From: Bacteroidales bacterium
GTDB lineage: Bacteria > Bacteroidota > Bacteroidia > Bacteroidales > UBA932
Assembly: GCA_017428725.1 (NCBI GenBank)
Contig: JAFRQH010000012.1
Span: forward strand, 1 to 64,000
Length of the DNA: 64,000 nt
Reading direction: 5' to 3'
Below, piece after piece: positions 1 through 64,000 of this stretch. The translations under genes and the position numbers were made by a program. How positions within the stretch are numbered: position 1 is the first letter of the stretch; every line of letters starts with the position of its first letter. Under the pieces are notes generated by a model. The model ran no database searches. It was given only the letters and a program-made list of their open reading frames with translations, and was not told where the DNA came from.

Positions 1-1016
1 ACGATCTTCTCGATGTGGTAGATCGGGTAGCTCACGCGGGTGTTCTCGGTGACGCTCTTGTCGTTGAAGTCGATCTTGCCGTTGGCGTCCACGGTCACGT
101 TCTCGAGGAGCGCGTCGCGGCGGATGGCGTTGTAGATGTCGGGCTCGGATTCCTTGTCGAGCTTGATGACCTTGGCATAGCAGCCGCCCTCGAAGTTGAA
201 GACGCCCTCGTCGTCCCAGCCGTGCTCGTCGTCACCGATGAGCAGACGCTTGGGGTCGGTGGAGAGGGTGGTCTTGCCGGTGCCGGACAGACCGAAGAAG
301 ATGGCGGTGTTCTGGCCGTTCATGTCGGTGTTGGCGGAGCAGTGCATCGCGGCGATGCCCTTGAGCGGCAGGAAGTAGTTCATCATGGAGAAGAGGCCCT
401 TCTTCATCTCGCCACCGTACCAGGTGTTGAGGATGACCTGCTCCTTGCTGGTCACGTTGAAGGCGACGCAGGTGTCGGAGCGGAGACCCAGCTCCTGATA
501 GTTGTCGACCTTGGCTTTGGCGGCGCAGTAAACGAGGAAGTCCGGCTCCTGGTCGAACTCGGCCTGGTTCATCGGACGGATGAACATGTTGGTCACGAAG
601 TGGGCCTGCCAGGCGACCTCCATGATGAAGCGGATCTTCATGCGGGTGTCCTTGTGGGTGCCGCAGAAGCCGTCCACGACGAAGAGGCGCTTGCCGCTGA
701 GCTGCTTGAGGGCAAGGCTCTTGACCTCCTTCCAGACCTTCTCGGACATCTCGTGGTTGTCGTTGGGATACTCCGGGGTGTTCCACCACACGGTGTCCTT
801 GGAGTTCTTGTCCATCACGATGTATTTGTCCTTGGGGGAGCGTCCGGTGTAGACGCCGGTCATCACGTTGATGGCGCCGAGCTCGGTCACCTGGCCTTTG
901 TCATAGCCTTCGAGGCCGGGCTTGGTCTCTTCGTTGTAAAGCACTTCGTAAGTCGGATTGTAGAGGATCTCGGTCACTCCCTTGATGCCGTACTTGCTTA
1001 AATCGATTTTGGGCAT
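1..1016 (-). CDS. pckA: Phosphoenolpyruvate carboxykinase (ATP), 3' end cut by window edge
   Basis: About 338 N-terminal residues of an ATP-dependent PEP carboxykinase (family length about 535) are present; the C-terminal third lies beyond the left edge. The enzyme interconverts oxaloacetate and PEP in the cytosol. In anaerobic Bacteroidetes it usually runs in the carboxylating direction on the route to succinate and propionate. Visible hallmarks are an RSPKDK substrate motif near residue 55, the kinase-1a P-loop [11 protein letters not shown] near residue 240, and the metal-binding GDDEHGWDD that follows. The start chosen ([10 protein letters not shown]) fits the family N-terminus and is the first ATG after a promoter-like TATATTTG about 60 bases upstream. 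It is transcribed alone, in the same direction as the gene behind it. Confidence 0.96.
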
Positions 1017-1077
1017 AATTGGATGATATTTAAAAGTTTACATTGAATCTGTGCGGAAAGGTCCCGTAAAAACCGGG

Positions 1078-1085
1078 CAAATATA
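1078..1085 (-). promoter_or_regulatory. Putative -7 box of the pckA promoter
   Basis: On the minus strand this reads TATATTTG, an exact match to the Bacteroidetes TANNTTTG box. A TTG lies about 20 bases further upstream (1106-1108), inside the 3' end of the neighbouring gene. The predicted leader is about 60 bases. Confidence 0.6.
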
Positions 1086-1096
1086 ATGATTTTCCG

Positions 1097-4000
1097 TCAC
1101 ATTTCCAATGTGATGGCCATCAAACCGATGACCACGTCGTTGGAGAGGGTCCTCAGTTCGAGGGAGGACAGCTCCTTGCCGCTGTCCAGGGGCATCCGGA
1201 GGATCTGGGCGGCGCCACCCGGGATGCCGCGGTCGGTGACCTTGACGTAGTCGTAGAGCTGGCCGTTCTCCTCCGCCTTGAGGAAGTTGACACTGAGGTC
1301 GCGGCCGGTCGTCCCGTCGCTCAGGAGCACCCTGTAGGGGATCTTGGGGGAGGTCCAGAATGCCCGCGCGTCGCGATAGTAATCCTGCTCGACGGAGCAC
1401 CAGTTGATGGGATTCAGCAGCGGCATCTCGCTGGTGGTTCCGTCTGTGTACCTGACGGTTACGATGCCGTTGTCGATGCGGCTCTGCATATTGTTGGTGC
1501 TGCCCGCCATCAGCAGATAGGCGCACCGGGCACGGCCTTCCAGCGGGAATTCCAGCGCATCGGGATAATTGTCCCAGAGCGAGGTATAGGCGATGTTCCA
1601 GCCTTCGGCCGGCGAGCGGAAGCACACTCCCAGGCCGGTGTCGAACACGCCCCCGGAAATGCGGGCGCGCAGGCCGTCATCCTCGATCTCGGGCTTGACG
1701 AAAGGCGTGCACCAGTCGCCGACGCCCTGGATGGGGATCTCCAGGGTGGTGACGGGCGGACGCGGGGAGACGTACTCGTTTCGGAAGATGTCGTCGACAT
1801 TGGCGTTGAACGCCGCGCTGATGTCCGGCATCGAAGCGTGGTCCATCGCATCGGGGGAGATGTCGTCCAGGCCCATCGCCGTCATATAGGCGGGGTCGGC
1901 GGCGTTCTCCCGGGAGAGGGGCACGGGTTTGTATTCCGGCGCCTGGGGGAGCCGCGTCCTGTCCACCACGATGGTCTGGACGGCCTCGGAACTGCCTTCG
2001 ACTTCCAGATAGGCGCCTCCGCCGGCATTGGCGCGGACGACGATCTGCAGGGGCTGCGGGAAATGCTGCTCCACCTCGTAGATGTCCTTGTTCCCTTCGC
2101 GGCGGAACGAGTAGCTCAGATACGGAGTCTTGATGGAAGCCTCCCCCCACGCGTCGGGGAAGGCCGGTTTGAGGATGCACTTACCCTCCAGCGCGTCGGG
2201 GAGGATGCCGAACAGGCCGTTGATGATGGCGCGGGAGGTGATGCCCACGTTGTCTGCAAAGTCGCGGTAGGCCTCGTTCTTGGCCTTGTCGTAATAGCTG
2301 ATCTGGCCGAAATTGCCTGGGCAGAGCCCCAGGTACATCTCGTCCAGGAGGTCTGCCTTGAGGAGCTTGAAGCCGGAGTCGTTGCGGCCGGCCTGGAGAT
2401 AGGCGAGCGCCATGTTGGCCACCTCGGCGTGGGCGACGTTGTTGGTGCTCCAGACATAGGGCATCCAGTCGGAGGTGGAGACGGTAAAGAGGTCGCTCTC
2501 CGGCTTGGGGAGCTTGAGCCCCAGGGCCTTGAGGGCCTTGGTGTCATACTGATAGCTGACCGGGATGTGGGGGATCTCCCGGTCCACGTAGACCGTGGCG
2601 CGGTAGGCCTGCTCGGGCGTGCACGCTTCGCAGTCGATCGGGGTGTAGATGGACCAGACTGCGGCGTCCGGGTGTATGCGCTTCAGCCCCATAAGGTCCT
2701 GGAATTCAGCCCAGTGCCCGAGGTCGTCGAGCCACAGCCGCTCGTTCATCGCCTTCAGGATGGCCTCGGCTTCCTCCCGGTACGGGGTCGGGTCCTCGCC
2801 GATGAATTCGGCGATGCGGGCGGTCTTGAGGTTGGAGAAGTAGTTGTAGGCGGAGGAATGGGTGACGGCACCGCCGTTGTAGTAGAGGGCGTCGCTGGCC
2901 CAGATGCAGCAGTAGGCGTCGTAGAGATGGTCTCCGTCGGGATCGAAATTGCGCTTCTCCCACTGGTGGTGCAGGACGATGTACGGCCACATCTGGCGCA
3001 TGAACTCCGGGTCGGCGTCGTAGCCGAAATGCCGCATCATCTCGTCGATGTAATTCAGGTTCATGTCGTAATGGCTGATCTGGTCGGTGCGGCCCGGAGT
3101 GTTGCAGATATAGCCGTTGGAATACATCGGGGTGCCCCATTCGCGCTTGGCGCGGGCGAGGTTGTTCTCGGGACCCTGCTGGGGATGCTCGTAGATGGGC
3201 GGCACGTCCGTGACCATCGCGGTGGTGTAGGCTGCGAAATGGGTCTGGGCGCGGTCGTTCCAGCCCATCACGTCGCCCGTGTAGGCGCCTCTCCAGCCCA
3301 GGTAATGGCTTCTCCAGCCGGCGGCGCCGTGGAGGTAGCTCAGCCCGTCCCAGATGGCGTCGCCGGCGTGGACCATATTGGAGCCCAGGGTGTTGAAGAA
3401 GGGATCGGGGGTGTTGATCTCCACCCGCGTGGCCAGCTCCTCCCAGGCTGCGTACTCGCGGTCATAGCGCCCGGCGCCGGCATCGGTGTCGGGCACGCTC
3501 AGGGCGTTGTCGCTGAGGACCAGATAGGTGGTCGGGGCGGCCTGCCATTCGACCACGCTCAGGTCCGGCTCGCCGGCGGCGGGCTCGAAGTTCTCGCGGG
3601 GATCCACGCCGAGGTCGCCGTTGCGGCTCATCTTGGTGCTGGCGATCCGGCACTGCTTCACCTGCAGCACGGGCGTGGTGCGGAAGCCTTCGGCCTCCAC
3701 CTTCCAGACGGCCCCTTCCTCGAACTGCGAAGCCAGGAGCGTGATCCGGAGTTCGCCGCGGCCCCAGGACGCGTCACGGACCTTGTAGCTGCGGCGCCCG
3801 CCCTGGTAGCGGGCCTCGCACCAGGAGGTGGAGTCCAGCTGGACCGTGGCCCCGTCGAGGGTGAGGAAGAAGCGGATATTCCAGCTGTTGGCCCCGTTGT
3901 AGGCGGCGAAGACCGGGCGGTCGCTGGTCTCCATCCGGAAGTTGGTATGCGTGCCGTACAGGGCGCGGGTGTAGCGGTTGTTGCCGTTCAGGCAAACGAT

Positions 4001-4126
4001 CTCCCTCCCGTCGGGGAAGTATTGCATCGTGCGGACGTCAGCCTGCGGCTGGCCGCACGAGGCGGCGGAAAGGAGCGCCGCCAGGGCGGCGATCGTCTCG
4101 AAGAAATGTCTGGGTCTCATCATCAT
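1097..4126 (-). CDS. Large lipoprotein glycoside hydrolase-like protein (DUF4450 type, six-hairpin fold)
   Basis: A 1009-residue lipoprotein: signal peptide with lipobox ending in ASC at about residue 24. Residues 30-170 resemble the DUF4450 N-terminal beta-sandwich of Bacteroides proteins. The middle (about 240-680) is helical, rich in Trp and Tyr, with repeated acidic-aromatic motifs (GWRGAYTGDVMGW, DPDGDHLYDAY, TNNVAHAEVANMAL) as seen in (alpha/alpha)6-barrel glycosidases. The C-terminal 250 residues look like a beta-sandwich, perhaps a carbohydrate-binding module. It likely acts on a plant or host glycan at the cell surface or in the periplasm; the substrate cannot be read from the sequence. 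It starts 24 bases after recQ with no promoter seen between, so it may be cotranscribed with it. ATGs at 4126, 4123 and 4120 are all possible starts. Family assignment is from memory of the domain. Confidence 0.65.
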   Translation of the reverse strand: MMMRPRHFFETIAALAALLSAASCGQPQADVRTMQYFPDGREIVCLNGNNRYTRALYGTHTNFRMETSDRPVFAAYNGANSWNIRFFLTLDGATVQLDSTSWCEARYQGGRRSYKVRDASWGRGELRITLLASQFEEGAVWKVEAEGFRTTPVLQVKQCRIASTKMSRNGDLGVDPRENFEPAAGEPDLSVVEWQAAPTTYLVLSDNALSVPDTDAGAGRYDREYAAWEELATRVEINTPDPFFNTLGSNMVHAGDAIWDGLSYLHGAAGWRSHYLGWRGAYTGDVMGWNDRAQTHFAAYTTAMVTDVPPIYEHPQQGPENNLARAKREWGTPMYSNGYICNTPGRTDQISHYDMNLNYIDEMMRHFGYDADPEFMRQMWPYIVLHHQWEKRNFDPDGDHLYDAYCCIWASDALYYNGGAVTHSSAYNYFSNLKTARIAEFIGEDPTPYREEAEAILKAMNERLWLDDLGHWAEFQDLMGLKRIHPDAAVWSIYTPIDCEACTPEQAYRATVYVDREIPHIPVSYQYDTKALKALGLKLPKPESDLFTVSTSDWMPYVWSTNNVAHAEVANMALAYLQAGRNDSGFKLLKADLLDEMYLGLCPGNFGQISYYDKAKNEAYRDFADNVGITSRAIINGLFGILPDALEGKCILKPAFPDAWGEASIKTPYLSYSFRREGNKDIYEVEQHFPQPLQIVVRANAGGGAYLEVEGSSEAVQTIVVDRTRLPQAPEYKPVPLSRENAADPAYMTAMGLDDISPDAMDHASMPDISAAFNANVDDIFRNEYVSPRPPVTTLEIPIQGVGDWCTPFVKPEIEDDGLRARISGGVFDTGLGVCFRSPAEGWNIAYTSLWDNYPDALEFPLEGRARCAYLLMAGSTNNMQSRIDNGIVTVRYTDGTTSEMPLLNPINWCSVEQDYYRDARAFWTSPKIPYRVLLSDGTTGRDLSVNFLKAEENGQLYDYVKVTDRGIPGGAAQILRMPLDSGKELSSLELRTLSNDVVIGLMAITLEM

Positions 4127-4150
4127 ATGGTTGGAGATTGGTTTTATCGG

Positions 4151-6010
4151 TCAAAGCGTGCCCTCGTCGAGCATCTTGCGGTAGCGCGCCACGGCATCCG
4201 GCGGCATCCCGTGGGACGGGTCGGCGCACCAGCTGCGGAAGGCCTCCAGGCCGGCGCCGGGGTGGGCCTGCCACCAGCCGCGGACGACGGCGTCCGGGTC
4301 GGGCCCGGCCTGGTGCCGCGCGCGGCAGACGTCGCACGTGCCGCAGTCCGCGGACTCTTCCTGGCCGAAGTAGCGGAGCAGCCAGCGCGAGCGGCACAGG
4401 TCCGTCTCGGAGGCGTATTCCACCATCGCTTCCGCGCGGGCCGTGGCGTTCTCCAGCAGGAAGCGGTACTTGGCAGGCTGCAGGTCCACGTTGCCGGGCA
4501 TCAGGCGGTTGTGGTGCAGGTAGACGACGCTGCAGCGCTCTCCGGGGATGTACTTGATGACGTGCTCCAGGGAGGTGCGGTAGAGCAGCTGGCGCAGCTG
4601 CGGCACGCCCATGCCGAGGGTGGCCGCCACGGCCTCCTCGCGGATCGGGACCGGGAAGGAGAAGATGCCGGAGTAGCGGCGCATCAGGACCTCCAGGAGG
4701 GAGACCATCGCCGGGTCCGGCAAGTCTATGTCGTAGAGGGCGTTGCGGTCGACCAGGATCCCCACCTGCGTGGAGATCTCCACGTCCTCCGAGAAGGTCA
4801 GGTGTTCGGAGCGCTCGAGGTATTTCAGGGCATAGTGGACCACGGAAGGCTGGAACCCGAAGTGCTTGGAGAAGTCGGCCAGGTCGAACTTGAGCTGCCG
4901 GCCGATCCCCGCCTCATACTGGATGCCGAAGAAGACGTGGACCTTCTGGTAGACGTCCGCGATGAATTCAAGCGTGGGGAAGGAGACGTCGCGCAGCTGC
5001 CCCAGGCGCCGCACGTCCGTCCCGTTCCACAGCAGGACGGCGTAGGAGCGCTGCCCGTCGCGCCCGGCCCGGCCGGCTTCCTGGAAGTAGGACTCCGGGC
5101 TCTCGGGCAGGCCGGTGTGGACGACGAAGCGCACGTCGGGCTTGTCGATGCCCATTCCGAAGGCGTTGGTACAGACCATCACGCGGATCGCCCCGCGCCG
5201 CCAGGCCTCCTGGCGGTCGGAGCGCGTCTGCTGCGAGAGGCCGGCGTGGTAGTGCGAGGCGCTCACGCCGTTTGCGGCCAGGAAGGCGGAGACCTCCTCG
5301 CAGCGGCGCCGGGAGCGCAGGTAGACGATGCCCGAGCCCTCCACGCCGCGGCAGATGTCCAGCAGCTGTCCGGTCTTGTCCTCGCAGCGGCGCACTACGT
5401 ACGAGAGGTTGGGACGCTCGAAGCCGCTCTTGAGCAGCAGCCGCTCCCGGAAGGCGAGCTTGTCCATGATGTCCTCCGCCACGCGCGGGGTCGCCGTGGC
5501 GGTGAGGGCGATGACGGGCACGTCCACGAATTTGCGCAACTCGCTGATCGCGAGGTAGTCCGGCCGGAAATCGTAGCCCCACTGCGAGATGCAGTGCGCC
5601 TCGTCCACGACGATGTAGTTGAGCGGGAGCACCTCCAGGTAGGAGCGGAACAGGGCCGTGCGCAGGCGCTCCGGCGAGACATAAAGGAACTTGAAGTCGC
5701 CGTAGGCGGCGTTGTTGAGCGCCAGGTCCACGGCCCGCCGGTCCATCCCGGCGTGGATGGCCATGGCCTTGATCCCGCGCGCCTCGAGGTTGGCGACCTG
5801 GTCCTTCATCAGGGCGATCAGGGGCGTGACGACCAGTGCCAGTCCCTCGCGCATCAGCGCCGGCACCTGGAAACAGACGGACTTGCCGCCGCCCGTGGGC
5901 AGGATGGCCAGCACGTCCCGTCCGTCCGCTGCGGCGGAGATGATCTCCTCCTGCATCGGGCGGAAGGCGTCGTAGCCCCAGTACCGCTTCAAAACCTCCA
6001 GCGCATCCAT
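4151..6010 (-). CDS. recQ: ATP-dependent DNA helicase RecQ
   Basis: A 619-residue superfamily 2 helicase that unwinds DNA 3' to 5' in recombination and repair. Walker A (LPTGGGKS) is at residues 37-44 and the DEAH box at 136-139, followed by CISQWGYDFRPDY. Motif VI (QEAGRAGRDG) is intact. The RecQ-C zinc site has four cysteines at about 539, 556, 559 and 562, followed by only some 55 residues that do not resemble a full HRDC domain, so this is the shorter RecQ form. The start at 6010 sits four bases behind a TAATTTTG promoter box, which suggests a leaderless mRNA. The next gene downstream (glycosidase-like lipoprotein) follows after 24 bases. Confidence 0.95.
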   Translation of the reverse strand: MDALEVLKRYWGYDAFRPMQEEIISAAADGRDVLAILPTGGGKSVCFQVPALMREGLALVVTPLIALMKDQVANLEARGIKAMAIHAGMDRRAVDLALNNAAYGDFKFLYVSPERLRTALFRSYLEVLPLNYIVVDEAHCISQWGYDFRPDYLAISELRKFVDVPVIALTATATPRVAEDIMDKLAFRERLLLKSGFERPNLSYVVRRCEDKTGQLLDICRGVEGSGIVYLRSRRRCEEVSAFLAANGVSASHYHAGLSQQTRSDRQEAWRRGAIRVMVCTNAFGMGIDKPDVRFVVHTGLPESPESYFQEAGRAGRDGQRSYAVLLWNGTDVRRLGQLRDVSFPTLEFIADVYQKVHVFFGIQYEAGIGRQLKFDLADFSKHFGFQPSVVHYALKYLERSEHLTFSEDVEISTQVGILVDRNALYDIDLPDPAMVSLLEVLMRRYSGIFSFPVPIREEAVAATLGMGVPQLRQLLYRTSLEHVIKYIPGERCSVVYLHHNRLMPGNVDLQPAKYRFLLENATARAEAMVEYASETDLCRSRWLLRYFGQEESADCGTCDVCRARHQAGPDPDAVVRGWWQAHPGAGLEAFRSWCADPSHGMPPDAVARYRKMLDEGTL

Positions 6011-6014
6011 ACCA

Positions 6015-6022
6015 CAAAATTA
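6015..6022 (-). promoter_or_regulatory. Putative -7 box of recQ, four bases from the start codon
   Basis: Minus-strand TAATTTTG matches TANNTTTG. Its last base is separated from the recQ ATG by only four bases, so transcription should start at or inside the start codon. Confidence 0.6.
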
Positions 6023-6055
6023 GGGAAATAATCACGACTTTGACAGAAAAAACAT

Positions 6056-6063
6056 TAAATTTG
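6056..6063 (+). promoter_or_regulatory. Putative -7 box of the arabinoside operon
   Basis: TAAATTTG matches TANNTTTG and ends seven bases before the ATG at 6071. A TTTG at 6039-6042 is only 13 bases upstream, short of the usual spacing of about 19, so the upstream element is uncertain. This is the only promoter seen ahead of the long glycan operon. Confidence 0.5.
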
Positions 6064-6070
6064 AAGAGTT

Positions 6071-8320
6071 ATGAAGACACTGAAACTTTTGACCTTGCCT
6101 GCACTCGCCGCCGCAGCGGTTGCAGTCAGCATCTCCACGGGATTCTGCGCCCGGGCGCAGGAGCCGGGAGCCCGTCCCGCCGGGGGTTTCGGCGGGTTCC
6201 AGATGCCGAAGATCGAGGTGCACTGCTCCGAGAAGTTCGCGGATATCGATTATGCCGGCGACGGACAGGTTTACCATAAGATGGACATCTACCTGCCCCG
6301 GATGCAGAAGGAGACCTATCCGGTCGTGGTCCACATTTACGGCAGCGCCTGGTTCTCCAACAACTCCAAGGGGATGGCCGACCTGGGCACCATCGTCAAC
6401 GCCCTGCTCGACGCGGGCTATGCCGTCGTGACGCCCAACCACCGTTCGTCGTCCGACGCCAAGTTTCCGGCCCAGATCCAGGACATCAAGGGCGTGATCC
6501 GCTACGTGCGGGCCCACGCCGCCGAGTACCGGCTGGATCCTTCGTTCGTGGCCGCGTCGGGTTTCTCGTCCGGCGGCCACCTCTCGTCGCTGGCCGCGAC
6601 CAGCGGCGGCGTGGCGGAGCTGGAGGGCTCCGTGGGCGGCAACCTTTCCTTCAGCAGCCGCGTGGACGCCTCCTGCGACTGGTCGGGCCCCGTGGACCTG
6701 AACTATATGAGCTGCGGCGCCGCCAAGGACAGCTGGAACCACGGCCCCGAGGAGGCCGTGATGGGCTTCCCGTTCAAGGGCAACGAGGAGCGCTTCAAGG
6801 CGCTCGATGCCACCACGTACGTCGACCCGTCCGACCCGCCCGTGGTCATCTTCCACGGCACGGCCGACAATGTGGTGCCGCCCTGCCAGGCCCCGCATTT
6901 CTATGAACTGCTGGACAAGGCCGGGATCCGGACGGAGCTGTATATGGTCGAGGGCGGCGGCCACGGGATGAAGATGTACGACGACAAGACGCTCCGCGCG
7001 ATGACCAACTTCCTGGACAAGGTCCGCTTCGAGAAGGGGAGCGGGAGTTTCACGACCGGCACCAACCCGCTGATCACCGGCCAGTTCTCCGCCGACCCGA
7101 CGGCCCGTGTCTTCGAGGGCAGGATTTACCTGTATCCCTCGCACGACATCCCCACGGTCAATTGGAACGGCGAGCAGCCCTGGTTCTGCATGTCCGACTA
7201 CCATGTGTTTTCCTCCGAGGACCTGACCCACTGGACCGACCACGGCAACATCGTCGACCAAAAGGACGTGCCCTGGGGAAATCCCACGGCCAACTCGATG
7301 TGGGCCCCGGACTGCGTGGAGAAGGACGGCAAGTACTATTTCTATTTCCCCGACGCCCCCAAGTCCGGCCGCGGATTCGCCGTGGGTGCGGCGGTGGCCG
7401 ACAAGCCCTACGGCCCCTTCCGGATCGAGGAGAAGCAGATCGCGGGCGTGGTGGGGATCGACCCCTGCGTGCTCGTGGACGATGACGGTACCGCCTACAT
7501 CGTCTGGTCCGGGATGGGCTTCTCCGGAGCGAAGCTCAAGGACAATATGGTCGAGCTGGACGGGGCTCCCGTGCACCTGGACGGCGCTTTCCCGGCTGGC
7601 CAGAAGGAGGGCCCCTTCCTGTTCAAGCGCGAAGGGAAGTATTACCTGACCTACCCTTGGGTGCGGGAGCGCGGCGGCACCGAGTGCCTGGCCTACGGGA
7701 TGAGCGACAGCCCCCTGGGCCCCTACGAGTACAAAGGCATCATCATGAAGGAATCTCCGACCGGCTGCTGGACCAACCACCATTCCATCGTCCGGTACAA
7801 GGGGGAGTGGTACCTCTTCTACCACCACAATGATTTCTCACCGTCCTTCGACAAGAACCGCTCCGTGCGCCTGGACCGCATCGGCTTCAATCCCGACGGG
7901 ACCATCATCGAGGTCATCCCGACCTGGCGCGGCGCCGGGTATCTCCGGGCCTCGGACGAACTCCACATCGACCGCTACAGCGAGATTGCCGGCGCCACGG
8001 TGGAATACCTGGACGAGTACAACCTCTTCGCCGGCTGGAAGACCCTCTTCGCCCGGCCGGGCGACAAGGTCCGTTTCAACGAGGTGGACTTCGGCCGCAA
8101 TGCTCCCAAGAAGGTCCGGATCCGTGTCCGCACGGACCGGGGCGCCGTGCTGCGGTTTTCCGCCACGGGCGCGAACCGCGACACGGACATCGCCCTGGCC
8201 CCGAGCGACGGCTGGGCCGTCGCCGAGGCGCCCTTCAAGTCCCGGGTGCGGGGGATGCAGGACCTGACGGTCGAGCTCGTCTCCGGCTCCGCAGAAGTGG
8301 ACTGGGTCTCCTTCCTCTGA
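6071..8320 (+). CDS. Bifunctional secreted carbohydrate esterase / GH43 glycosidase
   Basis: A 749-residue protein with a signal peptide (cleavage near residue 28-30). Residues 50-320 form an alpha/beta-hydrolase of the acetyl-xylan or feruloyl esterase type: nucleophile Ser166 in GFSSG, then HGTADNVVPP (Asp266) and GGGHGMK (His298), a complete triad. Residues 332-620 are a five-bladed GH43 domain: base Asp342 in ADPTARVF, IDPCVLVDDDG, and the acid in KEGPFLFKREGKYYLTY. The last 120 residues look like a CBM6-type beta-sandwich. Joining the two activities fits removal of an ester and a neighbouring arabinose or xylose from the same decorated hemicellulose. It is the first gene of a plus-strand operon with short gaps that runs to araB. 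The exact bond specificities cannot be told. Confidence 0.88.
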   Translation: MKTLKLLTLPALAAAAVAVSISTGFCARAQEPGARPAGGFGGFQMPKIEVHCSEKFADIDYAGDGQVYHKMDIYLPRMQKETYPVVVHIYGSAWFSNNSKGMADLGTIVNALLDAGYAVVTPNHRSSSDAKFPAQIQDIKGVIRYVRAHAAEYRLDPSFVAASGFSSGGHLSSLAATSGGVAELEGSVGGNLSFSSRVDASCDWSGPVDLNYMSCGAAKDSWNHGPEEAVMGFPFKGNEERFKALDATTYVDPSDPPVVIFHGTADNVVPPCQAPHFYELLDKAGIRTELYMVEGGGHGMKMYDDKTLRAMTNFLDKVRFEKGSGSFTTGTNPLITGQFSADPTARVFEGRIYLYPSHDIPTVNWNGEQPWFCMSDYHVFSSEDLTHWTDHGNIVDQKDVPWGNPTANSMWAPDCVEKDGKYYFYFPDAPKSGRGFAVGAAVADKPYGPFRIEEKQIAGVVGIDPCVLVDDDGTAYIVWSGMGFSGAKLKDNMVELDGAPVHLDGAFPAGQKEGPFLFKREGKYYLTYPWVRERGGTECLAYGMSDSPLGPYEYKGIIMKESPTGCWTNHHSIVRYKGEWYLFYHHNDFSPSFDKNRSVRLDRIGFNPDGTIIEVIPTWRGAGYLRASDELHIDRYSEIAGATVEYLDEYNLFAGWKTLFARPGDKVRFNEVDFGRNAPKKVRIRVRTDRGAVLRFSATGANRDTDIALAPSDGWAVAEAPFKSRVRGMQDLTVELVSGSAEVDWVSFL

Positions 8321-8356
8321 CAAGAGTGAATATCCATCAAACCAATTTCCAACCTT

Positions 8357-10297
8357 ATGTACATCAAACGAATCATTCTCCTGTCGTCTGCCGCGGCGCT
8401 CCTGTTCTGTGGCGCAGCCGGTGCCCAGACGCTGACGCTCCGGCTGAAGGAGGCGCAGAAAGATGTCAGCCCGATGCTTTACGGGCTGATGACCGAAGAG
8501 ATCAACTATGCCTACGAAGGCGGGCTGTATGCGCAGCTGGTGCGTGATCCGCAGGTCAAGGAGCTGGTGCAGCCGCAGCGCGGCCAGTCCGGCCCCGTCC
8601 GCCCGCGCTACTGGGAGCTGTCCGACCCGGACGGCGCCACGATGACCCTCCGCCAGAACGAAGCGCACGTCAACTATCGGAACAACTCCCTGCTCGTGGA
8701 GGCCAGGCGCTCCGGGGCGGCCCTGCTCAACCGCGGCTTCTGGGGGATGGCCGTGCGTCCCGCCACGACCTATCAGGGTTCCCTCTATGCCAAGGGCGCC
8801 GGCTCCCTGACCGTCTCGCTGGTCTCCACCGACGGCGGCACCGTCTATGCCTCGCAGCGCGTCTCGGGCCTGGGCGCCGACTGGCGCAAATTCGAATTCC
8901 GCCTCGCCACCGGAGCGGCGTTCGCGCCCACCAAGGACGCGATGCTGCGTATCGCCTTCGACGCGCCGGGCACGTACCAGCTCACGCGCGTGATGCTCTT
9001 CCCGCCCAGCTACAAGGGCCACGGCCTGCGCTCCGACCTGATGGAGCTGATGGCTGGGATGAAGCCGGCATTCCTCCGTTTCCCTGGCGGCAACTACCTG
9101 GAAGGCAATACGTTCCACGAGCGTTTCGACTGGAAGCGCACCATCGGTGACGTCAACTTCCGTCCGGGCCATCAATGCCCTTGGGGCTACTGGTCTTCCG
9201 ACGGCCTGGGCCTGCTGGAGTTCCTGACCTGGATCGAGGACCTGGGCGGCGAGCCCATCCTGGGCGTGTTCGCCGGCTATACCCTGAACCGCGACTATGT
9301 CGAAGGTGAGTACCTGGAGCCTTTCATCCAGGACGCCCTGGACGAGATCGAATACGTGATCGGCGGCCCGGAGACCAAATGGGGCGGCCAGCGCGTGCGG
9401 GACGGCCATCCGGCCCCCTTCAAACTGCACTACGTGGAGATCGGCAACGAAGACTTCTTCGACCGTTCCGGCTCCTACCAGGGCCGTTACATGCAGTTCT
9501 ACAAGGCCATCAAGGCCAAGTATCCCCAGCTGCAGATCATCGCCAGCACCAGCGAGCAGCAGTTCTATGACGGTGGCGTCATGGACCGCAGGGACCTGCA
9601 GCTCGACATCGTAGACGAGCACTACTACCGCAACACCCTGGGGATGTACCGGGCGGCCTTCCAGTACGACAGCTACGACCGCAACGGCCCCAAGGTCTTC
9701 TGCGGTGAGTGGGCCTCGCGCGAGGGCGAGCCGACCACCAACCTCAACGCCGCGCTCGGCGACGCCGCCTGGATGGCCTGCATGGAGCGCAACTCCGACC
9801 ACGTGATCGCCTCCTGCTACGCGCCGCTCTTCGTCAATGTCAGCGAGGGCGCGATGCAGTGGCGCAGCGACCTGCTCGGCTACGACGCCCTGTCCGCTTA
9901 CGGTTCCCCGTCCTACTACGCCCAGTGCCTGTTCGCCCAGTACCTCGGCGACAAGATCCTGCCGGTGTCGGCGGAAGGCATCCCGACCTTCACGGCCGAT
10001 GACCGCGAGGGCGGCGAACTGCCCCAGATCTACTACACGGCCACGATGGACAGCAAGTCCGGCCGGATCTACCTCAAGCTCGTCAACGCCGTGGGCACGC
10101 CGCAGACCGTCAAGCTGGCCTTCGACGGCAAGCGCCCGGTCCGCGACATCAAGAAGGTCGAGATCGCGGCCGACGACCCGCTGGCGACCAACAGCATCGA
10201 CGCTCCCACGGCAGTCGTGCCGGTCGAGTCCGTCGTGCGCCTCCGGAAGGGCGCCGTGACCCTGAGCCCCTATTCCATCACCGTATTGGAGTTCTAG
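8357..10297 (+). CDS. Secreted GH51 alpha-L-arabinofuranosidase
   Basis: A 646-residue protein with a cleavable signal peptide (ending GAAGAQ, about residue 23). It has the large GH51 layout: an N-terminal beta-domain with a CBM4-like insert (about 95-215), then a TIM barrel with FRFPGGNYLEG near 240, general acid in EIGNED near residue 365 and nucleophile in CGEWAS near residue 450, and a C-terminal beta-sandwich ending VLEF. It should release arabinofuranose from arabinoxylan, arabinan or arabinogalactan fragments in the periplasm. It lies 36 bases after the esterase-GH43 gene and 3 bases before a CE1-like gene. It differs clearly from the second GH51 at 27484, which lacks the insert. Confidence 0.92.
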   Translation: MYIKRIILLSSAAALLFCGAAGAQTLTLRLKEAQKDVSPMLYGLMTEEINYAYEGGLYAQLVRDPQVKELVQPQRGQSGPVRPRYWELSDPDGATMTLRQNEAHVNYRNNSLLVEARRSGAALLNRGFWGMAVRPATTYQGSLYAKGAGSLTVSLVSTDGGTVYASQRVSGLGADWRKFEFRLATGAAFAPTKDAMLRIAFDAPGTYQLTRVMLFPPSYKGHGLRSDLMELMAGMKPAFLRFPGGNYLEGNTFHERFDWKRTIGDVNFRPGHQCPWGYWSSDGLGLLEFLTWIEDLGGEPILGVFAGYTLNRDYVEGEYLEPFIQDALDEIEYVIGGPETKWGGQRVRDGHPAPFKLHYVEIGNEDFFDRSGSYQGRYMQFYKAIKAKYPQLQIIASTSEQQFYDGGVMDRRDLQLDIVDEHYYRNTLGMYRAAFQYDSYDRNGPKVFCGEWASREGEPTTNLNAALGDAAWMACMERNSDHVIASCYAPLFVNVSEGAMQWRSDLLGYDALSAYGSPSYYAQCLFAQYLGDKILPVSAEGIPTFTADDREGGELPQIYYTATMDSKSGRIYLKLVNAVGTPQTVKLAFDGKRPVRDIKKVEIAADDPLATNSIDAPTAVVPVESVVRLRKGAVTLSPYSITVLEF

Positions 10298-12561
<2,264 letters not shown>

Positions 12562-12572
12562 TTACTCGGGAT

Positions 12573-14147
12573 ATGAAGCGTTGTTTCTATATCCTGGCCT
12601 GCGTGCTATGCCTGGGCGCCTGCGCCCGGCCGCAGACGCTCTGCGTCAATCCGCTGACCTATACGGACATCCCTGACAACGACGTGATCCGCGTGGGGGA
12701 GGACTATTATATGGTCAGCACCACGATGTATTTCTGTCCGGGCGCGCCCATCATGCAATCGCGCGACCTGGTGCACTGGCGGATCGTGGACTATGTCTAC
12801 GACTGCCTCGAGGATGACGACGTCTACAACCTGCGCGACGGCGCCAACGCCTACGGCCGCGGCCAGTGGGCTGCGTCGCTGCGCTACGAGAACGGCCGTT
12901 TCTGGGTGCTGTTCATCGCCAACGACCAACGCAAGACCTATGTCTATTCCACGCCGCAGATCGGCACGAAGTGGGAGCGGACGGTGATCGACCGGCCCTT
13001 CCACGACGCGTCGCTCCTGTTCGAGGACGGACGCGTGTACGTGGTCTGGGGCGGTGGAGACATCCGCATCACCGAGCTGGAGCCGGACCTGTCCGGCATC
13101 AAGGAAGGCGGCGTGGACCAGCTGCTGTTCTCCTCGCCGCGCCAGGGCTACGGCCTGCGCGCGGAGGGTTCCCACATCTACCACATCGGCGACTGGTACT
13201 ACGTGCTGGTGATCGACTGGCCCTCCGGTGGCCCGCGCACGGAGACCTGCTGGCGCAGCCGCGAGCTGCTCGGCCCCTACGAGCCGAAGACCATCCTGCA
13301 GGGTGAGTTCGACGGGCGCAAAGACGGCGTGGCGCAGGGCGCCATCGTGCAGACGCAGCGCGGCGACTGGTATGCCGTGATGTTCCAGGACCACGGCGCG
13401 GTGGGCCGCATCCCGACCCTGCAGCCCGTCACCTGGGTGGATGGCTGGCCGATCCTGGGAGACGACGGCGTCCCCGTCAAGGAGTTCCCGGTCAACCTGC
13501 CCCCGGACGGGGAGGATTATGTCTGGGCCTCCGACGAATTTGATTCCGGCAAGCTGGCGCTCGTCTGGCAGTGGAACCATAAGCCGCTGGACGGCTGCTG
13601 GTCGCTCACCGACCGGCCAGGCTGGCTGCGCCTGACCACGGGCCAGCTCGCCACCGGCCTGCCGGATGCGCGCAACACGCTCACGCAGCGCACCTTCGGT
13701 CCCCGGTGCGTGAGCGAGGTCGAAGTGGACGGGACTGCGCTCAAGGTGGGGGACTTCGCCGGCCTCAGCGCCTTCCAGAGCCACCGCGCCGACATCGGTC
13801 TCCGCCGCACGGACCGGGGCCTGGAGCTGTATGCCGTGGTGGAGACCCCGCAGCGCGAGGGCCGCACCGTCCGGCGCGTGCAGCGGGAACTCCTCTGCGT
13901 GCCGGCCGGGGCGCCCGTCGTCCAGTTGCGGATCCGCTACGACTTCGACACGGACCAGGCCTGGCTGGCCTACCGGTGGCCGCAGGACCCGGCGTCCTGG
14001 AAGGAGCTGGACGAACCGCTCCGGATGCGTTATACCCTGGATTATTTCACCGGCTACCGCTCTGCTCTCTACTGCTATGCCACGCAGGAGTTGGGCGGGT
14101 GCGCCGATTTCAATTATTTCCGACAAACCACAGTTACCGATGAATAG
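12573..14147 (+). CDS. Lipoprotein GH43 beta-xylosidase / arabinofuranosidase
   Basis: A 524-residue lipoprotein (lipobox LGAC, Cys about 17). Residues 25-310 form a GH43 propeller: base Asp in YTDIPDNDVIRVGEDYYM, a second Asp in FHDASLLFEDG, acid Glu in RAEGSHIYHIGDWYY. Residues 330-520 match the C-terminal beta-sandwich found in the beta-xylosidase type of GH43 (DUF1349/GH43_C2-like). It probably trims xylose or arabinose from oligosaccharides. The ATG at 12573 is 11 bases after the preceding stop; upstream in-frame codons would run into the previous gene and lack a signal peptide. The 3' end overlaps the GH31 gene by eight bases. Confidence 0.9.
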   Translation: MKRCFYILACVLCLGACARPQTLCVNPLTYTDIPDNDVIRVGEDYYMVSTTMYFCPGAPIMQSRDLVHWRIVDYVYDCLEDDDVYNLRDGANAYGRGQWAASLRYENGRFWVLFIANDQRKTYVYSTPQIGTKWERTVIDRPFHDASLLFEDGRVYVVWGGGDIRITELEPDLSGIKEGGVDQLLFSSPRQGYGLRAEGSHIYHIGDWYYVLVIDWPSGGPRTETCWRSRELLGPYEPKTILQGEFDGRKDGVAQGAIVQTQRGDWYAVMFQDHGAVGRIPTLQPVTWVDGWPILGDDGVPVKEFPVNLPPDGEDYVWASDEFDSGKLALVWQWNHKPLDGCWSLTDRPGWLRLTTGQLATGLPDARNTLTQRTFGPRCVSEVEVDGTALKVGDFAGLSAFQSHRADIGLRRTDRGLELYAVVETPQREGRTVRRVQRELLCVPAGAPVVQLRIRYDFDTDQAWLAYRWPQDPASWKELDEPLRMRYTLDYFTGYRSALYCYATQELGGCADFNYFRQTTVTDE

Positions 14148-16476
14148 ACCCATTATTGCCTTATTGTTGCTGGTGACCGCCGGGTTGACTGCCTGGGCCC
14201 AGGATGCCGTCACCGTCCAGTTCTACACGCCCTCGGTGGTGCGGATCGTCAAAGGCGGTCCCGCCCCGGCGCACAGCTATGCCGTCACGGCGCAGCCCCA
14301 GGCGGTCGCCGTGAAGACCACCGCCGGCAAGTCCGGCATCACCTACGCCAGTGCGGCCCTCAAGGTGTCCGTGGCGCCCGACGGGACCGTCCGGTTCCAG
14401 GATGCGCGCGGACGGCTCCTGCTCAAGGAGGGCGACTGGGGCTTCGAGACGCGCTCTTCCGGCGTGGACCAGGGCGCCAGGATCGTCCGCCAGACCTTCC
14501 TGCCGGAGGCCGGCGAGCCGTTCTACGGCCTGGGCATCCTGCAGGACGGTGCGCTGAACCTGCGCGGCAAGACCCGCCGGATGGTCCAGGACAACACCGA
14601 GGATTTCGTCAACATCGTGCAGTCCGTGCGGGGCTACGGCCTCTTCTGGGACAATCCTTCCCCGACCCTCTTCCGCGATGACGGGCAGGGGATGCTCTTC
14701 GAGTCCGAGGTGGGGGAGGTCGTGGACTACTACTTCATCTATGGCGGCAGCGCCGACGGGGTGATCGCCGGGATCCGTGCGCTCACCGGCCGCGTGCCGA
14801 TGCTGCCCCTCTGGAGCTATGGTTTCATGCAGTGCCGCGAACGCTACCGCAGCAGCGCCGAACTGCTCGGCGCCCTGCGGGGATACCGCGAGCGGGGCGT
14901 CCCCCTGGACTGCATCATCCAGGACTGGCAGTACTGGGGCAACAATTATCTGTGGAATGCGATGGAGTTCCTCAACGACGACTTCCGCAATGCGCAGGCG
15001 ATGATCGACGAGGTCCACGAGCGCAATGCCCACCTGATGATCTCCATCTGGTCCTCTTTCGGCCCGATGACCCGGCAGTTCCGCGAACTCCAGGAGCAGG
15101 GGCACCTGCTGGACATGGGCACGTGGCCGCGCAGCGGCCTGCCCGACTGGCCGCCCATCATGGAGTATCCTTCCGGCGTGCGTCCCTATGATCCGTTCAG
15201 CGCCGAGGCCCGCGACCTCTACTGGCGCTATCTCTCCAAGATGTGGGAGATGGGCCTGGACGCCTGGTGGATGGATTCCACCGAACCGGACCACCACAGC
15301 CTCCGCCGCAGGCGCGACGACGATTTCGAGCTGATGACCGCTGACGGGTCCCTGCGCCGGGTGCGCAACGCCTACCCGATCACGGCCGTGGAGGGGGTCT
15401 ACGACCACCAGCGGGCCGCCACCTCCGACCGCCGCGTCACCATCCTGACCCGCTCGGCCTATGCCGGCCAGCAGCGCACGGGCGCCAACACCTGGAGCGG
15501 CGACGTCAATTCGAACTGGCCGACGCTGCGCGCCCAGATCCCTGCGGGACTGGGCTTCGCCCTGACGGGCAACCCCAACTTCAACACCGACTGCGGCGGC
15601 TTCTTCCCGGGCGGGTACAACCGCCGCGGCGCCAGCGCCACCTGCGCGCAGAACCCGCGCTTCCAGGAGCTCTATGTGCGCTGGCTGCAGTACGGGGCCT
15701 TCAGCCCGATGATGCGCAGCCACGGCGAGAGCTCCCGCCGGGAGATCTGGGAATTCGGCGCGCCGGGCGAGCCGGTCTACGACGCCATCGCGTCCACGAT
15801 CCGTCTGCGCTACAAGCTGATGCCTTACATCTACGGCACGGCCTGGGACGTGACGGCCTCGGACGGGACCTTCCAGCGCGCGCTGGTGATGGATTTCGCC
15901 GCCGACAAGGCGGTGTGGGAGCTTCCGGACGAGTTCCTGTTCGGACGCTCGCTGCTCGTCGCCCCGGTCGTGAAGGCCCAGTACACCTCCGAGGAGGTGC
16001 GCTGGCAGGACGAGCCTGTGGATTTCTCCGGCGAGCGCAGCACGCAGGTCTACCTCCCGAAGGGGACCGACTGGTACGACTTCTGGACGGGCGAGCGCCT
16101 CAAGGGCGGGCAGACGCTCACGCGCAGCACGCACCTCGACACCGTGCCACTGTATGTGCGCGCCGGCGGCATCATCCCGCTGGGCCCGGACGTGCAGTAT
16201 GTTTCGGAGAAGCCTTGGGACGCCCTCGAGGTCCGCGTGTACCCGGGCGCCGACGGCCGCTTCACCCTCTATGAGGACGAGGGCGACGGCTATGCTTACG
16301 AGCAGGGCGCCTGCTCCGAGATCGAATTCACCCTCAAGGGACGTACGCTCACGGTCGGGGAGCGCCGCGGTTCCTTCCCGGGGATGCTCCGGGAGCGGAC
16401 CTTCCGCATCGTGACCCCGGACGGCCGTTCGCAGGAGATTTCCTACGACGGGAGCAGCCTTAGCATAAAACTGTAA
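14140..16476 (+). CDS. Secreted GH31 alpha-glycosidase (alpha-xylosidase-like)
   Basis: A 778-residue secreted enzyme (signal ending AWAQ, about residue 21) with the GH31 order: N-terminal galactose-mutarotase-like domain, catalytic barrel (about 215-560), proximal and distal beta-domains. The nucleophile is the Asp of WMDSTEPD near residue 377, and the acid/base is in TWSGDV near 454. LPLWSYGFMQCRERY and MMRSHGE are typical of GH31 alpha-xylosidases of Bacteroidetes. It would remove alpha-xylose (for example from xyloglucan fragments) or alpha-glucose. Its presence beside GH43, GH51 and esterases hints at an arabinose-bearing xyloglucan or mixed hemicellulose. The ATG overlaps the preceding GH43 stop by eight bases, which suggests translational coupling. 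Confidence 0.9.
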   Translation: MNRPIIALLLLVTAGLTAWAQDAVTVQFYTPSVVRIVKGGPAPAHSYAVTAQPQAVAVKTTAGKSGITYASAALKVSVAPDGTVRFQDARGRLLLKEGDWGFETRSSGVDQGARIVRQTFLPEAGEPFYGLGILQDGALNLRGKTRRMVQDNTEDFVNIVQSVRGYGLFWDNPSPTLFRDDGQGMLFESEVGEVVDYYFIYGGSADGVIAGIRALTGRVPMLPLWSYGFMQCRERYRSSAELLGALRGYRERGVPLDCIIQDWQYWGNNYLWNAMEFLNDDFRNAQAMIDEVHERNAHLMISIWSSFGPMTRQFRELQEQGHLLDMGTWPRSGLPDWPPIMEYPSGVRPYDPFSAEARDLYWRYLSKMWEMGLDAWWMDSTEPDHHSLRRRRDDDFELMTADGSLRRVRNAYPITAVEGVYDHQRAATSDRRVTILTRSAYAGQQRTGANTWSGDVNSNWPTLRAQIPAGLGFALTGNPNFNTDCGGFFPGGYNRRGASATCAQNPRFQELYVRWLQYGAFSPMMRSHGESSRREIWEFGAPGEPVYDAIASTIRLRYKLMPYIYGTAWDVTASDGTFQRALVMDFAADKAVWELPDEFLFGRSLLVAPVVKAQYTSEEVRWQDEPVDFSGERSTQVYLPKGTDWYDFWTGERLKGGQTLTRSTHLDTVPLYVRAGGIIPLGPDVQYVSEKPWDALEVRVYPGADGRFTLYEDEGDGYAYEQGACSEIEFTLKGRTLTVGERRGSFPGMLRERTFRIVTPDGRSQEISYDGSSLSIKL

Positions 16477-16496
16477 GGCTTTCCGGAAAAAATTAT

Positions 16497-16504
16497 TACC
16501 TTTA
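16497..16504 (+). promoter_or_regulatory. Putative internal promoter box before the mutarotase gene
   Basis: TACCTTTA, one base from TANNTTTG, ends six bases before the ATG at 16511 in the AT-rich gap after GH31. It could give separate expression of the mutarotase-symporter-araDAB part. Confidence 0.4.
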
Positions 16505-16510
16505 CACGAT

Positions 16511-17602
16511 ATGAAATCTGCCAAATACCTTCTGCTGGCCGTCTGTGCCATCGCTGCGGCCGCCTGCACGGGCGGCAAGACGCAGGAAAACCGTTTCTAC
16601 AAGCTGTCCAACAAGGCCGGGATGAAAGTGACCGTCACCAACTACGGTGGCCGCATCACCGCCATCGTGCTGCCCGACAAGGACGGGGTCAAGCGCGACG
16701 TGGTCCTGGGTTTCGACAAGGTCGAGGACTACTATCCCGAGAACAACCAGACCGACTTCGGCGCCTCCATCGGCCGCTATGCCAACCGCATCGCCCAGGG
16801 CAAGTTCACCCTGGACGGCGTGGAGTACGACCTGCCGAAGAACAATTTCGGGCATTGCCTGCACGGCGGCCCCACCGGCTGGCAGTACCAGCCGTATACG
16901 GTCGTCGAGGCCGATGCGCGCCACATCAAGCTGCGGATGGACTCCCCGGACGGGGACAACAATTTCCCGGGCGCCGTCACGGCCTTCGTGACTTACACGC
17001 TGACCGACGACAACCGGATCGACATCGCCTATGAGGCCGTGTCCACGGCCCCGACGATCATCAACATGACCAACCACAGCTACTTCAACCTCGCCGGTGA
17101 TCCAGCAAACCACAGCATCTGCGACGACGTGCTCTACATCAACGCCTCGCAGTACACGCCGGTGGACGACACGTATATGACCACGGGCGAGATCCTGCCG
17201 GTAGCCGGCACGCCGATGGACTTCACCACGCCGCACAAGGTGGGTGACCACATCACCGAGTTCGAGTTCGAACAGCTCAAGAACGGCAACGGCTACGACC
17301 ACAACTGGGTGCTCGACACCCACGGCAGCATGGACCTCGTGGCGGTGGAACTCTACTGCCCCCAGACCGGCATCGACCTCAAGGTCTACACCGACGAGCC
17401 GGGCATCCAGGTCTACTCCGGCAACTTCCTCGACGGCACGGTGACCGGCAAGGGCGGGGTCGTGTACCAGCAGCGCACCGGCATCTGCCTTGAGACGCAG
17501 CATTATCCCGACAGCCCCAACAAGCCCCAGTGGCCTTCCGTGGTGCTGCGGCCCGGCGAGACCTACCACAGCCACTGCGTCTTCGCCTTCTCCCTGAAGT
17601 AA
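16511..17602 (+). CDS. galM: Aldose 1-epimerase (mutarotase), lipoprotein
   Basis: A 363-residue aldose 1-epimerase with a lipoprotein signal (AAAC, Cys about 19). It interconverts the alpha and beta anomers of free sugars, here probably arabinose or other monosaccharides released by the enzymes upstream. Catalytic residues are visible: His in CLHGGPTGW, His in NHSYFNL, Asp in GYDHNW and the general base Glu in CLETQHYPDSPN. Periplasmic location follows from the signal. The next gene, 19 bases on, is a sodium:solute symporter, so the pair probably prepares and imports the sugar. In Bacteroides a mutarotase is likewise found in arabinose loci. Confidence 0.93.
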   Translation: MKSAKYLLLAVCAIAAAACTGGKTQENRFYKLSNKAGMKVTVTNYGGRITAIVLPDKDGVKRDVVLGFDKVEDYYPENNQTDFGASIGRYANRIAQGKFTLDGVEYDLPKNNFGHCLHGGPTGWQYQPYTVVEADARHIKLRMDSPDGDNNFPGAVTAFVTYTLTDDNRIDIAYEAVSTAPTIINMTNHSYFNLAGDPANHSICDDVLYINASQYTPVDDTYMTTGEILPVAGTPMDFTTPHKVGDHITEFEFEQLKNGNGYDHNWVLDTHGSMDLVAVELYCPQTGIDLKVYTDEPGIQVYSGNFLDGTVTGKGGVVYQQRTGICLETQHYPDSPNKPQWPSVVLRPGETYHSHCVFAFSLK

Positions 17603-17621
17603 TCCAAAACCAACTTGTTAT

Positions 17622-19343
17622 ATGCTTAGTATCTTGCCTTTGCAGGCCGCGGACCTGAACCGCATCTCCCTGGCATCCTGGGACTGGATCGTCATCGGCC
17701 TGTTCTTCCTCGCGATGGTGTGGATCTGCTGGGACGTCTCCCGCAAGAAGAAGGAGACCTCGGGAGACTACTTCCTGAGCGGCCGCACCGCCACCTGGAT
17801 CGCCATCGGCGCCTCCATCTTCGCCTCCAACATCGGCTCCGAGCACCTCATCGGCCTCGCGGGCACCGGCGCCTCCGCCGGCATGGCCCAGGCCCACTGG
17901 GAGATCCAGGGCTGGATGATCCTCATCCTGGGCTGGGTCTTCGTGCCCTTCTACGAGCGCAGCATGGTCTACACGATGCCCGAGTTCCTCGAGAAGCGCT
18001 ACAACAAGGAGAGCCGCGGGATCCTGACCTGGCTGTCCCTGGCCAGCTACGTGCTCACCAAGGTCTCCGTCACCGTGCTGGCGGGCGGCCTGGCGCTGAA
18101 CACCCTGCTGGGCATCAACTTCTGGGTGGCAGCCCTGGCCCTGGTGATCATCACCGCCATCTATACCGTCATCGGCGGCATGGAGTCCGTCCTCAAGACC
18201 TCGGTCCTGCAGACGCCGATCCTGCTGCTCGGCTCGCTGGTCATCCTCTGGCTGGGCCTGCGCGAGCTTGGCGGCTGGAACGCGATGATGGACATCTGCC
18301 GCGCGCAGCCGGTCAACGACCTCGGAGACAATATGACCGACCTGATGCGCAGCGGCCAGGACAAGGAGTTCCCGTGGTACGGCGCCCTCTTCGGCTCCGC
18401 CATCATCGGATTCTGGTACTGGTGTACCGACCAGTTCATCGTCCAGCGCGTCCTCTCCGGCAAGAACCAGAAGGAGTCCCGCCGCGGCACGATCTTCGGG
18501 GCTTACCTCAAGCTCCTGCCGGTGTTCCTGTTCCTCATCCCCGGTATGATCGCCTTCGCGCTCACCAAGCATCCCGAGTCCGCCATCGGACAGACCCTCG
18601 CCGCCGCCCTCGGCGTGCAGGCCGACGGCACCGTCGCGAACCCGGACATCGCCTTCCCGATGCTCGTCAACACCCTGCTGCCGGTCGGCCTCAAGGGCGT
18701 GGTGATCTGCGGCATCCTCGCCGCCCTGATGAGCTCCCTGGCCTCGCTTTACAATTCCTCCGCGATGCTCTACACGATCGACATCTACAAGCGCAAGCAC
18801 CCTGAGACCGAGGAGAAGCGCCTCGTGCTCATCGGCCGTATCGCCACCGTCGTCGTGGTCGTGCTCGGCGTGCTGTGGATCTTCGTGATCCAGCGGATGG
18901 GCAAGAGCCTGTACAACTACATCCAGAGCGTCCAGAGCCTGCTGGCCCCGGCCATCGCCGCGGTGTTCCTGCTCGGCGTCTGCTGGAAGAAGACCTCGCC
19001 CAAGGCCGGTATGTGGACCCTCATCGTGGGTCTGGTGCTCGGCTTCACGCGCCTGATCACGATGATCATCAACCCGCAGGCCCACAACGTGTTCACCTTC
19101 ATCTTCAACGAGCTGAACGTGTATGCGTTCTGCGTCTGGATGTTCCTCTTCTGCGTCGCCCTGGCCATCGTGGTCACCCTGCTGACCCCGAAGCCGTCCG
19201 ACAAGCAGGTGGAGGGCTTGTGCTTCGGCACGGCTACGCCTGAGCAGAAGGCCGCCACGCGCGCTTCCTGGGGCGCCTGGGACATCATCCATACTTGTAT
19301 CATCCTGGCCTTCACGGTCGCTTTCTACATTTATTTCTGGTAG
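17622..19343 (+). CDS. Sodium:solute symporter (SGLT/SSS family), probable arabinose importer
   Basis: A 573-residue inner-membrane transporter of the SSS family, with about 14 hydrophobic segments. Diagnostic stretches are SGRTATWIAIGASIFASNIGSEHLIG (TM1 sodium-site region, about residues 52-77) and WYWCTDQFIVQRVL in the middle. It couples sugar uptake to the sodium gradient. Its place between a mutarotase and araD-araA-araB makes L-arabinose the best guess for the substrate; glucose or galactose transport cannot be excluded from the sequence. Three bases separate it from araD. Confidence 0.9.
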   Translation: MLSILPLQAADLNRISLASWDWIVIGLFFLAMVWICWDVSRKKKETSGDYFLSGRTATWIAIGASIFASNIGSEHLIGLAGTGASAGMAQAHWEIQGWMILILGWVFVPFYERSMVYTMPEFLEKRYNKESRGILTWLSLASYVLTKVSVTVLAGGLALNTLLGINFWVAALALVIITAIYTVIGGMESVLKTSVLQTPILLLGSLVILWLGLRELGGWNAMMDICRAQPVNDLGDNMTDLMRSGQDKEFPWYGALFGSAIIGFWYWCTDQFIVQRVLSGKNQKESRRGTIFGAYLKLLPVFLFLIPGMIAFALTKHPESAIGQTLAAALGVQADGTVANPDIAFPMLVNTLLPVGLKGVVICGILAALMSSLASLYNSSAMLYTIDIYKRKHPETEEKRLVLIGRIATVVVVVLGVLWIFVIQRMGKSLYNYIQSVQSLLAPAIAAVFLLGVCWKKTSPKAGMWTLIVGLVLGFTRLITMIINPQAHNVFTFIFNELNVYAFCVWMFLFCVALAIVVTLLTPKPSDKQVEGLCFGTATPEQKAATRASWGAWDIIHTCIILAFTVAFYIYFW

Positions 19344-19346
19344 CAT

Positions 19347-20147
19347 ATGCTTGAAGAACTCAAAGCCAAAGTATGCCAGGCCAACCTGGACCTGGTCCGG
19401 CACGGACTCGTGGTCTTCACCTGGGGCAACGTGTCCGCCATCGACCGCGCCAGCGGCCTGGTGGTGATCAAACCCTCCGGCGTCAGCTACGACGCGATGA
19501 AACCGGAGGACATGGTGGTCGTCGACCTGGACGGCAACGTGGTGGAGGGGAGTCTCAACCCTTCCTCCGACACGCCGACCCACGTCGTGCTCTACAAGGC
19601 CTTCCCCAACATCGGCGGCATCGTCCACACCCATTCGACCTTCGCCACGGGCTGGGCCCAGGCGGGGATGGACATCCCCAACATCGGCACGACCCACTCC
19701 GACTATTTCCACGATGACATCCCGTGCACGCGCACGATGCGCAGGGCCGAGGTCTTCGGCGAATACGAGAAAGAGACCGGCAACGTCATCGTGGAGCGTT
19801 TCGAGGGGATGAATCCCGACGACACGCCGGGCGTGCTCGTGCAGAACCACGGCCCCTTCGTCTGGGGGACGGACGCCGACAACGCCGTCCACAATGCCGT
19901 GGTCCTCGAGGAGGTGGCCAAGATGGCCTTCATCTCGATGACCCTGCACATCACGACGCTCGACCTGATCAACCACAAGCCGGCGATGAACCGCTTCCTG
20001 ATCGAGAAGCATTACAGTCGCAAGCACGGCCCCGACGCCTATTACGGCCAGACCAAGAGGCAGGCCGCCAAGAAGACGGGCCCGAAGAAACGGGCCACCA
20101 CGAAACTGGCTGCCAAGAGACAGGCCAAAAAGAAGGACAAAGAATAA
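19347..20147 (+). CDS. araD: L-ribulose-5-phosphate 4-epimerase with a lysine-rich C-terminal tail
   Basis: Residues 1-235 are a complete class II aldolase-type AraD: zinc ligands HTHS near residue 95, the Asp and Ser of SSDTPTH just before, and a C-terminus [10 protein letters not shown] where the E. coli enzyme also ends. The enzyme converts L-ribulose 5-phosphate to D-xylulose 5-phosphate for the pentose phosphate pathway. Unusually, 31 further residues (236-266) follow, with 11 Lys and 3 Arg, many Ala and two similar blocks (KRQAAKK and KRQAKKK). The reading frame is continuous and ends 27 bases before araA, so this is not an obvious frameshift. The tail resembles those of histone H1-like bacterial proteins; its role is unknown. 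Confidence 0.94.
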
Positions 20148-20174
20148 CACTCACAATTAAAAACCCATACCGAT

Positions 20175-21710
20175 ATGGCATTCGAAAATCTGGAATTATG
20201 GTGGGTGACCGGTGCGCAGCTCCTCTACGGAGGGGATGCCGTGGTCGCCGTGGACGGACACTCCAAGGAGATGGTGGAGGGGCTGAACGCCTCCGGCAAC
20301 ATCCCCGTCAAGATCGTCTATAAAGGCACGGCCAACAGCAGCCGTGAAGTGGAGGCCGTGATGAAGGCCGCCACGAACGACCCCAAGTGCGCCGGCGTCA
20401 TCACGTGGATGCACACCTTCTCCCCGGCCAAGATGTGGATCAAGGGCCTGCAGGCCCTCGGCAAGCCGCTCCTGCATTTCCACACGCAGTACAACGCTGA
20501 GATTCCGTGGGACAAGATCGACATGGACTTCATGAACCTCAACCAGAGCGCCCACGGCGACATCGAGTTCGGCCACATCTGCACGCGGATGCGCGTGGCC
20601 CGCAAGGTCGTCGTCGGATACTGGAAGAGCGCCGAGGTGCAGAAGAAGATCGCCGTGTGGGCGCGCGTGGCCGCCGGCGTGGCCGACGCCCGCAACGTCC
20701 GCTGCCTGATGTTCGGCATGAACATGAACAACGTGGCCGTCACGGACGGCGACCGCGTGGAGTTCGAGCAGCGCCTGGGATACCACGTCGACTACTACCC
20801 GGTCTCCTCGCTGATGGAGTACTACAAGAAGGTGACCGAGGCCGAGACCGACGCCCTGGTGGAGGAGTACAAGAAGCGCTACACCATCAAGATCGACGAG
20901 TCCGGCGAGGCTGTCTACTGGGAGAAGGTCCGCAACTCCGCCAAGGCGGAGATCGCCCTGCGCCGCGTGCTCGCGGACGAGGGCGCCACGGCCTTCACCA
21001 CCAACTTCGACGACCTGGGCGACGCCGACGTGGACGCCCCGGACTTCTGCGGTTTCGACCAGATCCCGGGCCTGGCCTCCCAGCGCCTGATGGAGGAGGG
21101 CTACGGCTTCGGCGCCGAGGGCGACTGGAAGACCGCCTGCCTGTGCCGTACGCTCTGGGTGATGTCCCAGGGCCTGCCCACGGGCTGCTCTTTCCTGGAG
21201 GACTACACGCTCAATTTCGACGGCGAGCGCTCCTCCTGCCTGCAGAGCCACATGCTGGAGATCTGCCCGATGATCGCGAGCGACAAGCCCAAGCTGGAGG
21301 TCCATTTCCTGGGCATCGGCATCCGCAAGCAGCAGACCGCCCGCCTCGTGTTCACCTCCAAGACCGGCCCCGGCATCAAGGCCACCGTGGTGGACCTCGG
21401 CAACCGCTTCCGCCTCATTGCGCAGGACGTGGAGTGCATCGAGCCCAAGCCGATGCCCAAGCTCCCCGTGGCCTCGGCCCTTTGGGTCCCGCAGCCGACC
21501 TTCGAGGTGGGCGCCGGCGCCTGGATCCTGGCCGGCGGCACGCACCATTCCGCCTTCAGCTACGACATCACGGCGGAGTACTGGGATGATTTCGCCGAGA
21601 TGACCGGCATCGAGTTCGTCCACATCAGCAAGGACACCACGATCGAGGCCTTCAAGAAGGAGCTCCGGACGAACGAAGTCTACTATATGCTCAACAAGGC
21701 GCTGAAGTAG
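20175..21710 (+). CDS. araA: L-arabinose isomerase
   Basis: A 511-residue cytosolic AraA (family about 500) that isomerises L-arabinose to L-ribulose with a manganese ion. The N-terminus [15 protein letters not shown] is diagnostic. The central [11 protein letters not shown] and HFHTQYN stretches, a metal-site Glu in EGDWKTACL near residue 310, the His in [10 protein letters not shown] near 350 and the His of GGTHHS near 455 are all present. It lies between araD (27 bases) and the FGGY kinase (1 base), forming the catabolic end of the operon. Confidence 0.96.
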
Positions 21711-21711
21711 T

Positions 21712-23304
21712 ATGGACGCTTGCACTACCATCGAAACCGGCAAGGCCATCCTGGGCATCGAATTCGGCTCCACCCGCATCAAGGCCGTCCTGGTCGATGA
21801 GGCGCACGTCCCCATCGCCCAGGGCAGCTACGAGTGGGAGAACCAGCTCGTGGACGGTCTCTGGACCTACAGCAAGGAAGTCATCTGGTTCGGCCTGCAG
21901 CAGTGCTACGCCGACCTGCGCGCCGACGTGCGCAAGCGCTACGGCGTGGAGATCGAGCATCTCGCCGCCATCGGCATCAGCGCGATGATGCACGGCTACA
22001 TGCCCTTCAACAAGGAGGGGCACCTGCTCGTCCCGTTCCGCACCTGGCGCAATACCAACACCGGTCCGGCCGCCGCGGAGCTCTCCAAGCTGTTCGTCTA
22101 CAACATCCCGCTCCGCTGGAGCATCTCTCATCTCTACCAGGCCATCCTGAACGATGAGCCGCACGTCGCGAACATCGGCTACCTGACCACGCTCGCCGGC
22201 TATATCCACTGGAAGCTCACCGGCGAGAAGGTGCTGGGCGTGGGCGACGCCTCCGGGATGCTGCCCATCGACCCCGAGACCGGCACGTACCGCGCCGACA
22301 TGGTGGAGAAGTTCGAGAAGCTCGTGGCTCCGAAGCGCTTCCGCTGGAAACTCCGCAACATCCTGCCCAGGGTGCTGGGAGCCGGCGAGGGAGCGGGCCG
22401 CCTGTCCGAGACCGGCGCCAAGCGCCTGGACATCTCCGGGCATCTGAAGGCCGGTGTCCCGCTGTGTCCGCCCGAGGGCGACGCCGGGACGGGGATGGTG
22501 GCCACCAACGCCGTGCGGCCCCGCACGGGCAACGTCTCGGCCGGCACCTCCTCCTTCTCGATGATCGTCCTGGAGAAGGAGCTCTCCAAGCCCAATGAGA
22601 TGATCGACATGGTCACGACGCCCGACGGCAAGCTCGTGGCGATGGTCCACTGCAACAACTGCACGTCCGAGCTCAACGCCTGGGTCAAGATGTTCCGCGA
22701 GTACCAGCAGCTGCTCGGCCCCGTGGACGACAAGCACGACGTCTACCGCAAGCTGTATACGCACGCCCTCGAGGGCGATCCCGACTGCGGCGGACTGGTG
22801 GCTTTCAACTACGTCTCCGGCGAGCCGGTCACCGGCTTCGCGGAGGGCCGTCCGCTGTTCGTGCGGAGCGCCTCCGACAACTTCTCGCTCGCGAATTTCT
22901 TCCGGGCGCAGCTCTACGGTTCGCTCGTGGTGCTCAAGATCGGCAACGACGTGCTGTTCAGCGAAGAGAAGGTGGAGGTGGACCGCATCACCGGCCACGG
23001 CGGACTCTTCAAGACGCCGGTCGTGGGCCAGCGCATCCTGGCCGCCGCGCTGAATTCGCCTATCTCCGTGATGGAGACGGCGGGCGAGGGCGGTGCCTGG
23101 GGCATTGCGCTGCTGGCTTCGTACCTGGTCAACAACGGCGGCGAGATGAGCCTGCCCGACTTCCTGGACAGGGTGGTCTTCGCCGGCAATACCGGCACCG
23201 AGATCGCTCCCGACCCGGAGGACGTGGCCGGATTCGAGGCCTACCTCGCCAACTACAAGGCCTGCCTCCCGATCGAGAAGGCCGCCGTGGCGCATAAGAA
23301 ATAG
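21712..23304 (+). CDS. araB: FGGY-family sugar kinase, probable L-ribulokinase
   Basis: A 530-residue FGGY kinase of the ASKHA fold. The phosphate-1 motif [16 protein letters not shown] is at residues 15-30, [12 protein letters not shown] near 88-99, and [12 protein letters not shown] in the second half. It is one base downstream of araA and ends a D-A-B set, so phosphorylation of L-ribulose at C5 is the likely reaction. Bacteroidetes AraB proteins are often annotated as xylulokinases and are not close to E. coli AraB, so D-xylulose remains possible. Three bases separate it from the next gene, which is unrelated. Confidence 0.87.
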
Positions 23305-23307
23305 GGA

Positions 23308-23709
23308 ATGGAGACCATCTGGGATCCGCTCCGTCGCAAACAAGTCGCTGCCACACCCGAGGAACGGGTGCGGCAGTGGTTTATCATACAGCTCCGGGAC
23401 CGTTTCGGCGTCCCGGAGCATATGATGCGCAGCGAGGTCGGATTCCGGTTCGGCGCCAAGCCCTACCGTGCCGACATCCTGGTCTACGGCCGGGACGGCG
23501 CTCCGCTGCTCGTGGCCGAATGCAAGCGCCCCGAGATTGCGCTGACCCCGGCCGTGCTGGAGCAGGCGATGCGTTACAATTCCGTGCTCCGGGTGAGGTT
23601 TCTGGTCGTGACAAACGGAAAAATGACGTATCTTTACAGGCTGGAAGGGGAGACCTTCGTCCCGTGCGAGCGCTTCCCTGGCTATGAAGAGATGCTATGC
23701 CCACGATAA
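23308..23709 (+). CDS. Small HsdR_N-type (PD-(D/E)XK fold) protein of unknown role
   Basis: A 133-residue protein made up of one domain like the N-terminus of type I restriction HsdR subunits. The nuclease-fold signature is visible: Asp in RADILVYG and Glu-Cys-Lys in VAECKRPE (about residues 52-74), then a Gln in LEQAMRYN that fits the QxxxY motif. No helicase, methylase or specificity gene is nearby, so it is not a restriction system. Related orphan proteins occur across Bacteroidetes, often close to holA as far as I recall; here holA is 2.7 kb away. It overlaps cca by 13 bases. Nuclease activity is possible but not shown. Confidence 0.85.
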   Translation: METIWDPLRRKQVAATPEERVRQWFIIQLRDRFGVPEHMMRSEVGFRFGAKPYRADILVYGRDGAPLLVAECKRPEIALTPAVLEQAMRYNSVLRVRFLVVTNGKMTYLYRLEGETFVPCERFPGYEEMLCPR

Positions 23710-25121
23710 CCGACCAGTTCCTTAACCGACCTATCTTCCGGATCGTCAGCGAGATCGCTGCTGACAAGGGCGTGCGCGCCTTCGTGATCGGCGGCTATGT
23801 GCGCGATTGCTTCCTGGGCCGTCCCAGCCAGGACATCGACATCGTGGTGGAGGGCAGCGGCATCGATTTCGCCCGTGCCGTCGGGGCGCGGACGAAGCAG
23901 CACGTCTCCTATTTCAAGAATTTCGGCACGGCGATGCTCCATTTCCGCGGCGACGAAGTCGAGTTCGTGGGCGCCCGCAAGGAGTCCTACCGCCGCGAGT
24001 CCCGCAAGCCCATCGTGGAGAACGGCACGCTCGAGGACGACCAGCGGCGGCGGGATTTCACCATCAACGCGATGGCCTTCTCGCTGCAGCAGGAGGATTT
24101 CGGCGCGCTCGTGGACCCCTTCGGCGGCATCCGCGACCTCGACGCCGGCATCATCCGGACGCCGCTCGACCCCGATACGACCTATTCCGACGACCCGCTC
24201 CGGATGCTGCGCGCCGTGCGCTTCGCCACGAAGCTCTCCACGGCCGACCGGACCTTCACCATCGTGCCCGAGTCGATGGACGCGATGCGCCGGATGGCTG
24301 ACCGCCTGCAGATCCTTTCCTGCGAGCGCATCGCCGAGGAGCTCAACAAGATGCTCGCCGCGGACCAGCCGGCGATGGCCTTCCGCCTGATGGACGAGGC
24401 CGGCCTGCTCCGCTACGTCCTGCCGGAGCTCCTGGCCCTCAAGGGCGTGGAGACGGTGGACGGCAAGGGCCATAAAGATAACTTTGCCCATACGTTGGCC
24501 GTCCTGACGAACCTTTCCGGGAATTCCGACAAACTCTACCTCCGCTGGGCGGCGCTGCTGCACGACATCGGCAAGCCTGCGAGCAAGCGCTACGACCCGG
24601 CGCAGGGCTGGACCTTCCACGGCCACGAGGTCATCGGCGCGCGGATGGTCCCCAAGATCTTCGACCGCCTGCGCCTGCCGCTGGACGAGATGAAATACGT
24701 CCAGAAGCTCGTCCGGCTGCACCTGCGGCCGATCGCGCTGGTGGACGAGGAGGTCACGGACTCCGCCGTGCGCCGGCTCCTTTTCGACGCCGGCGACGAC
24801 ATCGACGACCTGATGCTCCTCTGCAATGCCGACATCACCTCCAAGAACGAGGCGAAGGTGGCGCGCATCCGCGGCAACTTCGAGCTCGTCCGGCGCAAGC
24901 TCGTGGAGGTGGAGGAGAAGGACGCCATCCGCAATTTCAAGAACCCGATCGACGGCGACTACGTGATGCGCGTCTACGGCATCCCGCCCTGCCGGGAGAT
25001 CGGCGTCCTCAAGGAGATGGTCAAGGAGGCCATCCTGGACGGGGTGATCGGCAACAATTTCGCGGAGGCCGACGCCTTCATGCGCCTGCACGCCCCCGAA
25101 CTCGGTCTGCACGAAGTCTGA
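23697..25121 (+). CDS. cca: CCA-adding tRNA nucleotidyltransferase with HD domain
   Basis: A 474-residue class II nucleotidyltransferase. The head domain has GGYVRDCFLGRPSQDIDIVV (residues 23-42, catalytic DxD), RRRDFTINAM near 118 and the RNA-binding RFATKL region near 175. A C-terminal HD phosphohydrolase domain contains LLHDIGKP near 285. It adds or repairs the CCA end of tRNAs. Its start lies inside the 3' end of the preceding gene (13-base overlap), suggesting coupling. The Xer recombinase follows after nine bases. Confidence 0.94.
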   Translation: MPTITDQFLNRPIFRIVSEIAADKGVRAFVIGGYVRDCFLGRPSQDIDIVVEGSGIDFARAVGARTKQHVSYFKNFGTAMLHFRGDEVEFVGARKESYRRESRKPIVENGTLEDDQRRRDFTINAMAFSLQQEDFGALVDPFGGIRDLDAGIIRTPLDPDTTYSDDPLRMLRAVRFATKLSTADRTFTIVPESMDAMRRMADRLQILSCERIAEELNKMLAADQPAMAFRLMDEAGLLRYVLPELLALKGVETVDGKGHKDNFAHTLAVLTNLSGNSDKLYLRWAALLHDIGKPASKRYDPAQGWTFHGHEVIGARMVPKIFDRLRLPLDEMKYVQKLVRLHLRPIALVDEEVTDSAVRRLLFDAGDDIDDLMLLCNADITSKNEAKVARIRGNFELVRRKLVEVEEKDAIRNFKNPIDGDYVMRVYGIPPCREIGVLKEMVKEAILDGVIGNNFAEADAFMRLHAPELGLHEV

Positions 25122-25130
25122 CCCTGCCCC

Positions 25131-26042
25131 ATGATCGACCGCTACCTCGAATACCTCGCGGCCGTCCGCCGCTATTCCCCCCGCACCGTCGAGATCTACC
25201 GCGGTGTGTTGGAAGAGTACTTCGCCTTTTCCGGTACGGATTGGACGGAAATCTCCGTCCAATCCGTGCGGAACTACGAAGTCTTCTTGCTTGATGAGAA
25301 AAAGGAGAGTGCCCGGACGGTGACCCTGCACCTGAGCGTACTGAGCGGCTTCTGCAAGTTCCTGATGAAGCAGGGCGTGCTGGACAGCAATCCCGTGCGG
25401 CTGGTGTCGCGGCCCAAGCAGGAGAAGCGCCTGCCGGTGTTCTACCGCGAGGAAGCGATGAAAGACTATTTCGAGCAGACCAAGGGCGTGCTCGAGTATG
25501 GCAGCTACGAAGACCAGCTGCGGCGGATGATCCTGGGCCTGCTCTACGGCACTGGGCTGCGCCGCGCCGAGCTGATCTCGCTCGACCGCAGCAGCGTCGA
25601 CTTCTCCCGCCGCGTGCTCCGCGTGCGCGGAAAAGGCGACAAAATCCGTGAAATTCCGCTCCTGCCTTCGCTTTGTGACGAAATTTTGTTATATTTACAA
25701 TCGGTTGACTCTTTGAAATGTGCTGACAAGACCCCGGAAGCCCCGCTTCTGCAGACCCCCCGGGGCGCCCGACTCTACCCGGTCTACGTGGACCGGGCGG
25801 TCAAGGAAGCCCTCGGCGGCGTGGCCGGCATCAGCGGCAGGAAGTCCCCGCACGTCCTGCGCCACACGCTGGCCACGGAGCTGCTGGACGGGGGGACCGA
25901 CCTCAATTCCATCAAGGAATTGCTCGGCCACGGCTCCCTGGCGGCGACCCAGGTCTACACGCACAATTCCATCGAGCGGCTGCAAACTGTTTATAAATCC
26001 GCCCATCCAAGGGCAAAAAACGATGGTAACCATGGAGATTAA
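25131..26042 (+). CDS. xerC: Tyrosine recombinase of the XerC/XerD type
   Basis: A 303-residue tyrosine recombinase with an N-terminal SAM-like core-binding domain (1-95) and a catalytic domain. The catalytic set is complete: Arg in GTGLRRAEL near 143, HVLRHTLAT (His-x-x-Arg) near 241-244, His in LLGHGSL near 267 and the nucleophile Tyr in QVYTHNS near 276. It most likely resolves chromosome dimers at dif. Following it directly with hpf (stop and start overlap by 11 bases) is a usual Bacteroidetes arrangement. A short AT-rich stretch (about 25680-25735) interrupts the otherwise GC-rich gene. XerC rather than XerD is an inference from context. Confidence 0.88.
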   Translation: MIDRYLEYLAAVRRYSPRTVEIYRGVLEEYFAFSGTDWTEISVQSVRNYEVFLLDEKKESARTVTLHLSVLSGFCKFLMKQGVLDSNPVRLVSRPKQEKRLPVFYREEAMKDYFEQTKGVLEYGSYEDQLRRMILGLLYGTGLRRAELISLDRSSVDFSRRVLRVRGKGDKIREIPLLPSLCDEILLYLQSVDSLKCADKTPEAPLLQTPRGARLYPVYVDRAVKEALGGVAGISGRKSPHVLRHTLATELLDGGTDLNSIKELLGHGSLAATQVYTHNSIERLQTVYKSAHPRAKNDGNHGD

Positions 26043-26325
26043 ACTCAAAGCCCTGAAGTTCGAAGCCGGTGAGCAGCTCACCGCCTTCGTCGACAAGAAA
26101 GTCTCCCGGCTGGCGAGGTTCTGCGAGGACCTTACGGACCAGGTCGAGGTGTCGCTCGAAGACCACCTCAAACAAGGGAAGCAGGCCAAGATCCAGATCC
26201 ACGTACCGGGCGAGGAGCTCATCATCGAGCGCGAGGCCGACACCTTCGAGAACGCGATCACCGAGGCGGTGGACGCGATGAAGGAGAAGCTCACCCGTGT
26301 CAAAGAAAAGAAATTCGAGAACTAA
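26032..26325 (+). CDS. hpf: Ribosome hibernation-promoting factor, short HPF/RaiA
   Basis: A 97-residue member of the HPF/YfiA family, with the single beta-alpha-beta-beta-beta-alpha domain and no C-terminal dimerisation extension. It binds the 30S decoding centre in stationary phase. The N-terminus MEIKLKALKFEAGEQLTAFVDKK fits the family; an ATG nine bases upstream (26023) is possible. It overlaps the recombinase gene by 11 bases and is followed by a strong terminator. Confidence 0.9.
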   Translation: MEIKLKALKFEAGEQLTAFVDKKVSRLARFCEDLTDQVEVSLEDHLKQGKQAKIQIHVPGEELIIEREADTFENAITEAVDAMKEKLTRVKEKKFEN

Positions 26326-26344
26326 GATTCTCCCACCCATTCAG

Positions 26345-26370
26345 GGCCGTCCTCCGGGGCGGCCTTTTTG
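26345..26370 (+). terminator. Rho-independent terminator after hpf
   Basis: GGCCGTCC (26345-26352), loop TCCG, GGGCGGCC (26357-26364), then five T. Eight pairs including one G-T. It lies between hpf and the convergent holA, five bases from the holA stop. Confidence 0.85.
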
Positions 26371-26374
26371 TTTG

Positions 26375-27418
26375 CTAGAGGTTCAGCAGCTTGGCGGTGA
26401 GCTCGACCAGCAGCTCGCCGTCAGAGACGGTGGCCCCGTCGCCGCCCTTGCCGAGGTAGTCGTACTCGCAGAGCAGCGAGACGGCGGCCATCGCCTTGCG
26501 GACGGGGTAGTTGCGCACCGCGGCATCGTATTCCCGGTAGAAATACGGGTTCACACCCGCGAGGGCGCGGGCCTTGTCCTCGGGGGAGGGAGCGCCTCCC
26601 TTGGCGAGCAGCGCGCCGTACTTGAGGATGCGGTTGAAATGGGTGTAGAGGGCGCTGACGGCCATCGGCATCGCGAACTTGGCGCCGTTGCCCAGGTGCG
26701 CGGCGATCTTGAGCGCCTGCGCGCCGTGTTTGTAGGAGAGCTCCTTGGTGAGTTCGAACACGCTGAACTGCCGGGAGATGCCCACGTTCTTCTCGATGTC
26801 CCCGACCGTCACGCGCGTCGTCCCCTCCGGCAGGGCCTTGGTCAGCTTGTCCGTCTCCACGACGATCGTGGAGAGCTCCGTGCCCACCGACTCAGCCAGC
26901 AGCGCGGCCGCCTGCGGCTCGATCTGCAGGCCGCGCGAGGCGTAGTAGGCGTGGATCCAGTCGGGGATCTGGTAGTCCCGCAGGGCGGGGGAATCCACCA
27001 CCGTGCCGACCTTCTGGACGGCCTTGTAGAAAGCCTTGCGCTTGTCGGCCGAGGCCTTGTGCATCAGGACCACGAGCACGGTGCTGTCCAGCGGGTCGTT
27101 GCAGTAGAAGGCGAGCTCCTCGATGCCCTTCATCTGCTGGGCTTCCTTGACCACGACGAGCTGGCGCTCGGCCATCATCGGGTAGCGGCGCGCGGCCGTG
27201 ACCACCTGCGCGGCCGTGACCTCGCCGCCGTAGCAGACCGTCTCGTTGAAGTCCTTCTCCTCCTCGGGGATGCAGTTCTGCAGGATGGCGTCGCAGACCA
27301 TCTCGGGGTAGTACGGCTCGTCTCCCATCAGCAGATAGACGGGGCTGAAGCGGCCTGCACGCACGTCGGAGAGGATTTTTGCACACTGTGCGTCGATATT
27401 GACGGAATTCTTGGCCAT
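26375..27418 (-). CDS. holA: DNA polymerase III subunit delta
   Basis: A 347-residue HolA, the clamp-loader subunit that opens the sliding clamp. The N-terminal AAA+-like domain carries YLLMGDEPYYPEMVCDAI (residues 28-45), and the C-terminal collar helices are recognisable. It is convergent with hpf and divergent from the second GH51 gene. A TAATTTTG promoter box ends seven bases upstream of the ATG, so the leader is very short. Confidence 0.93.
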   Translation of the reverse strand: MAKNSVNIDAQCAKILSDVRAGRFSPVYLLMGDEPYYPEMVCDAILQNCIPEEEKDFNETVCYGGEVTAAQVVTAARRYPMMAERQLVVVKEAQQMKGIEELAFYCNDPLDSTVLVVLMHKASADKRKAFYKAVQKVGTVVDSPALRDYQIPDWIHAYYASRGLQIEPQAAALLAESVGTELSTIVVETDKLTKALPEGTTRVTVGDIEKNVGISRQFSVFELTKELSYKHGAQALKIAAHLGNGAKFAMPMAVSALYTHFNRILKYGALLAKGGAPSPEDKARALAGVNPYFYREYDAAVRNYPVRKAMAAVSLLCEYDYLGKGGDGATVSDGELLVELTAKLLNL

Positions 27419-27425
27419 AGCTCTG

Positions 27426-27433
27426 CAAAATTA
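27426..27433 (-). promoter_or_regulatory. Putative -7 box of holA
   Basis: Minus-strand TAATTTTG, exact TANNTTTG, with seven bases between it and the start codon. Confidence 0.5.
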
Positions 27434-27447
27434 CGCAAAAATCTTCA

Positions 27448-27455
27448 TACATTTG
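27448..27455 (+). promoter_or_regulatory. Putative -7 box of the GH51 gene at 27484
   Basis: TACATTTG matches TANNTTTG and lies 28 bases ahead of the ATG. No clear upstream TTTG. It faces away from the holA promoter 14 bases to the left. Confidence 0.5.
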
Positions 27456-27483
27456 TGGAAGAGCAACCACAATTCCAAACCAT

Positions 27484-29034
27484 ATGAAAAAGAGACTTAT
27501 CTCCCTTTTGGCAGGCGCGTGCCTGCTCGTCCCGGCGGCCCTGTCTGCGCAGGATGCTACCGTCCGTGTCCACGATGCCGGCTCCGGCATCACCATCCCG
27601 GCCGAGATCTACGGCCAGTTCTCCGAGCACCTCGGACGCTGCATCTATGGCGGCCTGTGGGTGGGCAAGGATTCGTCCATCCCCAACATCGAGGGCTACC
27701 GCAAGGACGTCTTCGAGGCGCTCAAGGCGCTGAAGGTCCCCGTGATGCGCTGGCCGGGCGGCTGCTTCGCGGACGACTACCACTGGATGGACGGCATCGG
27801 CCCGCAGGAGAAGCGCGGCTACATGACCAACAATTCCTGGGGCGGCACGCTCGAGGACAACAGCTTCGGCACGCACGAATTCCTCAATCTCTGCGAGATG
27901 CTCGGGATCGAGCCGTACATCAGCGGCAACGTGGGCAGCGGCAGCGTGGAGGAGATGGCCAAGTGGGTGGAGTATATGACCTCGGACGCCAAGACCCCGA
28001 TGGCCGACCTGCGCCGGGCCAACGGCCGTGAGGAGCCGTGGAAGGTGAAATACTTCGGCATCGGCAACGAAGCCTGGGGCTGCGGCGGCAACATGACGCC
28101 GGAGTACTATAGCGACCTCTTCCGCCGCTATGGTACGTACCTGCGCAACTACAGCGGCAACCGCCTCTTCAAGGTGGCCAGCGGCGCCTCGGACTACGAC
28201 TACAACTGGACCCGCGTGCTGATGAAGAACCTGGTGGGCAAGGGGATGAACGGCATCTCCCTGCATTACTACACCGTCACGGGCTGGAGCGGCCGCAAGG
28301 GCTCCGCCACCGGTTTCACCGACAAGGACTACTACTGGTTCCTGGCCAAGACCATCGAGGTGGAGGACGTGCTGCAGAAGCACATCGAGATCATGGACGA
28401 ACTCGACCGGTCCGGCCGCGTGGCCCTGCTGCTTGACGAGTGGGGCACCTGGTTCGACGTGGAGCCCGGCACCAATCCCGGCCACCTCTACCAGCAGAGC
28501 ACGATGCGCGACGCCATCGTGGCTGCGCTCAACTTCGACATCTTCCACAAGTACACCCGCCGCCTGAAGATGGCCAACATCGCCCAGGTGGTCAACGTGC
28601 TGCAGTCGATGATCCTGACCAACGACACCGGGATGGTCCTCACCCCGACCTACCACGTCTTCGAGATGTACAATGTCCACCAGAACGCCGAGTTCATCGA
28701 GTCCGATGTGGTGACCCCGCGCATCAAGACGGAGCGCAAGCTGTCCGTGCCCGAGGTGGACGCCACCGTGTCCCGCAAGGACGGCGAGATGCACATCTCC
28801 CTGGTCAACACCGACCTCAAGAAAGCCAAGAAGGTGCTCGTGACCTTCGACGAGGCCGGCGTGAAGAACATCCTGTCGGCCCGCGTGCTGACCTCCAAGG
28901 ATGTCCACGACCACAACGACTTCGACAAGCCGGAGGTTGTCAAACCCGCCGCGTTCAAGGATTACAAGCTCACCAAGGCCGGCCTGGAGGTGACCCTGCC
29001 GCCGTGCTGCGTGGTCGCCATCGCCGCCAAATAG
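27484..29034 (+). CDS. Secreted GH51 alpha-L-arabinofuranosidase, second type
   Basis: A 516-residue enzyme with a cleavable signal (ALSAQ, about residue 23). This is the classical shorter GH51 form: [16 protein letters not shown] near 40, [14 protein letters not shown] near 80, general acid Glu in GIGNEAWG near 195, nucleophile Glu in LLDEWGTW near 318, and a C-terminal beta-sandwich. It should cleave terminal arabinofuranose from arabinan or arabinoxylan oligosaccharides. It stands alone 4 kb from the ara operon with its own promoter and terminator, so it can be expressed separately. It shares the fold but little sequence with the GH51 at 8357. Confidence 0.94.
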
Positions 29035-29059
29035 GGTAGCCCTTGCAACATCTGCGTAA

Positions 29060-29086
29060 ATCGCCTCCGCCGGAGGCGATTTTTTT
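29060..29086 (+). terminator. Rho-independent terminator after the second GH51 gene
   Basis: Nine-pair stem ATCGCCTCC / GGAGGCGAT (29060-29068 and 29072-29080), loop GCC, then six T. The T run leads straight into the next promoter box. Confidence 0.9.
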
Positions 29087-29087
29087 G

Positions 29088-29095
29088 TATCTTTA
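29088..29095 (+). promoter_or_regulatory. Putative promoter box of the ABC-2 exporter operon
   Basis: TATCTTTA, one mismatch to TANNTTTG, directly after the T run of the preceding terminator and 37 bases before the ATG at 29133. Confidence 0.45.
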
Positions 29096-29132
29096 CACGA
29101 TTTTTAGACTTAATAAGCCAACAGACAGCAAT

Positions 29133-29993
29133 ATGGCAATCATCGAATGTAAGAACGTATGCAAGAATTTCGGGGAGAAGGTGGCCCTGGACCACGTCAG
29201 CCTCGAGATTCCCGAAGGGAAGATCTTCGGCTTGCTGGGGCCCAACGGTGCCGGCAAGACGACCCTGATCCGTATCATCAACCGCATCACCATCCCCACG
29301 GACGGGGAGGTCTGGTTCAACGGGCGACCCATCACGCAGGCCGACGTGGAGAAGATCGGCTATATGCCCGAAGAGCGCGGCCTCTACCGCAAGATGAAGG
29401 TCGGTGACCAGGCGATGTACCTGGCCCAGCTGAAGGGGATGTCCGCCCGCGATGCCCAGCAGGCCCTCAAGGAGTGGTTCGTCCGCTTCGGCATCCAGAG
29501 CTGGTGGGACAAGAAGGTGGAGGAACTCTCCAAGGGCATGGCCCAGAAGCTCCAGTTCATCACCACGGTGGTCCACAAACCCTCGCTGATGATCCTGGAC
29601 GAGCCGTTCTCCGGCTTCGATCCCGTCAACGCCGAGATCATCCGCCAGGAGATCCTGCGGCTCAAGGAGGAAGGCGCGACCATCATCCTGTCCACGCACA
29701 ACATGGAATCCGTGGAGGAGCTCTGCGACGACATCGCCCTCATCAACAAGGCCCGCCTGGTGATCACCGGCGGCGTGGAGGAGATCCGCCGCAAGTACGG
29801 CAACAACAACGTCGAACTCGTCTGGACGGACGCCGACGGCCGCCACACGGAGGTCCTGCCGCGTGAGACCGACGGCGCTTCGACCCTGCGGACCTACCTC
29901 GACAAGGAGGGCGTGCAGATCAACTCCTACAAGGAGCTGATGCCGCGCATGAACGACATTTTCATCAAACTCGTAACGGAAGGGGAGGAATAG
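29133..29993 (+). CDS. ABC exporter ATP-binding protein (NatA-like)
   Basis: A 286-residue ABC ATPase of the DrrA/NatA type. Walker A GPNGAGKTT is near residue 37, signature LSKGMAQK near 133 (KG in place of the common GQ), Walker B LMILDEPFSGFD near 153, and a C-terminal extension of about 80 residues. The start at 29133 (MAIIECKNV) gives the usual N-terminus; reading further upstream would cross the promoter. The permease begins three bases after its stop. The substrate is unknown; sodium export by NatAB-type pairs is one known role. Confidence 0.9.
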   Translation: MAIIECKNVCKNFGEKVALDHVSLEIPEGKIFGLLGPNGAGKTTLIRIINRITIPTDGEVWFNGRPITQADVEKIGYMPEERGLYRKMKVGDQAMYLAQLKGMSARDAQQALKEWFVRFGIQSWWDKKVEELSKGMAQKLQFITTVVHKPSLMILDEPFSGFDPVNAEIIRQEILRLKEEGATIILSTHNMESVEELCDDIALINKARLVITGGVEEIRRKYGNNNVELVWTDADGRHTEVLPRETDGASTLRTYLDKEGVQINSYKELMPRMNDIFIKLVTEGEE

Positions 29994-29996
29994 GCT

Positions 29997-31346
29997 ATGA
30001 ATTGGAGAACTACAGGCATCATTATCAGCCGCGAATACCTCAACAAGGTCAAGAAGAAGAGTTTCATCTGGACGACCCTCCTCGTGCCCATCCTGGTGGC
30101 CGGCCTGACCATCGGCCTGATGGCCGTGATGATGAACACCAAGGAGAAGGTCAAGAACATCGCCGTCGTGGACGAGTCCGGCATCGTCGTGCCGTACATG
30201 ACAGATTCCGAGACCATCCACTACCAGGTCCTGGAAGGCATCCCGGTGGACAGCGTCAAGGTCAGGCTTGCAGACATGGGCTTCGACGGCGTGCTCTCCA
30301 TCGGCGCCCTGGACGAGGCCGAGAAGACGGTCCCGGCGGACCTCTTCTCACCCAAACCGTTCGGCATGGAGCTGGTGGACAACATCAACGCGCGGATCAA
30401 CCGTGCCGTCGAGGACTACCGGATCGCTTCCTACAACATCGAGGGCCTGGACCAGATCCTCAAGGATGTCAAGGCCAACGTCCGCCTGCATTCGTACACG
30501 ATTTCCGACAGCGGTGAGGAGAAGGTCTCCGAGGCGGGGGTCTACTCCATCCTCTCGATGGTGCTCGGCATCTTCCTGTTCATGTTCATCACCCTGTTCG
30601 GCTCGATGGTGATGAGCTCAGTGATCGAAGAGAAGTCCAGCCGCGTGGTGGAGGTGCTTGTCAGCTCCGTCAAGGCTACGGAGCTGATGTTCGGCAAGAT
30701 CATCGGCATCGCCCTGGTGGCCCTGACGCAGTTCCTGCTCTGGATCGTGCTGTCCGTGGCCATCATCAGCATCGGCGGCGCCGCGATCGGCTTCGACAAG
30801 CTCGCGGGGGGCAATCCCACGGAGATGGCCAGCACGATGGGCGTGGATGCGGAGCAGCTGGAGGCGGCCGCCCAGGCCGCGGACGAGGGTGGCATTGCCA
30901 CGGTGCTGACCACGCTCACCAACCTGCCCTGGGGCCAGCTGATCGGCCTGTTCCTGGTCTATTTCATCTTCGGCTACCTCCTGTACGCCTCGATGTTCGC
31001 CGCCATCGGCTCCGCCGTGGAGAACGAGGGGGATACGCAGCAGCTGCAGCTGCCGCTGACCATCCCGCTGATGCTGGCCTACATCATCGCGCTCTATGCT
31101 TTCCGCGCGCCGGACAGCTCCATCGCCTTCTGGGGGTCCATCATCCCGTTCACCTCGCCGATCGTGATGATCTCGCGCCTGCCCTTCGGGGTGCCGGCCT
31201 GGGAGCTCATCCTTTCGATCGTCCTGCTGATCGGCACCTTCGTGCTGCTGGCCTGGGCGTCCGCCAAGATCTACAAGGTCGGCATCCTGATGTTCGGCAA
31301 GAAATCCACCTGGAAAGACCTCTGGAAATGGTTCAAGCAAAAGTAG
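29997..31346 (+). CDS. ABC-2 type exporter permease (NatB-like)
   Basis: A 449-residue membrane protein: one N-terminal transmembrane segment (about 22-42), a large extracytoplasmic domain (about 45-180), then five or six segments, the ABC2_membrane_3 layout. The conserved EEKSSRVVEVLVSSVKATELMFGKI amphipathic stretch is near residue 210. It pairs with the ATPase immediately upstream. Its last 19 bases overlap the start of the next gene. Confidence 0.87.
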   Translation: MNWRTTGIIISREYLNKVKKKSFIWTTLLVPILVAGLTIGLMAVMMNTKEKVKNIAVVDESGIVVPYMTDSETIHYQVLEGIPVDSVKVRLADMGFDGVLSIGALDEAEKTVPADLFSPKPFGMELVDNINARINRAVEDYRIASYNIEGLDQILKDVKANVRLHSYTISDSGEEKVSEAGVYSILSMVLGIFLFMFITLFGSMVMSSVIEEKSSRVVEVLVSSVKATELMFGKIIGIALVALTQFLLWIVLSVAIISIGGAAIGFDKLAGGNPTEMASTMGVDAEQLEAAAQAADEGGIATVLTTLTNLPWGQLIGLFLVYFIFGYLLYASMFAAIGSAVENEGDTQQLQLPLTIPLMLAYIIALYAFRAPDSSIAFWGSIIPFTSPIVMISRLPFGVPAWELILSIVLLIGTFVLLAWASAKIYKVGILMFGKKSTWKDLWKWFKQK

Positions 31347-32170
31347 TTGCGCTGGCGGCGGCTGCCCTGCTCGCCTGCTCGTGCCAGTACTCGATGTCCT
31401 GGCAGAAATACCGGATGGACGGGCACCGCACCGGCGTGACCGTGCCCAGCGCCGACAACGTGCCCCAGGCCCTGGGCGTGATCGAGGGCGACGTCTACAC
31501 GGCCCCCAACGGCCGGACCTTCGCGAAGGGGAGTGCCACCTACGCCGCTGCCGCCGACATGATCGGCGTGCAGGCGCAGATGGCGCGCGTCAAGGAGGTT
31601 GTCGGCCATGCGCCCGAGGCGATGGTCCGCCAGTCCCCGGAGAGCGCCCTCTCCGACTGGATCGTGGACCGGATGATGGCCGAGGTGGCCAGCGTCACCA
31701 AGCGCAAGGTGGACGTGGGCATCACCAATTTCGGCGGCATCCGGGTTGACCTGCCCGCGGGGGACGTCCTGCTGGACGACCTGCTGTCGATGCTGCCCTT
31801 CCGCAACAGCCTCTGCTACGTGGCCCTGAAGGGCTCCGACCTGCAGGCCATCTTCGACCAGATGGCCGCCACGCGCCCGCAGGTGGTCGGCGGCGTCAAG
31901 CTGGTGTTCAACGGCGGCAAGGTGGAGTCCGCGCTGGTCGGCGGCAAACCGGTCGACCCCAAGAAGACCTACGGCGTGGCCACCAGCGACTTTCTGCTGG
32001 ACGGCGGTGACGGGCTGACCATCGGCAAGAATGCCCGGGAGCTGATCGTCACGGACAAGTACATCATCGATGCGATCCTGCCCTATGCCCGCCGTCTGGC
32101 GGCCGAGGGCAAGCCGATCGCATATCAGACCGACGGACGGATGGTCATCAAGAAGGAGGAGAAGCAATGA
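31328..32170 (+). CDS. 5'-nucleotidase C-terminal domain lipoprotein (UshA substrate-binding half)
   Basis: A 280-residue lipoprotein (LACSC, Cys about 17-19) that consists only of the 5'-nucleotidase C-terminal domain: ITNFGGIRVDLPAG near 137, LLSMLPFRNSLCYVALKG near 155, and TSDFLLDGGDGL near 220, which in UshA holds the adenine ring. It cannot hydrolyse by itself because the metal site is on the metallophosphatase domain, encoded by the next gene, which overlaps by four bases (ATGA). The two probably assemble into a periplasmic nucleotidase or sugar-nucleotide hydrolase. The start overlaps the permease gene by 19 bases. Confidence 0.9.
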   Translation: MVQAKVVALAAAALLACSCQYSMSWQKYRMDGHRTGVTVPSADNVPQALGVIEGDVYTAPNGRTFAKGSATYAAAADMIGVQAQMARVKEVVGHAPEAMVRQSPESALSDWIVDRMMAEVASVTKRKVDVGITNFGGIRVDLPAGDVLLDDLLSMLPFRNSLCYVALKGSDLQAIFDQMAATRPQVVGGVKLVFNGGKVESALVGGKPVDPKKTYGVATSDFLLDGGDGLTIGKNARELIVTDKYIIDAILPYARRLAAEGKPIAYQTDGRMVIKKEEKQ

Positions 32171-33000
32171 GACGCGCCCTGATCTGTCTCGCGGCGGCCG
32201 CACTGGCCGTCTGCGCCTGCCAGCAGCCCCAGCTGGTGATCCTGCACACCAACGACACCCACAGCCACTTCGAGCCGGTCCGCGGCGGCGAATTCGACGG
32301 CCTGGGCGGTGTCGTGGAGCGTGCCGCATTCGTGGACTCCGTCCGCGCCGTACACGGAACGGACCGCGTCCTGCTCCTGCACGCCGGCGACTTCGGCCAG
32401 GGGACATCCTATTTCACGGAACTGGGCGGCACCCTGGAGCCCAAGATGATCAACGACCTGGGCTACGACTGCGTCACGCTCGGCAACCACGAGTTCGACA
32501 ACGGCATCGAGGACCTGACCGAGCGGGTGAAGACGCTCCGGCCGGAAGTCAAGGTCGTCTGCGCCAACCTGGACCTGACGCCCTTCGAGCTGGGCGAGTA
32601 CGTGAAGCCTTACGCCATCGTGCGGAAAGCCGGCCTGAAGATCGGCATCATCGGCCTGGAGTCCGACATCTCCACCAACGTGACCAAGACCGTCTCCGCG
32701 CGCCTGCAGCAGCTGGACAACGTGGAGGTGGTCAACCGCTGGGCCGCGCACCTGCACGAGGCGGAGAAGTGCGACATGATCATCCTGCTCTCCCACGCCG
32801 GATACGGTGCGGATCAGGATATCGTCCCGCAGACCCGCTGGATCGACCTGGTGGTGGGCGGACACACCCACACCTTCGTCGACGACCTGCTCTATGTCGC
32901 GGATGCCGACGGTCGGCAGGTGCCGGTCATCACGGACGGTTGCTGGGGGCTCGAGATGGGCCAGGTCAACGTCCGCCGGCGTTTCTCCGCCGCACGTTGA
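32167..33000 (+). CDS. 5'-nucleotidase N-terminal metallophosphatase lipoprotein
   Basis: A 277-residue lipoprotein (lipobox CAC, Cys about 18) of the calcineurin-like metallophosphatase fold. Metal-site motifs are in order: LHTNDTHSHFEP (about 27), HAGDFGQG (about 76), TLGNHEFDNG (about 106), LLSHAGYG (about 208) and GGHTHTF (about 234). It is the catalytic partner of the C-terminal-domain protein upstream. The order is reversed relative to the single-chain UshA. Its last 35 bases overlap the convergent zinc-ribbon gene. Confidence 0.91.
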   Translation: MRRALICLAAAALAVCACQQPQLVILHTNDTHSHFEPVRGGEFDGLGGVVERAAFVDSVRAVHGTDRVLLLHAGDFGQGTSYFTELGGTLEPKMINDLGYDCVTLGNHEFDNGIEDLTERVKTLRPEVKVVCANLDLTPFELGEYVKPYAIVRKAGLKIGIIGLESDISTNVTKTVSARLQQLDNVEVVNRWAAHLHEAEKCDMIILLSHAGYGADQDIVPQTRWIDLVVGGHTHTFVDDLLYVADADGRQVPVITDGCWGLEMGQVNVRRRFSAAR

Positions 33001-33352
33001 AGACTTTGGTGCTGGACCGGTAGTAGCTGATGTCGAAGCACGAATAGTCGTCGTGCCGGCAGCTGCCCTTGCGGTGCCCTGTTGCGAAGGCCGGATCGAA
33101 TCCGGCCTTCGCCAGTTCCTGGAGGCTCGCGGAGTTCTTGTCCTCCGCGAGCAGTTCGCTCAGGATCTTGTAGTTCCTGGAGATCTGCGCCAGCGTCTCC
33201 GTCCGGACGCGCCGCCGCTCCCGGACGACCCGGTTGTGCCACCGGTTCTTGCACTCGAGGCTGCAGAAATTCTTGTCTCTCCTGCCGTAGAAGGCTCTCC
33301 CGCACTCCCGGCAGATGTTCTCTTCCTCCTTCTTCCTATTGTTGCTCATCAT
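32966..33352 (-). CDS. Small zinc-ribbon protein of unknown function
   Basis: A 128-residue protein starting at a double ATG (33352/33349). The first 45 residues hold a zinc ribbon: CRECGRAFYGRRDKNFCSLECK (CxxC then CxxxC), like DUF2116-type proteins. After a basic helix (RVVRERRRVRTE) comes a region with LLAEDKNSASLQELAKAGFDP. Similar small proteins are widespread in Bacteroidetes with no known role; RNA or DNA binding is a guess. Its 3' end overlaps the metallophosphatase gene tail to tail by 35 bases. Confidence 0.75.
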   Translation of the reverse strand: MMSNNRKKEEENICRECGRAFYGRRDKNFCSLECKNRWHNRVVRERRRVRTETLAQISRNYKILSELLAEDKNSASLQELAKAGFDPAFATGHRKGSCRHDDYSCFDISYYRSSTKVFNVRRRNAGGR

Positions 33353-33424
33353 TGGGGATTTTCCCAAAAATCGCTTGTTTGGACGAGACGGACAAGCATT
33401 TGAAAGAAACAATCCCGTTTTTGT

Positions 33425-33451
33425 GCGGAATCTTGCGGATTCCGCTTTTTT
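33425..33451 (+). terminator. Terminator-like hairpin upstream of ssb
   Basis: GCGGAATC / GATTCCGC (33425-33432, 33438-33445), five-base loop, then six T on the plus strand. It would stop plus-strand transcripts from the nucleotidase operon, after they have run antisense through the zinc-ribbon gene. Confidence 0.75.
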
Positions 33452-33504
33452 CTTGTCAGCCCCGCAAAGATCCGGTCTGCAAGGAAAGCGTTCACGCGGA
33501 CGCG

Positions 33505-33512
33505 TACGTTTG
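33505..33512 (+). promoter_or_regulatory. Putative -7 box of the ssb-fimbrial operon
   Basis: TACGTTTG matches TANNTTTG, 164 bases before the ssb ATG; no TTTG at the usual spacing upstream. It is the only match found in the gap on this strand. Confidence 0.4.
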
Positions 33513-33676
33513 GCGTGGCGGACCGAAAGAAACGGCAATCAGCAGGGTGAAACGTCAAAAACAGGCCCCGGCAGGCAGCCGACCGGCGGAAGTCCGGATT
33601 ATTCAGGGTTCCTTTGCTGCGGGATCCGGACCGCGCGGCCGGACACCCGACAGCCATTCTTAAAACGGAAGACTTT

Positions 33677-34024
33677 ATGGAACAACTGAACAAAATCGAA
33701 TTGCGTGGGGTCGTCGGCAGCGTCCGATTCCAGACCTACGAAGACAGTCGGATGGCCAGGATCAACCTGGCGACCAACTATGCCTACAAGGACCGGGACG
33801 GGGCCGCCGTCATCGACACGTCGTGGCACAACGTCACCGCCTGGGAGGGCCGCAACATCCACGGCCTGGACCGGATCACCAAGGGCAGCAAGCTGCACGT
33901 CATCGGGCGGCTCCGCTACCAGAAATATACGGGTGTGGACGGGGTGGATCGGATCGCTACGGACATCCTGGCCAACCGCCTGGCCATCATCGAAGACCCG
34001 GAACCGATGCAGTATGAAATGTAG
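33677..34024 (+). CDS. Short single-stranded DNA-binding protein (SSB paralogue)
   Basis: A 115-residue OB-fold protein of the bacterial SSB family: LNKIELRGVVGSVRFQTY at the start, SWHNVTAWEG and the KGSKLHVIGRLRYQKYTGVDG stretch. It ends shortly after the OB fold (EDPEPMQYEM) and lacks the flexible linker and acidic tip (DDDIPF type) that recruit repair proteins in housekeeping SSB. That suggests an accessory role. The ATG at 33677 is the family start. Its 3' end overlaps the DUF3575 gene by 11 bases, so it is coupled to the fimbrial operon. Confidence 0.88.
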   Translation: MEQLNKIELRGVVGSVRFQTYEDSRMARINLATNYAYKDRDGAAVIDTSWHNVTAWEGRNIHGLDRITKGSKLHVIGRLRYQKYTGVDGVDRIATDILANRLAIIEDPEPMQYEM

Positions 34025-34697
34025 GGCCAGAAAACCGGGAGGAAAGGACAGGACCGGCCACAGCCTCACTCCTGCGGTCCTGTCCCGGACTCCCGTCCGG
34101 GCGCTCCTGCCGCTGCTGCTGTGCCTGCTGGGGTTCGCGACCCCGGTCCCGGCGCAGGTGCAGCTCCCGGACCACTATCCGGCGGAGGGCCTGGAGAACC
34201 GCGCCAGGATCGCCCTGTCGCAGAACGTCGCCGACTACCTGATGCTGGGGACGCTCAATGCCGAGCTCCAGTATTCGGTCCACCGGAGCTGGACCCTGCA
34301 GGCGGGGACGCGCTACAACAACTGGACCTGGCTCCACCGCCAGGAGGGCCAGTTCGAGTCCCGCCGGCAGACCTACTATGCCGGGGCCCGCTGGTGGCCG
34401 TGGTACACCTATTCCGGCTGGTGGGCTGGCGCACGGGTCCAGTATGAGGAGTACAATCGCGGCGGCATCGTCTCGCCGGAGACGGAGGAGGGGGACGCCT
34501 TCGGGCTGGGGCTCGGAGCCGGCTACGCCGTCCATATCAACCACTGGCTGAATGCCGATTTCGGCCTGTACGGCTGGGGTGGGATGACCCGCTATGTCAG
34601 CTACGCCTGCCCCTATTGCGGCAAGCGCACCGGTGCGGGGACCAAGCCCTTCCTGCTCCCCGACGAAGTCCGCATCGCTCTGCAGTTCATCTTCTGA
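34014..34697 (+). CDS. DUF3575-type outer-membrane protein of a fimbrial locus
   Basis: A 227-residue protein with a long basic N-region and a signal segment (ALLPLLLCLLG, cleavage after PVPAQ near residue 48). The mature part has alternating aromatic beta-strands (NAELQYSVHRSWTLQAGTRYNNW, YAGARWWPWYTYSGWW) and ends in EVRIALQFIF, like an outer-membrane barrel. DUF3575 proteins stand next to DUF3868 and fimbrillin genes in Bacteroidales. A CPYCG pair lies near residue 203. The start at 34014 overlaps ssb by 11 bases; no better ATG lies before the signal segment. The function is unknown; assembly of fimbriae is inferred from context. Confidence 0.8.
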   Translation: MKCRARKPGGKDRTGHSLTPAVLSRTPVRALLPLLLCLLGFATPVPAQVQLPDHYPAEGLENRARIALSQNVADYLMLGTLNAELQYSVHRSWTLQAGTRYNNWTWLHRQEGQFESRRQTYYAGARWWPWYTYSGWWAGARVQYEEYNRGGIVSPETEEGDAFGLGLGAGYAVHINHWLNADFGLYGWGGMTRYVSYACPYCGKRTGAGTKPFLLPDEVRIALQFIF

Positions 34698-34721
34698 ACA
34701 AGCGACAATCCGGAACAGACT

Positions 34722-36740
34722 ATGAAGAAGACAACGATTCTGATGGCCACGGCCCTGCTGGTGGCCTTGCTGGGCGGCTGCGGCCCGCAGCGCAAGACGC
34801 GCACCCTGCGTGAGGCCCGGATGACCGCCTCGCTCCAGCTGCCCCGCCAGGCGGACTACCTGCCCGAATACAAGGACGTCCGGATCCCGGTGCGCGACAC
34901 CCTGCGCGTCACGGACCTGGACGGGCGGGAGATGATCCTGATGAAGGCCATCCGCGACGAGTCCACCGGTGATATGGTCGCGGCGGAGATGCTCGACGCC
35001 GCGATGGTCACCGCGCGCTTCCGCAACATCGCCGAGCGCCACGGCAAGATCGACCTGGAGTTCCAGGTGGTCGTGCCGCCCGGGATGCAGGATTCCCGCT
35101 GGCAGCTGCGCCTGCACCCCGACCTGTTCGTGCTCGAGGACAGCCTCCGGCTCGACGACGTGGTCATCACGGGCGCCGGCTACCGCCGCGCGCAGCTGCG
35201 CGGCTACCAGCAGTACGAGAAGTTCCTCTCGCGCATCATCGAGGACAGCCTGGCCTTCGTGGACCTGCGCAACCTCGAGATCTTCATCGAACGCAACCTC
35301 CCGCAGGTCTACGCCCTCAAGCGCGACACCACCTACGTCTCCGACGAGGTGTTCGAGTCCTATTTCGGCGTGACGGAGCAGGAGGCCATCGACCACTATA
35401 CCAACAAGTGGCGCTGGCGGCGCAACGAGTGGCGCAAGGCGGCCCGGCCGCGGATGTTCGCCCGCTACGTCAAGGTGCCGCTGGTCACGGAAGGCATCCG
35501 GCTGGACACCGTCATCCGCTCCGAGGGCGGCGCATTCATCTACAATTATGTCCAGACCATCAACACGCGGCCCCGGCTGCGCAAGGTGGACGTGGTCCTC
35601 TCCGGCGAGATCTTCGAGCAGGAGCGGCAGATCTACACCGTGCCGCCCTGTGACCCGCTGACCTTCTACATCTCCTCGGTATCCGCGTTCGCGGACGCCA
35701 CGGAACGCTACAAGACGGTGGTCATCTCGCGCAACGTGGAGGCCAACACCGCCTGCAACATCGACTTCCGCACGGGCCGCGCCGACATCGACGAGCGGCT
35801 CGGCGGCAACGCCCGCGAGATCGCCTTCATCAAGGAGAACCTGCGCAACCTGCTGCTCAACGAGACCTTCGAGCTGGACAGCGTGACCATTGCGGCCTCC
35901 GCCTCACCGGAGGGCTCCTTGGCGGCGAACAATGCCCTGACCCTGCGCCGTTCGCGCGCCGCGTCGGACTTCTTCCGGCAGTACATCGCCTTCGTGCGCG
36001 ATTCCGTGCGGCGCGCGGACGGAGCCTTCATCACCGTGGGGGAGAACCTCGGGGAGGAGACCGTCCACGGCAGCGGCCGCGCCCGCCGGGAGATCCCGTT
36101 CCTGTCGCGTCCCGGCGGGGAGGACTGGGCCCAGCTGGACCGGCTCGTCGCCGCCGACAGCACGTTGACCCGCGAGCAGAAGGCCCGCTATGCGGAGCTG
36201 TCCGCCATCGCCGACCTGGACGTGCGCGAGAAGCAGATGCGCTCCGAGAGCTGGTACCGCCACGTGCTGGACACCCACTATCCGCGCCTGCGCACCGTCC
36301 GTTTCGCCTTCGCCCTGCACCGCAAGGGGATGGTCAAGGACACCATCCACACGACGGAGCTGGACACGGTCTACATGAAGGGCGTGCAGGCCATCCGCGA
36401 CCACGACTACCAGGCGGCCCTCGCGTTCCTGGCCCCGTACCACGACTACAACACCGCCGTGGCCTACGTGGCCCTGGACCGCAACGCCTCCGCGATGGAG
36501 ATCCTGGACCCGCTGCCGCGCACGGCCACGGTGAACTACATGCTGGCCATCCTGTACGCCCGCCAGGGCGACGACCAGGCCGCGGTCCAGCATTACCTCA
36601 ATTCCTGCCGGCAGGACCGCAGCTTCGTCTCCCGCGGCAATCTGGACCCGGAGATCGCCACCCTGATCCGCAAGTATGCGCTCCACAAGGATCCCGGGGA
36701 GGATGACTGGGGCGACCTGGTCCTGCAAGACCATCCGTAA
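34722..36740 (+). CDS. DUF3868/OmpA-like lipoprotein of a fimbrial locus
   Basis: A 672-residue lipoprotein (LLGGC, Cys about 20). The N-terminal 290 residues contain beta-rich DUF3868-type sequence with YQQYEKFLSRII and FGVTEQEAIDHYTNKWR. Residues 350-480 resemble an OmpA peptidoglycan-binding domain (VTIAASASPEGSLAANNALTLRRSRA). The last 130 residues look like TPR-like helices. It may tie the fimbrial apparatus to the cell wall. It lies 24 bases after the DUF3575 gene and 24 before the first fimbrillin. Confidence 0.82.
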   Translation: MKKTTILMATALLVALLGGCGPQRKTRTLREARMTASLQLPRQADYLPEYKDVRIPVRDTLRVTDLDGREMILMKAIRDESTGDMVAAEMLDAAMVTARFRNIAERHGKIDLEFQVVVPPGMQDSRWQLRLHPDLFVLEDSLRLDDVVITGAGYRRAQLRGYQQYEKFLSRIIEDSLAFVDLRNLEIFIERNLPQVYALKRDTTYVSDEVFESYFGVTEQEAIDHYTNKWRWRRNEWRKAARPRMFARYVKVPLVTEGIRLDTVIRSEGGAFIYNYVQTINTRPRLRKVDVVLSGEIFEQERQIYTVPPCDPLTFYISSVSAFADATERYKTVVISRNVEANTACNIDFRTGRADIDERLGGNAREIAFIKENLRNLLLNETFELDSVTIAASASPEGSLAANNALTLRRSRAASDFFRQYIAFVRDSVRRADGAFITVGENLGEETVHGSGRARREIPFLSRPGGEDWAQLDRLVAADSTLTREQKARYAELSAIADLDVREKQMRSESWYRHVLDTHYPRLRTVRFAFALHRKGMVKDTIHTTELDTVYMKGVQAIRDHDYQAALAFLAPYHDYNTAVAYVALDRNASAMEILDPLPRTATVNYMLAILYARQGDDQAAVQHYLNSCRQDRSFVSRGNLDPEIATLIRKYALHKDPGEDDWGDLVLQDHP

Positions 36741-36764
36741 ACAATCAATAAAACCCAAACGACA

Positions 36765-37832
36765 ATGACAAAGACTTTATTCCTGCTCTCCGCCGCACTC
36801 TGTCTGGCGGTGGGATGCGACAAGGTGCCGTCCGGGATTCCGGCCGTGCCGGACTCTGAACTGAACGTGACGCTGTCCGGACTATGGACTCCGGACGCGA
36901 CCAAGGCGACCAGCGGCACGGCCGCCGAGAACAAGGTGAACAACCTGACCATCTATGTGTTCGATGCCGACGGGATGCTGGATATCTCGCACGCCTGCAC
37001 GGCGGCGGAGATCAAGGCGGGCAAGGCGACGGTCCGGACCAAGACCGGCGCCAAGACCGTCTGTGCCGCCGCCAACCTCTCCGACGCGGTGGCCGCGCAG
37101 GCCGGCGGGGCCTTCCGGCTCTCCGACCTGGCCGCCGTGCCGTACGCCCTGTCCGACAACGGCCCGTCCAGCCTCACGATGTGGGGCGTGGCCTCGGGCG
37201 TCAACGTAGCTTCGGGCGCGGGCGGCAGCGTGACGGTCGCCCTCGCGCGCGGCGTGGCCCGCGTGTCGCTGGGCAGTGTCCGCAACGCCCTGCCCGCGCC
37301 CTTCGGCCCCGTCCAGCTCAAGCACGCCTTCCTGTGCAACGTGGTCGGAAACCAGAATCTCGGCGGCGATGCCGAGCCGGACAACGCCAAGTACCTCAAC
37401 CGCGAGGCCCGGGCCGGCCACGTCAAGGCGCGGGTGATCGGCACCGGCTCCTATGCGGCGGAATGCAAGAACCTGACCTTCCAGACGCTCGGCGAGGAGG
37501 TGGCGGTGGGCAAGACGGCCAGCTACACGAACAAGTTCTTCTACGGCTTCCCGAACGCCCTCACCACGCCGAACAACGGCTTCCACGCCACCTTCGTGCC
37601 CACGGCCACGGTGCTGATGGTCGTTGCCACGGTCCGCGGCGTGGATTACTATTATCCCGTCCCGCTCAGCGGCGGACTGGCGGCGAATACCGAATACAAG
37701 GTGGACCTGACCCTGGCGGGCCTGGGCAACACCGTGGACGAACCTTTCGCGCGGATTGAGAAAGCCGATCTCGCGGCGACCATCCAGGTCAGCCCCTGGA
37801 ACACCGGGGCCGGCATTTCCGAAACCATCTGA
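36765..37832 (+). CDS. Fimbrillin (FimA/Mfa1-like) lipoprotein, copy 1
   Basis: A 355-residue lipoprotein (AVGC, Cys18) with the two-sandwich architecture of Bacteroidales type V pilins. The N-terminal domain begins NNLTIYVFDADGML near 65, the middle has VARVSLGSV near 160, and the C-terminal strand reads IQVSPWNTG. Pilins of this class are exported as lipoproteins, then cut by a protease after an Arg or Lys near the first strand, and polymerise by strand exchange. TPDATKATSG just before the first strand is a plausible site. It is the first of two adjacent fimbrillins. Confidence 0.83.
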   Translation: MTKTLFLLSAALCLAVGCDKVPSGIPAVPDSELNVTLSGLWTPDATKATSGTAAENKVNNLTIYVFDADGMLDISHACTAAEIKAGKATVRTKTGAKTVCAAANLSDAVAAQAGGAFRLSDLAAVPYALSDNGPSSLTMWGVASGVNVASGAGGSVTVALARGVARVSLGSVRNALPAPFGPVQLKHAFLCNVVGNQNLGGDAEPDNAKYLNREARAGHVKARVIGTGSYAAECKNLTFQTLGEEVAVGKTASYTNKFFYGFPNALTTPNNGFHATFVPTATVLMVVATVRGVDYYYPVPLSGGLAANTEYKVDLTLAGLGNTVDEPFARIEKADLAATIQVSPWNTGAGISETI

Positions 37833-37845
37833 AACGCACCCGACC

Positions 37846-38943
37846 ATGAAAAAGAATCTGAACCTGATGCTCTCGCCGCTCGCGGGCCTGCTCCTGCTGG
37901 TCCTCTCCTGCGGCAAGACCGGCCCCGAGGCCGGCGGGCGGCTGCAGCCCGCCGGGGACGAAGTCACCCTGACGGTCCGCCTCGGAACCCCGGCCACGAA
38001 GGTGGCGGCACAGTCCCCCACGAACGAGAAGATGATACGCAACGTGCAGGTGTTCGTCTTCCGGGCCGGTCCCGGCACGGAAGACGGCAACCTCGAGATC
38101 GCCGCCTCGGCCGGCTTCAACGCCGAACTGGAGGTCGCCTCCGGCAGCTATGACGCCCTGACGCTCAAATGTTCGACCGGCCAGCGGGAGGTCTGGGCGG
38201 TGGTCAACGACTCCCGGGACCGGACTTCCGGCCCGGAGGCGGTCACCACCCGGCAGGAACTCCTCTCGCAGACCCACCAGCTGGCGGATTCCCGCAAGGA
38301 CAAGCTGTTGATGTGTGGCGCCAGCGACGTGCTGACCCTGCGAGAGGGCAAGGAGGAGATCCGCCTGGACGTGCACCGCCTGGCGGCGTCCGTGGTGCTG
38401 CAGTCGGTGAAGAACGATTTCAGTTCGCCGGCCTACCAGAAGCCGGGGGTGTTCCGGGTAGAGGACTGCTACCTGCTCAACGTCCCGGGACGCATCCGCC
38501 TGGATGGCGGGATCGAGCCCGCCGCGCTGCCGGCCGAGGCCTGGCTGGGCCGTCTCTCGGCCGAGAAGACCGCCTGTGAGCCGGGTCTCATCTACGACCA
38601 GGTGGAGCCCAAGCTGCTGGATTACGGCTCCACCGACACGACCCCGCACGCGTTCTATTCTTACCCGAACGACTGCACGCTGTCCGAAGAAGCCACCTGG
38701 GGCCCGCGCGCCACGTTGCTGGTCCTGGAGGCGTCCCTGTACAACGGCACGGACTGGACGAAGTACTACTATCCGGTGGCCCTGACCGGCGGACTGGTCT
38801 CCAACCGCCAATACAGTGTGGCGCTGACCATCCACCGGCCCGGTTCGCTGGATCCGAACATCCCGGTCAAGTTCGATGACGTGACCCCGGTCATCCAGGT
38901 GAGTGACTGGGAGACCGGCGAGTCCTACGACCGGGAAATCTGA
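37846..38943 (+). CDS. Fimbrillin-like lipoprotein, copy 2
   Basis: A 365-residue lipoprotein (VLSC, Cys about 22) with the same architecture as its neighbour: TLTVRLGTPATKVAAQSPT, then MIRNVQVFVFRAG near 65 and a C-terminal IQVSDWETG. The shared ending suggests the donor-strand region of type V pilins. Sequence identity to copy 1 is low, so they are likely different subunits (shaft against accessory) and not recent duplicates. The start at 37846 gives the lipoprotein signal. It begins 13 bases after copy 1 and ends 10 bases before the Mfa2-like gene. Confidence 0.8.
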   Translation: MKKNLNLMLSPLAGLLLLVLSCGKTGPEAGGRLQPAGDEVTLTVRLGTPATKVAAQSPTNEKMIRNVQVFVFRAGPGTEDGNLEIAASAGFNAELEVASGSYDALTLKCSTGQREVWAVVNDSRDRTSGPEAVTTRQELLSQTHQLADSRKDKLLMCGASDVLTLREGKEEIRLDVHRLAASVVLQSVKNDFSSPAYQKPGVFRVEDCYLLNVPGRIRLDGGIEPAALPAEAWLGRLSAEKTACEPGLIYDQVEPKLLDYGSTDTTPHAFYSYPNDCTLSEEATWGPRATLLVLEASLYNGTDWTKYYYPVALTGGLVSNRQYSVALTIHRPGSLDPNIPVKFDDVTPVIQVSDWETGESYDREI

Positions 38944-38953
38944 GCGCACCGCC

Positions 38954-39784
38954 ATGGACAAACGGAGAATAACAGGGATGCGGCTGCTCCTGGCCGCCGT
39001 CATCGTCTCCGCTCCGCTGTCGTGTTCCGTCAAGGAGGACCGGACGGAGTGTCCGGTCTACGTCACGGTCCTGACCGACCGCTTTGTGCAGCAGGGCATC
39101 AGCGACGGGATCATCTCCTTTGGCGCCGCGCAGCCCATCCGGCGCGAGACGGTGAGTTTCCTGTCCTATGTGCGGGAGGGATTCGAACAGGCCTGTCCGC
39201 GTGATTTCGCCCGGGTGTCCGTCCTGGCCGGCGTGGACCACGCCCTGCTGCGGGAGGGGACGCTGGAGACGCCGTACGGCAGCCAGGCCGACCTGGTCTG
39301 GGCGTACGGGGAGACATTCTCGGCCTATGCCGACGAATACGTCGTGGACGCCGTTCCCCACAAGCAGTTCTGCCTGGTCCGCTTCCTCTTCGACGGCAGC
39401 CGTTTCGCGCCGGAGGATTATCCCTGGCGCTTCCGCCTCAAGGCGGAATGTTCCGGGATGGACATCTACACGCTGGCCCCGCTGCCCGGGCCGTATTCGG
39501 CCCTCGTCGGGCCCAACGCACTCGGGGAATGGTATGGCGTGCTGCCCCGCCAGCTGAGCAACAACATGCTGCTCGAGGTGTTCGTGCCGGAGGCGGAAGG
39601 ATCCGCGGAAGGGCGCACCGAGTATGTGATCGACCTGGGCAAGGCTTTCGAGGCGCAGGGGTACGACTGGACCCTGGAGGACCTCAAGGACATCGAGGTC
39701 CAGGTGGGTTTCATCGAAGCCGACTTGACGGTGACCGTGCACGAGTGGGAACGGAGTGATAGTTATGGAGTGATTGAGATATAA
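38954..39784 (+). CDS. FimB/Mfa2-family fimbrial anchor lipoprotein
   Basis: A 276-residue lipoprotein (PLSC, Cys about 24). SVKEDRTECPVYVTV follows the lipobox, a signature of Mfa2/FimB proteins (C-P near the N-terminus). The remainder is beta-rich and ends in EADLTVTVHEWER. Mfa2 caps the base of the fimbria and controls its length in Porphyromonas. The start at 38954 gives a proper signal; the gene ends 18 bases before the DUF4906 gene. Confidence 0.83.
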   Translation: MDKRRITGMRLLLAAVIVSAPLSCSVKEDRTECPVYVTVLTDRFVQQGISDGIISFGAAQPIRRETVSFLSYVREGFEQACPRDFARVSVLAGVDHALLREGTLETPYGSQADLVWAYGETFSAYADEYVVDAVPHKQFCLVRFLFDGSRFAPEDYPWRFRLKAECSGMDIYTLAPLPGPYSALVGPNALGEWYGVLPRQLSNNMLLEVFVPEAEGSAEGRTEYVIDLGKAFEAQGYDWTLEDLKDIEVQVGFIEADLTVTVHEWERSDSYGVIEI

Positions 39785-39802
39785 TAAGATAATAAGTTGT
39801 AT

Positions 39803-42800
39803 ATGAGAGGAATATGGAAATTATTCGTCGGGATGGCGCTTGGGGCGGCCCTGCCTGCCTGCGAGCCGGAGCCGGTGCGGACCCGTTTCGAGCTTCCGCC
39901 TGCGGAGTCGGTCGGGCAGGACGTGGTGGACCTCACGCTCGCCATCGCGCCCGATACGCCGGGCAAGACCAAGGCTTCCTTGCTCGCAGATGTGGAGTCG
40001 AAGGGGTCCGGCGCCCTCGTGCTCGTCTACCGCACGGACACGCGCCAGCTGGATTCCTACCGTTTCTTCACGCAGGAGGAACTCCGGGCCCAGGCCGGGA
40101 CGCCGCTGAAACTGCGCGTCCCACTGGGCCGCTGCGACTTCTACATCCTGGGCAACCTGAACGCCGTCCGCAAGTCGGACGGCCGGACGGCCCACCTGAT
40201 GGAGGCGCTCGGCGCGGATTTCCCCGTGGATGAGACGGCGCTGGAGGCCTGGATCTACCGCCTGGACGGGGGAGACCTCAATGCGGCATGGCGGCGCGAA
40301 CGCTTCGCGGACGTGGCCGCCTGCGGCATCCCGTACATGCACGTGTGCAAGGAAGTGGACACGGGGGAGCAGATCCGCCGGGGCGAGGGGATCCCGGGCT
40401 CGGACAAATGCCGCCGGCTGTTCAGCAAGGTCACGGTGCGCATCGACCATTCCGCTTTCGACGACGCTGGGGCGCATCCGGAACGCTTCGTCAATACCCG
40501 CCTCTACCTACGCCAGGCCAACGCCCGCCTGCAGCCCTTCTCGGAGCATCCGCAGCAGGCTGCGGCCGCGACGGACGTGCTCCCGGAGAGCGACTACGAC
40601 CCGCAGATGGCCAACGGCTCCGTGATGACGTTCAGCTTCTACGTGCCCGAGAACGCGCAGGGCGACCTGCTCTCCGGCAATGCGGACAGCCGCCGCAAGA
40701 CCCTCGACGAGCTGCTCGCACGGGGGCTGTCCGCCCGTGCGCCTTACCTGACCTATGTGGAGTTCTCCGGGCGGCTGGACCCCTCTGCGGGCGGCTATGG
40801 CGGGGATGTGACCTACCGATTCTATGTCGGGGCGGACAACTGCGCCAACTTCGACCTCATCCGCAACCGGGAATACGAAATCTCCCTGACTTTCCGGGTC
40901 GGCAGCCTGTTCGACCCGGACTGGAAGGTGCAGCCGGAGAACTGGAGCGACGCCCGGCTGTTCGCCCTGACGGCGGACCCGGCGTTCACGACGGACATCG
41001 GCACCGTGCGTCCGGACCGGCGGGTGGCCGTCCGGGGCAACCGCGACGGGGCTTTCTATGTCTATATGAATCCCGGGGGCGAGCTTGGGAAAAGCAATTC
41101 CCTGCTCGGGAAGCCAGCACTGACGAGTCCGGCGTACACCCCGGCATCCGTGGCGGACTGCGCCTGGTACGGGGATTTCCTGCGGCCCGGCACGGCGGAC
41201 CACAACTGGCTCGCCGCCCGGGGGATCACCCCGGAATGGGACCCGGCGACGGGGCGGCTGAAGTTCCGCGTGACGGACGCCGCCAAGTACGACGCCCGCA
41301 TCGGTGATACGCGGGAGTTCTCCCTGACGCTCCTGCCCGGAGGCGGGAGCGCGGCGTTCTCCCTGGTCCTGATGCGCAATATCACCCTGGCGGTGGCGGA
41401 CGGACTGTCCCTGACGGACGGGTTCTACCTCGGCCAGAAACGGACGGTGACCCTGTCGGGTTTCGCGGGCCGCAACATCCGCTATGCCGCGGACCAGGAC
41501 GGGTGCGGCGCCTCCGCCGGGGCGGCCCATACGCAGAACCGGCAGTGGAAGACCACGAATGCGGCCTCCGGGGCCTTCCCGTCCTGTGCCGTGGACGGCT
41601 CCGGCCGCGTCCTGCTGGACGTGTCCGACGCGGCCTACGCCTCGCAGGCCTGCACGGGGACGCTGGACCTGTATGCCTTCTACCCCAACCGCTTCCTGCC
41701 GGACCACCGGGGGTGGACTTCCAAGAGCGGACGGCTCATCTTCTTCTCGGAGGACTACCTCAACGATTCCTTCGAGGCGGAGGTCCGCATCAGCGAACCG
41801 CGCCTGGTGGCGGGCGGAGCGGAGCAGCACCTGCCCATCGACGGCAACGAGGTCCCCACGGACATCGGCTACTGGACCTTCGACGGCTCGGCGCGGCTGC
41901 CGGCCGCGTCCTTCGACCCGGCCCTGTTGCGGACACGCCTGGGGCTGGGGCTGCGCTCCGTCTCCGGCGCGCCGTACACGGCTTGGGCGCCGTGCCTGGC
42001 GCTGGATCCCGGCACGGGGCTGATGTATGTCAAGGCGACGAGCTGCAGCGCAGGCAATCTCGAGGACCGGACCTACAGTCGCACCAACGGGTCATACAAC
42101 ACGGGCCTGGGCTTGTGGGAGGTCTACCCGACGGCGCTGACGGACTTGTACGGCAACTCCCCGCATTTCGGAATCCGCGTGACCAAGCTGCATATCCGCA
42201 ACCTCCGGAGCGGGCTCTGGACGATGAAAGAAGGGAACGATGTGGCCGTCAGCGGGGTCTCGATGCTGTCGAGCTACTACGCCACCAACAGTGTCGGCGG
42301 CGAGGAGCAACTCTCGGAGTCCTCCCGCTTCAGCGTGAGCGCGGAGTATTACTTCGTCCACGGGGACTTGTCGCGGATTGCCTGGTCCCGCAGCGGCGAT
42401 GCGACCTCCTACACCTGCACCCTGGCCCCCTACGAGACCTTCCATCCGGTGATCGACTTCACCGTGGACACCGATGACGCAGGGGAGGGTGGGACCTTCT
42501 CCTGGGTCTACGACGAATCGCACCAGGTGATGCGCTCCTCGACCGGCGAGCCGGTGCCCGGAGGACTCATCGTCCCGTTCGGCCGCCAGTATATGACCGG
42601 CACCTACCAGAACAAGTGGGACGGCCGGAGCTTCCAGGTCCAGGCGGATTTCAACCTGACGCATCCCATCTTCAACGCCAGCCTGCTGGTCGTGGCCCGG
42701 CCCGGCAACGCCAAGGCCGCCGTCTACCTGATGCCCCAGAAGATCATCAAGTACCTCAAGTCGATGGGGCCCTCGGTCGGCACGACCGCCCGCCACAGGA

Positions 42801-43153
42801 TGATGCAGTTGTTCAACCGCTCGGACTGGATGAACGCTGTCCAGTTCCGCAATTGCTATCAGACTTCCGCCGGGTTGAACCAATACCACAAGCCGGGGAA
42901 TACGTACGGCGCACCGATGACCGACTATGATGTCGCTTATCTTTGGGGGTATCTGGGGGGAAGTGCCGGCAGCACGACATGGACACAAAGCGCCCTGGAG
43001 CAGCTGACATCACGCAGCCGGATGATGGCCGGAGTCATAGCCAACGAGGCACGGTTGGACAACACCCAATACAGCTCGCAGGTTTTCACGACACTGTCCA
43101 ATACGTCCAATTATCCGGAAGGGATCTGGTGGACGAAGCAAGAGGAGTTCTAG
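39803..43153 (+). CDS. DUF4906-type large lipoprotein, putative fimbrial tip
   Basis: An 1116-residue lipoprotein (LPAC, Cys20). The first 370 residues have a fimbrillin-like layout (GALVLVYRTDTRQLDSYRFF, FSKVTVRIDHSAFDDAG, ISLTFRVGSLFDPDWKV). The remaining 700 residues are beta-rich with many Gly, Trp and Tyr, as in DUF4906 proteins found at the end of fimbrial operons. Its size and position suggest a tip or adhesin. The ATG at 39803 is preferred because it starts the signal peptide. The last codons and stop lie within a perfect 12-base inverted repeat shared with the convergent gene. Confidence 0.78.
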   Translation: MRGIWKLFVGMALGAALPACEPEPVRTRFELPPAESVGQDVVDLTLAIAPDTPGKTKASLLADVESKGSGALVLVYRTDTRQLDSYRFFTQEELRAQAGTPLKLRVPLGRCDFYILGNLNAVRKSDGRTAHLMEALGADFPVDETALEAWIYRLDGGDLNAAWRRERFADVAACGIPYMHVCKEVDTGEQIRRGEGIPGSDKCRRLFSKVTVRIDHSAFDDAGAHPERFVNTRLYLRQANARLQPFSEHPQQAAAATDVLPESDYDPQMANGSVMTFSFYVPENAQGDLLSGNADSRRKTLDELLARGLSARAPYLTYVEFSGRLDPSAGGYGGDVTYRFYVGADNCANFDLIRNREYEISLTFRVGSLFDPDWKVQPENWSDARLFALTADPAFTTDIGTVRPDRRVAVRGNRDGAFYVYMNPGGELGKSNSLLGKPALTSPAYTPASVADCAWYGDFLRPGTADHNWLAARGITPEWDPATGRLKFRVTDAAKYDARIGDTREFSLTLLPGGGSAAFSLVLMRNITLAVADGLSLTDGFYLGQKRTVTLSGFAGRNIRYAADQDGCGASAGAAHTQNRQWKTTNAASGAFPSCAVDGSGRVLLDVSDAAYASQACTGTLDLYAFYPNRFLPDHRGWTSKSGRLIFFSEDYLNDSFEAEVRISEPRLVAGGAEQHLPIDGNEVPTDIGYWTFDGSARLPAASFDPALLRTRLGLGLRSVSGAPYTAWAPCLALDPGTGLMYVKATSCSAGNLEDRTYSRTNGSYNTGLGLWEVYPTALTDLYGNSPHFGIRVTKLHIRNLRSGLWTMKEGNDVAVSGVSMLSSYYATNSVGGEEQLSESSRFSVSAEYYFVHGDLSRIAWSRSGDATSYTCTLAPYETFHPVIDFTVDTDDAGEGGTFSWVYDESHQVMRSSTGEPVPGGLIVPFGRQYMTGTYQNKWDGRSFQVQADFNLTHPIFNASLLVVARPGNAKAAVYLMPQKIIKYLKSMGPSVGTTARHRMMQLFNRSDWMNAVQFRNCYQTSAGLNQYHKPGNTYGAPMTDYDVAYLWGYLGGSAGSTTWTQSALEQLTSRSRMMAGVIANEARLDNTQYSSQVFTTLSNTSNYPEGIWWTKQEEF

Positions 43154-43166
43154 GCTCCTCTTGCTT
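43136..43166. terminator. Twelve-base perfect inverted repeat between convergent genes
   Basis: AAGCAAGAGGAG (43136-43147), seven-base loop, CTCCTCTTGCTT (43155-43166). It covers the last codons and stop of the DUF4906 gene and reaches into the stop codon of the opposite gene. There is no T run on either side, so it may act by folding alone or as an mRNA end protector for both transcripts. Confidence 0.65.
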
Positions 43167-44304
43167 ACAGATGCATATTGTCCCACCACCAGACACTGTC
43201 GAAGACGGTATCCTGGAAGACGATGACCAGCTGGTGGACCTTGTCGTAATAATACATTCCGCGGTCGGGAACGAATTCGATACTGCCTGTTCCAACAGTA
43301 AAGTGGAAACCCAGTCCTGAGGCCATCGGCCAAACCCAGGCAAAACGTTCCCGAAGGTCTTGCGGGTTGAGGGTGTGATCCGGGTCATTATAATAAGTCT
43401 GGGGCATCTTGAGATAGTTCCCGCCCCAGGAATCATCCGGATGGATTCCCGGATCATAGGGCTCGAACCAACGGAAATCGGGGTTGTACTGAAGGTTTTC
43501 TTCGTACAACCCCCATTTCTTGAGCCAAACGTGAGGAGGCAGGTTCTCGTGCATGGCACCGTGATCGAGCATTCCGATGTCGTCGAACGCTATGTGGAGC
43601 TCTCCTTGATTGGCATTGAGGGGCACGGGGCCGACGATTTCGAAGTCGACGTGCCGCGAGCGGTCCTCGCGGGTGTATCCGCGGAAATCTGCGGCCATCT
43701 TGGGATAGTCTGGATCTTGCATGGTGGGTGCGCCGGGCAGGGCATAGTCGTAGCCGGTGAAGAGGAGCCTCTCCTCGCCGTTGAGGCGGACCCGGATGCC
43801 TTCGAGGGGGATCTCCCGGCGCGAGGTGGCCGTGAAGCGGATCTCGCGGCGGGAGGCGCCTTCGCCGTTCCAGAGCGTGACCACGGACTGCCCTTCGGCG
43901 ACCCACTGGAGGTGGTAGGTGGTGCGCCCGCGGCCGTCGGGGACGATGTTGATGCAGCGGGCGGCGGAGGAAGCGTTGACGCCTTCGAATCCAGGAGCGT
44001 CGGAGGTAATCTCCAACACGATGCCGTTGTCCGGAGTGATGTTGAGCTGCATCGTGTCCAGCCGCTCCCGGCCGAAACGGAAATGCCCGTCGCGCCATTC
44101 GCCGGTGAAAACGTAGGCGGAGTCGGGGTGGCGGCCGCGCTCGTGGTCGAGCACGCACACGGCGAAGTCCGCGCCGGGGAGTTCGAGGACCGTGGGGTTG
44201 TCTTGGTTGGGGGCGGCCGGGTTGTCTTTGTCGCAGGCGGGAAGCAGGAGTATGAGCACCAGGGCAAGGGCCGCAGGGGGGAGAGTGGCGGTTTTGTTTT
44301 TCAT
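43165..44304 (-). CDS. Lipoprotein of unknown function
   Basis: A 379-residue lipoprotein (LPAC, Cys about 24). After a Pro/Asn linker the sequence is beta-rich: PGADFAVCVLDHERG near 44, then two repeats of Ig-like strands (VLEITSDAPGFEGVNASSAARCINI, SVVTLWNGEGASRREIRFTATS). The C-terminal 170 residues are rich in Trp, Tyr and Asp (WKKWGLYEENLQYNPDFRW, DDSWGGNYLKMPQTYY) and end in VWWWDNMHL. I do not recognise a family. It faces the fimbrial operon tail to tail but has its own promoter, so a link to fimbriae is unproven. Confidence 0.75.
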   Translation of the reverse strand: MKNKTATLPPAALALVLILLLPACDKDNPAAPNQDNPTVLELPGADFAVCVLDHERGRHPDSAYVFTGEWRDGHFRFGRERLDTMQLNITPDNGIVLEITSDAPGFEGVNASSAARCINIVPDGRGRTTYHLQWVAEGQSVVTLWNGEGASRREIRFTATSRREIPLEGIRVRLNGEERLLFTGYDYALPGAPTMQDPDYPKMAADFRGYTREDRSRHVDFEIVGPVPLNANQGELHIAFDDIGMLDHGAMHENLPPHVWLKKWGLYEENLQYNPDFRWFEPYDPGIHPDDSWGGNYLKMPQTYYNDPDHTLNPQDLRERFAWVWPMASGLGFHFTVGTGSIEFVPDRGMYYYDKVHQLVIVFQDTVFDSVWWWDNMHL

Positions 44305-44321
44305 ACGTTTATCGTTTTATA

Positions 44322-44329
44322 CAAAAATA
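44322..44329 (-). promoter_or_regulatory. Putative -7 box of the unknown lipoprotein gene
   Basis: Minus-strand TATTTTTG, exact TANNTTTG, 17 bases before the ATG, with a TTG 20 bases upstream (44350-44352). Confidence 0.5.
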
Positions 44330-44400
44330 ACCAGGAATCGGGAGGCAGTCAAGGGGGCCTGTCAGCCTGTTGGTTGGTTTGTCGCAGTTGTGTCACCAAT

Positions 44401-44431
44401 TTTGAAAAGTTCATTTTTGGCAGTATCTTTG
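44401..44431 (+). promoter_or_regulatory. Consensus Bacteroidetes promoter of the barrel protein gene
   Basis: TTTG at 44401-44404, exactly 19 bases, then TATCTTTG at 44424-44431. This is the only full match to TTTG-N19-TANNTTTG seen in the window. The ATG follows 33 bases later, after an A-rich leader. Confidence 0.8.
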
Positions 44432-44464
44432 CAGCGAAAAAATGCAACCAAAGTTTTTTTTATT

Positions 44465-45070
44465 ATGAAAAAAATCGTTTCTATTCTTGCAGCATCCATG
44501 ATGCTCATTGGGGTGAATGCAATGGCTCAGGCCTCCATCGGAGCCGGTTATCTTTCCTCCGTTGAAACTGTCAAATCCGGCAGCTCCTCCACCAATCGTA
44601 CTCCGCTGAACGGATTCTATGTGGGTATGGGTTACACGATTCCTCTCGCAGGTGCCCTCAACTTCACTCCCGGTGTCTACTTCGGCATGGCCTCCAAGAA
44701 CAATGTTTCTTCTATCTTCGGCCTCAAGCTCGAGGGTAAGCAGACGGATACCTTCATCAACGTCCCTCTGCATTTCAGCTTCAACGCCGAGATTGGCAGC
44801 GGCCTCGCTTTCTTCGCTTATGCAGGCCCCAGCGCATCCGTTGCAGTATCTTCCAAGATCAGCTCCGGCAGCACGACCTATGACCGTCTCGCCGACAACG
44901 ACAGCCTCAACCGCTTCGATGTGATGCTCGGCGGTGGCGTCGGCCTCAAGTTCAACGATATGGTCCGTTTCCAGGTCGGCTACGATTTCGGTATGCTTAA
45001 CCGCTACAATTCCAACAACTTTACGGTCAAGCGCAACCAGCTGACCGCCGGTGTGGCGTTCCTCTTCTAA
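44465..45070 (+). CDS. Outer-membrane beta-barrel protein, probably abundant
   Basis: A 201-residue protein with a cleavable signal (AMAQ, about residue 22). It has about eight amphipathic strands of alternating Gly/aromatic pattern (GFYVGMGYTIPLAGALNFTPGVYFGMA, FFAYAGPSASVAV) and ends in VAFLF, the usual C-terminal barrel signal. It resembles the PorT/OMP_b-brl type. Codon use differs from neighbours: many T- and A-ending codons, so lower GC, as in strongly expressed or recently gained genes. The consensus promoter and a strong terminator make it a separate, probably highly expressed unit. The start at 44465 begins the signal peptide. Confidence 0.82.
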   Translation: MKKIVSILAASMMLIGVNAMAQASIGAGYLSSVETVKSGSSSTNRTPLNGFYVGMGYTIPLAGALNFTPGVYFGMASKNNVSSIFGLKLEGKQTDTFINVPLHFSFNAEIGSGLAFFAYAGPSASVAVSSKISSGSTTYDRLADNDSLNRFDVMLGGGVGLKFNDMVRFQVGYDFGMLNRYNSNNFTVKRNQLTAGVAFLF

Positions 45071-45092
45071 GCTGATTGTTTTCAGAGCTTTA

Positions 45093-45122
45093 AGCCGGTC
45101 GCGGAAGCGGCCGGCTATTTTT
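45093..45122 (+). terminator. Rho-independent terminator after the barrel gene
   Basis: AGCCGGTCGC, loop GGAA, GCGGCCGGCT (ten pairs with one G-T), then ATTTTT. Confidence 0.9.
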
Positions 45123-45135
45123 GTGCCCGGCAGGC

Positions 45136-45165
45136 TTTGATTTCGTCCGAAAAACCGTATATTTG
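45136..45165 (+). promoter_or_regulatory. Promoter of the metal-efflux operon
   Basis: TTTG at 45136-45139, 18 bases, TATATTTG at 45158-45165, then only 10 bases to the ATG at 45176. Confidence 0.7.
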
Positions 45166-45175
45166 TAGCTCTTTT

Positions 45176-45550
45176 ATGAAATTGTCCGGGCCCATCAGGA
45201 ATGTGTTGACGGCGGTGTTGACCGTGCTGCTGTCGCTGGGGTATGTCAGTTCGACGATGTGCTGGCATACACACGTCATCGGAGGGCAGGTCATCGTCCA
45301 TTCGCACCTCTTCTGGCGCGGCCACGCCGCCGCGAATTCCGACGGCGGCCACACCCCCGGACAGCTGCAGACCATCCAGGAAACCAACGAACTGACATTC
45401 ACGGACTCCATCCTGCCCGAATTCCATCTGGAGCGGATGGAGGTCCTGACCGATATTTTCTTCACTCCGGCGCTCTGCGTGCAGCAGAAGCCGGTCCTTC
45501 GCGCGCGCTCCCTGCGGGCGCCTCCCGTTTTGCCGTGTATCCCCGCCTGA
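45176..45550 (+). CDS. Small His-rich membrane-anchored protein heading the Czc operon
   Basis: A 124-residue protein. Residues 8-26 form one hydrophobic segment, and residues 28-59 hold a candidate metal site: Met28, Cys29, His31, His33, His42, His44, His50 and His59, including two HxH pairs. A more hydrophilic stretch with TIQETNELTFTDSILPEF and a basic, Pro-rich end follow. It is the first gene of the operon, 43 bases ahead of czcB, with its own promoter. I recall similar short proteins before Czc/Cus genes in other Bacteroidales but know no studied member. A periplasmic metal sensor, chaperone or pump accessory is inferred. The start at 45176 is preferred over 45137, which would lie upstream of the promoter box. 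Confidence 0.8.
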   Translation: MKLSGPIRNVLTAVLTVLLSLGYVSSTMCWHTHVIGGQVIVHSHLFWRGHAAANSDGGHTPGQLQTIQETNELTFTDSILPEFHLERMEVLTDIFFTPALCVQQKPVLRARSLRAPPVLPCIPA

Positions 45551-45593
45551 TCCAGATTCTTCAGTTACACCGCAAAACACCCCTTTTTATCCA

Positions 45594-46700
45594 ATGAAAC
45601 ACATATTGGCTGCACTGGCAATCGCATTGCCCGTGCTCGCAGGATGCCGTCAGGGCGAAGCCGCCTCCGCAACGAAGGATTTCACCTTCCAGGGAGACGA
45701 AGTGACCGTCCGTCCCGATTCTCCCGTGGCCCGGGAGCTGAAAGTCGAGCCCGTGGGGGCGTCGGCTTATGAATCCGCCTTCCGTACGGTGGGCACCGTC
45801 AGACCGGTGGCCGGCCGTGTAGCAGAAGTGGCCGTGCCTTTCGCCGGCCGCATCACGCGCACGATGGTGCGCCTCGGAGACTACGTCCGTGCCGGACAGC
45901 CGCTCTTCGAGATGAGCTCGCCCGACTTCTACGCGGCCGTCAAAGAGTACTTCGAGAACCAGCTCGCCGACAAGAATGTCGCCGCCAACCTGAAGCGCCG
46001 CGAGGCGATGCACCAGGCCGGCATCCTGTCCGAGCGGGAGTTTGAGGAGGCGCGCGCCGAGGCCGAAAACGCCCGCAACGCCTACCAGATGTCCCGGATG
46101 GCCCTGAGCGTCTATCACGTGGACCTGGACCGCTTGCAGATGGGCCGGCCGATCACAGTCACGGCGCCGATCGGGGGCCGGGTGGTGGCGTGCGACCTCA
46201 CGCAGGGCCAGTATGTCAAGGAGGACGCCGATGCGCTGGCCACGATCGCAGAACTGTCCCGCGTGTGGGTGTCCGCCCAGGTCAAGGAGGCGCAGGTCGG
46301 CCGGATCGAGGCCGGCCGGACGCGCGCGCAGGTCCTGCGCGACAGCGCGCCGGACAGTCCCGTCGAGGGACGTATCGTCTATGTGGGCGAGGTCCTGGAC
46401 GAGCAGACCCGCTCCACGGAAGTGATGCTGGAGTGCGACAATGCCGGCCGCCTGCTCAAGCCCGGCATGTTCGTCTCCGTGGCGTTCACCACCCCGCAGA
46501 CTTCCGCGCTGCTGATCCCCGCTACGGCTGTCTTCCAGGGCGAGAACACGAAATACGTCTACGTGGAGCAGGAGGCACTGCATTTCGTGCGCCGGCCGGT
46601 GCGCGTGGAGAGCGCAGGGGCCGATCAGGTCTGCGTGCTGTCCGGTCTGTCGGAAGGGGAGAGGATCATCGCTTCCGGAGGCATCTATCTGAGCGAGTAG
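45594..46700 (+). CDS. czcB: RND metal-efflux periplasmic adaptor (CzcB/CusB family)
   Basis: A 368-residue membrane-fusion protein with a lipobox (LAGC, Cys about 17). Layout: beta-barrel and lipoyl halves (GRVAEVAVPFAGRITRTMVRLGDYVRAGQPLFEM near 75-110; ITVTAPIGGRVV near 185), alpha-hairpin (110-175), and a membrane-proximal domain. It bridges the inner-membrane pump and the outer-membrane channel. It lacks an extra N-terminal metal-binding domain. The pump gene follows after three bases. Confidence 0.92.
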   Translation: MKHILAALAIALPVLAGCRQGEAASATKDFTFQGDEVTVRPDSPVARELKVEPVGASAYESAFRTVGTVRPVAGRVAEVAVPFAGRITRTMVRLGDYVRAGQPLFEMSSPDFYAAVKEYFENQLADKNVAANLKRREAMHQAGILSEREFEEARAEAENARNAYQMSRMALSVYHVDLDRLQMGRPITVTAPIGGRVVACDLTQGQYVKEDADALATIAELSRVWVSAQVKEAQVGRIEAGRTRAQVLRDSAPDSPVEGRIVYVGEVLDEQTRSTEVMLECDNAGRLLKPGMFVSVAFTTPQTSALLIPATAVFQGENTKYVYVEQEALHFVRRPVRVESAGADQVCVLSGLSEGERIIASGGIYLSE

Positions 46701-46703
46701 GCC

Positions 46704-49700
46704 ATGAACAAACTGATCAAACTGGCCCTGAAACGGCGCTGGCTGGTGGCCGTGGCGTTTCTGGTGATCTCTGCCTTCGGCTTCTACAGCTGGACGCAGC
46801 TCGCGATCGATGCCTATCCCGACATCGCCGACGTGACCGTCCAGGTGGTGACCCAGGTCCCGGGCCTGGCCGCCGAGGAAATCGAGCAGCAGATCACGAT
46901 CCCGCTGGAGCGGGCGCTCAACGGCATCCCCTCGCTGAGTATGATGCGCAGCAAGAACACGTTCGGGCTCTCCATCATCGTGCTGGTCTTCGACGACGGC
47001 ACGGAGGACTACTGGGCCCGCCAGCGCGTACGTGAGTGCATCGGAGACGTGGATCTCCCGTACGAAGCCGTCCCGGAGCTGAACCCGCTGACCTCCCCGA
47101 CGGGGGAGATCTACCGCTATATCCTTGAGAGTGACAACCATACCCTGCGTGAGCTGACAGACCTCAACCACTGGGTCATCATCCCGCGGCTCCAGCAGAT
47201 CCCGGGTGTGGCCGCCGTCAGTAACTTCGGCGGCATCACCACCCAGTACCAGCTGGAGATCGATCCGGACAAGCTGCTCAAATACGGGCTGTCCCTGGAC
47301 GACGTACAGGCTGCGCTGGAGTCCAACAACGCCAACAGCGGAGGCAGCATGCTCTCCAGCGGCGATGTCAGCTACGTCGTTCGCGGCGTCGGTCTGGTTG
47401 GCGGCCTGGAGGACCTTGGGCGCGTGGTCGTGAAGTCCGTGGACGGGGCCCCGGTCTATCTCTCCGACCTGGGCGAACTCAAGTACGGCAACCTCGAGCG
47501 CAAGGGCGTGCTGGGCTTCGTCGATGACGAACACGCGATCGAGGACGGCGTGGAGGGCATCGTGCAGATGCTCCGCTACCAGAATCCTTCGCAGGTACTG
47601 GACAGGGTCCACGCCGCCGTGGACGAACTCAACGACGACATCCTGCCCAAGGGCGTGCGGATCCGGCCCTTCATGGACCGCACCGAGCTGGTCGGCACGA
47701 CCCTCAGCACGGTGGAGCATACCCTGTTCTTCGGGATGCTGCTGGTCATCGGCATCCTGCTGATCTTCCTGGGCAGTCCGCTCAGTGCGCTGATCGTGGC
47801 GGCGACGATCCCCATCTCGCTGCTGATCGCCTTCATCCTGATGCACCTGACGAACATCCCCGCCAACCTGTTGTCCCTGGGCGCCATCGATTTCGGCATC
47901 CTGGTGGACGGGGCGATCGTGATGACGGAGACGCTCCTGAAACTGCGGGAGGAGGCGCCGGACAAACCGCTGGACAGCAAGAAGGTGATCCGGCGGATCG
48001 CGGATGTGGCGAAACCGATCTTCTTCTCCACGATCATCATCATCGTGGCGTATATGCCGCTGTTCACCTTCGAGCGGATCGAGAAGAAACTCTTCACGCC
48101 GATGGCCTACACGGTGGGCTACGCCCTGCTGGGCGCCCTGTCCGTGGCCCTGATCCTCATCCCCGGCCTGGCATATTCCCTCTACCGCAAGCCGCAGAAG
48201 GTCTACCGCAACAAGGTGATGGAGTCCCTGACGGAGAAGTACAAACACAGCACCGCGCGGGTGATGGACCGCCCGAAGGGCATCTTTGCCGGGATCGCGG
48301 TAATCCTCGTGCTCGTGGGAATCCTGGCCGCCACCGTGGGCAAGGACTTCCTGCCGGCGCTCGACGAGGGAGGTATCTGGATCCAGATCCAGACCCCGCC
48401 GGGCATCTCGCTCGCCAAGTCCACGCAGATGGCCAGCGACCTGCGTGAGCGGATGAAGGCGTTCGACGAAGTGACCTACGTGATGACGCAGGTGGGCCGC
48501 GACGACGAGGGGGCCGAGGCGTTCACCTCCTCCCACATCGAGTGCTGCATCGGCCTGAAGCCTTATTCGAAGTGGAAATTCGGCAAGACCAAGGCAGACC
48601 TGGTGGAGGAGATGGCGGCGGCCATCGAGACGATGCCCGGCTACCACGCCGGTTTCTCCCAGCCGATCATCGATATGGTGATGGACCAGATTGCCGGCGC
48701 CCACAGCGACCTGGCGGTCAAGGTCTACGGCGACGACCTCGTTGAGGCGCGCCGCATCGCCGAGCAGGTGATGGCGGTGGTCTCCGACATCCCGGGCGCC
48801 ACGGACGTCATCATCGACCAGGAGCCGCCGCTGCCGCAGCTCAAGATCACGGCGGACCGCGAGAAGATCGCCCAGTACGGGCTCAACGTCTCCGACATCG
48901 CCAACCTCGTGGAGGTGGCCATCGGCGGCAAGGCCATCTCCCAGGTGTACATCGGGAGCAAGGTCTACGACGTGACCTGCCGTTTCACGGAGGAATCCCG
49001 CGACACGCCGGAGAAGATCGCCTCGCTGATGCTGATGACCCCGGACGGCGTGCCGGTCCCGCTCTCGGCGGTGGCCGAGGTGCAGTCGGTGCTCGGGGCC
49101 AGTTTCATTGCACGCGAGATGAACAAGCGGCACCTGACGGTGCGCCTGAACCTGCGCGGCCGCGACCTGACCTCCTACCTGGACGAGGCGCGGCGGCGTA
49201 TCGCGGAGGAGGTCAGCTATGACCACACGGCCTTCCAGGTGCGCTGGGACGGTCAGTTCGAGAACCAGCGCCGCGCCTACAGCCGCCTGGCGGTCATCAT
49301 CCCCTTCGTGCTCGCCATCATGTTCCTGCTGCTGTTCGGCGCTTTCGGCAAGTTCCGCCAGGCGGGCCTGCTGATCTCGCTGCTGCCGCTCGCGCTGCTG
49401 GGCGGCCTGCTGGCGCTCAACGTGCGCGGGATGACCTTCAACGTCTCCTCCGCCGTCGGATTCATCGCCCTGTTCGGCCTGACGATCCAGAACGGCGTCA
49501 TCATGATCTCCCACATCAACAGCCTGCGCCGGGACGGCACGCCGCTGCGCGCCGCCGTCGTGGAGGGCGCGGCGCACCGGCTGCGTCCCGTGCTGATGAC
49601 GGCCACGGTGGCCATCCTTGGCCTGCTGCCGGCCTCGCTCGCCACGGGCATCGGCTCGGACGTGCAGCGCCCGCTCGCCACGGTCATCGTGTACGGCCTG

Positions 49701-49808
49701 TTCTTCTCCACGATCATTACCTTGTATATCCTCCCGACGCTCTATTACCTGATGGAGCGGCGCCACGAGACCCAAAGCGAAAAGTCCGATGAAGAAGTGT
49801 ATCTATAG
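46704..49808 (+). CDS. czcA: RND heavy-metal efflux pump (CzcA type)
   Basis: A 1034-residue inner-membrane RND pump of the HME family with the usual 12 segments and two large periplasmic loops. The fourth segment reads DFGILVDGAIVMTE near residue 396, matching the DFGxxxDGA pattern linked to divalent cations (Co, Zn, Cd) and not the pattern of Cu/Ag CusA pumps. Export of Zn, Co or Cd is therefore favoured. Length is normal (about 1040). Its last 20 bases overlap the outer-membrane channel gene. Confidence 0.93.
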   Translation: MNKLIKLALKRRWLVAVAFLVISAFGFYSWTQLAIDAYPDIADVTVQVVTQVPGLAAEEIEQQITIPLERALNGIPSLSMMRSKNTFGLSIIVLVFDDGTEDYWARQRVRECIGDVDLPYEAVPELNPLTSPTGEIYRYILESDNHTLRELTDLNHWVIIPRLQQIPGVAAVSNFGGITTQYQLEIDPDKLLKYGLSLDDVQAALESNNANSGGSMLSSGDVSYVVRGVGLVGGLEDLGRVVVKSVDGAPVYLSDLGELKYGNLERKGVLGFVDDEHAIEDGVEGIVQMLRYQNPSQVLDRVHAAVDELNDDILPKGVRIRPFMDRTELVGTTLSTVEHTLFFGMLLVIGILLIFLGSPLSALIVAATIPISLLIAFILMHLTNIPANLLSLGAIDFGILVDGAIVMTETLLKLREEAPDKPLDSKKVIRRIADVAKPIFFSTIIIIVAYMPLFTFERIEKKLFTPMAYTVGYALLGALSVALILIPGLAYSLYRKPQKVYRNKVMESLTEKYKHSTARVMDRPKGIFAGIAVILVLVGILAATVGKDFLPALDEGGIWIQIQTPPGISLAKSTQMASDLRERMKAFDEVTYVMTQVGRDDEGAEAFTSSHIECCIGLKPYSKWKFGKTKADLVEEMAAAIETMPGYHAGFSQPIIDMVMDQIAGAHSDLAVKVYGDDLVEARRIAEQVMAVVSDIPGATDVIIDQEPPLPQLKITADREKIAQYGLNVSDIANLVEVAIGGKAISQVYIGSKVYDVTCRFTEESRDTPEKIASLMLMTPDGVPVPLSAVAEVQSVLGASFIAREMNKRHLTVRLNLRGRDLTSYLDEARRRIAEEVSYDHTAFQVRWDGQFENQRRAYSRLAVIIPFVLAIMFLLLFGAFGKFRQAGLLISLLPLALLGGLLALNVRGMTFNVSSAVGFIALFGLTIQNGVIMISHINSLRRDGTPLRAAVVEGAAHRLRPVLMTATVAILGLLPASLATGIGSDVQRPLATVIVYGLFFSTIITLYILPTLYYLMERRHETQSEKSDEEVYL

Positions 49809-51024
49809 TCTCTGCCTGCTCCTGATGCCCCTGGTGCTGGGGGCGCAGACGCTCGATTACCGGCAGTTCCTGCAGGCCGTCGCCCGCGACAACGCCACGC
49901 TGCTGGCGGAGAAGTACAACGTGGAGATCGCCGCCGCCAACCTCCAGGCGGCGCGGGTCTTCAACGACCCGGAGCTGTCCGTCGCCTATACGGACAACGA
50001 GGACAACACCCTGATGATGGGCCGCAGCTACGAGGCGGGCCTGTCCTACGGCTTCTCGCTCGGCGGGGTGCGCCGGGCGCGGATCGGTGTGGCGGCCACG
50101 GAGCAGGAGCTGACGGAGGCCGCCCTGGCGGACTTCTTCCGGACGCTGCGCGAGGAGGCCACCGTGGCCTGGAGCGAGGCCTGGGAGGCCCGCGAGACGG
50201 AGCGCGCGCTGTGCTCGTCCTACGAGACGATGCAGCGGATCGCCGCCGCGGACAGCCTGCGCGCCGCCCTCGGCGACATCCGCCGCTCCGATGCGGTCCA
50301 GTCCGCGCTGGAGGCGCTGACCCTGAAAGGGGAGTGGCTGCAGGCGCGGGCCGACTACCGGAATGCCCTGGCCGACCTGTCGCTGCTGGCCGGCGGGCAG
50401 CCCCTCGGCGACATCGCGGAGGACCCGATGCCGCTGATGGTCCCGGATGTCGCTCCGGGCGAGCTGATGGACATCGCCGAGCGGAACCGCGCCGACCTCA
50501 AGGCCGCGGAGCTGTCCCGGACCCTCTCGCAGAAGAACCTGGCGCTGGTCCGCGCCTCGCGCGCGATGGAACTGGGCCTCGAACTGGGCTACGCCCACAA
50601 TACGGAAGTGCGCAACGAGATCGCCCCGGCGCCCGCCTTCAACGCCATCACCTTCGGAGTGACCATCCCGCTGAAGTTCTCCTCGCTCAACCGCGGGGAG
50701 CGCGCCGCTGCGCAAGCCGCGGTGAGCCAGTCCGAGCGCTACCTGGACGCGGCGCGGCAGACCGTGCGGACCGAGGTCCTGCAGGCCTGGAACGCCTGGC
50801 AGGCGGCTTGCGAGGTAGCGGAGCATTACTCCGACAAGATCGTCTCCGAGGCGAAGGAGATCCTGGAAGGGATCGAGTTCACATACTCCCACGGAGACGC
50901 CTCGCTGGTCGAAATGCTCACGGCGGTGCGGACCTACAACGACGTGGCGCTGTCGGCCGCGCAGGCACAGGCGGCCCGGCTGGCCGCCGCGGCGCGCCTG
51001 CAGGCCGCCCTGGGGCTGGAGTAG
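49789..51024 (+). CDS. czcC: TolC-family outer-membrane channel of the metal pump (CzcC)
   Basis: A 411-residue TolC-like protein with a cleavable signal (LGAQ, about residue 18) and two long coiled OEP repeats (about 30-200 and 220-405). Ends with ARLQAALGLE. It completes the tripartite pump. The gene starts 20 bases inside the czcA 3' end. No terminator was seen after it; the next gene has its own promoter box. Confidence 0.91.
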   Translation: MKKCIYSLCLLLMPLVLGAQTLDYRQFLQAVARDNATLLAEKYNVEIAAANLQAARVFNDPELSVAYTDNEDNTLMMGRSYEAGLSYGFSLGGVRRARIGVAATEQELTEAALADFFRTLREEATVAWSEAWEARETERALCSSYETMQRIAAADSLRAALGDIRRSDAVQSALEALTLKGEWLQARADYRNALADLSLLAGGQPLGDIAEDPMPLMVPDVAPGELMDIAERNRADLKAAELSRTLSQKNLALVRASRAMELGLELGYAHNTEVRNEIAPAPAFNAITFGVTIPLKFSSLNRGERAAAQAAVSQSERYLDAARQTVRTEVLQAWNAWQAACEVAEHYSDKIVSEAKEILEGIEFTYSHGDASLVEMLTAVRTYNDVALSAAQAQAARLAAAARLQAALGLE

Positions 51025-51044
51025 GTATTTCCCGGAGAAATCCT

Positions 51045-51052
51045 TACCTTTG
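51045..51052 (+). promoter_or_regulatory. Putative -7 box of tcdA
   Basis: TACCTTTG matches TANNTTTG, with nine bases before the ATG at 51062; no TTTG at the usual spacing. Confidence 0.5.
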
Positions 51053-51061
51053 GGTCTTGTG

Positions 51062-51820
51062 ATGGAAAGTGCGTATTCCAACCGGACCGAATTGCTGGTG
51101 GGCCCTGATGTGCTGGCCCGCCTGCACGCGGTGCGCGTCATCCTGTTCGGGGTCGGAGGCGTGGGCAGCTGGTGCGCGGAGGGGCTCGTCCGCTCCGGTG
51201 TGCGCCGCCTGACGCTCGTGGATGCCGACCGGATCAGCGAGAGCAACGTCAACCGCCAGTTGATGGCAACGCGCCGCACGGTCGGCCAGGTCAAGGTCGA
51301 GGCGCTCCGGGACCGCCTGCTGGAGATCGATCCCGAGGCGGAGATCGAGACCAGGCAGGAAGTTTTCTGCGCCGAGACGGCGTCCGCGTTCGACTTGTCG
51401 CAGTACGATTATATCCTGGACTGCATCGATTCGCTCAAGGACAAGGGGGAGCTCATCCTGCGCGCCACGCGCACGCCGGCGGTCTTCTTCTGCTCGATGG
51501 GCGCTGCGCTCAAGGTCGACCCCACGCAAGTGCGCGTGGCGGAGTTCTGGAATGTCCGCGGCTGTCCGCTGGGCGCCGCGCTCCGCAAGAAATTTAAGCA
51601 GAACCACACCTGGCCCGGCCACAAGTTCCGCTGCGTCTACGACGAGGAGGTGCTGCCCAACCGCGGCGGTGAGCCGCTCCCGGAGACGGACCTCTTCAAC
51701 AAGGCGCAGATCAACGGCTCGCTTGCGCACATCACCGCCATCTTCGGGATGACGCTCTGCGGACTGGTCATCCAGGATGTCTACCAGAAAGTTTTGGACA
51801 ATGAGCAGGGAATCATTTGA
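51062..51820 (+). CDS. tcdA: tRNA threonylcarbamoyladenosine dehydratase
   Basis: A 252-residue E1-like enzyme (YgdL/CsdL/TcdA) that cyclises t6A at position 37 of ANN-decoding tRNAs with ATP. The nucleotide site is FGVGGVGSWCAEGL near residue 27. DADRISESNVNRQL near 54 binds ATP-Mg, and DCIDSLKDK near 118 follows. The length matches the family. The ATG at 51062 (MESAYSNRTELL) matches the known N-terminus. The next gene starts within its last 20 bases. Confidence 0.93.
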   Translation: MESAYSNRTELLVGPDVLARLHAVRVILFGVGGVGSWCAEGLVRSGVRRLTLVDADRISESNVNRQLMATRRTVGQVKVEALRDRLLEIDPEAEIETRQEVFCAETASAFDLSQYDYILDCIDSLKDKGELILRATRTPAVFFCSMGAALKVDPTQVRVAEFWNVRGCPLGAALRKKFKQNHTWPGHKFRCVYDEEVLPNRGGEPLPETDLFNKAQINGSLAHITAIFGMTLCGLVIQDVYQKVLDNEQGII

Positions 51821-53066
51821 CATCGCCCCCGGCGAACAGGTCGCGCTCGTAGGCCCCAACGCCTCCGGCAAGAGCGCCCTGGCGTCCGCTTTCGCGGGAC
51901 GCACGGGCGCGCGCTACATCACCTTCCGCGACTCGTACGGGAGCTACGGCGACCGCAATTTCTTCATGCAGCAGCGCTGGAACCTCTTCACCCTGGAGGA
52001 GGATCCGCCTTCCGTGGGGGAGATCCTCTTCAAGGAGGCGCGCGCTGCGCAGGACGCCCCGGCCGCCCTGCGGCGCCTGGGCGGATACATCGCGCTCTTC
52101 TCCCTGGAGGAGGTGCTGGACAAGCCCCTGGTGACGCTCTCCTCGGGAGAGCTGCGCAAGTTCCAGCTCACCCGCGCGCTGCTGGGCGGGCCTGCGGGCC
52201 TGGTGGTCGACAACCCCTATGTGGGCCTCGACCCCGCGGCCCGCAAGGCGCTGACGCAGCTCCTGACGGACCTCTCGGCCTCGATGACGCTGGTGCTGGT
52301 CCTCTCGCGCGTGGCGGAGATCCCTCCGTTCATCACGCACGTGATTCCGGTCTCGGACGGTGTGGCGGGGGAGAAGGTCCCGCTGGCGGACTATCTGGAG
52401 TCCGTCCTGCCTCCGGCCGTGATCCGGATGCGCGGGGTGACGATCCGCTTCGGCGAGCGGGTGATCCTGGATTCGCTGGACTGGACGGTCCGGCAGGGGG
52501 AGCACTGGGCGCTGACCGGGGCCAACGGCAGCGGCAAGAGCACGCTCCTGAGCCTGATCACGGCCGACAATCCCAAGGCCTATGCCTGTGATATCGAGCT
52601 GTTCGGCCGGCAGCGGGGGAGCGGGGAGACCATCTGGGACATCAAGCGCAACATCGGTTTCGTGAGTCCGGAGCTGCACCGTGCCTTCCAAGTGGATGCG
52701 CCGGCGCTGGACATCGTCACGAGCGGCCTGTTCGACACCGAGGGGCTGTTCCGGCATCCTACGGAGGAGCAGCGTGCGACCGCCCGCCGCTGGATGGCGG
52801 AGTTCGGGATCGCAGAGCTGGCGGACCAGCCCTTCCTGCGGCTCTCCAGCGGTCAGCAGCGCCTGTGTCTGGTGGCCCGCGCCTTCGTCAAGGATCCGCC
52901 GCTCTACATCCTCGACGAGCCCCTCCACGGCCTCGACGGCGCGCAGCGCCTCCGCGTCAAGGCCCTGCTGGACCGTTTCTGCGGCGCCCCCGGCAAGACC
53001 CTCCTGATGGTCACCCATTACCCGGAGGAATACCCCGCCTGCATCGACCACAGCCTGACCCTCTAG
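51801..53066 (+). CDS. Double-ATPase ABC protein (ModF/PhrA-like)
   Basis: A 421-residue soluble protein with two ABC domains in one chain. Domain 1 (1-200) has Walker A GPNASGKSAL near 22 and signature LSSGELRKFQL near 115, but VVDNPYVGLD in place of Walker B Glu (Asn for Glu). Domain 2 (205-421) is complete: GANGSGKSTL near 240, LSSGQQRLCL near 348, ILDEPLHGLD near 369. No membrane partner. ModF (PhrA) of E. coli has the same architecture; its role is poorly understood. It overlaps tcdA by 20 bases and shares a CTAG stop with the convergent epimerase gene. Confidence 0.82.
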   Translation: MSRESFDIAPGEQVALVGPNASGKSALASAFAGRTGARYITFRDSYGSYGDRNFFMQQRWNLFTLEEDPPSVGEILFKEARAAQDAPAALRRLGGYIALFSLEEVLDKPLVTLSSGELRKFQLTRALLGGPAGLVVDNPYVGLDPAARKALTQLLTDLSASMTLVLVLSRVAEIPPFITHVIPVSDGVAGEKVPLADYLESVLPPAVIRMRGVTIRFGERVILDSLDWTVRQGEHWALTGANGSGKSTLLSLITADNPKAYACDIELFGRQRGSGETIWDIKRNIGFVSPELHRAFQVDAPALDIVTSGLFDTEGLFRHPTEEQRATARRWMAEFGIAELADQPFLRLSSGQQRLCLVARAFVKDPPLYILDEPLHGLDGAQRLRVKALLDRFCGAPGKTLLMVTHYPEEYPACIDHSLTL

Positions 53067-54013
53067 CGCCCGGCGAAGAAGGCGCGGATGGCGTCGGCGA
53101 GGGGCGTGTGGGGGAGGCCAAGCTCCCGTTCGGCCTTGGCACTGTCATACCACTCTTCGATAAGCAGTTGCTCCACGTTGGTGCTGCAGAGCATCGTGCG
53201 GAGGCCGAGGCACCGGAGCAGGTCGCCCAGGCGGCCGGCGGCGCGCACGAGTGCGTCGGGCAGTGTGACGAAGCGCTGGCGGTAGCCGCAGGCCTGCGCC
53301 TGCAGGGTATAGAATTCGCGAAGCGTAAGGGGCTCTCCCGTAAGCAGATAGCGCCCGCTTGCGCCGCGCTCCAGGGCGTTGCAGATGGCCGTGGCGGCGT
53401 CGCACACGGGCAGGAAGCTCTTTCCGCCGCGCGGGCCGGCCATCAGGGGCCGCCGCCAGCCGGCGAGCAGCAGCGTGCCCGACGAAGGCTTGGCATCGTA
53501 CGCGCCCAGCATAAACCCGGGATTGACTACGACCACCCGCCGGTCGGGGTGCGCCGCCGCCCAGGCAAGCAGCGCGTCCTCGCCGGCCTTCTTGCTGCGG
53601 GCGTACGGCGCCCGCTCGAAAGGCGCGGCGAAAGGCGCCGACTCGTCCGTCGGATGCTCCCGCGTGCCTGCGGCGACGGTGTTGGCCGTGCTCGTGTGGA
53701 TGAGCGTCGGGATGCCGGTCTGCTCCAGCAGGCGGCAGAGGAGCACGGGCAGGTCCCGGTTGACCGGCAGGAAATCCTCCTCCCGCGGCAGGCGCATGTC
53801 CGTGGTGCCGGCGCAGTTGATGACAGCGTCGCACCCCGCGGCGGCCCGCACCAGGGTCTCTGCGTCCAGCAGGCTCCCGCGCACCACCTCCGGGGCGTCC
53901 AGCAGCAGCCGCGCCTCGGGACGCAGGAGGACGCGCACGGCCATGCCGCGCTCCTGCAGGAGCCGGAGCACGTTGTGGCCGAGCAGGCCGGAAGCGCCGA
54001 GAAGAAGGACCAT
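53063..54013 (-). CDS. NAD(P)-dependent epimerase/dehydratase family protein
   Basis: A 316-residue short-chain dehydrogenase of the extended type. The Rossmann motif GASGLLGHNV is at residues 6-15, HTSTANTV near 118 stands for the catalytic Ser/Thr region, and the YxxxK pair appears as YARSKK near 149. It resembles dihydroflavonol-reductase-like enzymes; substrate unknown. The start at 54013 is only three bases from a TACCTTTG promoter box, which implies a leaderless mRNA or a start further inside. It is divergent from the flavodiiron gene and convergent with the ABC gene. Confidence 0.84.
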   Translation of the reverse strand: MVLLLGASGLLGHNVLRLLQERGMAVRVLLRPEARLLLDAPEVVRGSLLDAETLVRAAAGCDAVINCAGTTDMRLPREEDFLPVNRDLPVLLCRLLEQTGIPTLIHTSTANTVAAGTREHPTDESAPFAAPFERAPYARSKKAGEDALLAWAAAHPDRRVVVVNPGFMLGAYDAKPSSGTLLLAGWRRPLMAGPRGGKSFLPVCDAATAICNALERGASGRYLLTGEPLTLREFYTLQAQACGYRQRFVTLPDALVRAAGRLGDLLRCLGLRTMLCSTNVEQLLIEEWYDSAKAERELGLPHTPLADAIRAFFAGR

Positions 54014-54016
54014 ATC

Positions 54017-54024
54017 CAAAGGTA
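54017..54024 (-). promoter_or_regulatory. Putative -7 box touching the epimerase start codon
   Basis: Minus-strand TACCTTTG, exact TANNTTTG, three bases before the ATG. Transcription would begin at the start codon. Confidence 0.55.
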
Positions 54025-54053
54025 ATAAATTTCCGGAAGAGCGAAAAACATTG

Positions 54054-54061
54054 TAAATTTG
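54054..54061 (+). promoter_or_regulatory. Putative -7 box of the flavodiiron gene
   Basis: TAAATTTG matches TANNTTTG and lies 14 bases before the ATG at 54076. Confidence 0.5.
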
Positions 54062-54075
54062 CAGTCCGCACATAA

Positions 54076-55278
54076 ATGACAAGCACTATGATCCGACCCA
54101 TCACCGATACCATCCGTTATATTGGCGTGGACGACGCCGCACTGGACCTGTTCGAGAGCCAATACGATGTCCCGGAGGGGATGTCGTACAATTCCTATGT
54201 GATCCTGGACGAGAAGATCGCCGTCCTGGACACCAGCGACGCCCGCACGGCCGGGACGTGGCTGCAGAACCTGGAGGAGGCCCTGGAGGGCCGCCAGCCG
54301 GACTACCTGGTCGTGCACCATATGGAGCCCGACCACTCCGCCTGCGCCGCCGCCCTGCTGGAGAAGTATCCCGCCCTGACGCTCCTCGCCACGCCCCAGG
54401 CCCTCAAGATGCTCCCGCAGTTCTTCCCCGGCGTGCAGCTCGCGGGCCGCACCCGCGCCGTGAACGAGGGCGATACGCTCGAGCTCGGCGCGCACACGCT
54501 CCAGTTCCTGCTGGCCCCGATGGTCCACTGGCCGGAGGTGATGATGAGTTTCGACCGCAAGGACAAGGTGCTCTTCAGCGCCGACGCCTTCGGCAAGTTC
54601 GGCGCCCTGGAGCTGACCGGCGGCCTGTGGTGCACCCCCGAGACCGACTGGGCCTGCGAGGCGCGCCGCTACTATTTCAACATCTGCGGCAAATACGGTG
54701 TCCAGGTGCAGCGCGTGCTCGCCAAGGTCGCTCCGCTGGGCGTGCAGACCATCTGCCCGCTGCACGGGCCGATGCTGCGCGACACGCTCTCCGAGGCGCT
54801 GCGCCTCTACGGCATCTGGAGCAGCTACGGCGTGGAGACGCCCGGCGTCTTCGTGGCCTACGCCTCCATCCACGGCGGAACGGCCGCCGCTGCCGAGCAG
54901 TTCGCCCAGATGCTCCGGGAGAAGGGCTGCCCGAAGGTCGCGACCTGCGACCTGACCCGCGATGACCTCGGCGAGGCCATCGAGGACGCCTTCCGCTACG
55001 GCACGCTCGTCGTCGCGGCTTCCTCCTACGACGCCGGCCTCTTCCCGCCGATGCACGACTTCCTGTGGCACCTGCAGATCAAGGGCTGGCAGAAGCGTCG
55101 CGCCGCCGTCATCGAGAACGGCAGCTGGGCGCCGACCGCCGGCCGCGTGATGACCGAGATGCTCTCCGCGATGAAGGACGTCACGCTCGTGGGCGACAAG
55201 GTCACGATCCGCAGCCGCCTGCAGCCCGGCGACATCCCGGCCCTCGAGGCCCTCGCCGACGCCGTGCTGGCCGGGTAA
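54076..55278 (+). CDS. fprA: A-type flavoprotein (flavodiiron protein), O2/NO reductase
   Basis: A 400-residue flavodiiron protein. The N-terminal metallo-beta-lactamase-like domain has the diiron ligands HHMEPDHS near residue 77, HWPEVMMSF near 150, FSADAFGKFG near 167 and CPLHGP near 225. The C-terminal flavodoxin domain (about 255-400) has ASIHGGTAAAAEQ and SYDAGLFPPM. It reduces oxygen to water or nitric oxide to N2O, protecting anaerobes. The alternative ATG at 54088 cannot be excluded. The phosphatase gene follows after four bases. Confidence 0.92.
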   Translation: MTSTMIRPITDTIRYIGVDDAALDLFESQYDVPEGMSYNSYVILDEKIAVLDTSDARTAGTWLQNLEEALEGRQPDYLVVHHMEPDHSACAAALLEKYPALTLLATPQALKMLPQFFPGVQLAGRTRAVNEGDTLELGAHTLQFLLAPMVHWPEVMMSFDRKDKVLFSADAFGKFGALELTGGLWCTPETDWACEARRYYFNICGKYGVQVQRVLAKVAPLGVQTICPLHGPMLRDTLSEALRLYGIWSSYGVETPGVFVAYASIHGGTAAAAEQFAQMLREKGCPKVATCDLTRDDLGEAIEDAFRYGTLVVAASSYDAGLFPPMHDFLWHLQIKGWQKRRAAVIENGSWAPTAGRVMTEMLSAMKDVTLVGDKVTIRSRLQPGDIPALEALADAVLAG

Positions 55279-55282
55279 AGGG

Positions 55283-55726
55283 ATGAGACGCATCCTCTTC
55301 CTGTGCCACGGCAACATCTGCCGCTCGCCGATGGCCGAGTTCATCTTCAAGGCCCTGGTCCGCGCCCGCGGGCTGGAAGGGTCGTATTATGTCGAGTCGG
55401 CGGCCGTCTCCGCCGAAGAGATCGGCAATCCCATCTATCCGCCCGCAAAGCGCAATCTCACGCAGCACGGCATCCCCTTTGACGCGCAGAAGCGCGCGCG
55501 GCAGGTGACCCGTGCCGACTACGCGCGCTTCGACCGCATTATCGTGATGGACCGTTCCAACCTCCGCTGGCTGGAGCGGATCTTCGCCGGCGACCCGGAG
55601 CACAAGGTCCATCTGATGATGTCATACTGCGGACTCTCACGCGACGTGGCCGATCCCTGGTACACCGGCGATTTCGAGCAGACCTTCCAGGACATCCTGG
55701 CCGGCTGCGAGGCGATGCTGGATTAG
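55283..55726 (+). CDS. Low-molecular-weight protein tyrosine phosphatase
   Basis: A 147-residue LMW-PTP (family about 150). The P-loop CHGNICRSPMAE is at residues 8-19, with the nucleophile Cys8 and Arg14. The general acid Asp of DPWYTG near 123 is present. Such enzymes act on phosphotyrosine proteins or on exopolysaccharide kinases; no such kinase is nearby. It sits four bases after the flavodiiron gene and overlaps the convergent regulator gene by four bases. Confidence 0.94.
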   Translation: MRRILFLCHGNICRSPMAEFIFKALVRARGLEGSYYVESAAVSAEEIGNPIYPPAKRNLTQHGIPFDAQKRARQVTRADYARFDRIIVMDRSNLRWLERIFAGDPEHKVHLMMSYCGLSRDVADPWYTGDFEQTFQDILAGCEAMLD

Positions 55727-56016
55727 GACGCTCCCGAAGAGAGGTATTCCTTCAGCGCCTCCACATACTTTCCGAAGGCTTCCTGGCCGGCGGGGGTGAT
55801 GCGGCAGGTGGTGCAGGGTTTGCGGCCCTTGAAGCCTTTCTCGACCGTGATGTAGCCGGCGGCGTCCAGTTTCTCGATCTGGACGCTGAGGTTGCCGGCG
55901 GTCGCCCCCGTCTGGGTCCTGATGTAGGTGAAGTCGGCCGACTCCACGCCCGCCAGGATCGACATCACGGCCAGTCTCAGCTCCGAATGGAGGAGCGGAT
56001 CGAGTTTCGGGAACAT
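55723..56016 (-). CDS. Winged-helix transcriptional regulator with a CxxC pair
   Basis: A 97-residue protein of the small winged-helix (HTH_34) type: LRLAVMSILAG, then helix-turn-helix TQTGATAGNLSVQIEKLDAAGYI at about 35-56, wing at about 58-74. The wing carries Cys68 and Cys71 (KPCTTCRIT), where family members that I recall have other residues such as KPLTTYRIT. A redox or metal response is possible. It is cotranscribed after the membrane protein (three-base gap), so it probably regulates that gene or its own operon. Confidence 0.85.
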   Translation of the reverse strand: MFPKLDPLLHSELRLAVMSILAGVESADFTYIRTQTGATAGNLSVQIEKLDAAGYITVEKGFKGRKPCTTCRITPAGQEAFGKYVEALKEYLSSGAS

Positions 56017-56019
56017 AGG

Positions 56020-56595
56020 CTACTTGTACTGGAGTTTCATGATGAACCCGGTCACGAGCAGCAGGATCCCCGCCAGGGTGAAGATCAGCAGCTGCGCCTC
56101 ACTCTTGACCAGCATGGCCACCACGGCCCCGCCGATCCCCAGCAGGAAGCCGCAGATGGTGATGGGCCAGTTCTTCAGAAGCGCGCCGGAGACGCACTCC
56201 GCAAGCCCGAAGAGGATCACGATGATCAGGGATACGTTCATCGGCACCAGGGCGACGGCGATGGCGCTGAGCGTGACGGCGAAGGCGCCGAAGACGCCCC
56301 ACACGCTGCTCAGCATCTTGCTCACCTCGTTCTGCGGCACGGCCGCGTCGGAGCGGCCCAGGAGCGCCGCGGCCGGATAGCCGATGGCCGGCATCGCGAA
56401 CCACAGGAAATTCCACTGCGGCTTGCCGGTGAAGTGCCAGAGGAGATAGACGACCAGGGAGGTCACGGTGAGCAATGCGCCCCAGAGCATAAAGTACTTG
56501 GCGCTGTTCCGCAATATGCCCTTCCGGCTGTTGTTGAAGGTCTCGCTGATGATCTGCAGGCTCTGCTGAGCCGTCAAATTGTTGTTTTGTTCCAT
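56020..56595 (-). CDS. Membrane protein of unknown function with paired regulator
   Basis: A 191-residue protein. The first 30 residues are soluble (LTAQQSLQIISETFNNSRKG). Five or six hydrophobic segments follow, at about 34-53, 64-80, 98-117, 120-136, 141-160 and 168-186. I do not recognise a characterised family; pairs of such membrane proteins with small winged-helix regulators are common in Bacteroidetes. It is transcribed first, then the regulator gene. Its promoter is a good match. Confidence 0.8.
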   Translation of the reverse strand: MEQNNNLTAQQSLQIISETFNNSRKGILRNSAKYFMLWGALLTVTSLVVYLLWHFTGKPQWNFLWFAMPAIGYPAAALLGRSDAAVPQNEVSKMLSSVWGVFGAFAVTLSAIAVALVPMNVSLIIVILFGLAECVSGALLKNWPITICGFLLGIGGAVVAMLVKSEAQLLIFTLAGILLLVTGFIMKLQYK

Positions 56596-56660
56596 AATAT
56601 CAATTCGTTACAAGGTTTTGACAAAGCGGTCCAGCTGCGCAGTCTGTCCGCTCCGCACTG

Positions 56661-56692
56661 CAAATATAAACAAGTTTACATTATAAACCAAA
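56661..56692 (-). promoter_or_regulatory. Promoter of the membrane protein-regulator pair
   Basis: On the minus strand: TTTG (56689-56692), 20 bases, TATATTTG (56661-56668). The leader to the ATG at 56595 is about 60 bases. Confidence 0.65.
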
Positions 56693-56747
56693 TTATTTCC
56701 GAAAATTTTTGCAGGCGGTAGGGGAGAAGCGGGCAGGGTATTTTTGT

Positions 56748-56755
56748 TATCTTTG
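56748..56755 (+). promoter_or_regulatory. Putative -7 box of the esterase gene at 56769
   Basis: TATCTTTG, exact TANNTTTG, 13 bases before the ATG. Confidence 0.55.
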
Positions 56756-56768
56756 TACAGACAATCGG

Positions 56769-57680
56769 ATGAATATGTTCCTTATGTGTGCCCTGCTGCT
56801 CGCCGTCCTGCCCTTCACGACCCCGTCTTACAAGGTGAGCGTGGAGCGGGATGTCGTGTACGCGCAGGCGGAAGGATTCTGGACGCACGCGCCCGTGGGG
56901 GAGCGCGGTACGGTCCGCCGCCTGCTGCCGCAGCTGGCGCGGACCCGCACGTTGGACCTCGATATGGACATCTACCTGCCGGAAGACGACGGCGATGCGC
57001 CCCGGCCGCTGCTGCTTATGATGCACGGCGGGTCGTTCTTCATCGGCAACAAGGAGGAGAAAGGGCAGGCCGGCTGGTGCGAGTACTTCGCCTCGCTGGG
57101 CTACGTGGCCGTGTCCATCAACTACCGGCTGGGCTTCCGGCCCACGGCCCGGGACCTGGCCGCTGCGGAAGACCGCGCCCTGGCGGACGCCGACACGGCG
57201 CTGGATTATCTGCTCTCAGACAAGGAACTGCGCATCGACCCGGACCATATCTTTGCGGCCGGGACGAGCGCCGGGGCGATGACGGCCCTGCGCCTGGCGT
57301 TCCGCCCCGACCCGGGCCGGCCCCGCATCCGCGCCGTGGGCAACTTCTGGGGCTCGCTCCACGACCTTTCCCTACTGGAGCAAGGCTCCGCCGCCATCCT
57401 CTCCTTCCAGTCCCCGAACGACCCCGTGATGCCCTACGGCGAAGGGTATCCTTTCCGGACCAAGGACCGGGGACTCCAGGTCCCGTCCCAGTGGTTCTCG
57501 GAGGTGATGTACGGTACCTTCGCTATTTACACGCGCGCCCGCGAGCTGGGCCTGCGCGCTGAGCATCACGTCTGCCCGGAGCCGCGCCACCGCCTGCACA
57601 TCGGCGACGACGGGCAGTTCACGGACCGCTTCTACGAGATCCGCGACCGGATGGCGGGTTTCTTCGCCGAAGAATTCTAG
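56769..57680 (+). CDS. Secreted alpha/beta-hydrolase (carboxylesterase type)
   Basis: A 303-residue hydrolase with a short signal-like N-terminus (MNMFLMCALLLAVLP). HGGSFFIGNKEE near 98 forms the oxyanion hole, the nucleophile Ser is in AAGTSAGAM near 166, and a histidine in CPEPRHRLHIG near the end closes the triad. It resembles the HSL/BD-FAE esterases. The substrate is unknown. The ATG at 56769 follows the promoter box; a second ATG is six bases on. Its TAG overlaps the stop of the convergent gene in a shared CTAG. Confidence 0.84.
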   Translation: MNMFLMCALLLAVLPFTTPSYKVSVERDVVYAQAEGFWTHAPVGERGTVRRLLPQLARTRTLDLDMDIYLPEDDGDAPRPLLLMMHGGSFFIGNKEEKGQAGWCEYFASLGYVAVSINYRLGFRPTARDLAAAEDRALADADTALDYLLSDKELRIDPDHIFAAGTSAGAMTALRLAFRPDPGRPRIRAVGNFWGSLHDLSLLEQGSAAILSFQSPNDPVMPYGEGYPFRTKDRGLQVPSQWFSEVMYGTFAIYTRARELGLRAEHHVCPEPRHRLHIGDDGQFTDRFYEIRDRMAGFFAEEF

Positions 57681-58450
57681 AACAGATAGCCCAGTCCGAA
57701 CTGGAAACTGAAGTGCCAGCGCAGATCCTGCGTGCGGACGAGCGGGGCGGGGTAGTTCGGCCGGTAGACGGCCGAATAGTCCCGGTAATTGTTAATCAGA
57801 CTATAATGGACTGCAGGAGTCAGTTGGAGGTTGAACCGCCAGATCCGGTAGGTGAGCGCGGCGCCGGCATCCGCCGTCAGCACGAGGCTGTGGGGCTTCC
57901 GGATCCCGGACTCTTCCCAAGCGCCATCCTTGTAGTTCGAGCGGTGGATGTCTTCGGCTTCCGGGATCCAGCCCGGCGTCAGACCGGCGAAGAACTCGGC
58001 GCGGCTGAACAGGTTCATGAAGAAACTGGCCAGCCCGGCGCCCAGTACCTCTGCGCTTTTGCTGCCGTAGGAATAGTTGTACGACCGGTCCCGGATGGTG
58101 CTGCCGGCGGCGTTGAGCCCCCGGTCCAGCCGGCCGCGGCTCCGGGGTTCGCCCGTCCGCCAGACGAGGGCGACCGGAATCCCGAAAGTGTTGTCAAGGT
58201 TTTGATATTCAGGCGAGAAAACAATTCCGCTGCTGACCCCGAGGCCGCTCCGCCAGAAGTGGCGGTAGTCTAGCTGTATGACCAAGTCCGCGCCGGTATA
58301 ATAACCGCCAACGCCCCGCTGCATCGGCGTGAGGGGGCCGGCGCTGAGCACCAGTTCATTCCGGCTCTCCGCCGGATCGAACGCCTGCTGCGCACTGGCG
58401 CTGAAAGCTGCCAGCATCAGGAGCATCAATAAACAGATTCTGCAATGCAT
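57677..58450 (-). CDS. Outer-membrane beta-barrel-like protein in a metal-linked operon
   Basis: A 257-residue protein with a cleavable signal (ASAQQ, about residue 21). It has amphipathic beta-strands throughout and a C-terminal aromatic residue (FQFGLGYLF), fitting an outer-membrane barrel. No known family recognised. It is the third gene of the minus-strand set TonB receptor, HMA protein, barrel (51-base gap). Confidence 0.75.
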   Translation of the reverse strand: MHCRICLLMLLMLAAFSASAQQAFDPAESRNELVLSAGPLTPMQRGVGGYYTGADLVIQLDYRHFWRSGLGVSSGIVFSPEYQNLDNTFGIPVALVWRTGEPRSRGRLDRGLNAAGSTIRDRSYNYSYGSKSAEVLGAGLASFFMNLFSRAEFFAGLTPGWIPEAEDIHRSNYKDGAWEESGIRKPHSLVLTADAGAALTYRIWRFNLQLTPAVHYSLINNYRDYSAVYRPNYPAPLVRTQDLRWHFSFQFGLGYLF

Positions 58451-58501
58451 ACAGGAGAGAGATGATGCCCTTTCCCGGAACGTTGCATGGAAACAGCCGG
58501 G

Positions 58502-58834
58502 TCAAGCTTTGTCCGGTTCGACCTTTTCGGTTTCGTAGCCGAGCTTGTGGATGGCGGCGGCAAGCAGGTCCTCGTTGGTGCGGGAGGGGTCGTAAGTGAT
58601 GGTGACGGTATTCTCGTCCAGGCTGACCTTGAGGTCCTTGACGCCGCGCATGAAGGAGATGTTCTCCGTGACTTTCTTGACGCAGTTCTCGCAGTGCATC
58701 GTAGTCTTGAAAGTGACGGTCTTCGTCTCCTTCTTGTCCGGGGCGGTGCGGGTCACAGCGGCCTCTGCGGGGATGGCGGCGGAGGCTGCAGGGGCTGCGA
58801 AAAGCAGCGGGAGGAGTATGAACAAAGATTTCAT
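58502..58834 (-). CDS. Secreted heavy-metal-associated (HMA) domain protein
   Basis: A 110-residue protein: cleavable signal peptide (ASA, about residue 19) followed by one HMA ferredoxin-like domain (about 38-105). The metal site is MHCENC (Cys48 and Cys51), and LGYETEKV near the end closes the fold. Outside the cytosol it would bind Cu(I) or Zn and hand it on. It is 13 bases downstream of the TonB receptor gene, which suggests that metal entering through the receptor is picked up in the periplasm. Confidence 0.91.
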   Translation of the reverse strand: MKSLFILLPLLFAAPAASAAIPAEAAVTRTAPDKKETKTVTFKTTMHCENCVKKVTENISFMRGVKDLKVSLDENTVTITYDPSRTNEDLLAAAIHKLGYETEKVEPDKA

Positions 58835-58847
58835 ATAATCAGTCTTT

Positions 58848-60896
58848 TCAGTATGTTTGCCAAATGGTTACGCGGATTCCGGCGTTGATCTTGAGACCCA
58901 TGATCGGGCCCCAGACAGCGCTGGCGTCGAAAACCTGGGGAACGAACTGGTCCATGGTGCCCCGGTCGAACCCTAGGATCACTTTCTGCTGCCGGAAGTT
59001 CGTGAGATTCTCTCCGCCGACGTAGATGTCGAAACCCTTGAAGCGGCGGGTCACCTGCGCGAAGAGCTGCGGATAGACCGGCGTGCGCCCGCCGGGGTAG
59101 AGCAGCTGCCCGTCGTCGCCCCGCAGGTCTTTCATGAAGTCATAGACCCGCGCACTGCCGTTGATGGCCGCCGTGAAGTCGAAGATCCAGCGGCTCAGAC
59201 GCGTCTTGTACTGCAGGGCCAGCACGCCCTTGAAGTTGGGCGAGAGCGGGATCTCCCGCAGGCCGACGCCGCGGAAAGTGCTCTTGGCATCGGTGTAGCG
59301 GGCCGTCAGGTCCACGGTGAAGCGTTCGAAGGGCTCCGCGTGCAGGTCGGCCTGCCAGCTGTTGCTGTAGGACTTGCCTTCCAGGGGATAGAAGGCGATG
59401 GCCAGCGGACTCTGCTCGTAATCCACGATCAACTGGTCCGCGAAGCGCGTGCTGAAGAAGTCCAGGCTGAAGTAGTTGGACTCGCCGGCGAAGTACCACG
59501 TCGCGTTGCCTCCGAAGGTCCAGGCGTCCTCCAACTGGTGGGTCAGGTAGTCGCCGGCGAAAAGCTTGCCGGTGGACAGCACGCCCAGGTGGTCGATCAG
59601 CGGAAGGGCCTCGCGCAGGCCCCGGCCGGCGTTGGCCCGCAGGATCAGCGACTCGGCGGGCTCGAGCTTGAGCGTGATGCGCGGCACAAGGCGGAAGCCG
59701 GCGCCCCGATACCACTCGCCGCGCAGGCCCGCCACGAGGTTGAACCTGTGGTGGACGTGGAAGGTATACTCGCCGTAAGGGCCTCCGTGCAGCAGCTCGC
59801 TGCGCTGCAGGGGGCCGGGCCCGGCCATCAAGTCCCTGACGTACAGCGGACGGAACAGCGACTCGTCATAGCGGTCCCACGAGGCGCTCGCGCCGGCCGT
59901 GAGGTCGTGGGCCTCGGAGAACTGGTTGTGGTAGATCAGGTTGGCGAAGACGGAGTTCTGGCGGCCGGTATAGAGGCCCTGGCCGTAGGCTCCGTCCAGA
60001 CGGTCGTGGGTATAGTCGGCGACCAGCGCGACGCTCGCGCTCTGGTCCTCGCGCAGCGGACGCCCGACCTTGAGGTAGGCGTTCAGCTGCCTGTTCCGGA
60101 TGTCGGTCTGCCATCCGCCGCCGACCTGACCGCCCTTGCGGGAGTCGGACACGGCGCCCACGCCCCAGCGTACCTGGATCTCGGGGATGTAGTAGAGCCA
60201 GCGGCTCTGGACGGCGAACTGCCGGGCGCGCGGCTCGTCCAAGAACCCGTCCATATTCATGTCGTGGTCCTTGAAATTGGCCTCTGCGTGCCCCAGGGTC
60301 ACGGTGTAGAGCGAGGGACTGAGCGTGAGCGACGAGGCCACGTTGGCGTCCAGCCGGCTGTCGGACATCATCGAGGCGTTGAAGAAGAAGGGAATCTCGT
60401 CGGTGGGCTTGCGGTGCTCCACGTTGATCTGGCCGGTCATCGAGTCCGGGCCGGACACCACGGAAGGGGAACCCTTGGCGATCTGGATGCTCTCCAGCCA
60501 GGGACCGGGGATATAGGAGAGTCCGAAAGGGGACGACAGGCCGTGCAGGATGGGGCGGCTCTCATCCAGCATCTGCGTGTAGATACCGGACAGGCCGAGC
60601 AGGCGGATCTGGCGCGCGCCCGTGGCGGCGTCGGCATAGCCGACCGTCACGGCGGCGGAATTCTCGAAGCTCTCGGCCAGGTTGCAGCAGGCCATCTTCA
60701 TCAGTCCGGCGGAGTTGATGATCTCGGTGCGGAGGTCCTGCCCGCGGGAGAGGGTCCCGCCGTGGCGGTGCGCCGACACCACGCTCGTCTCGAGCGTGTC
60801 CACGCGCTCGCCGGCTTCTTGGTTGTGGTGGTGCTGGGCGTAGCAGACCCCCGTGCCGAGCAGACAGAGTATAAGTGTGAAATATCTGATATTCAC
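58848..60896 (-). CDS. TonB-dependent receptor, probably for metal or metallophore
   Basis: A 682-residue outer-membrane receptor with a signal peptide (CYAQ). The mature N-terminus is His-rich (HHHNQ, then SAHRHGG). The plug (about 45-170) contains MKMACCNLAESFENS and RQIRLLGLSGIYTQML. The rest is a 22-strand barrel ending IRVTIWQTY. There is no carboxypeptidase-like extension or SusD partner, unlike SusC receptors. Cys-Cys in the plug, the His-rich end and the downstream HMA protein point to copper or another soft metal. Confidence 0.9.
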   Translation of the reverse strand: MNIRYFTLILCLLGTGVCYAQHHHNQEAGERVDTLETSVVSAHRHGGTLSRGQDLRTEIINSAGLMKMACCNLAESFENSAAVTVGYADAATGARQIRLLGLSGIYTQMLDESRPILHGLSSPFGLSYIPGPWLESIQIAKGSPSVVSGPDSMTGQINVEHRKPTDEIPFFFNASMMSDSRLDANVASSLTLSPSLYTVTLGHAEANFKDHDMNMDGFLDEPRARQFAVQSRWLYYIPEIQVRWGVGAVSDSRKGGQVGGGWQTDIRNRQLNAYLKVGRPLREDQSASVALVADYTHDRLDGAYGQGLYTGRQNSVFANLIYHNQFSEAHDLTAGASASWDRYDESLFRPLYVRDLMAGPGPLQRSELLHGGPYGEYTFHVHHRFNLVAGLRGEWYRGAGFRLVPRITLKLEPAESLILRANAGRGLREALPLIDHLGVLSTGKLFAGDYLTHQLEDAWTFGGNATWYFAGESNYFSLDFFSTRFADQLIVDYEQSPLAIAFYPLEGKSYSNSWQADLHAEPFERFTVDLTARYTDAKSTFRGVGLREIPLSPNFKGVLALQYKTRLSRWIFDFTAAINGSARVYDFMKDLRGDDGQLLYPGGRTPVYPQLFAQVTRRFKGFDIYVGGENLTNFRQQKVILGFDRGTMDQFVPQVFDASAVWGPIMGLKINAGIRVTIWQTY

Positions 60897-60900
60897 CGCG

Positions 60901-60922
60901 TTGGATGATAATAATCATCCAA
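60901..60922. promoter_or_regulatory. Inverted repeat over the TonB receptor promoter, candidate operator
   Basis: TTGGATGAT, four bases, ATCATCCAA: a perfect nine-base inverted repeat. It overlaps the -7 box and lies just before the start codon at 60896, where a bound dimer would block transcription. Confidence 0.55.
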
Positions 60923-60950
60923 ATATATAACGGTTTCAGGAACTGTGCAA
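60920..60950 (-). promoter_or_regulatory. Promoter of the TonB receptor operon
   Basis: On the minus strand: TTG (60948-60950), 20 bases, TATATTTG (60920-60927), then 23 bases to the ATG. Confidence 0.6.
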
Positions 60951-60961
60951 TAGGAAGGACG

Positions 60962-63223
60962 CTATTCCTTGCTGCCGCCGAGCCACTCGCAGGAGCTCGT
61001 CTCGCCGGCGATCCAGACCACGTCGCCGGCCTTGAACTCGTAGTCGGGGCGGGGGTTGGTGTGGAAGCCAGTCTCGTTGAGCACGCTGATGACCATGCAG
61101 TGGTAGTCGCGCATATTGGTATTGCGCAGGGTCTTGCCGGTGAGGTAGGAGCCCGCCTCGAGCGTGACGGGGATGACTTCGAACTCCGTGTCCGCCGCCG
61201 CGGCGGGCGCAGCCATCGACTCGGCGAGCATCGTGCGCAGGCGCCCGATCTGTTCGGTCGTGCCCACGGCCAGCAGGCGGTCGTGGGGGTAGATGCACAC
61301 CTCGCCCGAGGGGATGGTGATGGCCTGCGAGCCGCGCTGGATCTTGATGAGGTTGGCGCCGGTCTCGGCGCGGAACGGGATCTCCTTGAGCGCTTTGCCG
61401 ACGAAGGCGCAGTCGGGGGAGACCTCCAGCAGCTCCAGGTGCACGTCGTAGCCGGCCATCTTGTCCTGCACGGAAGTCGTGACCGGGCGGCGCCGCCGCT
61501 CGATCTCCTCCTTCTCGTTGAGGTTCGACAGGAAGCGCTGCTCGAGCGCGGAGTAGCGGTGCATCGTCCGGCGGGCCGTGATGATGAAGACCACGCCACC
61601 GAGGATAATCAGCACGACAGCCCAGCCGGCGAGGTGGAAATGGCTGGCGATCACGCTGAGGATGATCGAAATGGCGAGGAAGCTGCGGGTGAGCACGAGC
61701 CCGGCGATGGGCCAGCGGTTGCTCTTCTTCTCCTTGAGAAGCTTGGCGGCGGGTTCGTTGATGGAGCCGGAGCTGATGGCGAAGCCGTAGAGGAAAGGGG
61801 CCATCACCAGCAGGGTCACGACCACCACCACGAGGTTGTGCAGAAACGGGCTCCAGTCCGGGAAGAGGCGCGTCGCGAGCGGCTCCAGGAACTGTTTGGA
61901 GCCGATCATGATGGCGAGCAGGACCACGCCGTAGAGTACGATACGCAGGAAGTAGGCCTTCAGGAGCTTCTTCCACTCGCTCTGCTCCGCCGCACTGGTA
62001 CGGCCGCCCTGTTCGGGGGCCGCGAGCCGCGCGATCCAACGGTCCGGCAGCGTGCGCAGCAGCCAGGCGTGCGCGGGCGCGGCGAGCTTGATCATATACG
62101 GGGTCGTGAACGTGGTGATCACGGACACGGCGATGATGACCGGGTAGATGAATTCGCGCATCACGCCCAAGCTCACGCCCACGCCGGCGATGATGAAACC
62201 GAATTCGCCCAGCTGGGCCAGGCTGAAGCCGGTGTTGACGGCGTTCTCCAGCCCGCCGCCGGTCATCAGGATGCCGGCGCCGGCGAACAGGATGTGGGTC
62301 AGCATCACGATCAGCGTGATGATGAGGATCACCCACCAGTGCTGCGCGATCACGGACGGGGCCACCATCATGCCCACGGAGATGAAGAAGACGGCCCCGA
62401 ACAGGTCCTTGATCGGACTGACCAGGCGCTCGATGTGCTCGCTCTCGATGGTCTCGGCCAGGATGGAACCCATCACGAAAGCGCCGAGCGCGGAGGAGAA
62501 GCCCACGGTCTCGGCCAGGGCCACCATCCCGAAGCACAGGCCGATGCTGACGATCAGCAGGATCTCGTCGCTGAGGTACTTGCGGGCGCGCTTGAGCACG
62601 GTGGGGATCACGTAGATGCCCACCAGGAACCACAGGATCAGGAAGAAGGCCAGCTTGAGGAGGTTGAAGAGCATCTCGCCGCCGGCGAAGCGGTTGGACA
62701 CGGCCATCGTGGACAGGAGCACCATCAGCAGGATGGCGATCAGGTCCTCGACCACGAGCGTGCCGAATACCATCCCCGCCCAGGGCTTATCCTTGAGCTG
62801 CATCTCGTCGTAGGACTTGAGCACGACCATCGTGGAGGACATCGACAGCAGGCCGCCCAGGAAGATGCTCTCCATCGAGGTCCAGCCCAGGGCCTGCCCG
62901 GCCACGAAGCCCAGCACGAACACGCCCAGGAACTTGCTGCCGGCGGCCACGAGCGCGCTGCTGCCCACTTTGAGGAGTTTCTTGAAACTGAACTCTAGGC
63001 CCAGGCCGAACATCAGGAAGATGATGCCGATCTCGGACCACTGGTGCACGACCTCCTCGCTCTCGATGCCCGGGAACCAGGTGATGTGGGGGCCGATCAG
63101 GAAGCCGGCGATGATGTAGCCCAGGATCAGCGGCTGCTTGAGGGCCTTGGAGATGATGGTGAATACGCCGGCGGACACGAGGATGACCGCCAGGTCCCGC
63201 ACGAGATGGAGTTCTTCGGACAT
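60962..63223 (-). CDS. Monovalent cation:proton antiporter (CPA2) with C-terminal TrkA-C domain
   Basis: A 753-residue inner-membrane antiporter of the KefB/CPA2 family. Twelve or thirteen segments lie at about 1-395 (LGYIIAGFLIGPHITWFPG, SSTMVVLKSY, ALGAFVMGSILAETIE). More segments at about 425-560 form a second membrane part with a GSINEPAAKLLKEKKSN loop. The soluble end (about 575-753) has one or two TrkA-C/RCK-C domains. No N-terminal Kef gating partner is nearby. It exchanges K+ or Na+ for protons. Promoter box seven bases upstream of the ATG. Confidence 0.9.
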   Translation of the reverse strand: MSEELHLVRDLAVILVSAGVFTIISKALKQPLILGYIIAGFLIGPHITWFPGIESEEVVHQWSEIGIIFLMFGLGLEFSFKKLLKVGSSALVAAGSKFLGVFVLGFVAGQALGWTSMESIFLGGLLSMSSTMVVLKSYDEMQLKDKPWAGMVFGTLVVEDLIAILLMVLLSTMAVSNRFAGGEMLFNLLKLAFFLILWFLVGIYVIPTVLKRARKYLSDEILLIVSIGLCFGMVALAETVGFSSALGAFVMGSILAETIESEHIERLVSPIKDLFGAVFFISVGMMVAPSVIAQHWWVILIITLIVMLTHILFAGAGILMTGGGLENAVNTGFSLAQLGEFGFIIAGVGVSLGVMREFIYPVIIAVSVITTFTTPYMIKLAAPAHAWLLRTLPDRWIARLAAPEQGGRTSAAEQSEWKKLLKAYFLRIVLYGVVLLAIMIGSKQFLEPLATRLFPDWSPFLHNLVVVVVTLLVMAPFLYGFAISSGSINEPAAKLLKEKKSNRWPIAGLVLTRSFLAISIILSVIASHFHLAGWAVVLIILGGVVFIITARRTMHRYSALEQRFLSNLNEKEEIERRRRPVTTSVQDKMAGYDVHLELLEVSPDCAFVGKALKEIPFRAETGANLIKIQRGSQAITIPSGEVCIYPHDRLLAVGTTEQIGRLRTMLAESMAAPAAAADTEFEVIPVTLEAGSYLTGKTLRNTNMRDYHCMVISVLNETGFHTNPRPDYEFKAGDVVWIAGETSSCEWLGGSKE

Positions 63224-63230
63224 ATAGATG

Positions 63231-63238
63231 CAAAAGTA
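63231..63238 (-). promoter_or_regulatory. Putative -7 box of the antiporter gene
   Basis: Minus-strand TACTTTTG, exact TANNTTTG, seven bases before the ATG; it follows the preceding terminator directly. Confidence 0.55.
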
Positions 63239-63240
63239 CG

Positions 63241-63268
63241 AAAAAACCCGTGCATTCGGTGCACGGGT
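63241..63268 (-). terminator. Rho-independent terminator after ohrR
   Basis: Nine-pair stem (ACCCGTGCA / TGCACGGGT), five-base loop, then five or six T on the minus strand, running into the antiporter promoter box. Confidence 0.9.
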
Positions 63269-63290
63269 CGTTGTTTTTTGGGCTCACAGG

Positions 63291-63728
63291 CTACGGCTCC
63301 AGCGTCCGGATCAGCGCGTCCAGTGCGGCGGCCAGCTCCGGGACGCTCTCAGGCGCGGCGCCGTCGCAGACCAGCCGCGCGCCCAGCTGCCCGGGGACGG
63401 CGGCGGCGCGGTGCTCCAGCTCGCGGCCTGCGGCCGTGAGCGACACGATCACCTGGCGGCCGTCCTTGTCGCTGCGCCTGCGGCTCACCAGTCCCTCGTG
63501 TTCCATCCGCTGGAGCAGGGGAGTGACTGTGTTGGTCTCGAGATGCAGGCGGCGGGCCAGGTCGTTGACCGGCTGGCCGTCCTGCTCCCAGAGCACCAGC
63601 AGCACCAAGTATTGGGGGTAGGTGATGCCGAGCGGGGAGAGCAGGGGCGTGTAGGCCTGCGTGACCAGCCGCGATGCGGCGTAGAGCCTGAAACAGAGCT
63701 GGTTGTCCAGCTTGAGCTGTTCGTACAT
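63291..63728 (-). CDS. ohrR: OhrR-type MarR-family peroxide sensor
   Basis: A 145-residue MarR-family repressor with the OhrR N-terminus: KLDNQLCFRLYAASR places the reactive cysteine at residue 12. It continues TPLLSPLGITYPQYLVLLVLWE, as in Bacillus OhrR. The winged helix (LARRLHLETNTVTPLLQRME) follows. Organic hydroperoxides oxidise Cys12 and release the repressor from DNA. Ten bases separate it from the glutathione peroxidase gene upstream, so it probably controls that gene and itself. Confidence 0.88.
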   Translation of the reverse strand: MYEQLKLDNQLCFRLYAASRLVTQAYTPLLSPLGITYPQYLVLLVLWEQDGQPVNDLARRLHLETNTVTPLLQRMEHEGLVSRRRSDKDGRQVIVSLTAAGRELEHRAAAVPGQLGARLVCDGAAPESVPELAAALDALIRTLEP

Positions 63729-63738
63729 GGCGGAGCGG

Positions 63739-64000
63739 TTAGAGCAGGGATTTGATCTTGTCCTCGATGGCCTCCGGCTTCACGGCCGGGCCGAAGCGCT
63801 CGATCCGGCTGCCGTCGCGCGAGATCAGGAACTTGGTGAAGTTCCACTTGATGGCGCTGCCCAGCAGGCCCTTGGTCTGGCTCTTGAGGTACTTGTAGAT
63901 AGGGTGGGCGCCCTCGCCGTTGACCTCGATCTTGCTCATCAGCGGGAAAGTCACGCCGTGGTTGAGGCGGCAGAACTCCGCAATTTCGGCGTCGCTGCCC
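63739..64000 (-). CDS. Glutathione peroxidase family protein, 5' part beyond window edge
   Basis: The C-terminal 86 residues of a thiol peroxidase of the GPx family. IKWNFTKFLIS carries the catalytic Trp and Asn, and FPLMSKIEVNGEGAHPIYKYLK is also conserved. The family is about 180 residues, so about half, with the active-site Cys or Sec, lies beyond the right edge. It reduces organic peroxides, commonly with thioredoxin in bacteria. It is followed after ten bases by the OhrR-type gene. Confidence 0.93.
   Translation of the reverse strand, partial: GSDAEIAEFCRLNHGVTFPLMSKIEVNGEGAHPIYKYLKSQTKGLLGSAIKWNFTKFLISRDGSRIERFGPAVKPEAIEDKIKSLL

Follow-up and report, generated by a model that had tools for sequence, protein, structure and literature searches.

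What is a small open reading frame of no recognized family doing at the head of a heavy-metal efflux operon? The question is raised by a 124-aa ORF in the window, as we call the whole 64,000-nt stretch of DNA analysed here. It belongs to an uncultured Bacteroidales genome of 2.63 Mb in 40 contigs, whose nearest named relatives are metagenome genomes, mostly from ruminant rumen or omasum. The original prediction saw the product as a periplasmic metal sensor, loader or pump accessory. From the sequence comparisons presented below, we consider it very probable that the ORF is an upstream ORF (uORF) encoding an arrest peptide that acts in cis.

The locus and its relatives

The ORF (45176..45550, + strand) starts with ATG and ends with a stop codon at 45548-45550, leaving a gap of 43 nt to the czcB start codon at 45594. 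The coordinates thus bear out that it heads the operon, at the distance from czcB originally given. The downstream genes encode an RND periplasmic adaptor, CzcB (45594..46700, +; PF16576, TIGR01730), which we propose as the first regulated product, a heavy-metal RND permease, CzcA (46704..49808, +; TIGR00914), and a TolC-type outer membrane factor, CzcC (49789..51024, +; PF02321). By bit score, the permease lies nearest to ZneA, a zinc pump (1233 bits, against 529 bits for CusA), and in the alignment it keeps the DFG...DGA stretch, which we take to be a mark of divalent-metal pumps. Within the genus, ZneA-like czcA genes (71-100% identity) occur in 5 of 81 genomes, with the uORF directly upstream in all five; by coordinates, none of 17 more distant RND matches (30-34%) has an adjacent uORF. 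No family for the 124-aa ORF was found in Pfam or NCBIfam, and a plasmid search with it gave zero matches. Its PDB matches, to fructosyl peptide oxidases only, were at chance level and none was convincing.

The promoter noticed 10 nt upstream could be verified. As predicted from the sequence (45136..45165, +), it consists of TTTG at -33 (45136-45139), 18 nt and TATATTTG at -7 (45158-45165), an arrangement that presumably represents the Bacteroidota promoter consensus, and its last base (45165) lies 10 nt ahead of the uORF ATG. Between -80 and +25, TAnnTTTG is present in 72 of 92 loci, as compared with 3 control windows (control total not given) placed 300 nt further upstream; the window locus has both promoter elements. 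The predicted mRNA leader ahead of the uORF, between 45165 and 45176 (+), would thus be a few nucleotides only. In many relatives the promoter element stops 5-20 nt ahead of the uORF start, which suggests that the mRNA may be nearly leaderless.

Within the family, a single-sequence search matched 52 of 299 genomes. A profile search across the order (E <= 0.001), with each species represented by a single genome and larger groups sampled evenly, matched 127 of 393; this recurrence of the ORF, histidines included, goes beyond chance. From the fetched loci, a subset of all matches, we kept 114 distinct Bacteroidales proteins. Three are not intact, one being cut by a contig end (L021) and two being fusions (L064 and L074), which leaves 111 intact relatives, the window's own protein included. 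Some analyses refer to earlier-stage sets: 81 rows for the first swap test, 89 for the R[AG]PP background, 55 for fold energy and 81 for the tree.

Downstream of the 111 intact relatives lies czcB in 36 cases, a gene for a TonB-dependent receptor in 74 and another gene in one (L114, where the next gene encodes 429 aa and has no Pfam or NCBIfam match). Since the family stands before receptors in 74 of 111 cases, its members are not pump subunits; the idea of a loader or pump accessory agrees poorly with the data, whereas that of a periplasmic metal sensor fits. Of the two findings that the original prediction would have counted against itself, homologues lacking metal genes apply in part, since a receptor and not a pump follows these 74; unconserved histidines do not, five being invariant. 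These receptors probably import, and their PDB and NCBIfam matches are generic, naming no ligand. ZIP zinc transporter genes (PF02535) lie beside two receptor-linked uORFs (L015, 1929-2738; L017, 584-1390), a hint only that the receptors may handle zinc.

Both contexts can occur in one genome, as in G402, which has one uORF before a pump (L110) and another before a receptor (L128). A tree of 81 rows implies that the context switched nine times between pump and receptor. Starred branches force three or more of these switches, and one (L081) lies within a well-supported pump clade. As the alignment has few columns and many forks are open, we take from this tree only that there was more than one switch. 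In the two fusions (L064 and L074, the latter identical to L006), the uORF is joined in frame to the end of czcC, and the C-terminal RxPP motif described below was lost together with the deleted pump operon. These fusions represent either natural loss of the entire circuit or assembly errors.

Invariant histidines, a linker of kept length and the RxPP motif

The AlphaFold2 model of the uORF product is poor overall (mean pLDDT 57). It has one N-terminal hydrophobic helix, a putative signal or anchor helix (residues 5-27; 45188..45256, +; pLDDT 84-87 in residues 1-20) and the candidate for the cleavable Sec signal peptide that the published filters for CutF-like uORFs ask for. This is followed by a predicted beta-hairpin with the pattern HxH-x8-HSH (residues 28-45; 45257..45310, +), its strands at residues 28-35 and 38-45 (pLDDT about 60-66), and then by disorder, with low confidence past residue 76. 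All of the potential ligands originally pointed out are present after the single hydrophobic segment: six histidines (31, 33, 42, 44, 50 and 59), C29 and M28, within 32 residues (28-59). Their conservation is uneven. The four hairpin histidines H31, H33, H42 and H44 and the fifth, H59 (45350..45352, +), are conserved as His in all 111 intact relatives, a count inflated, like that of RxPP below, in that the search models themselves contain the motifs. S43 is Ser in 100 of the 111. H50, on the other hand, is His in 23, M28 is Met in 33 and C29 is Cys in 7, and no conserved Cys is found among the invariant columns of the family. Judging from the HxH alternation, the four hairpin histidines would share one face. 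A site made of histidines only is better suited to Zn, Co or Ni than to Cu(I).

The linker that follows (residues 60-113; 45353..45514, +; pLDDT <50 from residue 76) has kept its length but not its sequence. The distance between H59 and the Arg of RxPP is 52-57 residues, with 54-56 in 104 of 111 relatives and exactly 55 in 58, whereas the spacing between H44 and H59 is looser (8-22 residues). Mean column entropy over residues 61-112, the least conserved part, is 3.3 bits, as compared with 0.49 for the RxPP columns. The ribosome tunnel holds about 35 residues and the translocon about 20; with a spacing of about 55, the His site would be located at the periplasmic exit just as the ribosome arrives at RxPP. 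A spacing argument of this tunnel and translocon type was made by the authors of the CutF study for 45 residues (PMC9973294). Neither the H59-RxPP spacing nor a second hydrophobic segment (overlapping distributions, medians 1.33 vs 1.75) separates pump-linked from receptor-linked members.

The uORF product ends in ...SLRAPPVLPCIPA, which contains Arg-Ala-Pro-Pro with PP 7 residues from the end. We propose the RAPP codons (45515..45526, +) as a ribosome-arrest site. All 111 intact relatives have RxPP (72 RAPP, 32 RGPP, 3 RDPP, 2 RPPP and 2 RSPP), 1 to 11 residues before the stop, and R[AG]PP occurs nowhere in 686 other proteins of the same loci (274,122 residues). RDPP replaces RAPP or RGPP in three receptor-linked members of family f81 (L129, L134 and L135). 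In 12 of the 30 loci from the single-sequence search, the match to the window protein lay entirely upstream of residue 110; 10 of these proteins nevertheless end in RxPP, which argues that the motif was not merely selected by the search. Of the other two, L006 is a deletion fusion and L021 runs into a contig end. Arrest in vitro and structures of stalled ribosomes have been reported for RAPP peptides, both RAPP and RGPP arrest ribosomes, and the RAPP of CruR stalls them in vitro; the two motifs are reported to be depleted from proteomes but enriched in small exported uORFs, at their ends (PMC10951233, PMC12992588).

A predicted hairpin ahead of the next gene

The mRNA is predicted to form a hairpin (z -5.4) whose 5' arm (45527..45539, +) begins immediately 3' of the RAPP codons, before the uORF stop, and whose 3' arm (45566..45578, +) stops 15 nt short of the czcB ATG. 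The original prediction overlooked the RAPP motif and this hairpin, which hold most of the information. Most of the relatives compared fold into the same layout with differing arm sequences. Where at least 7 pairs begin in the first 20 nt, the only loci counted here, the 5' arm starts 0-7 nt after RxPP in 20 of 20 czcB-linked loci and 0-11 nt after it in 27 of 27 receptor-linked ones. For stretches of up to 160 nt (26 of 81 loci are longer and were left out), fold energy lies more than 2 SD below that of shuffled sequences (z below -2) in 20 of 25 czcB-linked and 19 of 30 receptor-linked loci.

The swap test paired each 5' arm with its own 3' region and with that of every other locus. It covered 109 loci, that is the 111 without L114 and without one czcB-linked row that has no usable start. 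The arms native to a locus score among the top 5% of pairs in 22 of 35 czcB-linked and 23 of 74 receptor-linked cases, in total 45 of 109 where about 5 are expected (binomial p 3e-31, kinship ignored). Outside the top 5% are 13 of 35 and 51 of 74, respectively, or 64 of 109 overall. In the first run, the arms of the window locus itself ranked 6 of 80, just below the top 5%. By this comparison of sequences the hairpin arms change together. A stem-loop over the start region of the next gene is nonetheless present in the window but not in every relative, and a few czcB-linked loci show no hairpin (L023, L110 and L136). The czcB gaps measure 43-87 nt in 30 of 35 loci, most of them with a defined hairpin.

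A proposed arrest switch, its precedents and its rivals

The joint conservation of a signal helix, a His beta-hairpin, a linker of fixed length, RxPP and an mRNA hairpin points to a regulatory uORF built from these parts. The parts themselves, their conservation and spacing, the gene context and the co-variation of the arms are all read from sequence; stalling, the identity of the metal, periplasmic sensing and polarity are what we infer. The target would be translation of the ZneA-type czcBAC pump. Translation would begin near the 5' end of the mRNA, the N-terminal helix directing the nascent chain to the Sec translocon. Once the ribosome is at RAPP, about 55 residues would span tunnel and translocon, so that the His beta-hairpin and H59 would lie just within the periplasm. 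There a divalent metal, most likely Zn(II), would alter the pull on the chain and so set how long the ribosome dwells at RAPP. A stalled ribosome would mask the 5' arm, leaving the 3' arm single-stranded and allowing czcB to be translated; without a stall, the hairpin would re-form and keep czcBAC low.

The steps of this proposal differ in strength. We lean slightly towards zinc as the metal sensed. That metal prolongs the stall at the pump uORF we regard as evenly poised: if a stall switches the pump on, metal must prolong it, as reported for CutF, whereas for an importer metal should relieve it, as in the logic of CruR. As one cassette with one hairpin layout stands before an exporter and before importers, either the direction of the response is unsettled or the metal sensed is not what the receptors import. 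Nor is periplasmic sensing a given, since the signal peptide of CruR is dispensable for regulation and sensing of cytoplasmic copper has been proposed there (PMC9426467).

Several elements of the scheme have precedents. CruR (DUF2946, PF11162; bp2923 of Bordetella pertussis) is likewise a small exported uORF with a metal-binding motif, a C-terminal RAPP at fixed spacing and a TonB-dependent transporter downstream, but by the published account it has CXXC, a 45-residue spacing, copper as its metal and Rho acting over a 162-bp gap (PMC9426467). The family described here has invariant histidines, about 55 residues and a short gap with a hairpin. PF11162 was matched by none of 28 family members, and a profile comparison with four Bacteroidota DUF2946 proteins aligned the N-terminal hydrophobic part only (probability 83.5), so that we do not accept homology. 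Four DUF2946-type small proteins from other Bacteroidota (L143, L144, L145 and L146) combine His/Cys-rich segments with a RAPP or RGPP close to the stop; two of them fall below the Pfam cut-off.

CutF of Rhodobacter capsulatus shares an exported nascent sensor, a C-terminal PP, a stem-loop over the next start and a detoxification gene turned on by metal; it uses CxxxC for Cu, and a strong stall could not be demonstrated, according to the same report (PMC9973294). By the published filters for CutF-like uORFs, the window ORF is shorter than 150 aa (124), has PP within its last 15 residues (7 from the end) and has a same-strand gene within 1000 nt (43), but its family lacks the Cys-based Cu motif CxxxC. 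List D of that study includes many Bacteroidota, with OEP, ACR_tran and HlyD_D23 neighbours; CutF-like uORFs are tallied there before CusC/CzcC, CusA/CzcA and CusB/CzcB genes, and the His-only clusters it describes (14 and 17) adjoin HupE/UreJ, not RND pumps (PMC9973294). The ORF also corresponds to the RAPP-type arrest peptides in being small, with an N-terminal signal and a C-terminal RAPP-like motif, upstream of a putative target gene. ApdA, ApdP and the RQH family, whose stalling mechanism is solved, share the N-terminal localization signal and RAPP or RGPP near the stop; they control protein-localization genes, and the accounts drawn on here describe no metal sensor among them (PMC10951233, PMC10987492).

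A different kind of precedent is CzcI of Cupriavidus metallidurans, the small periplasmic product of the first gene of czcICBA, which is reported to quench the pump (PMC10127602). Together with the CutF-like uORFs before Czc genes, it contradicts the original statement that a gene of this kind is absent from all studied Czc systems. A CzcI-like role, with a mature protein that binds metal and restrains or feeds CzcCBA and a C-terminal motif that is incidental, would agree with the position of the ORF and with its invariant histidines. We find it very improbable, given that a receptor rather than a pump follows in 74 of 111 relatives, that the region past H59 is unconserved and modelled as mostly disordered, that RxPP is invariant at the stop, and that the adjoining co-varying hairpin calls for a role in cis. 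CzcI, moreover, is reported to act as a protein on the pump and is said to have no C-terminal proline motif (PMC9973294). Still less credible is a SecM-like secretion monitor, with translocation sensed through the signal helix and a different function for the histidines. RAPP-like arrest peptides are reported to be common upstream of secA, secDF and yidC (PMC10987492), but what lies downstream of 110 of the 111 relatives is czcB or a gene for a TonB-dependent receptor rather than a sec or yidC gene, L114 being the exception, and five histidines are invariant.

The other two alternatives keep the arrest peptide and change what it does. The hairpin might be an intrinsic terminator, making the uORF a transcription attenuator rather than a translation block. 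It is strong and directly 3' of the RxPP codons, and in the window the 3' arm is followed by CACCCCTTTTTA; however, a four-T run within 10 nt past the paired region occurs in 1 of 20 czcB-linked and 2 of 27 receptor-linked loci, by a rough count with tails measured from the inner pair, and we judge a terminator improbable. The logic of CruR is a more serious contender, if still an unlikely one: the stall would be relieved by metal, and Rho (or the hairpin), no longer kept away by a stalled ribosome, would shut the operon; the pump would then be produced when metal is low, or have a different function. This is a variant of the preferred reading, and the probabilities of the two overlap. CruR has RAPP, precedes a TonB-dependent receptor and is relieved of arrest by copper (PMC9426467), and such logic is sensible for the receptors that 74 of 111 relatives precede. 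It would, however, have an exporter made when its metal is scarce, and the GC-rich 162-bp gap between cruR and bfrG (PMC9426467) differs from the czcB gaps of 43-87 nt in 30 of 35 loci, most with a hairpin.

Metal-sensing uORFs with proline motifs (CruR, CutF) and RAPP uORFs before TonB receptors are thus already known. A 2025 survey of RAPP and RGPP uORFs in the EMBO Journal names classes ahead of TonB-receptor and copper genes; the copper-related ones were not found in Bacteroidota, and the word 'efflux' is absent from its main text (PMC12992588). In the CruR authors' own account, riboswitches for Cu or Zn are not described. Supplementary tables aside, where they may figure unnamed, we found in the literature no His-only RxPP uORF family before ZneA-type pumps and no zinc-sensing arrest peptide. 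Such a family before ZneA-type pumps therefore appears to be undescribed, although it may belong to the CutF-like list D.

Returning to the arrest-peptide reading, its most complete form is tentative and falls somewhat short of probable: a zinc-sensing switch in which four or five histidines of the nascent chain form a site that is read where the chain leaves the translocon and that determines the dwell at RxPP; its cassette would repeatedly have come to control a zinc exporter and outer-membrane importers, with either the polarity flipped or one gene class assumed wrongly. Whether one sensor-plus-arrest cassette governs both exporter and importers, sometimes in the same genome (as in G402), is a testable question. 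The uORF reading accounts for a conserved small ORF that lacks a Pfam or NCBIfam family. If it is true, arrest-peptide sensing would extend from copper to (probably) zinc, and Bacteroidales, a dominant group in gut and rumen, would sense a periplasmic divalent metal post-transcriptionally, without a DNA-binding regulator.
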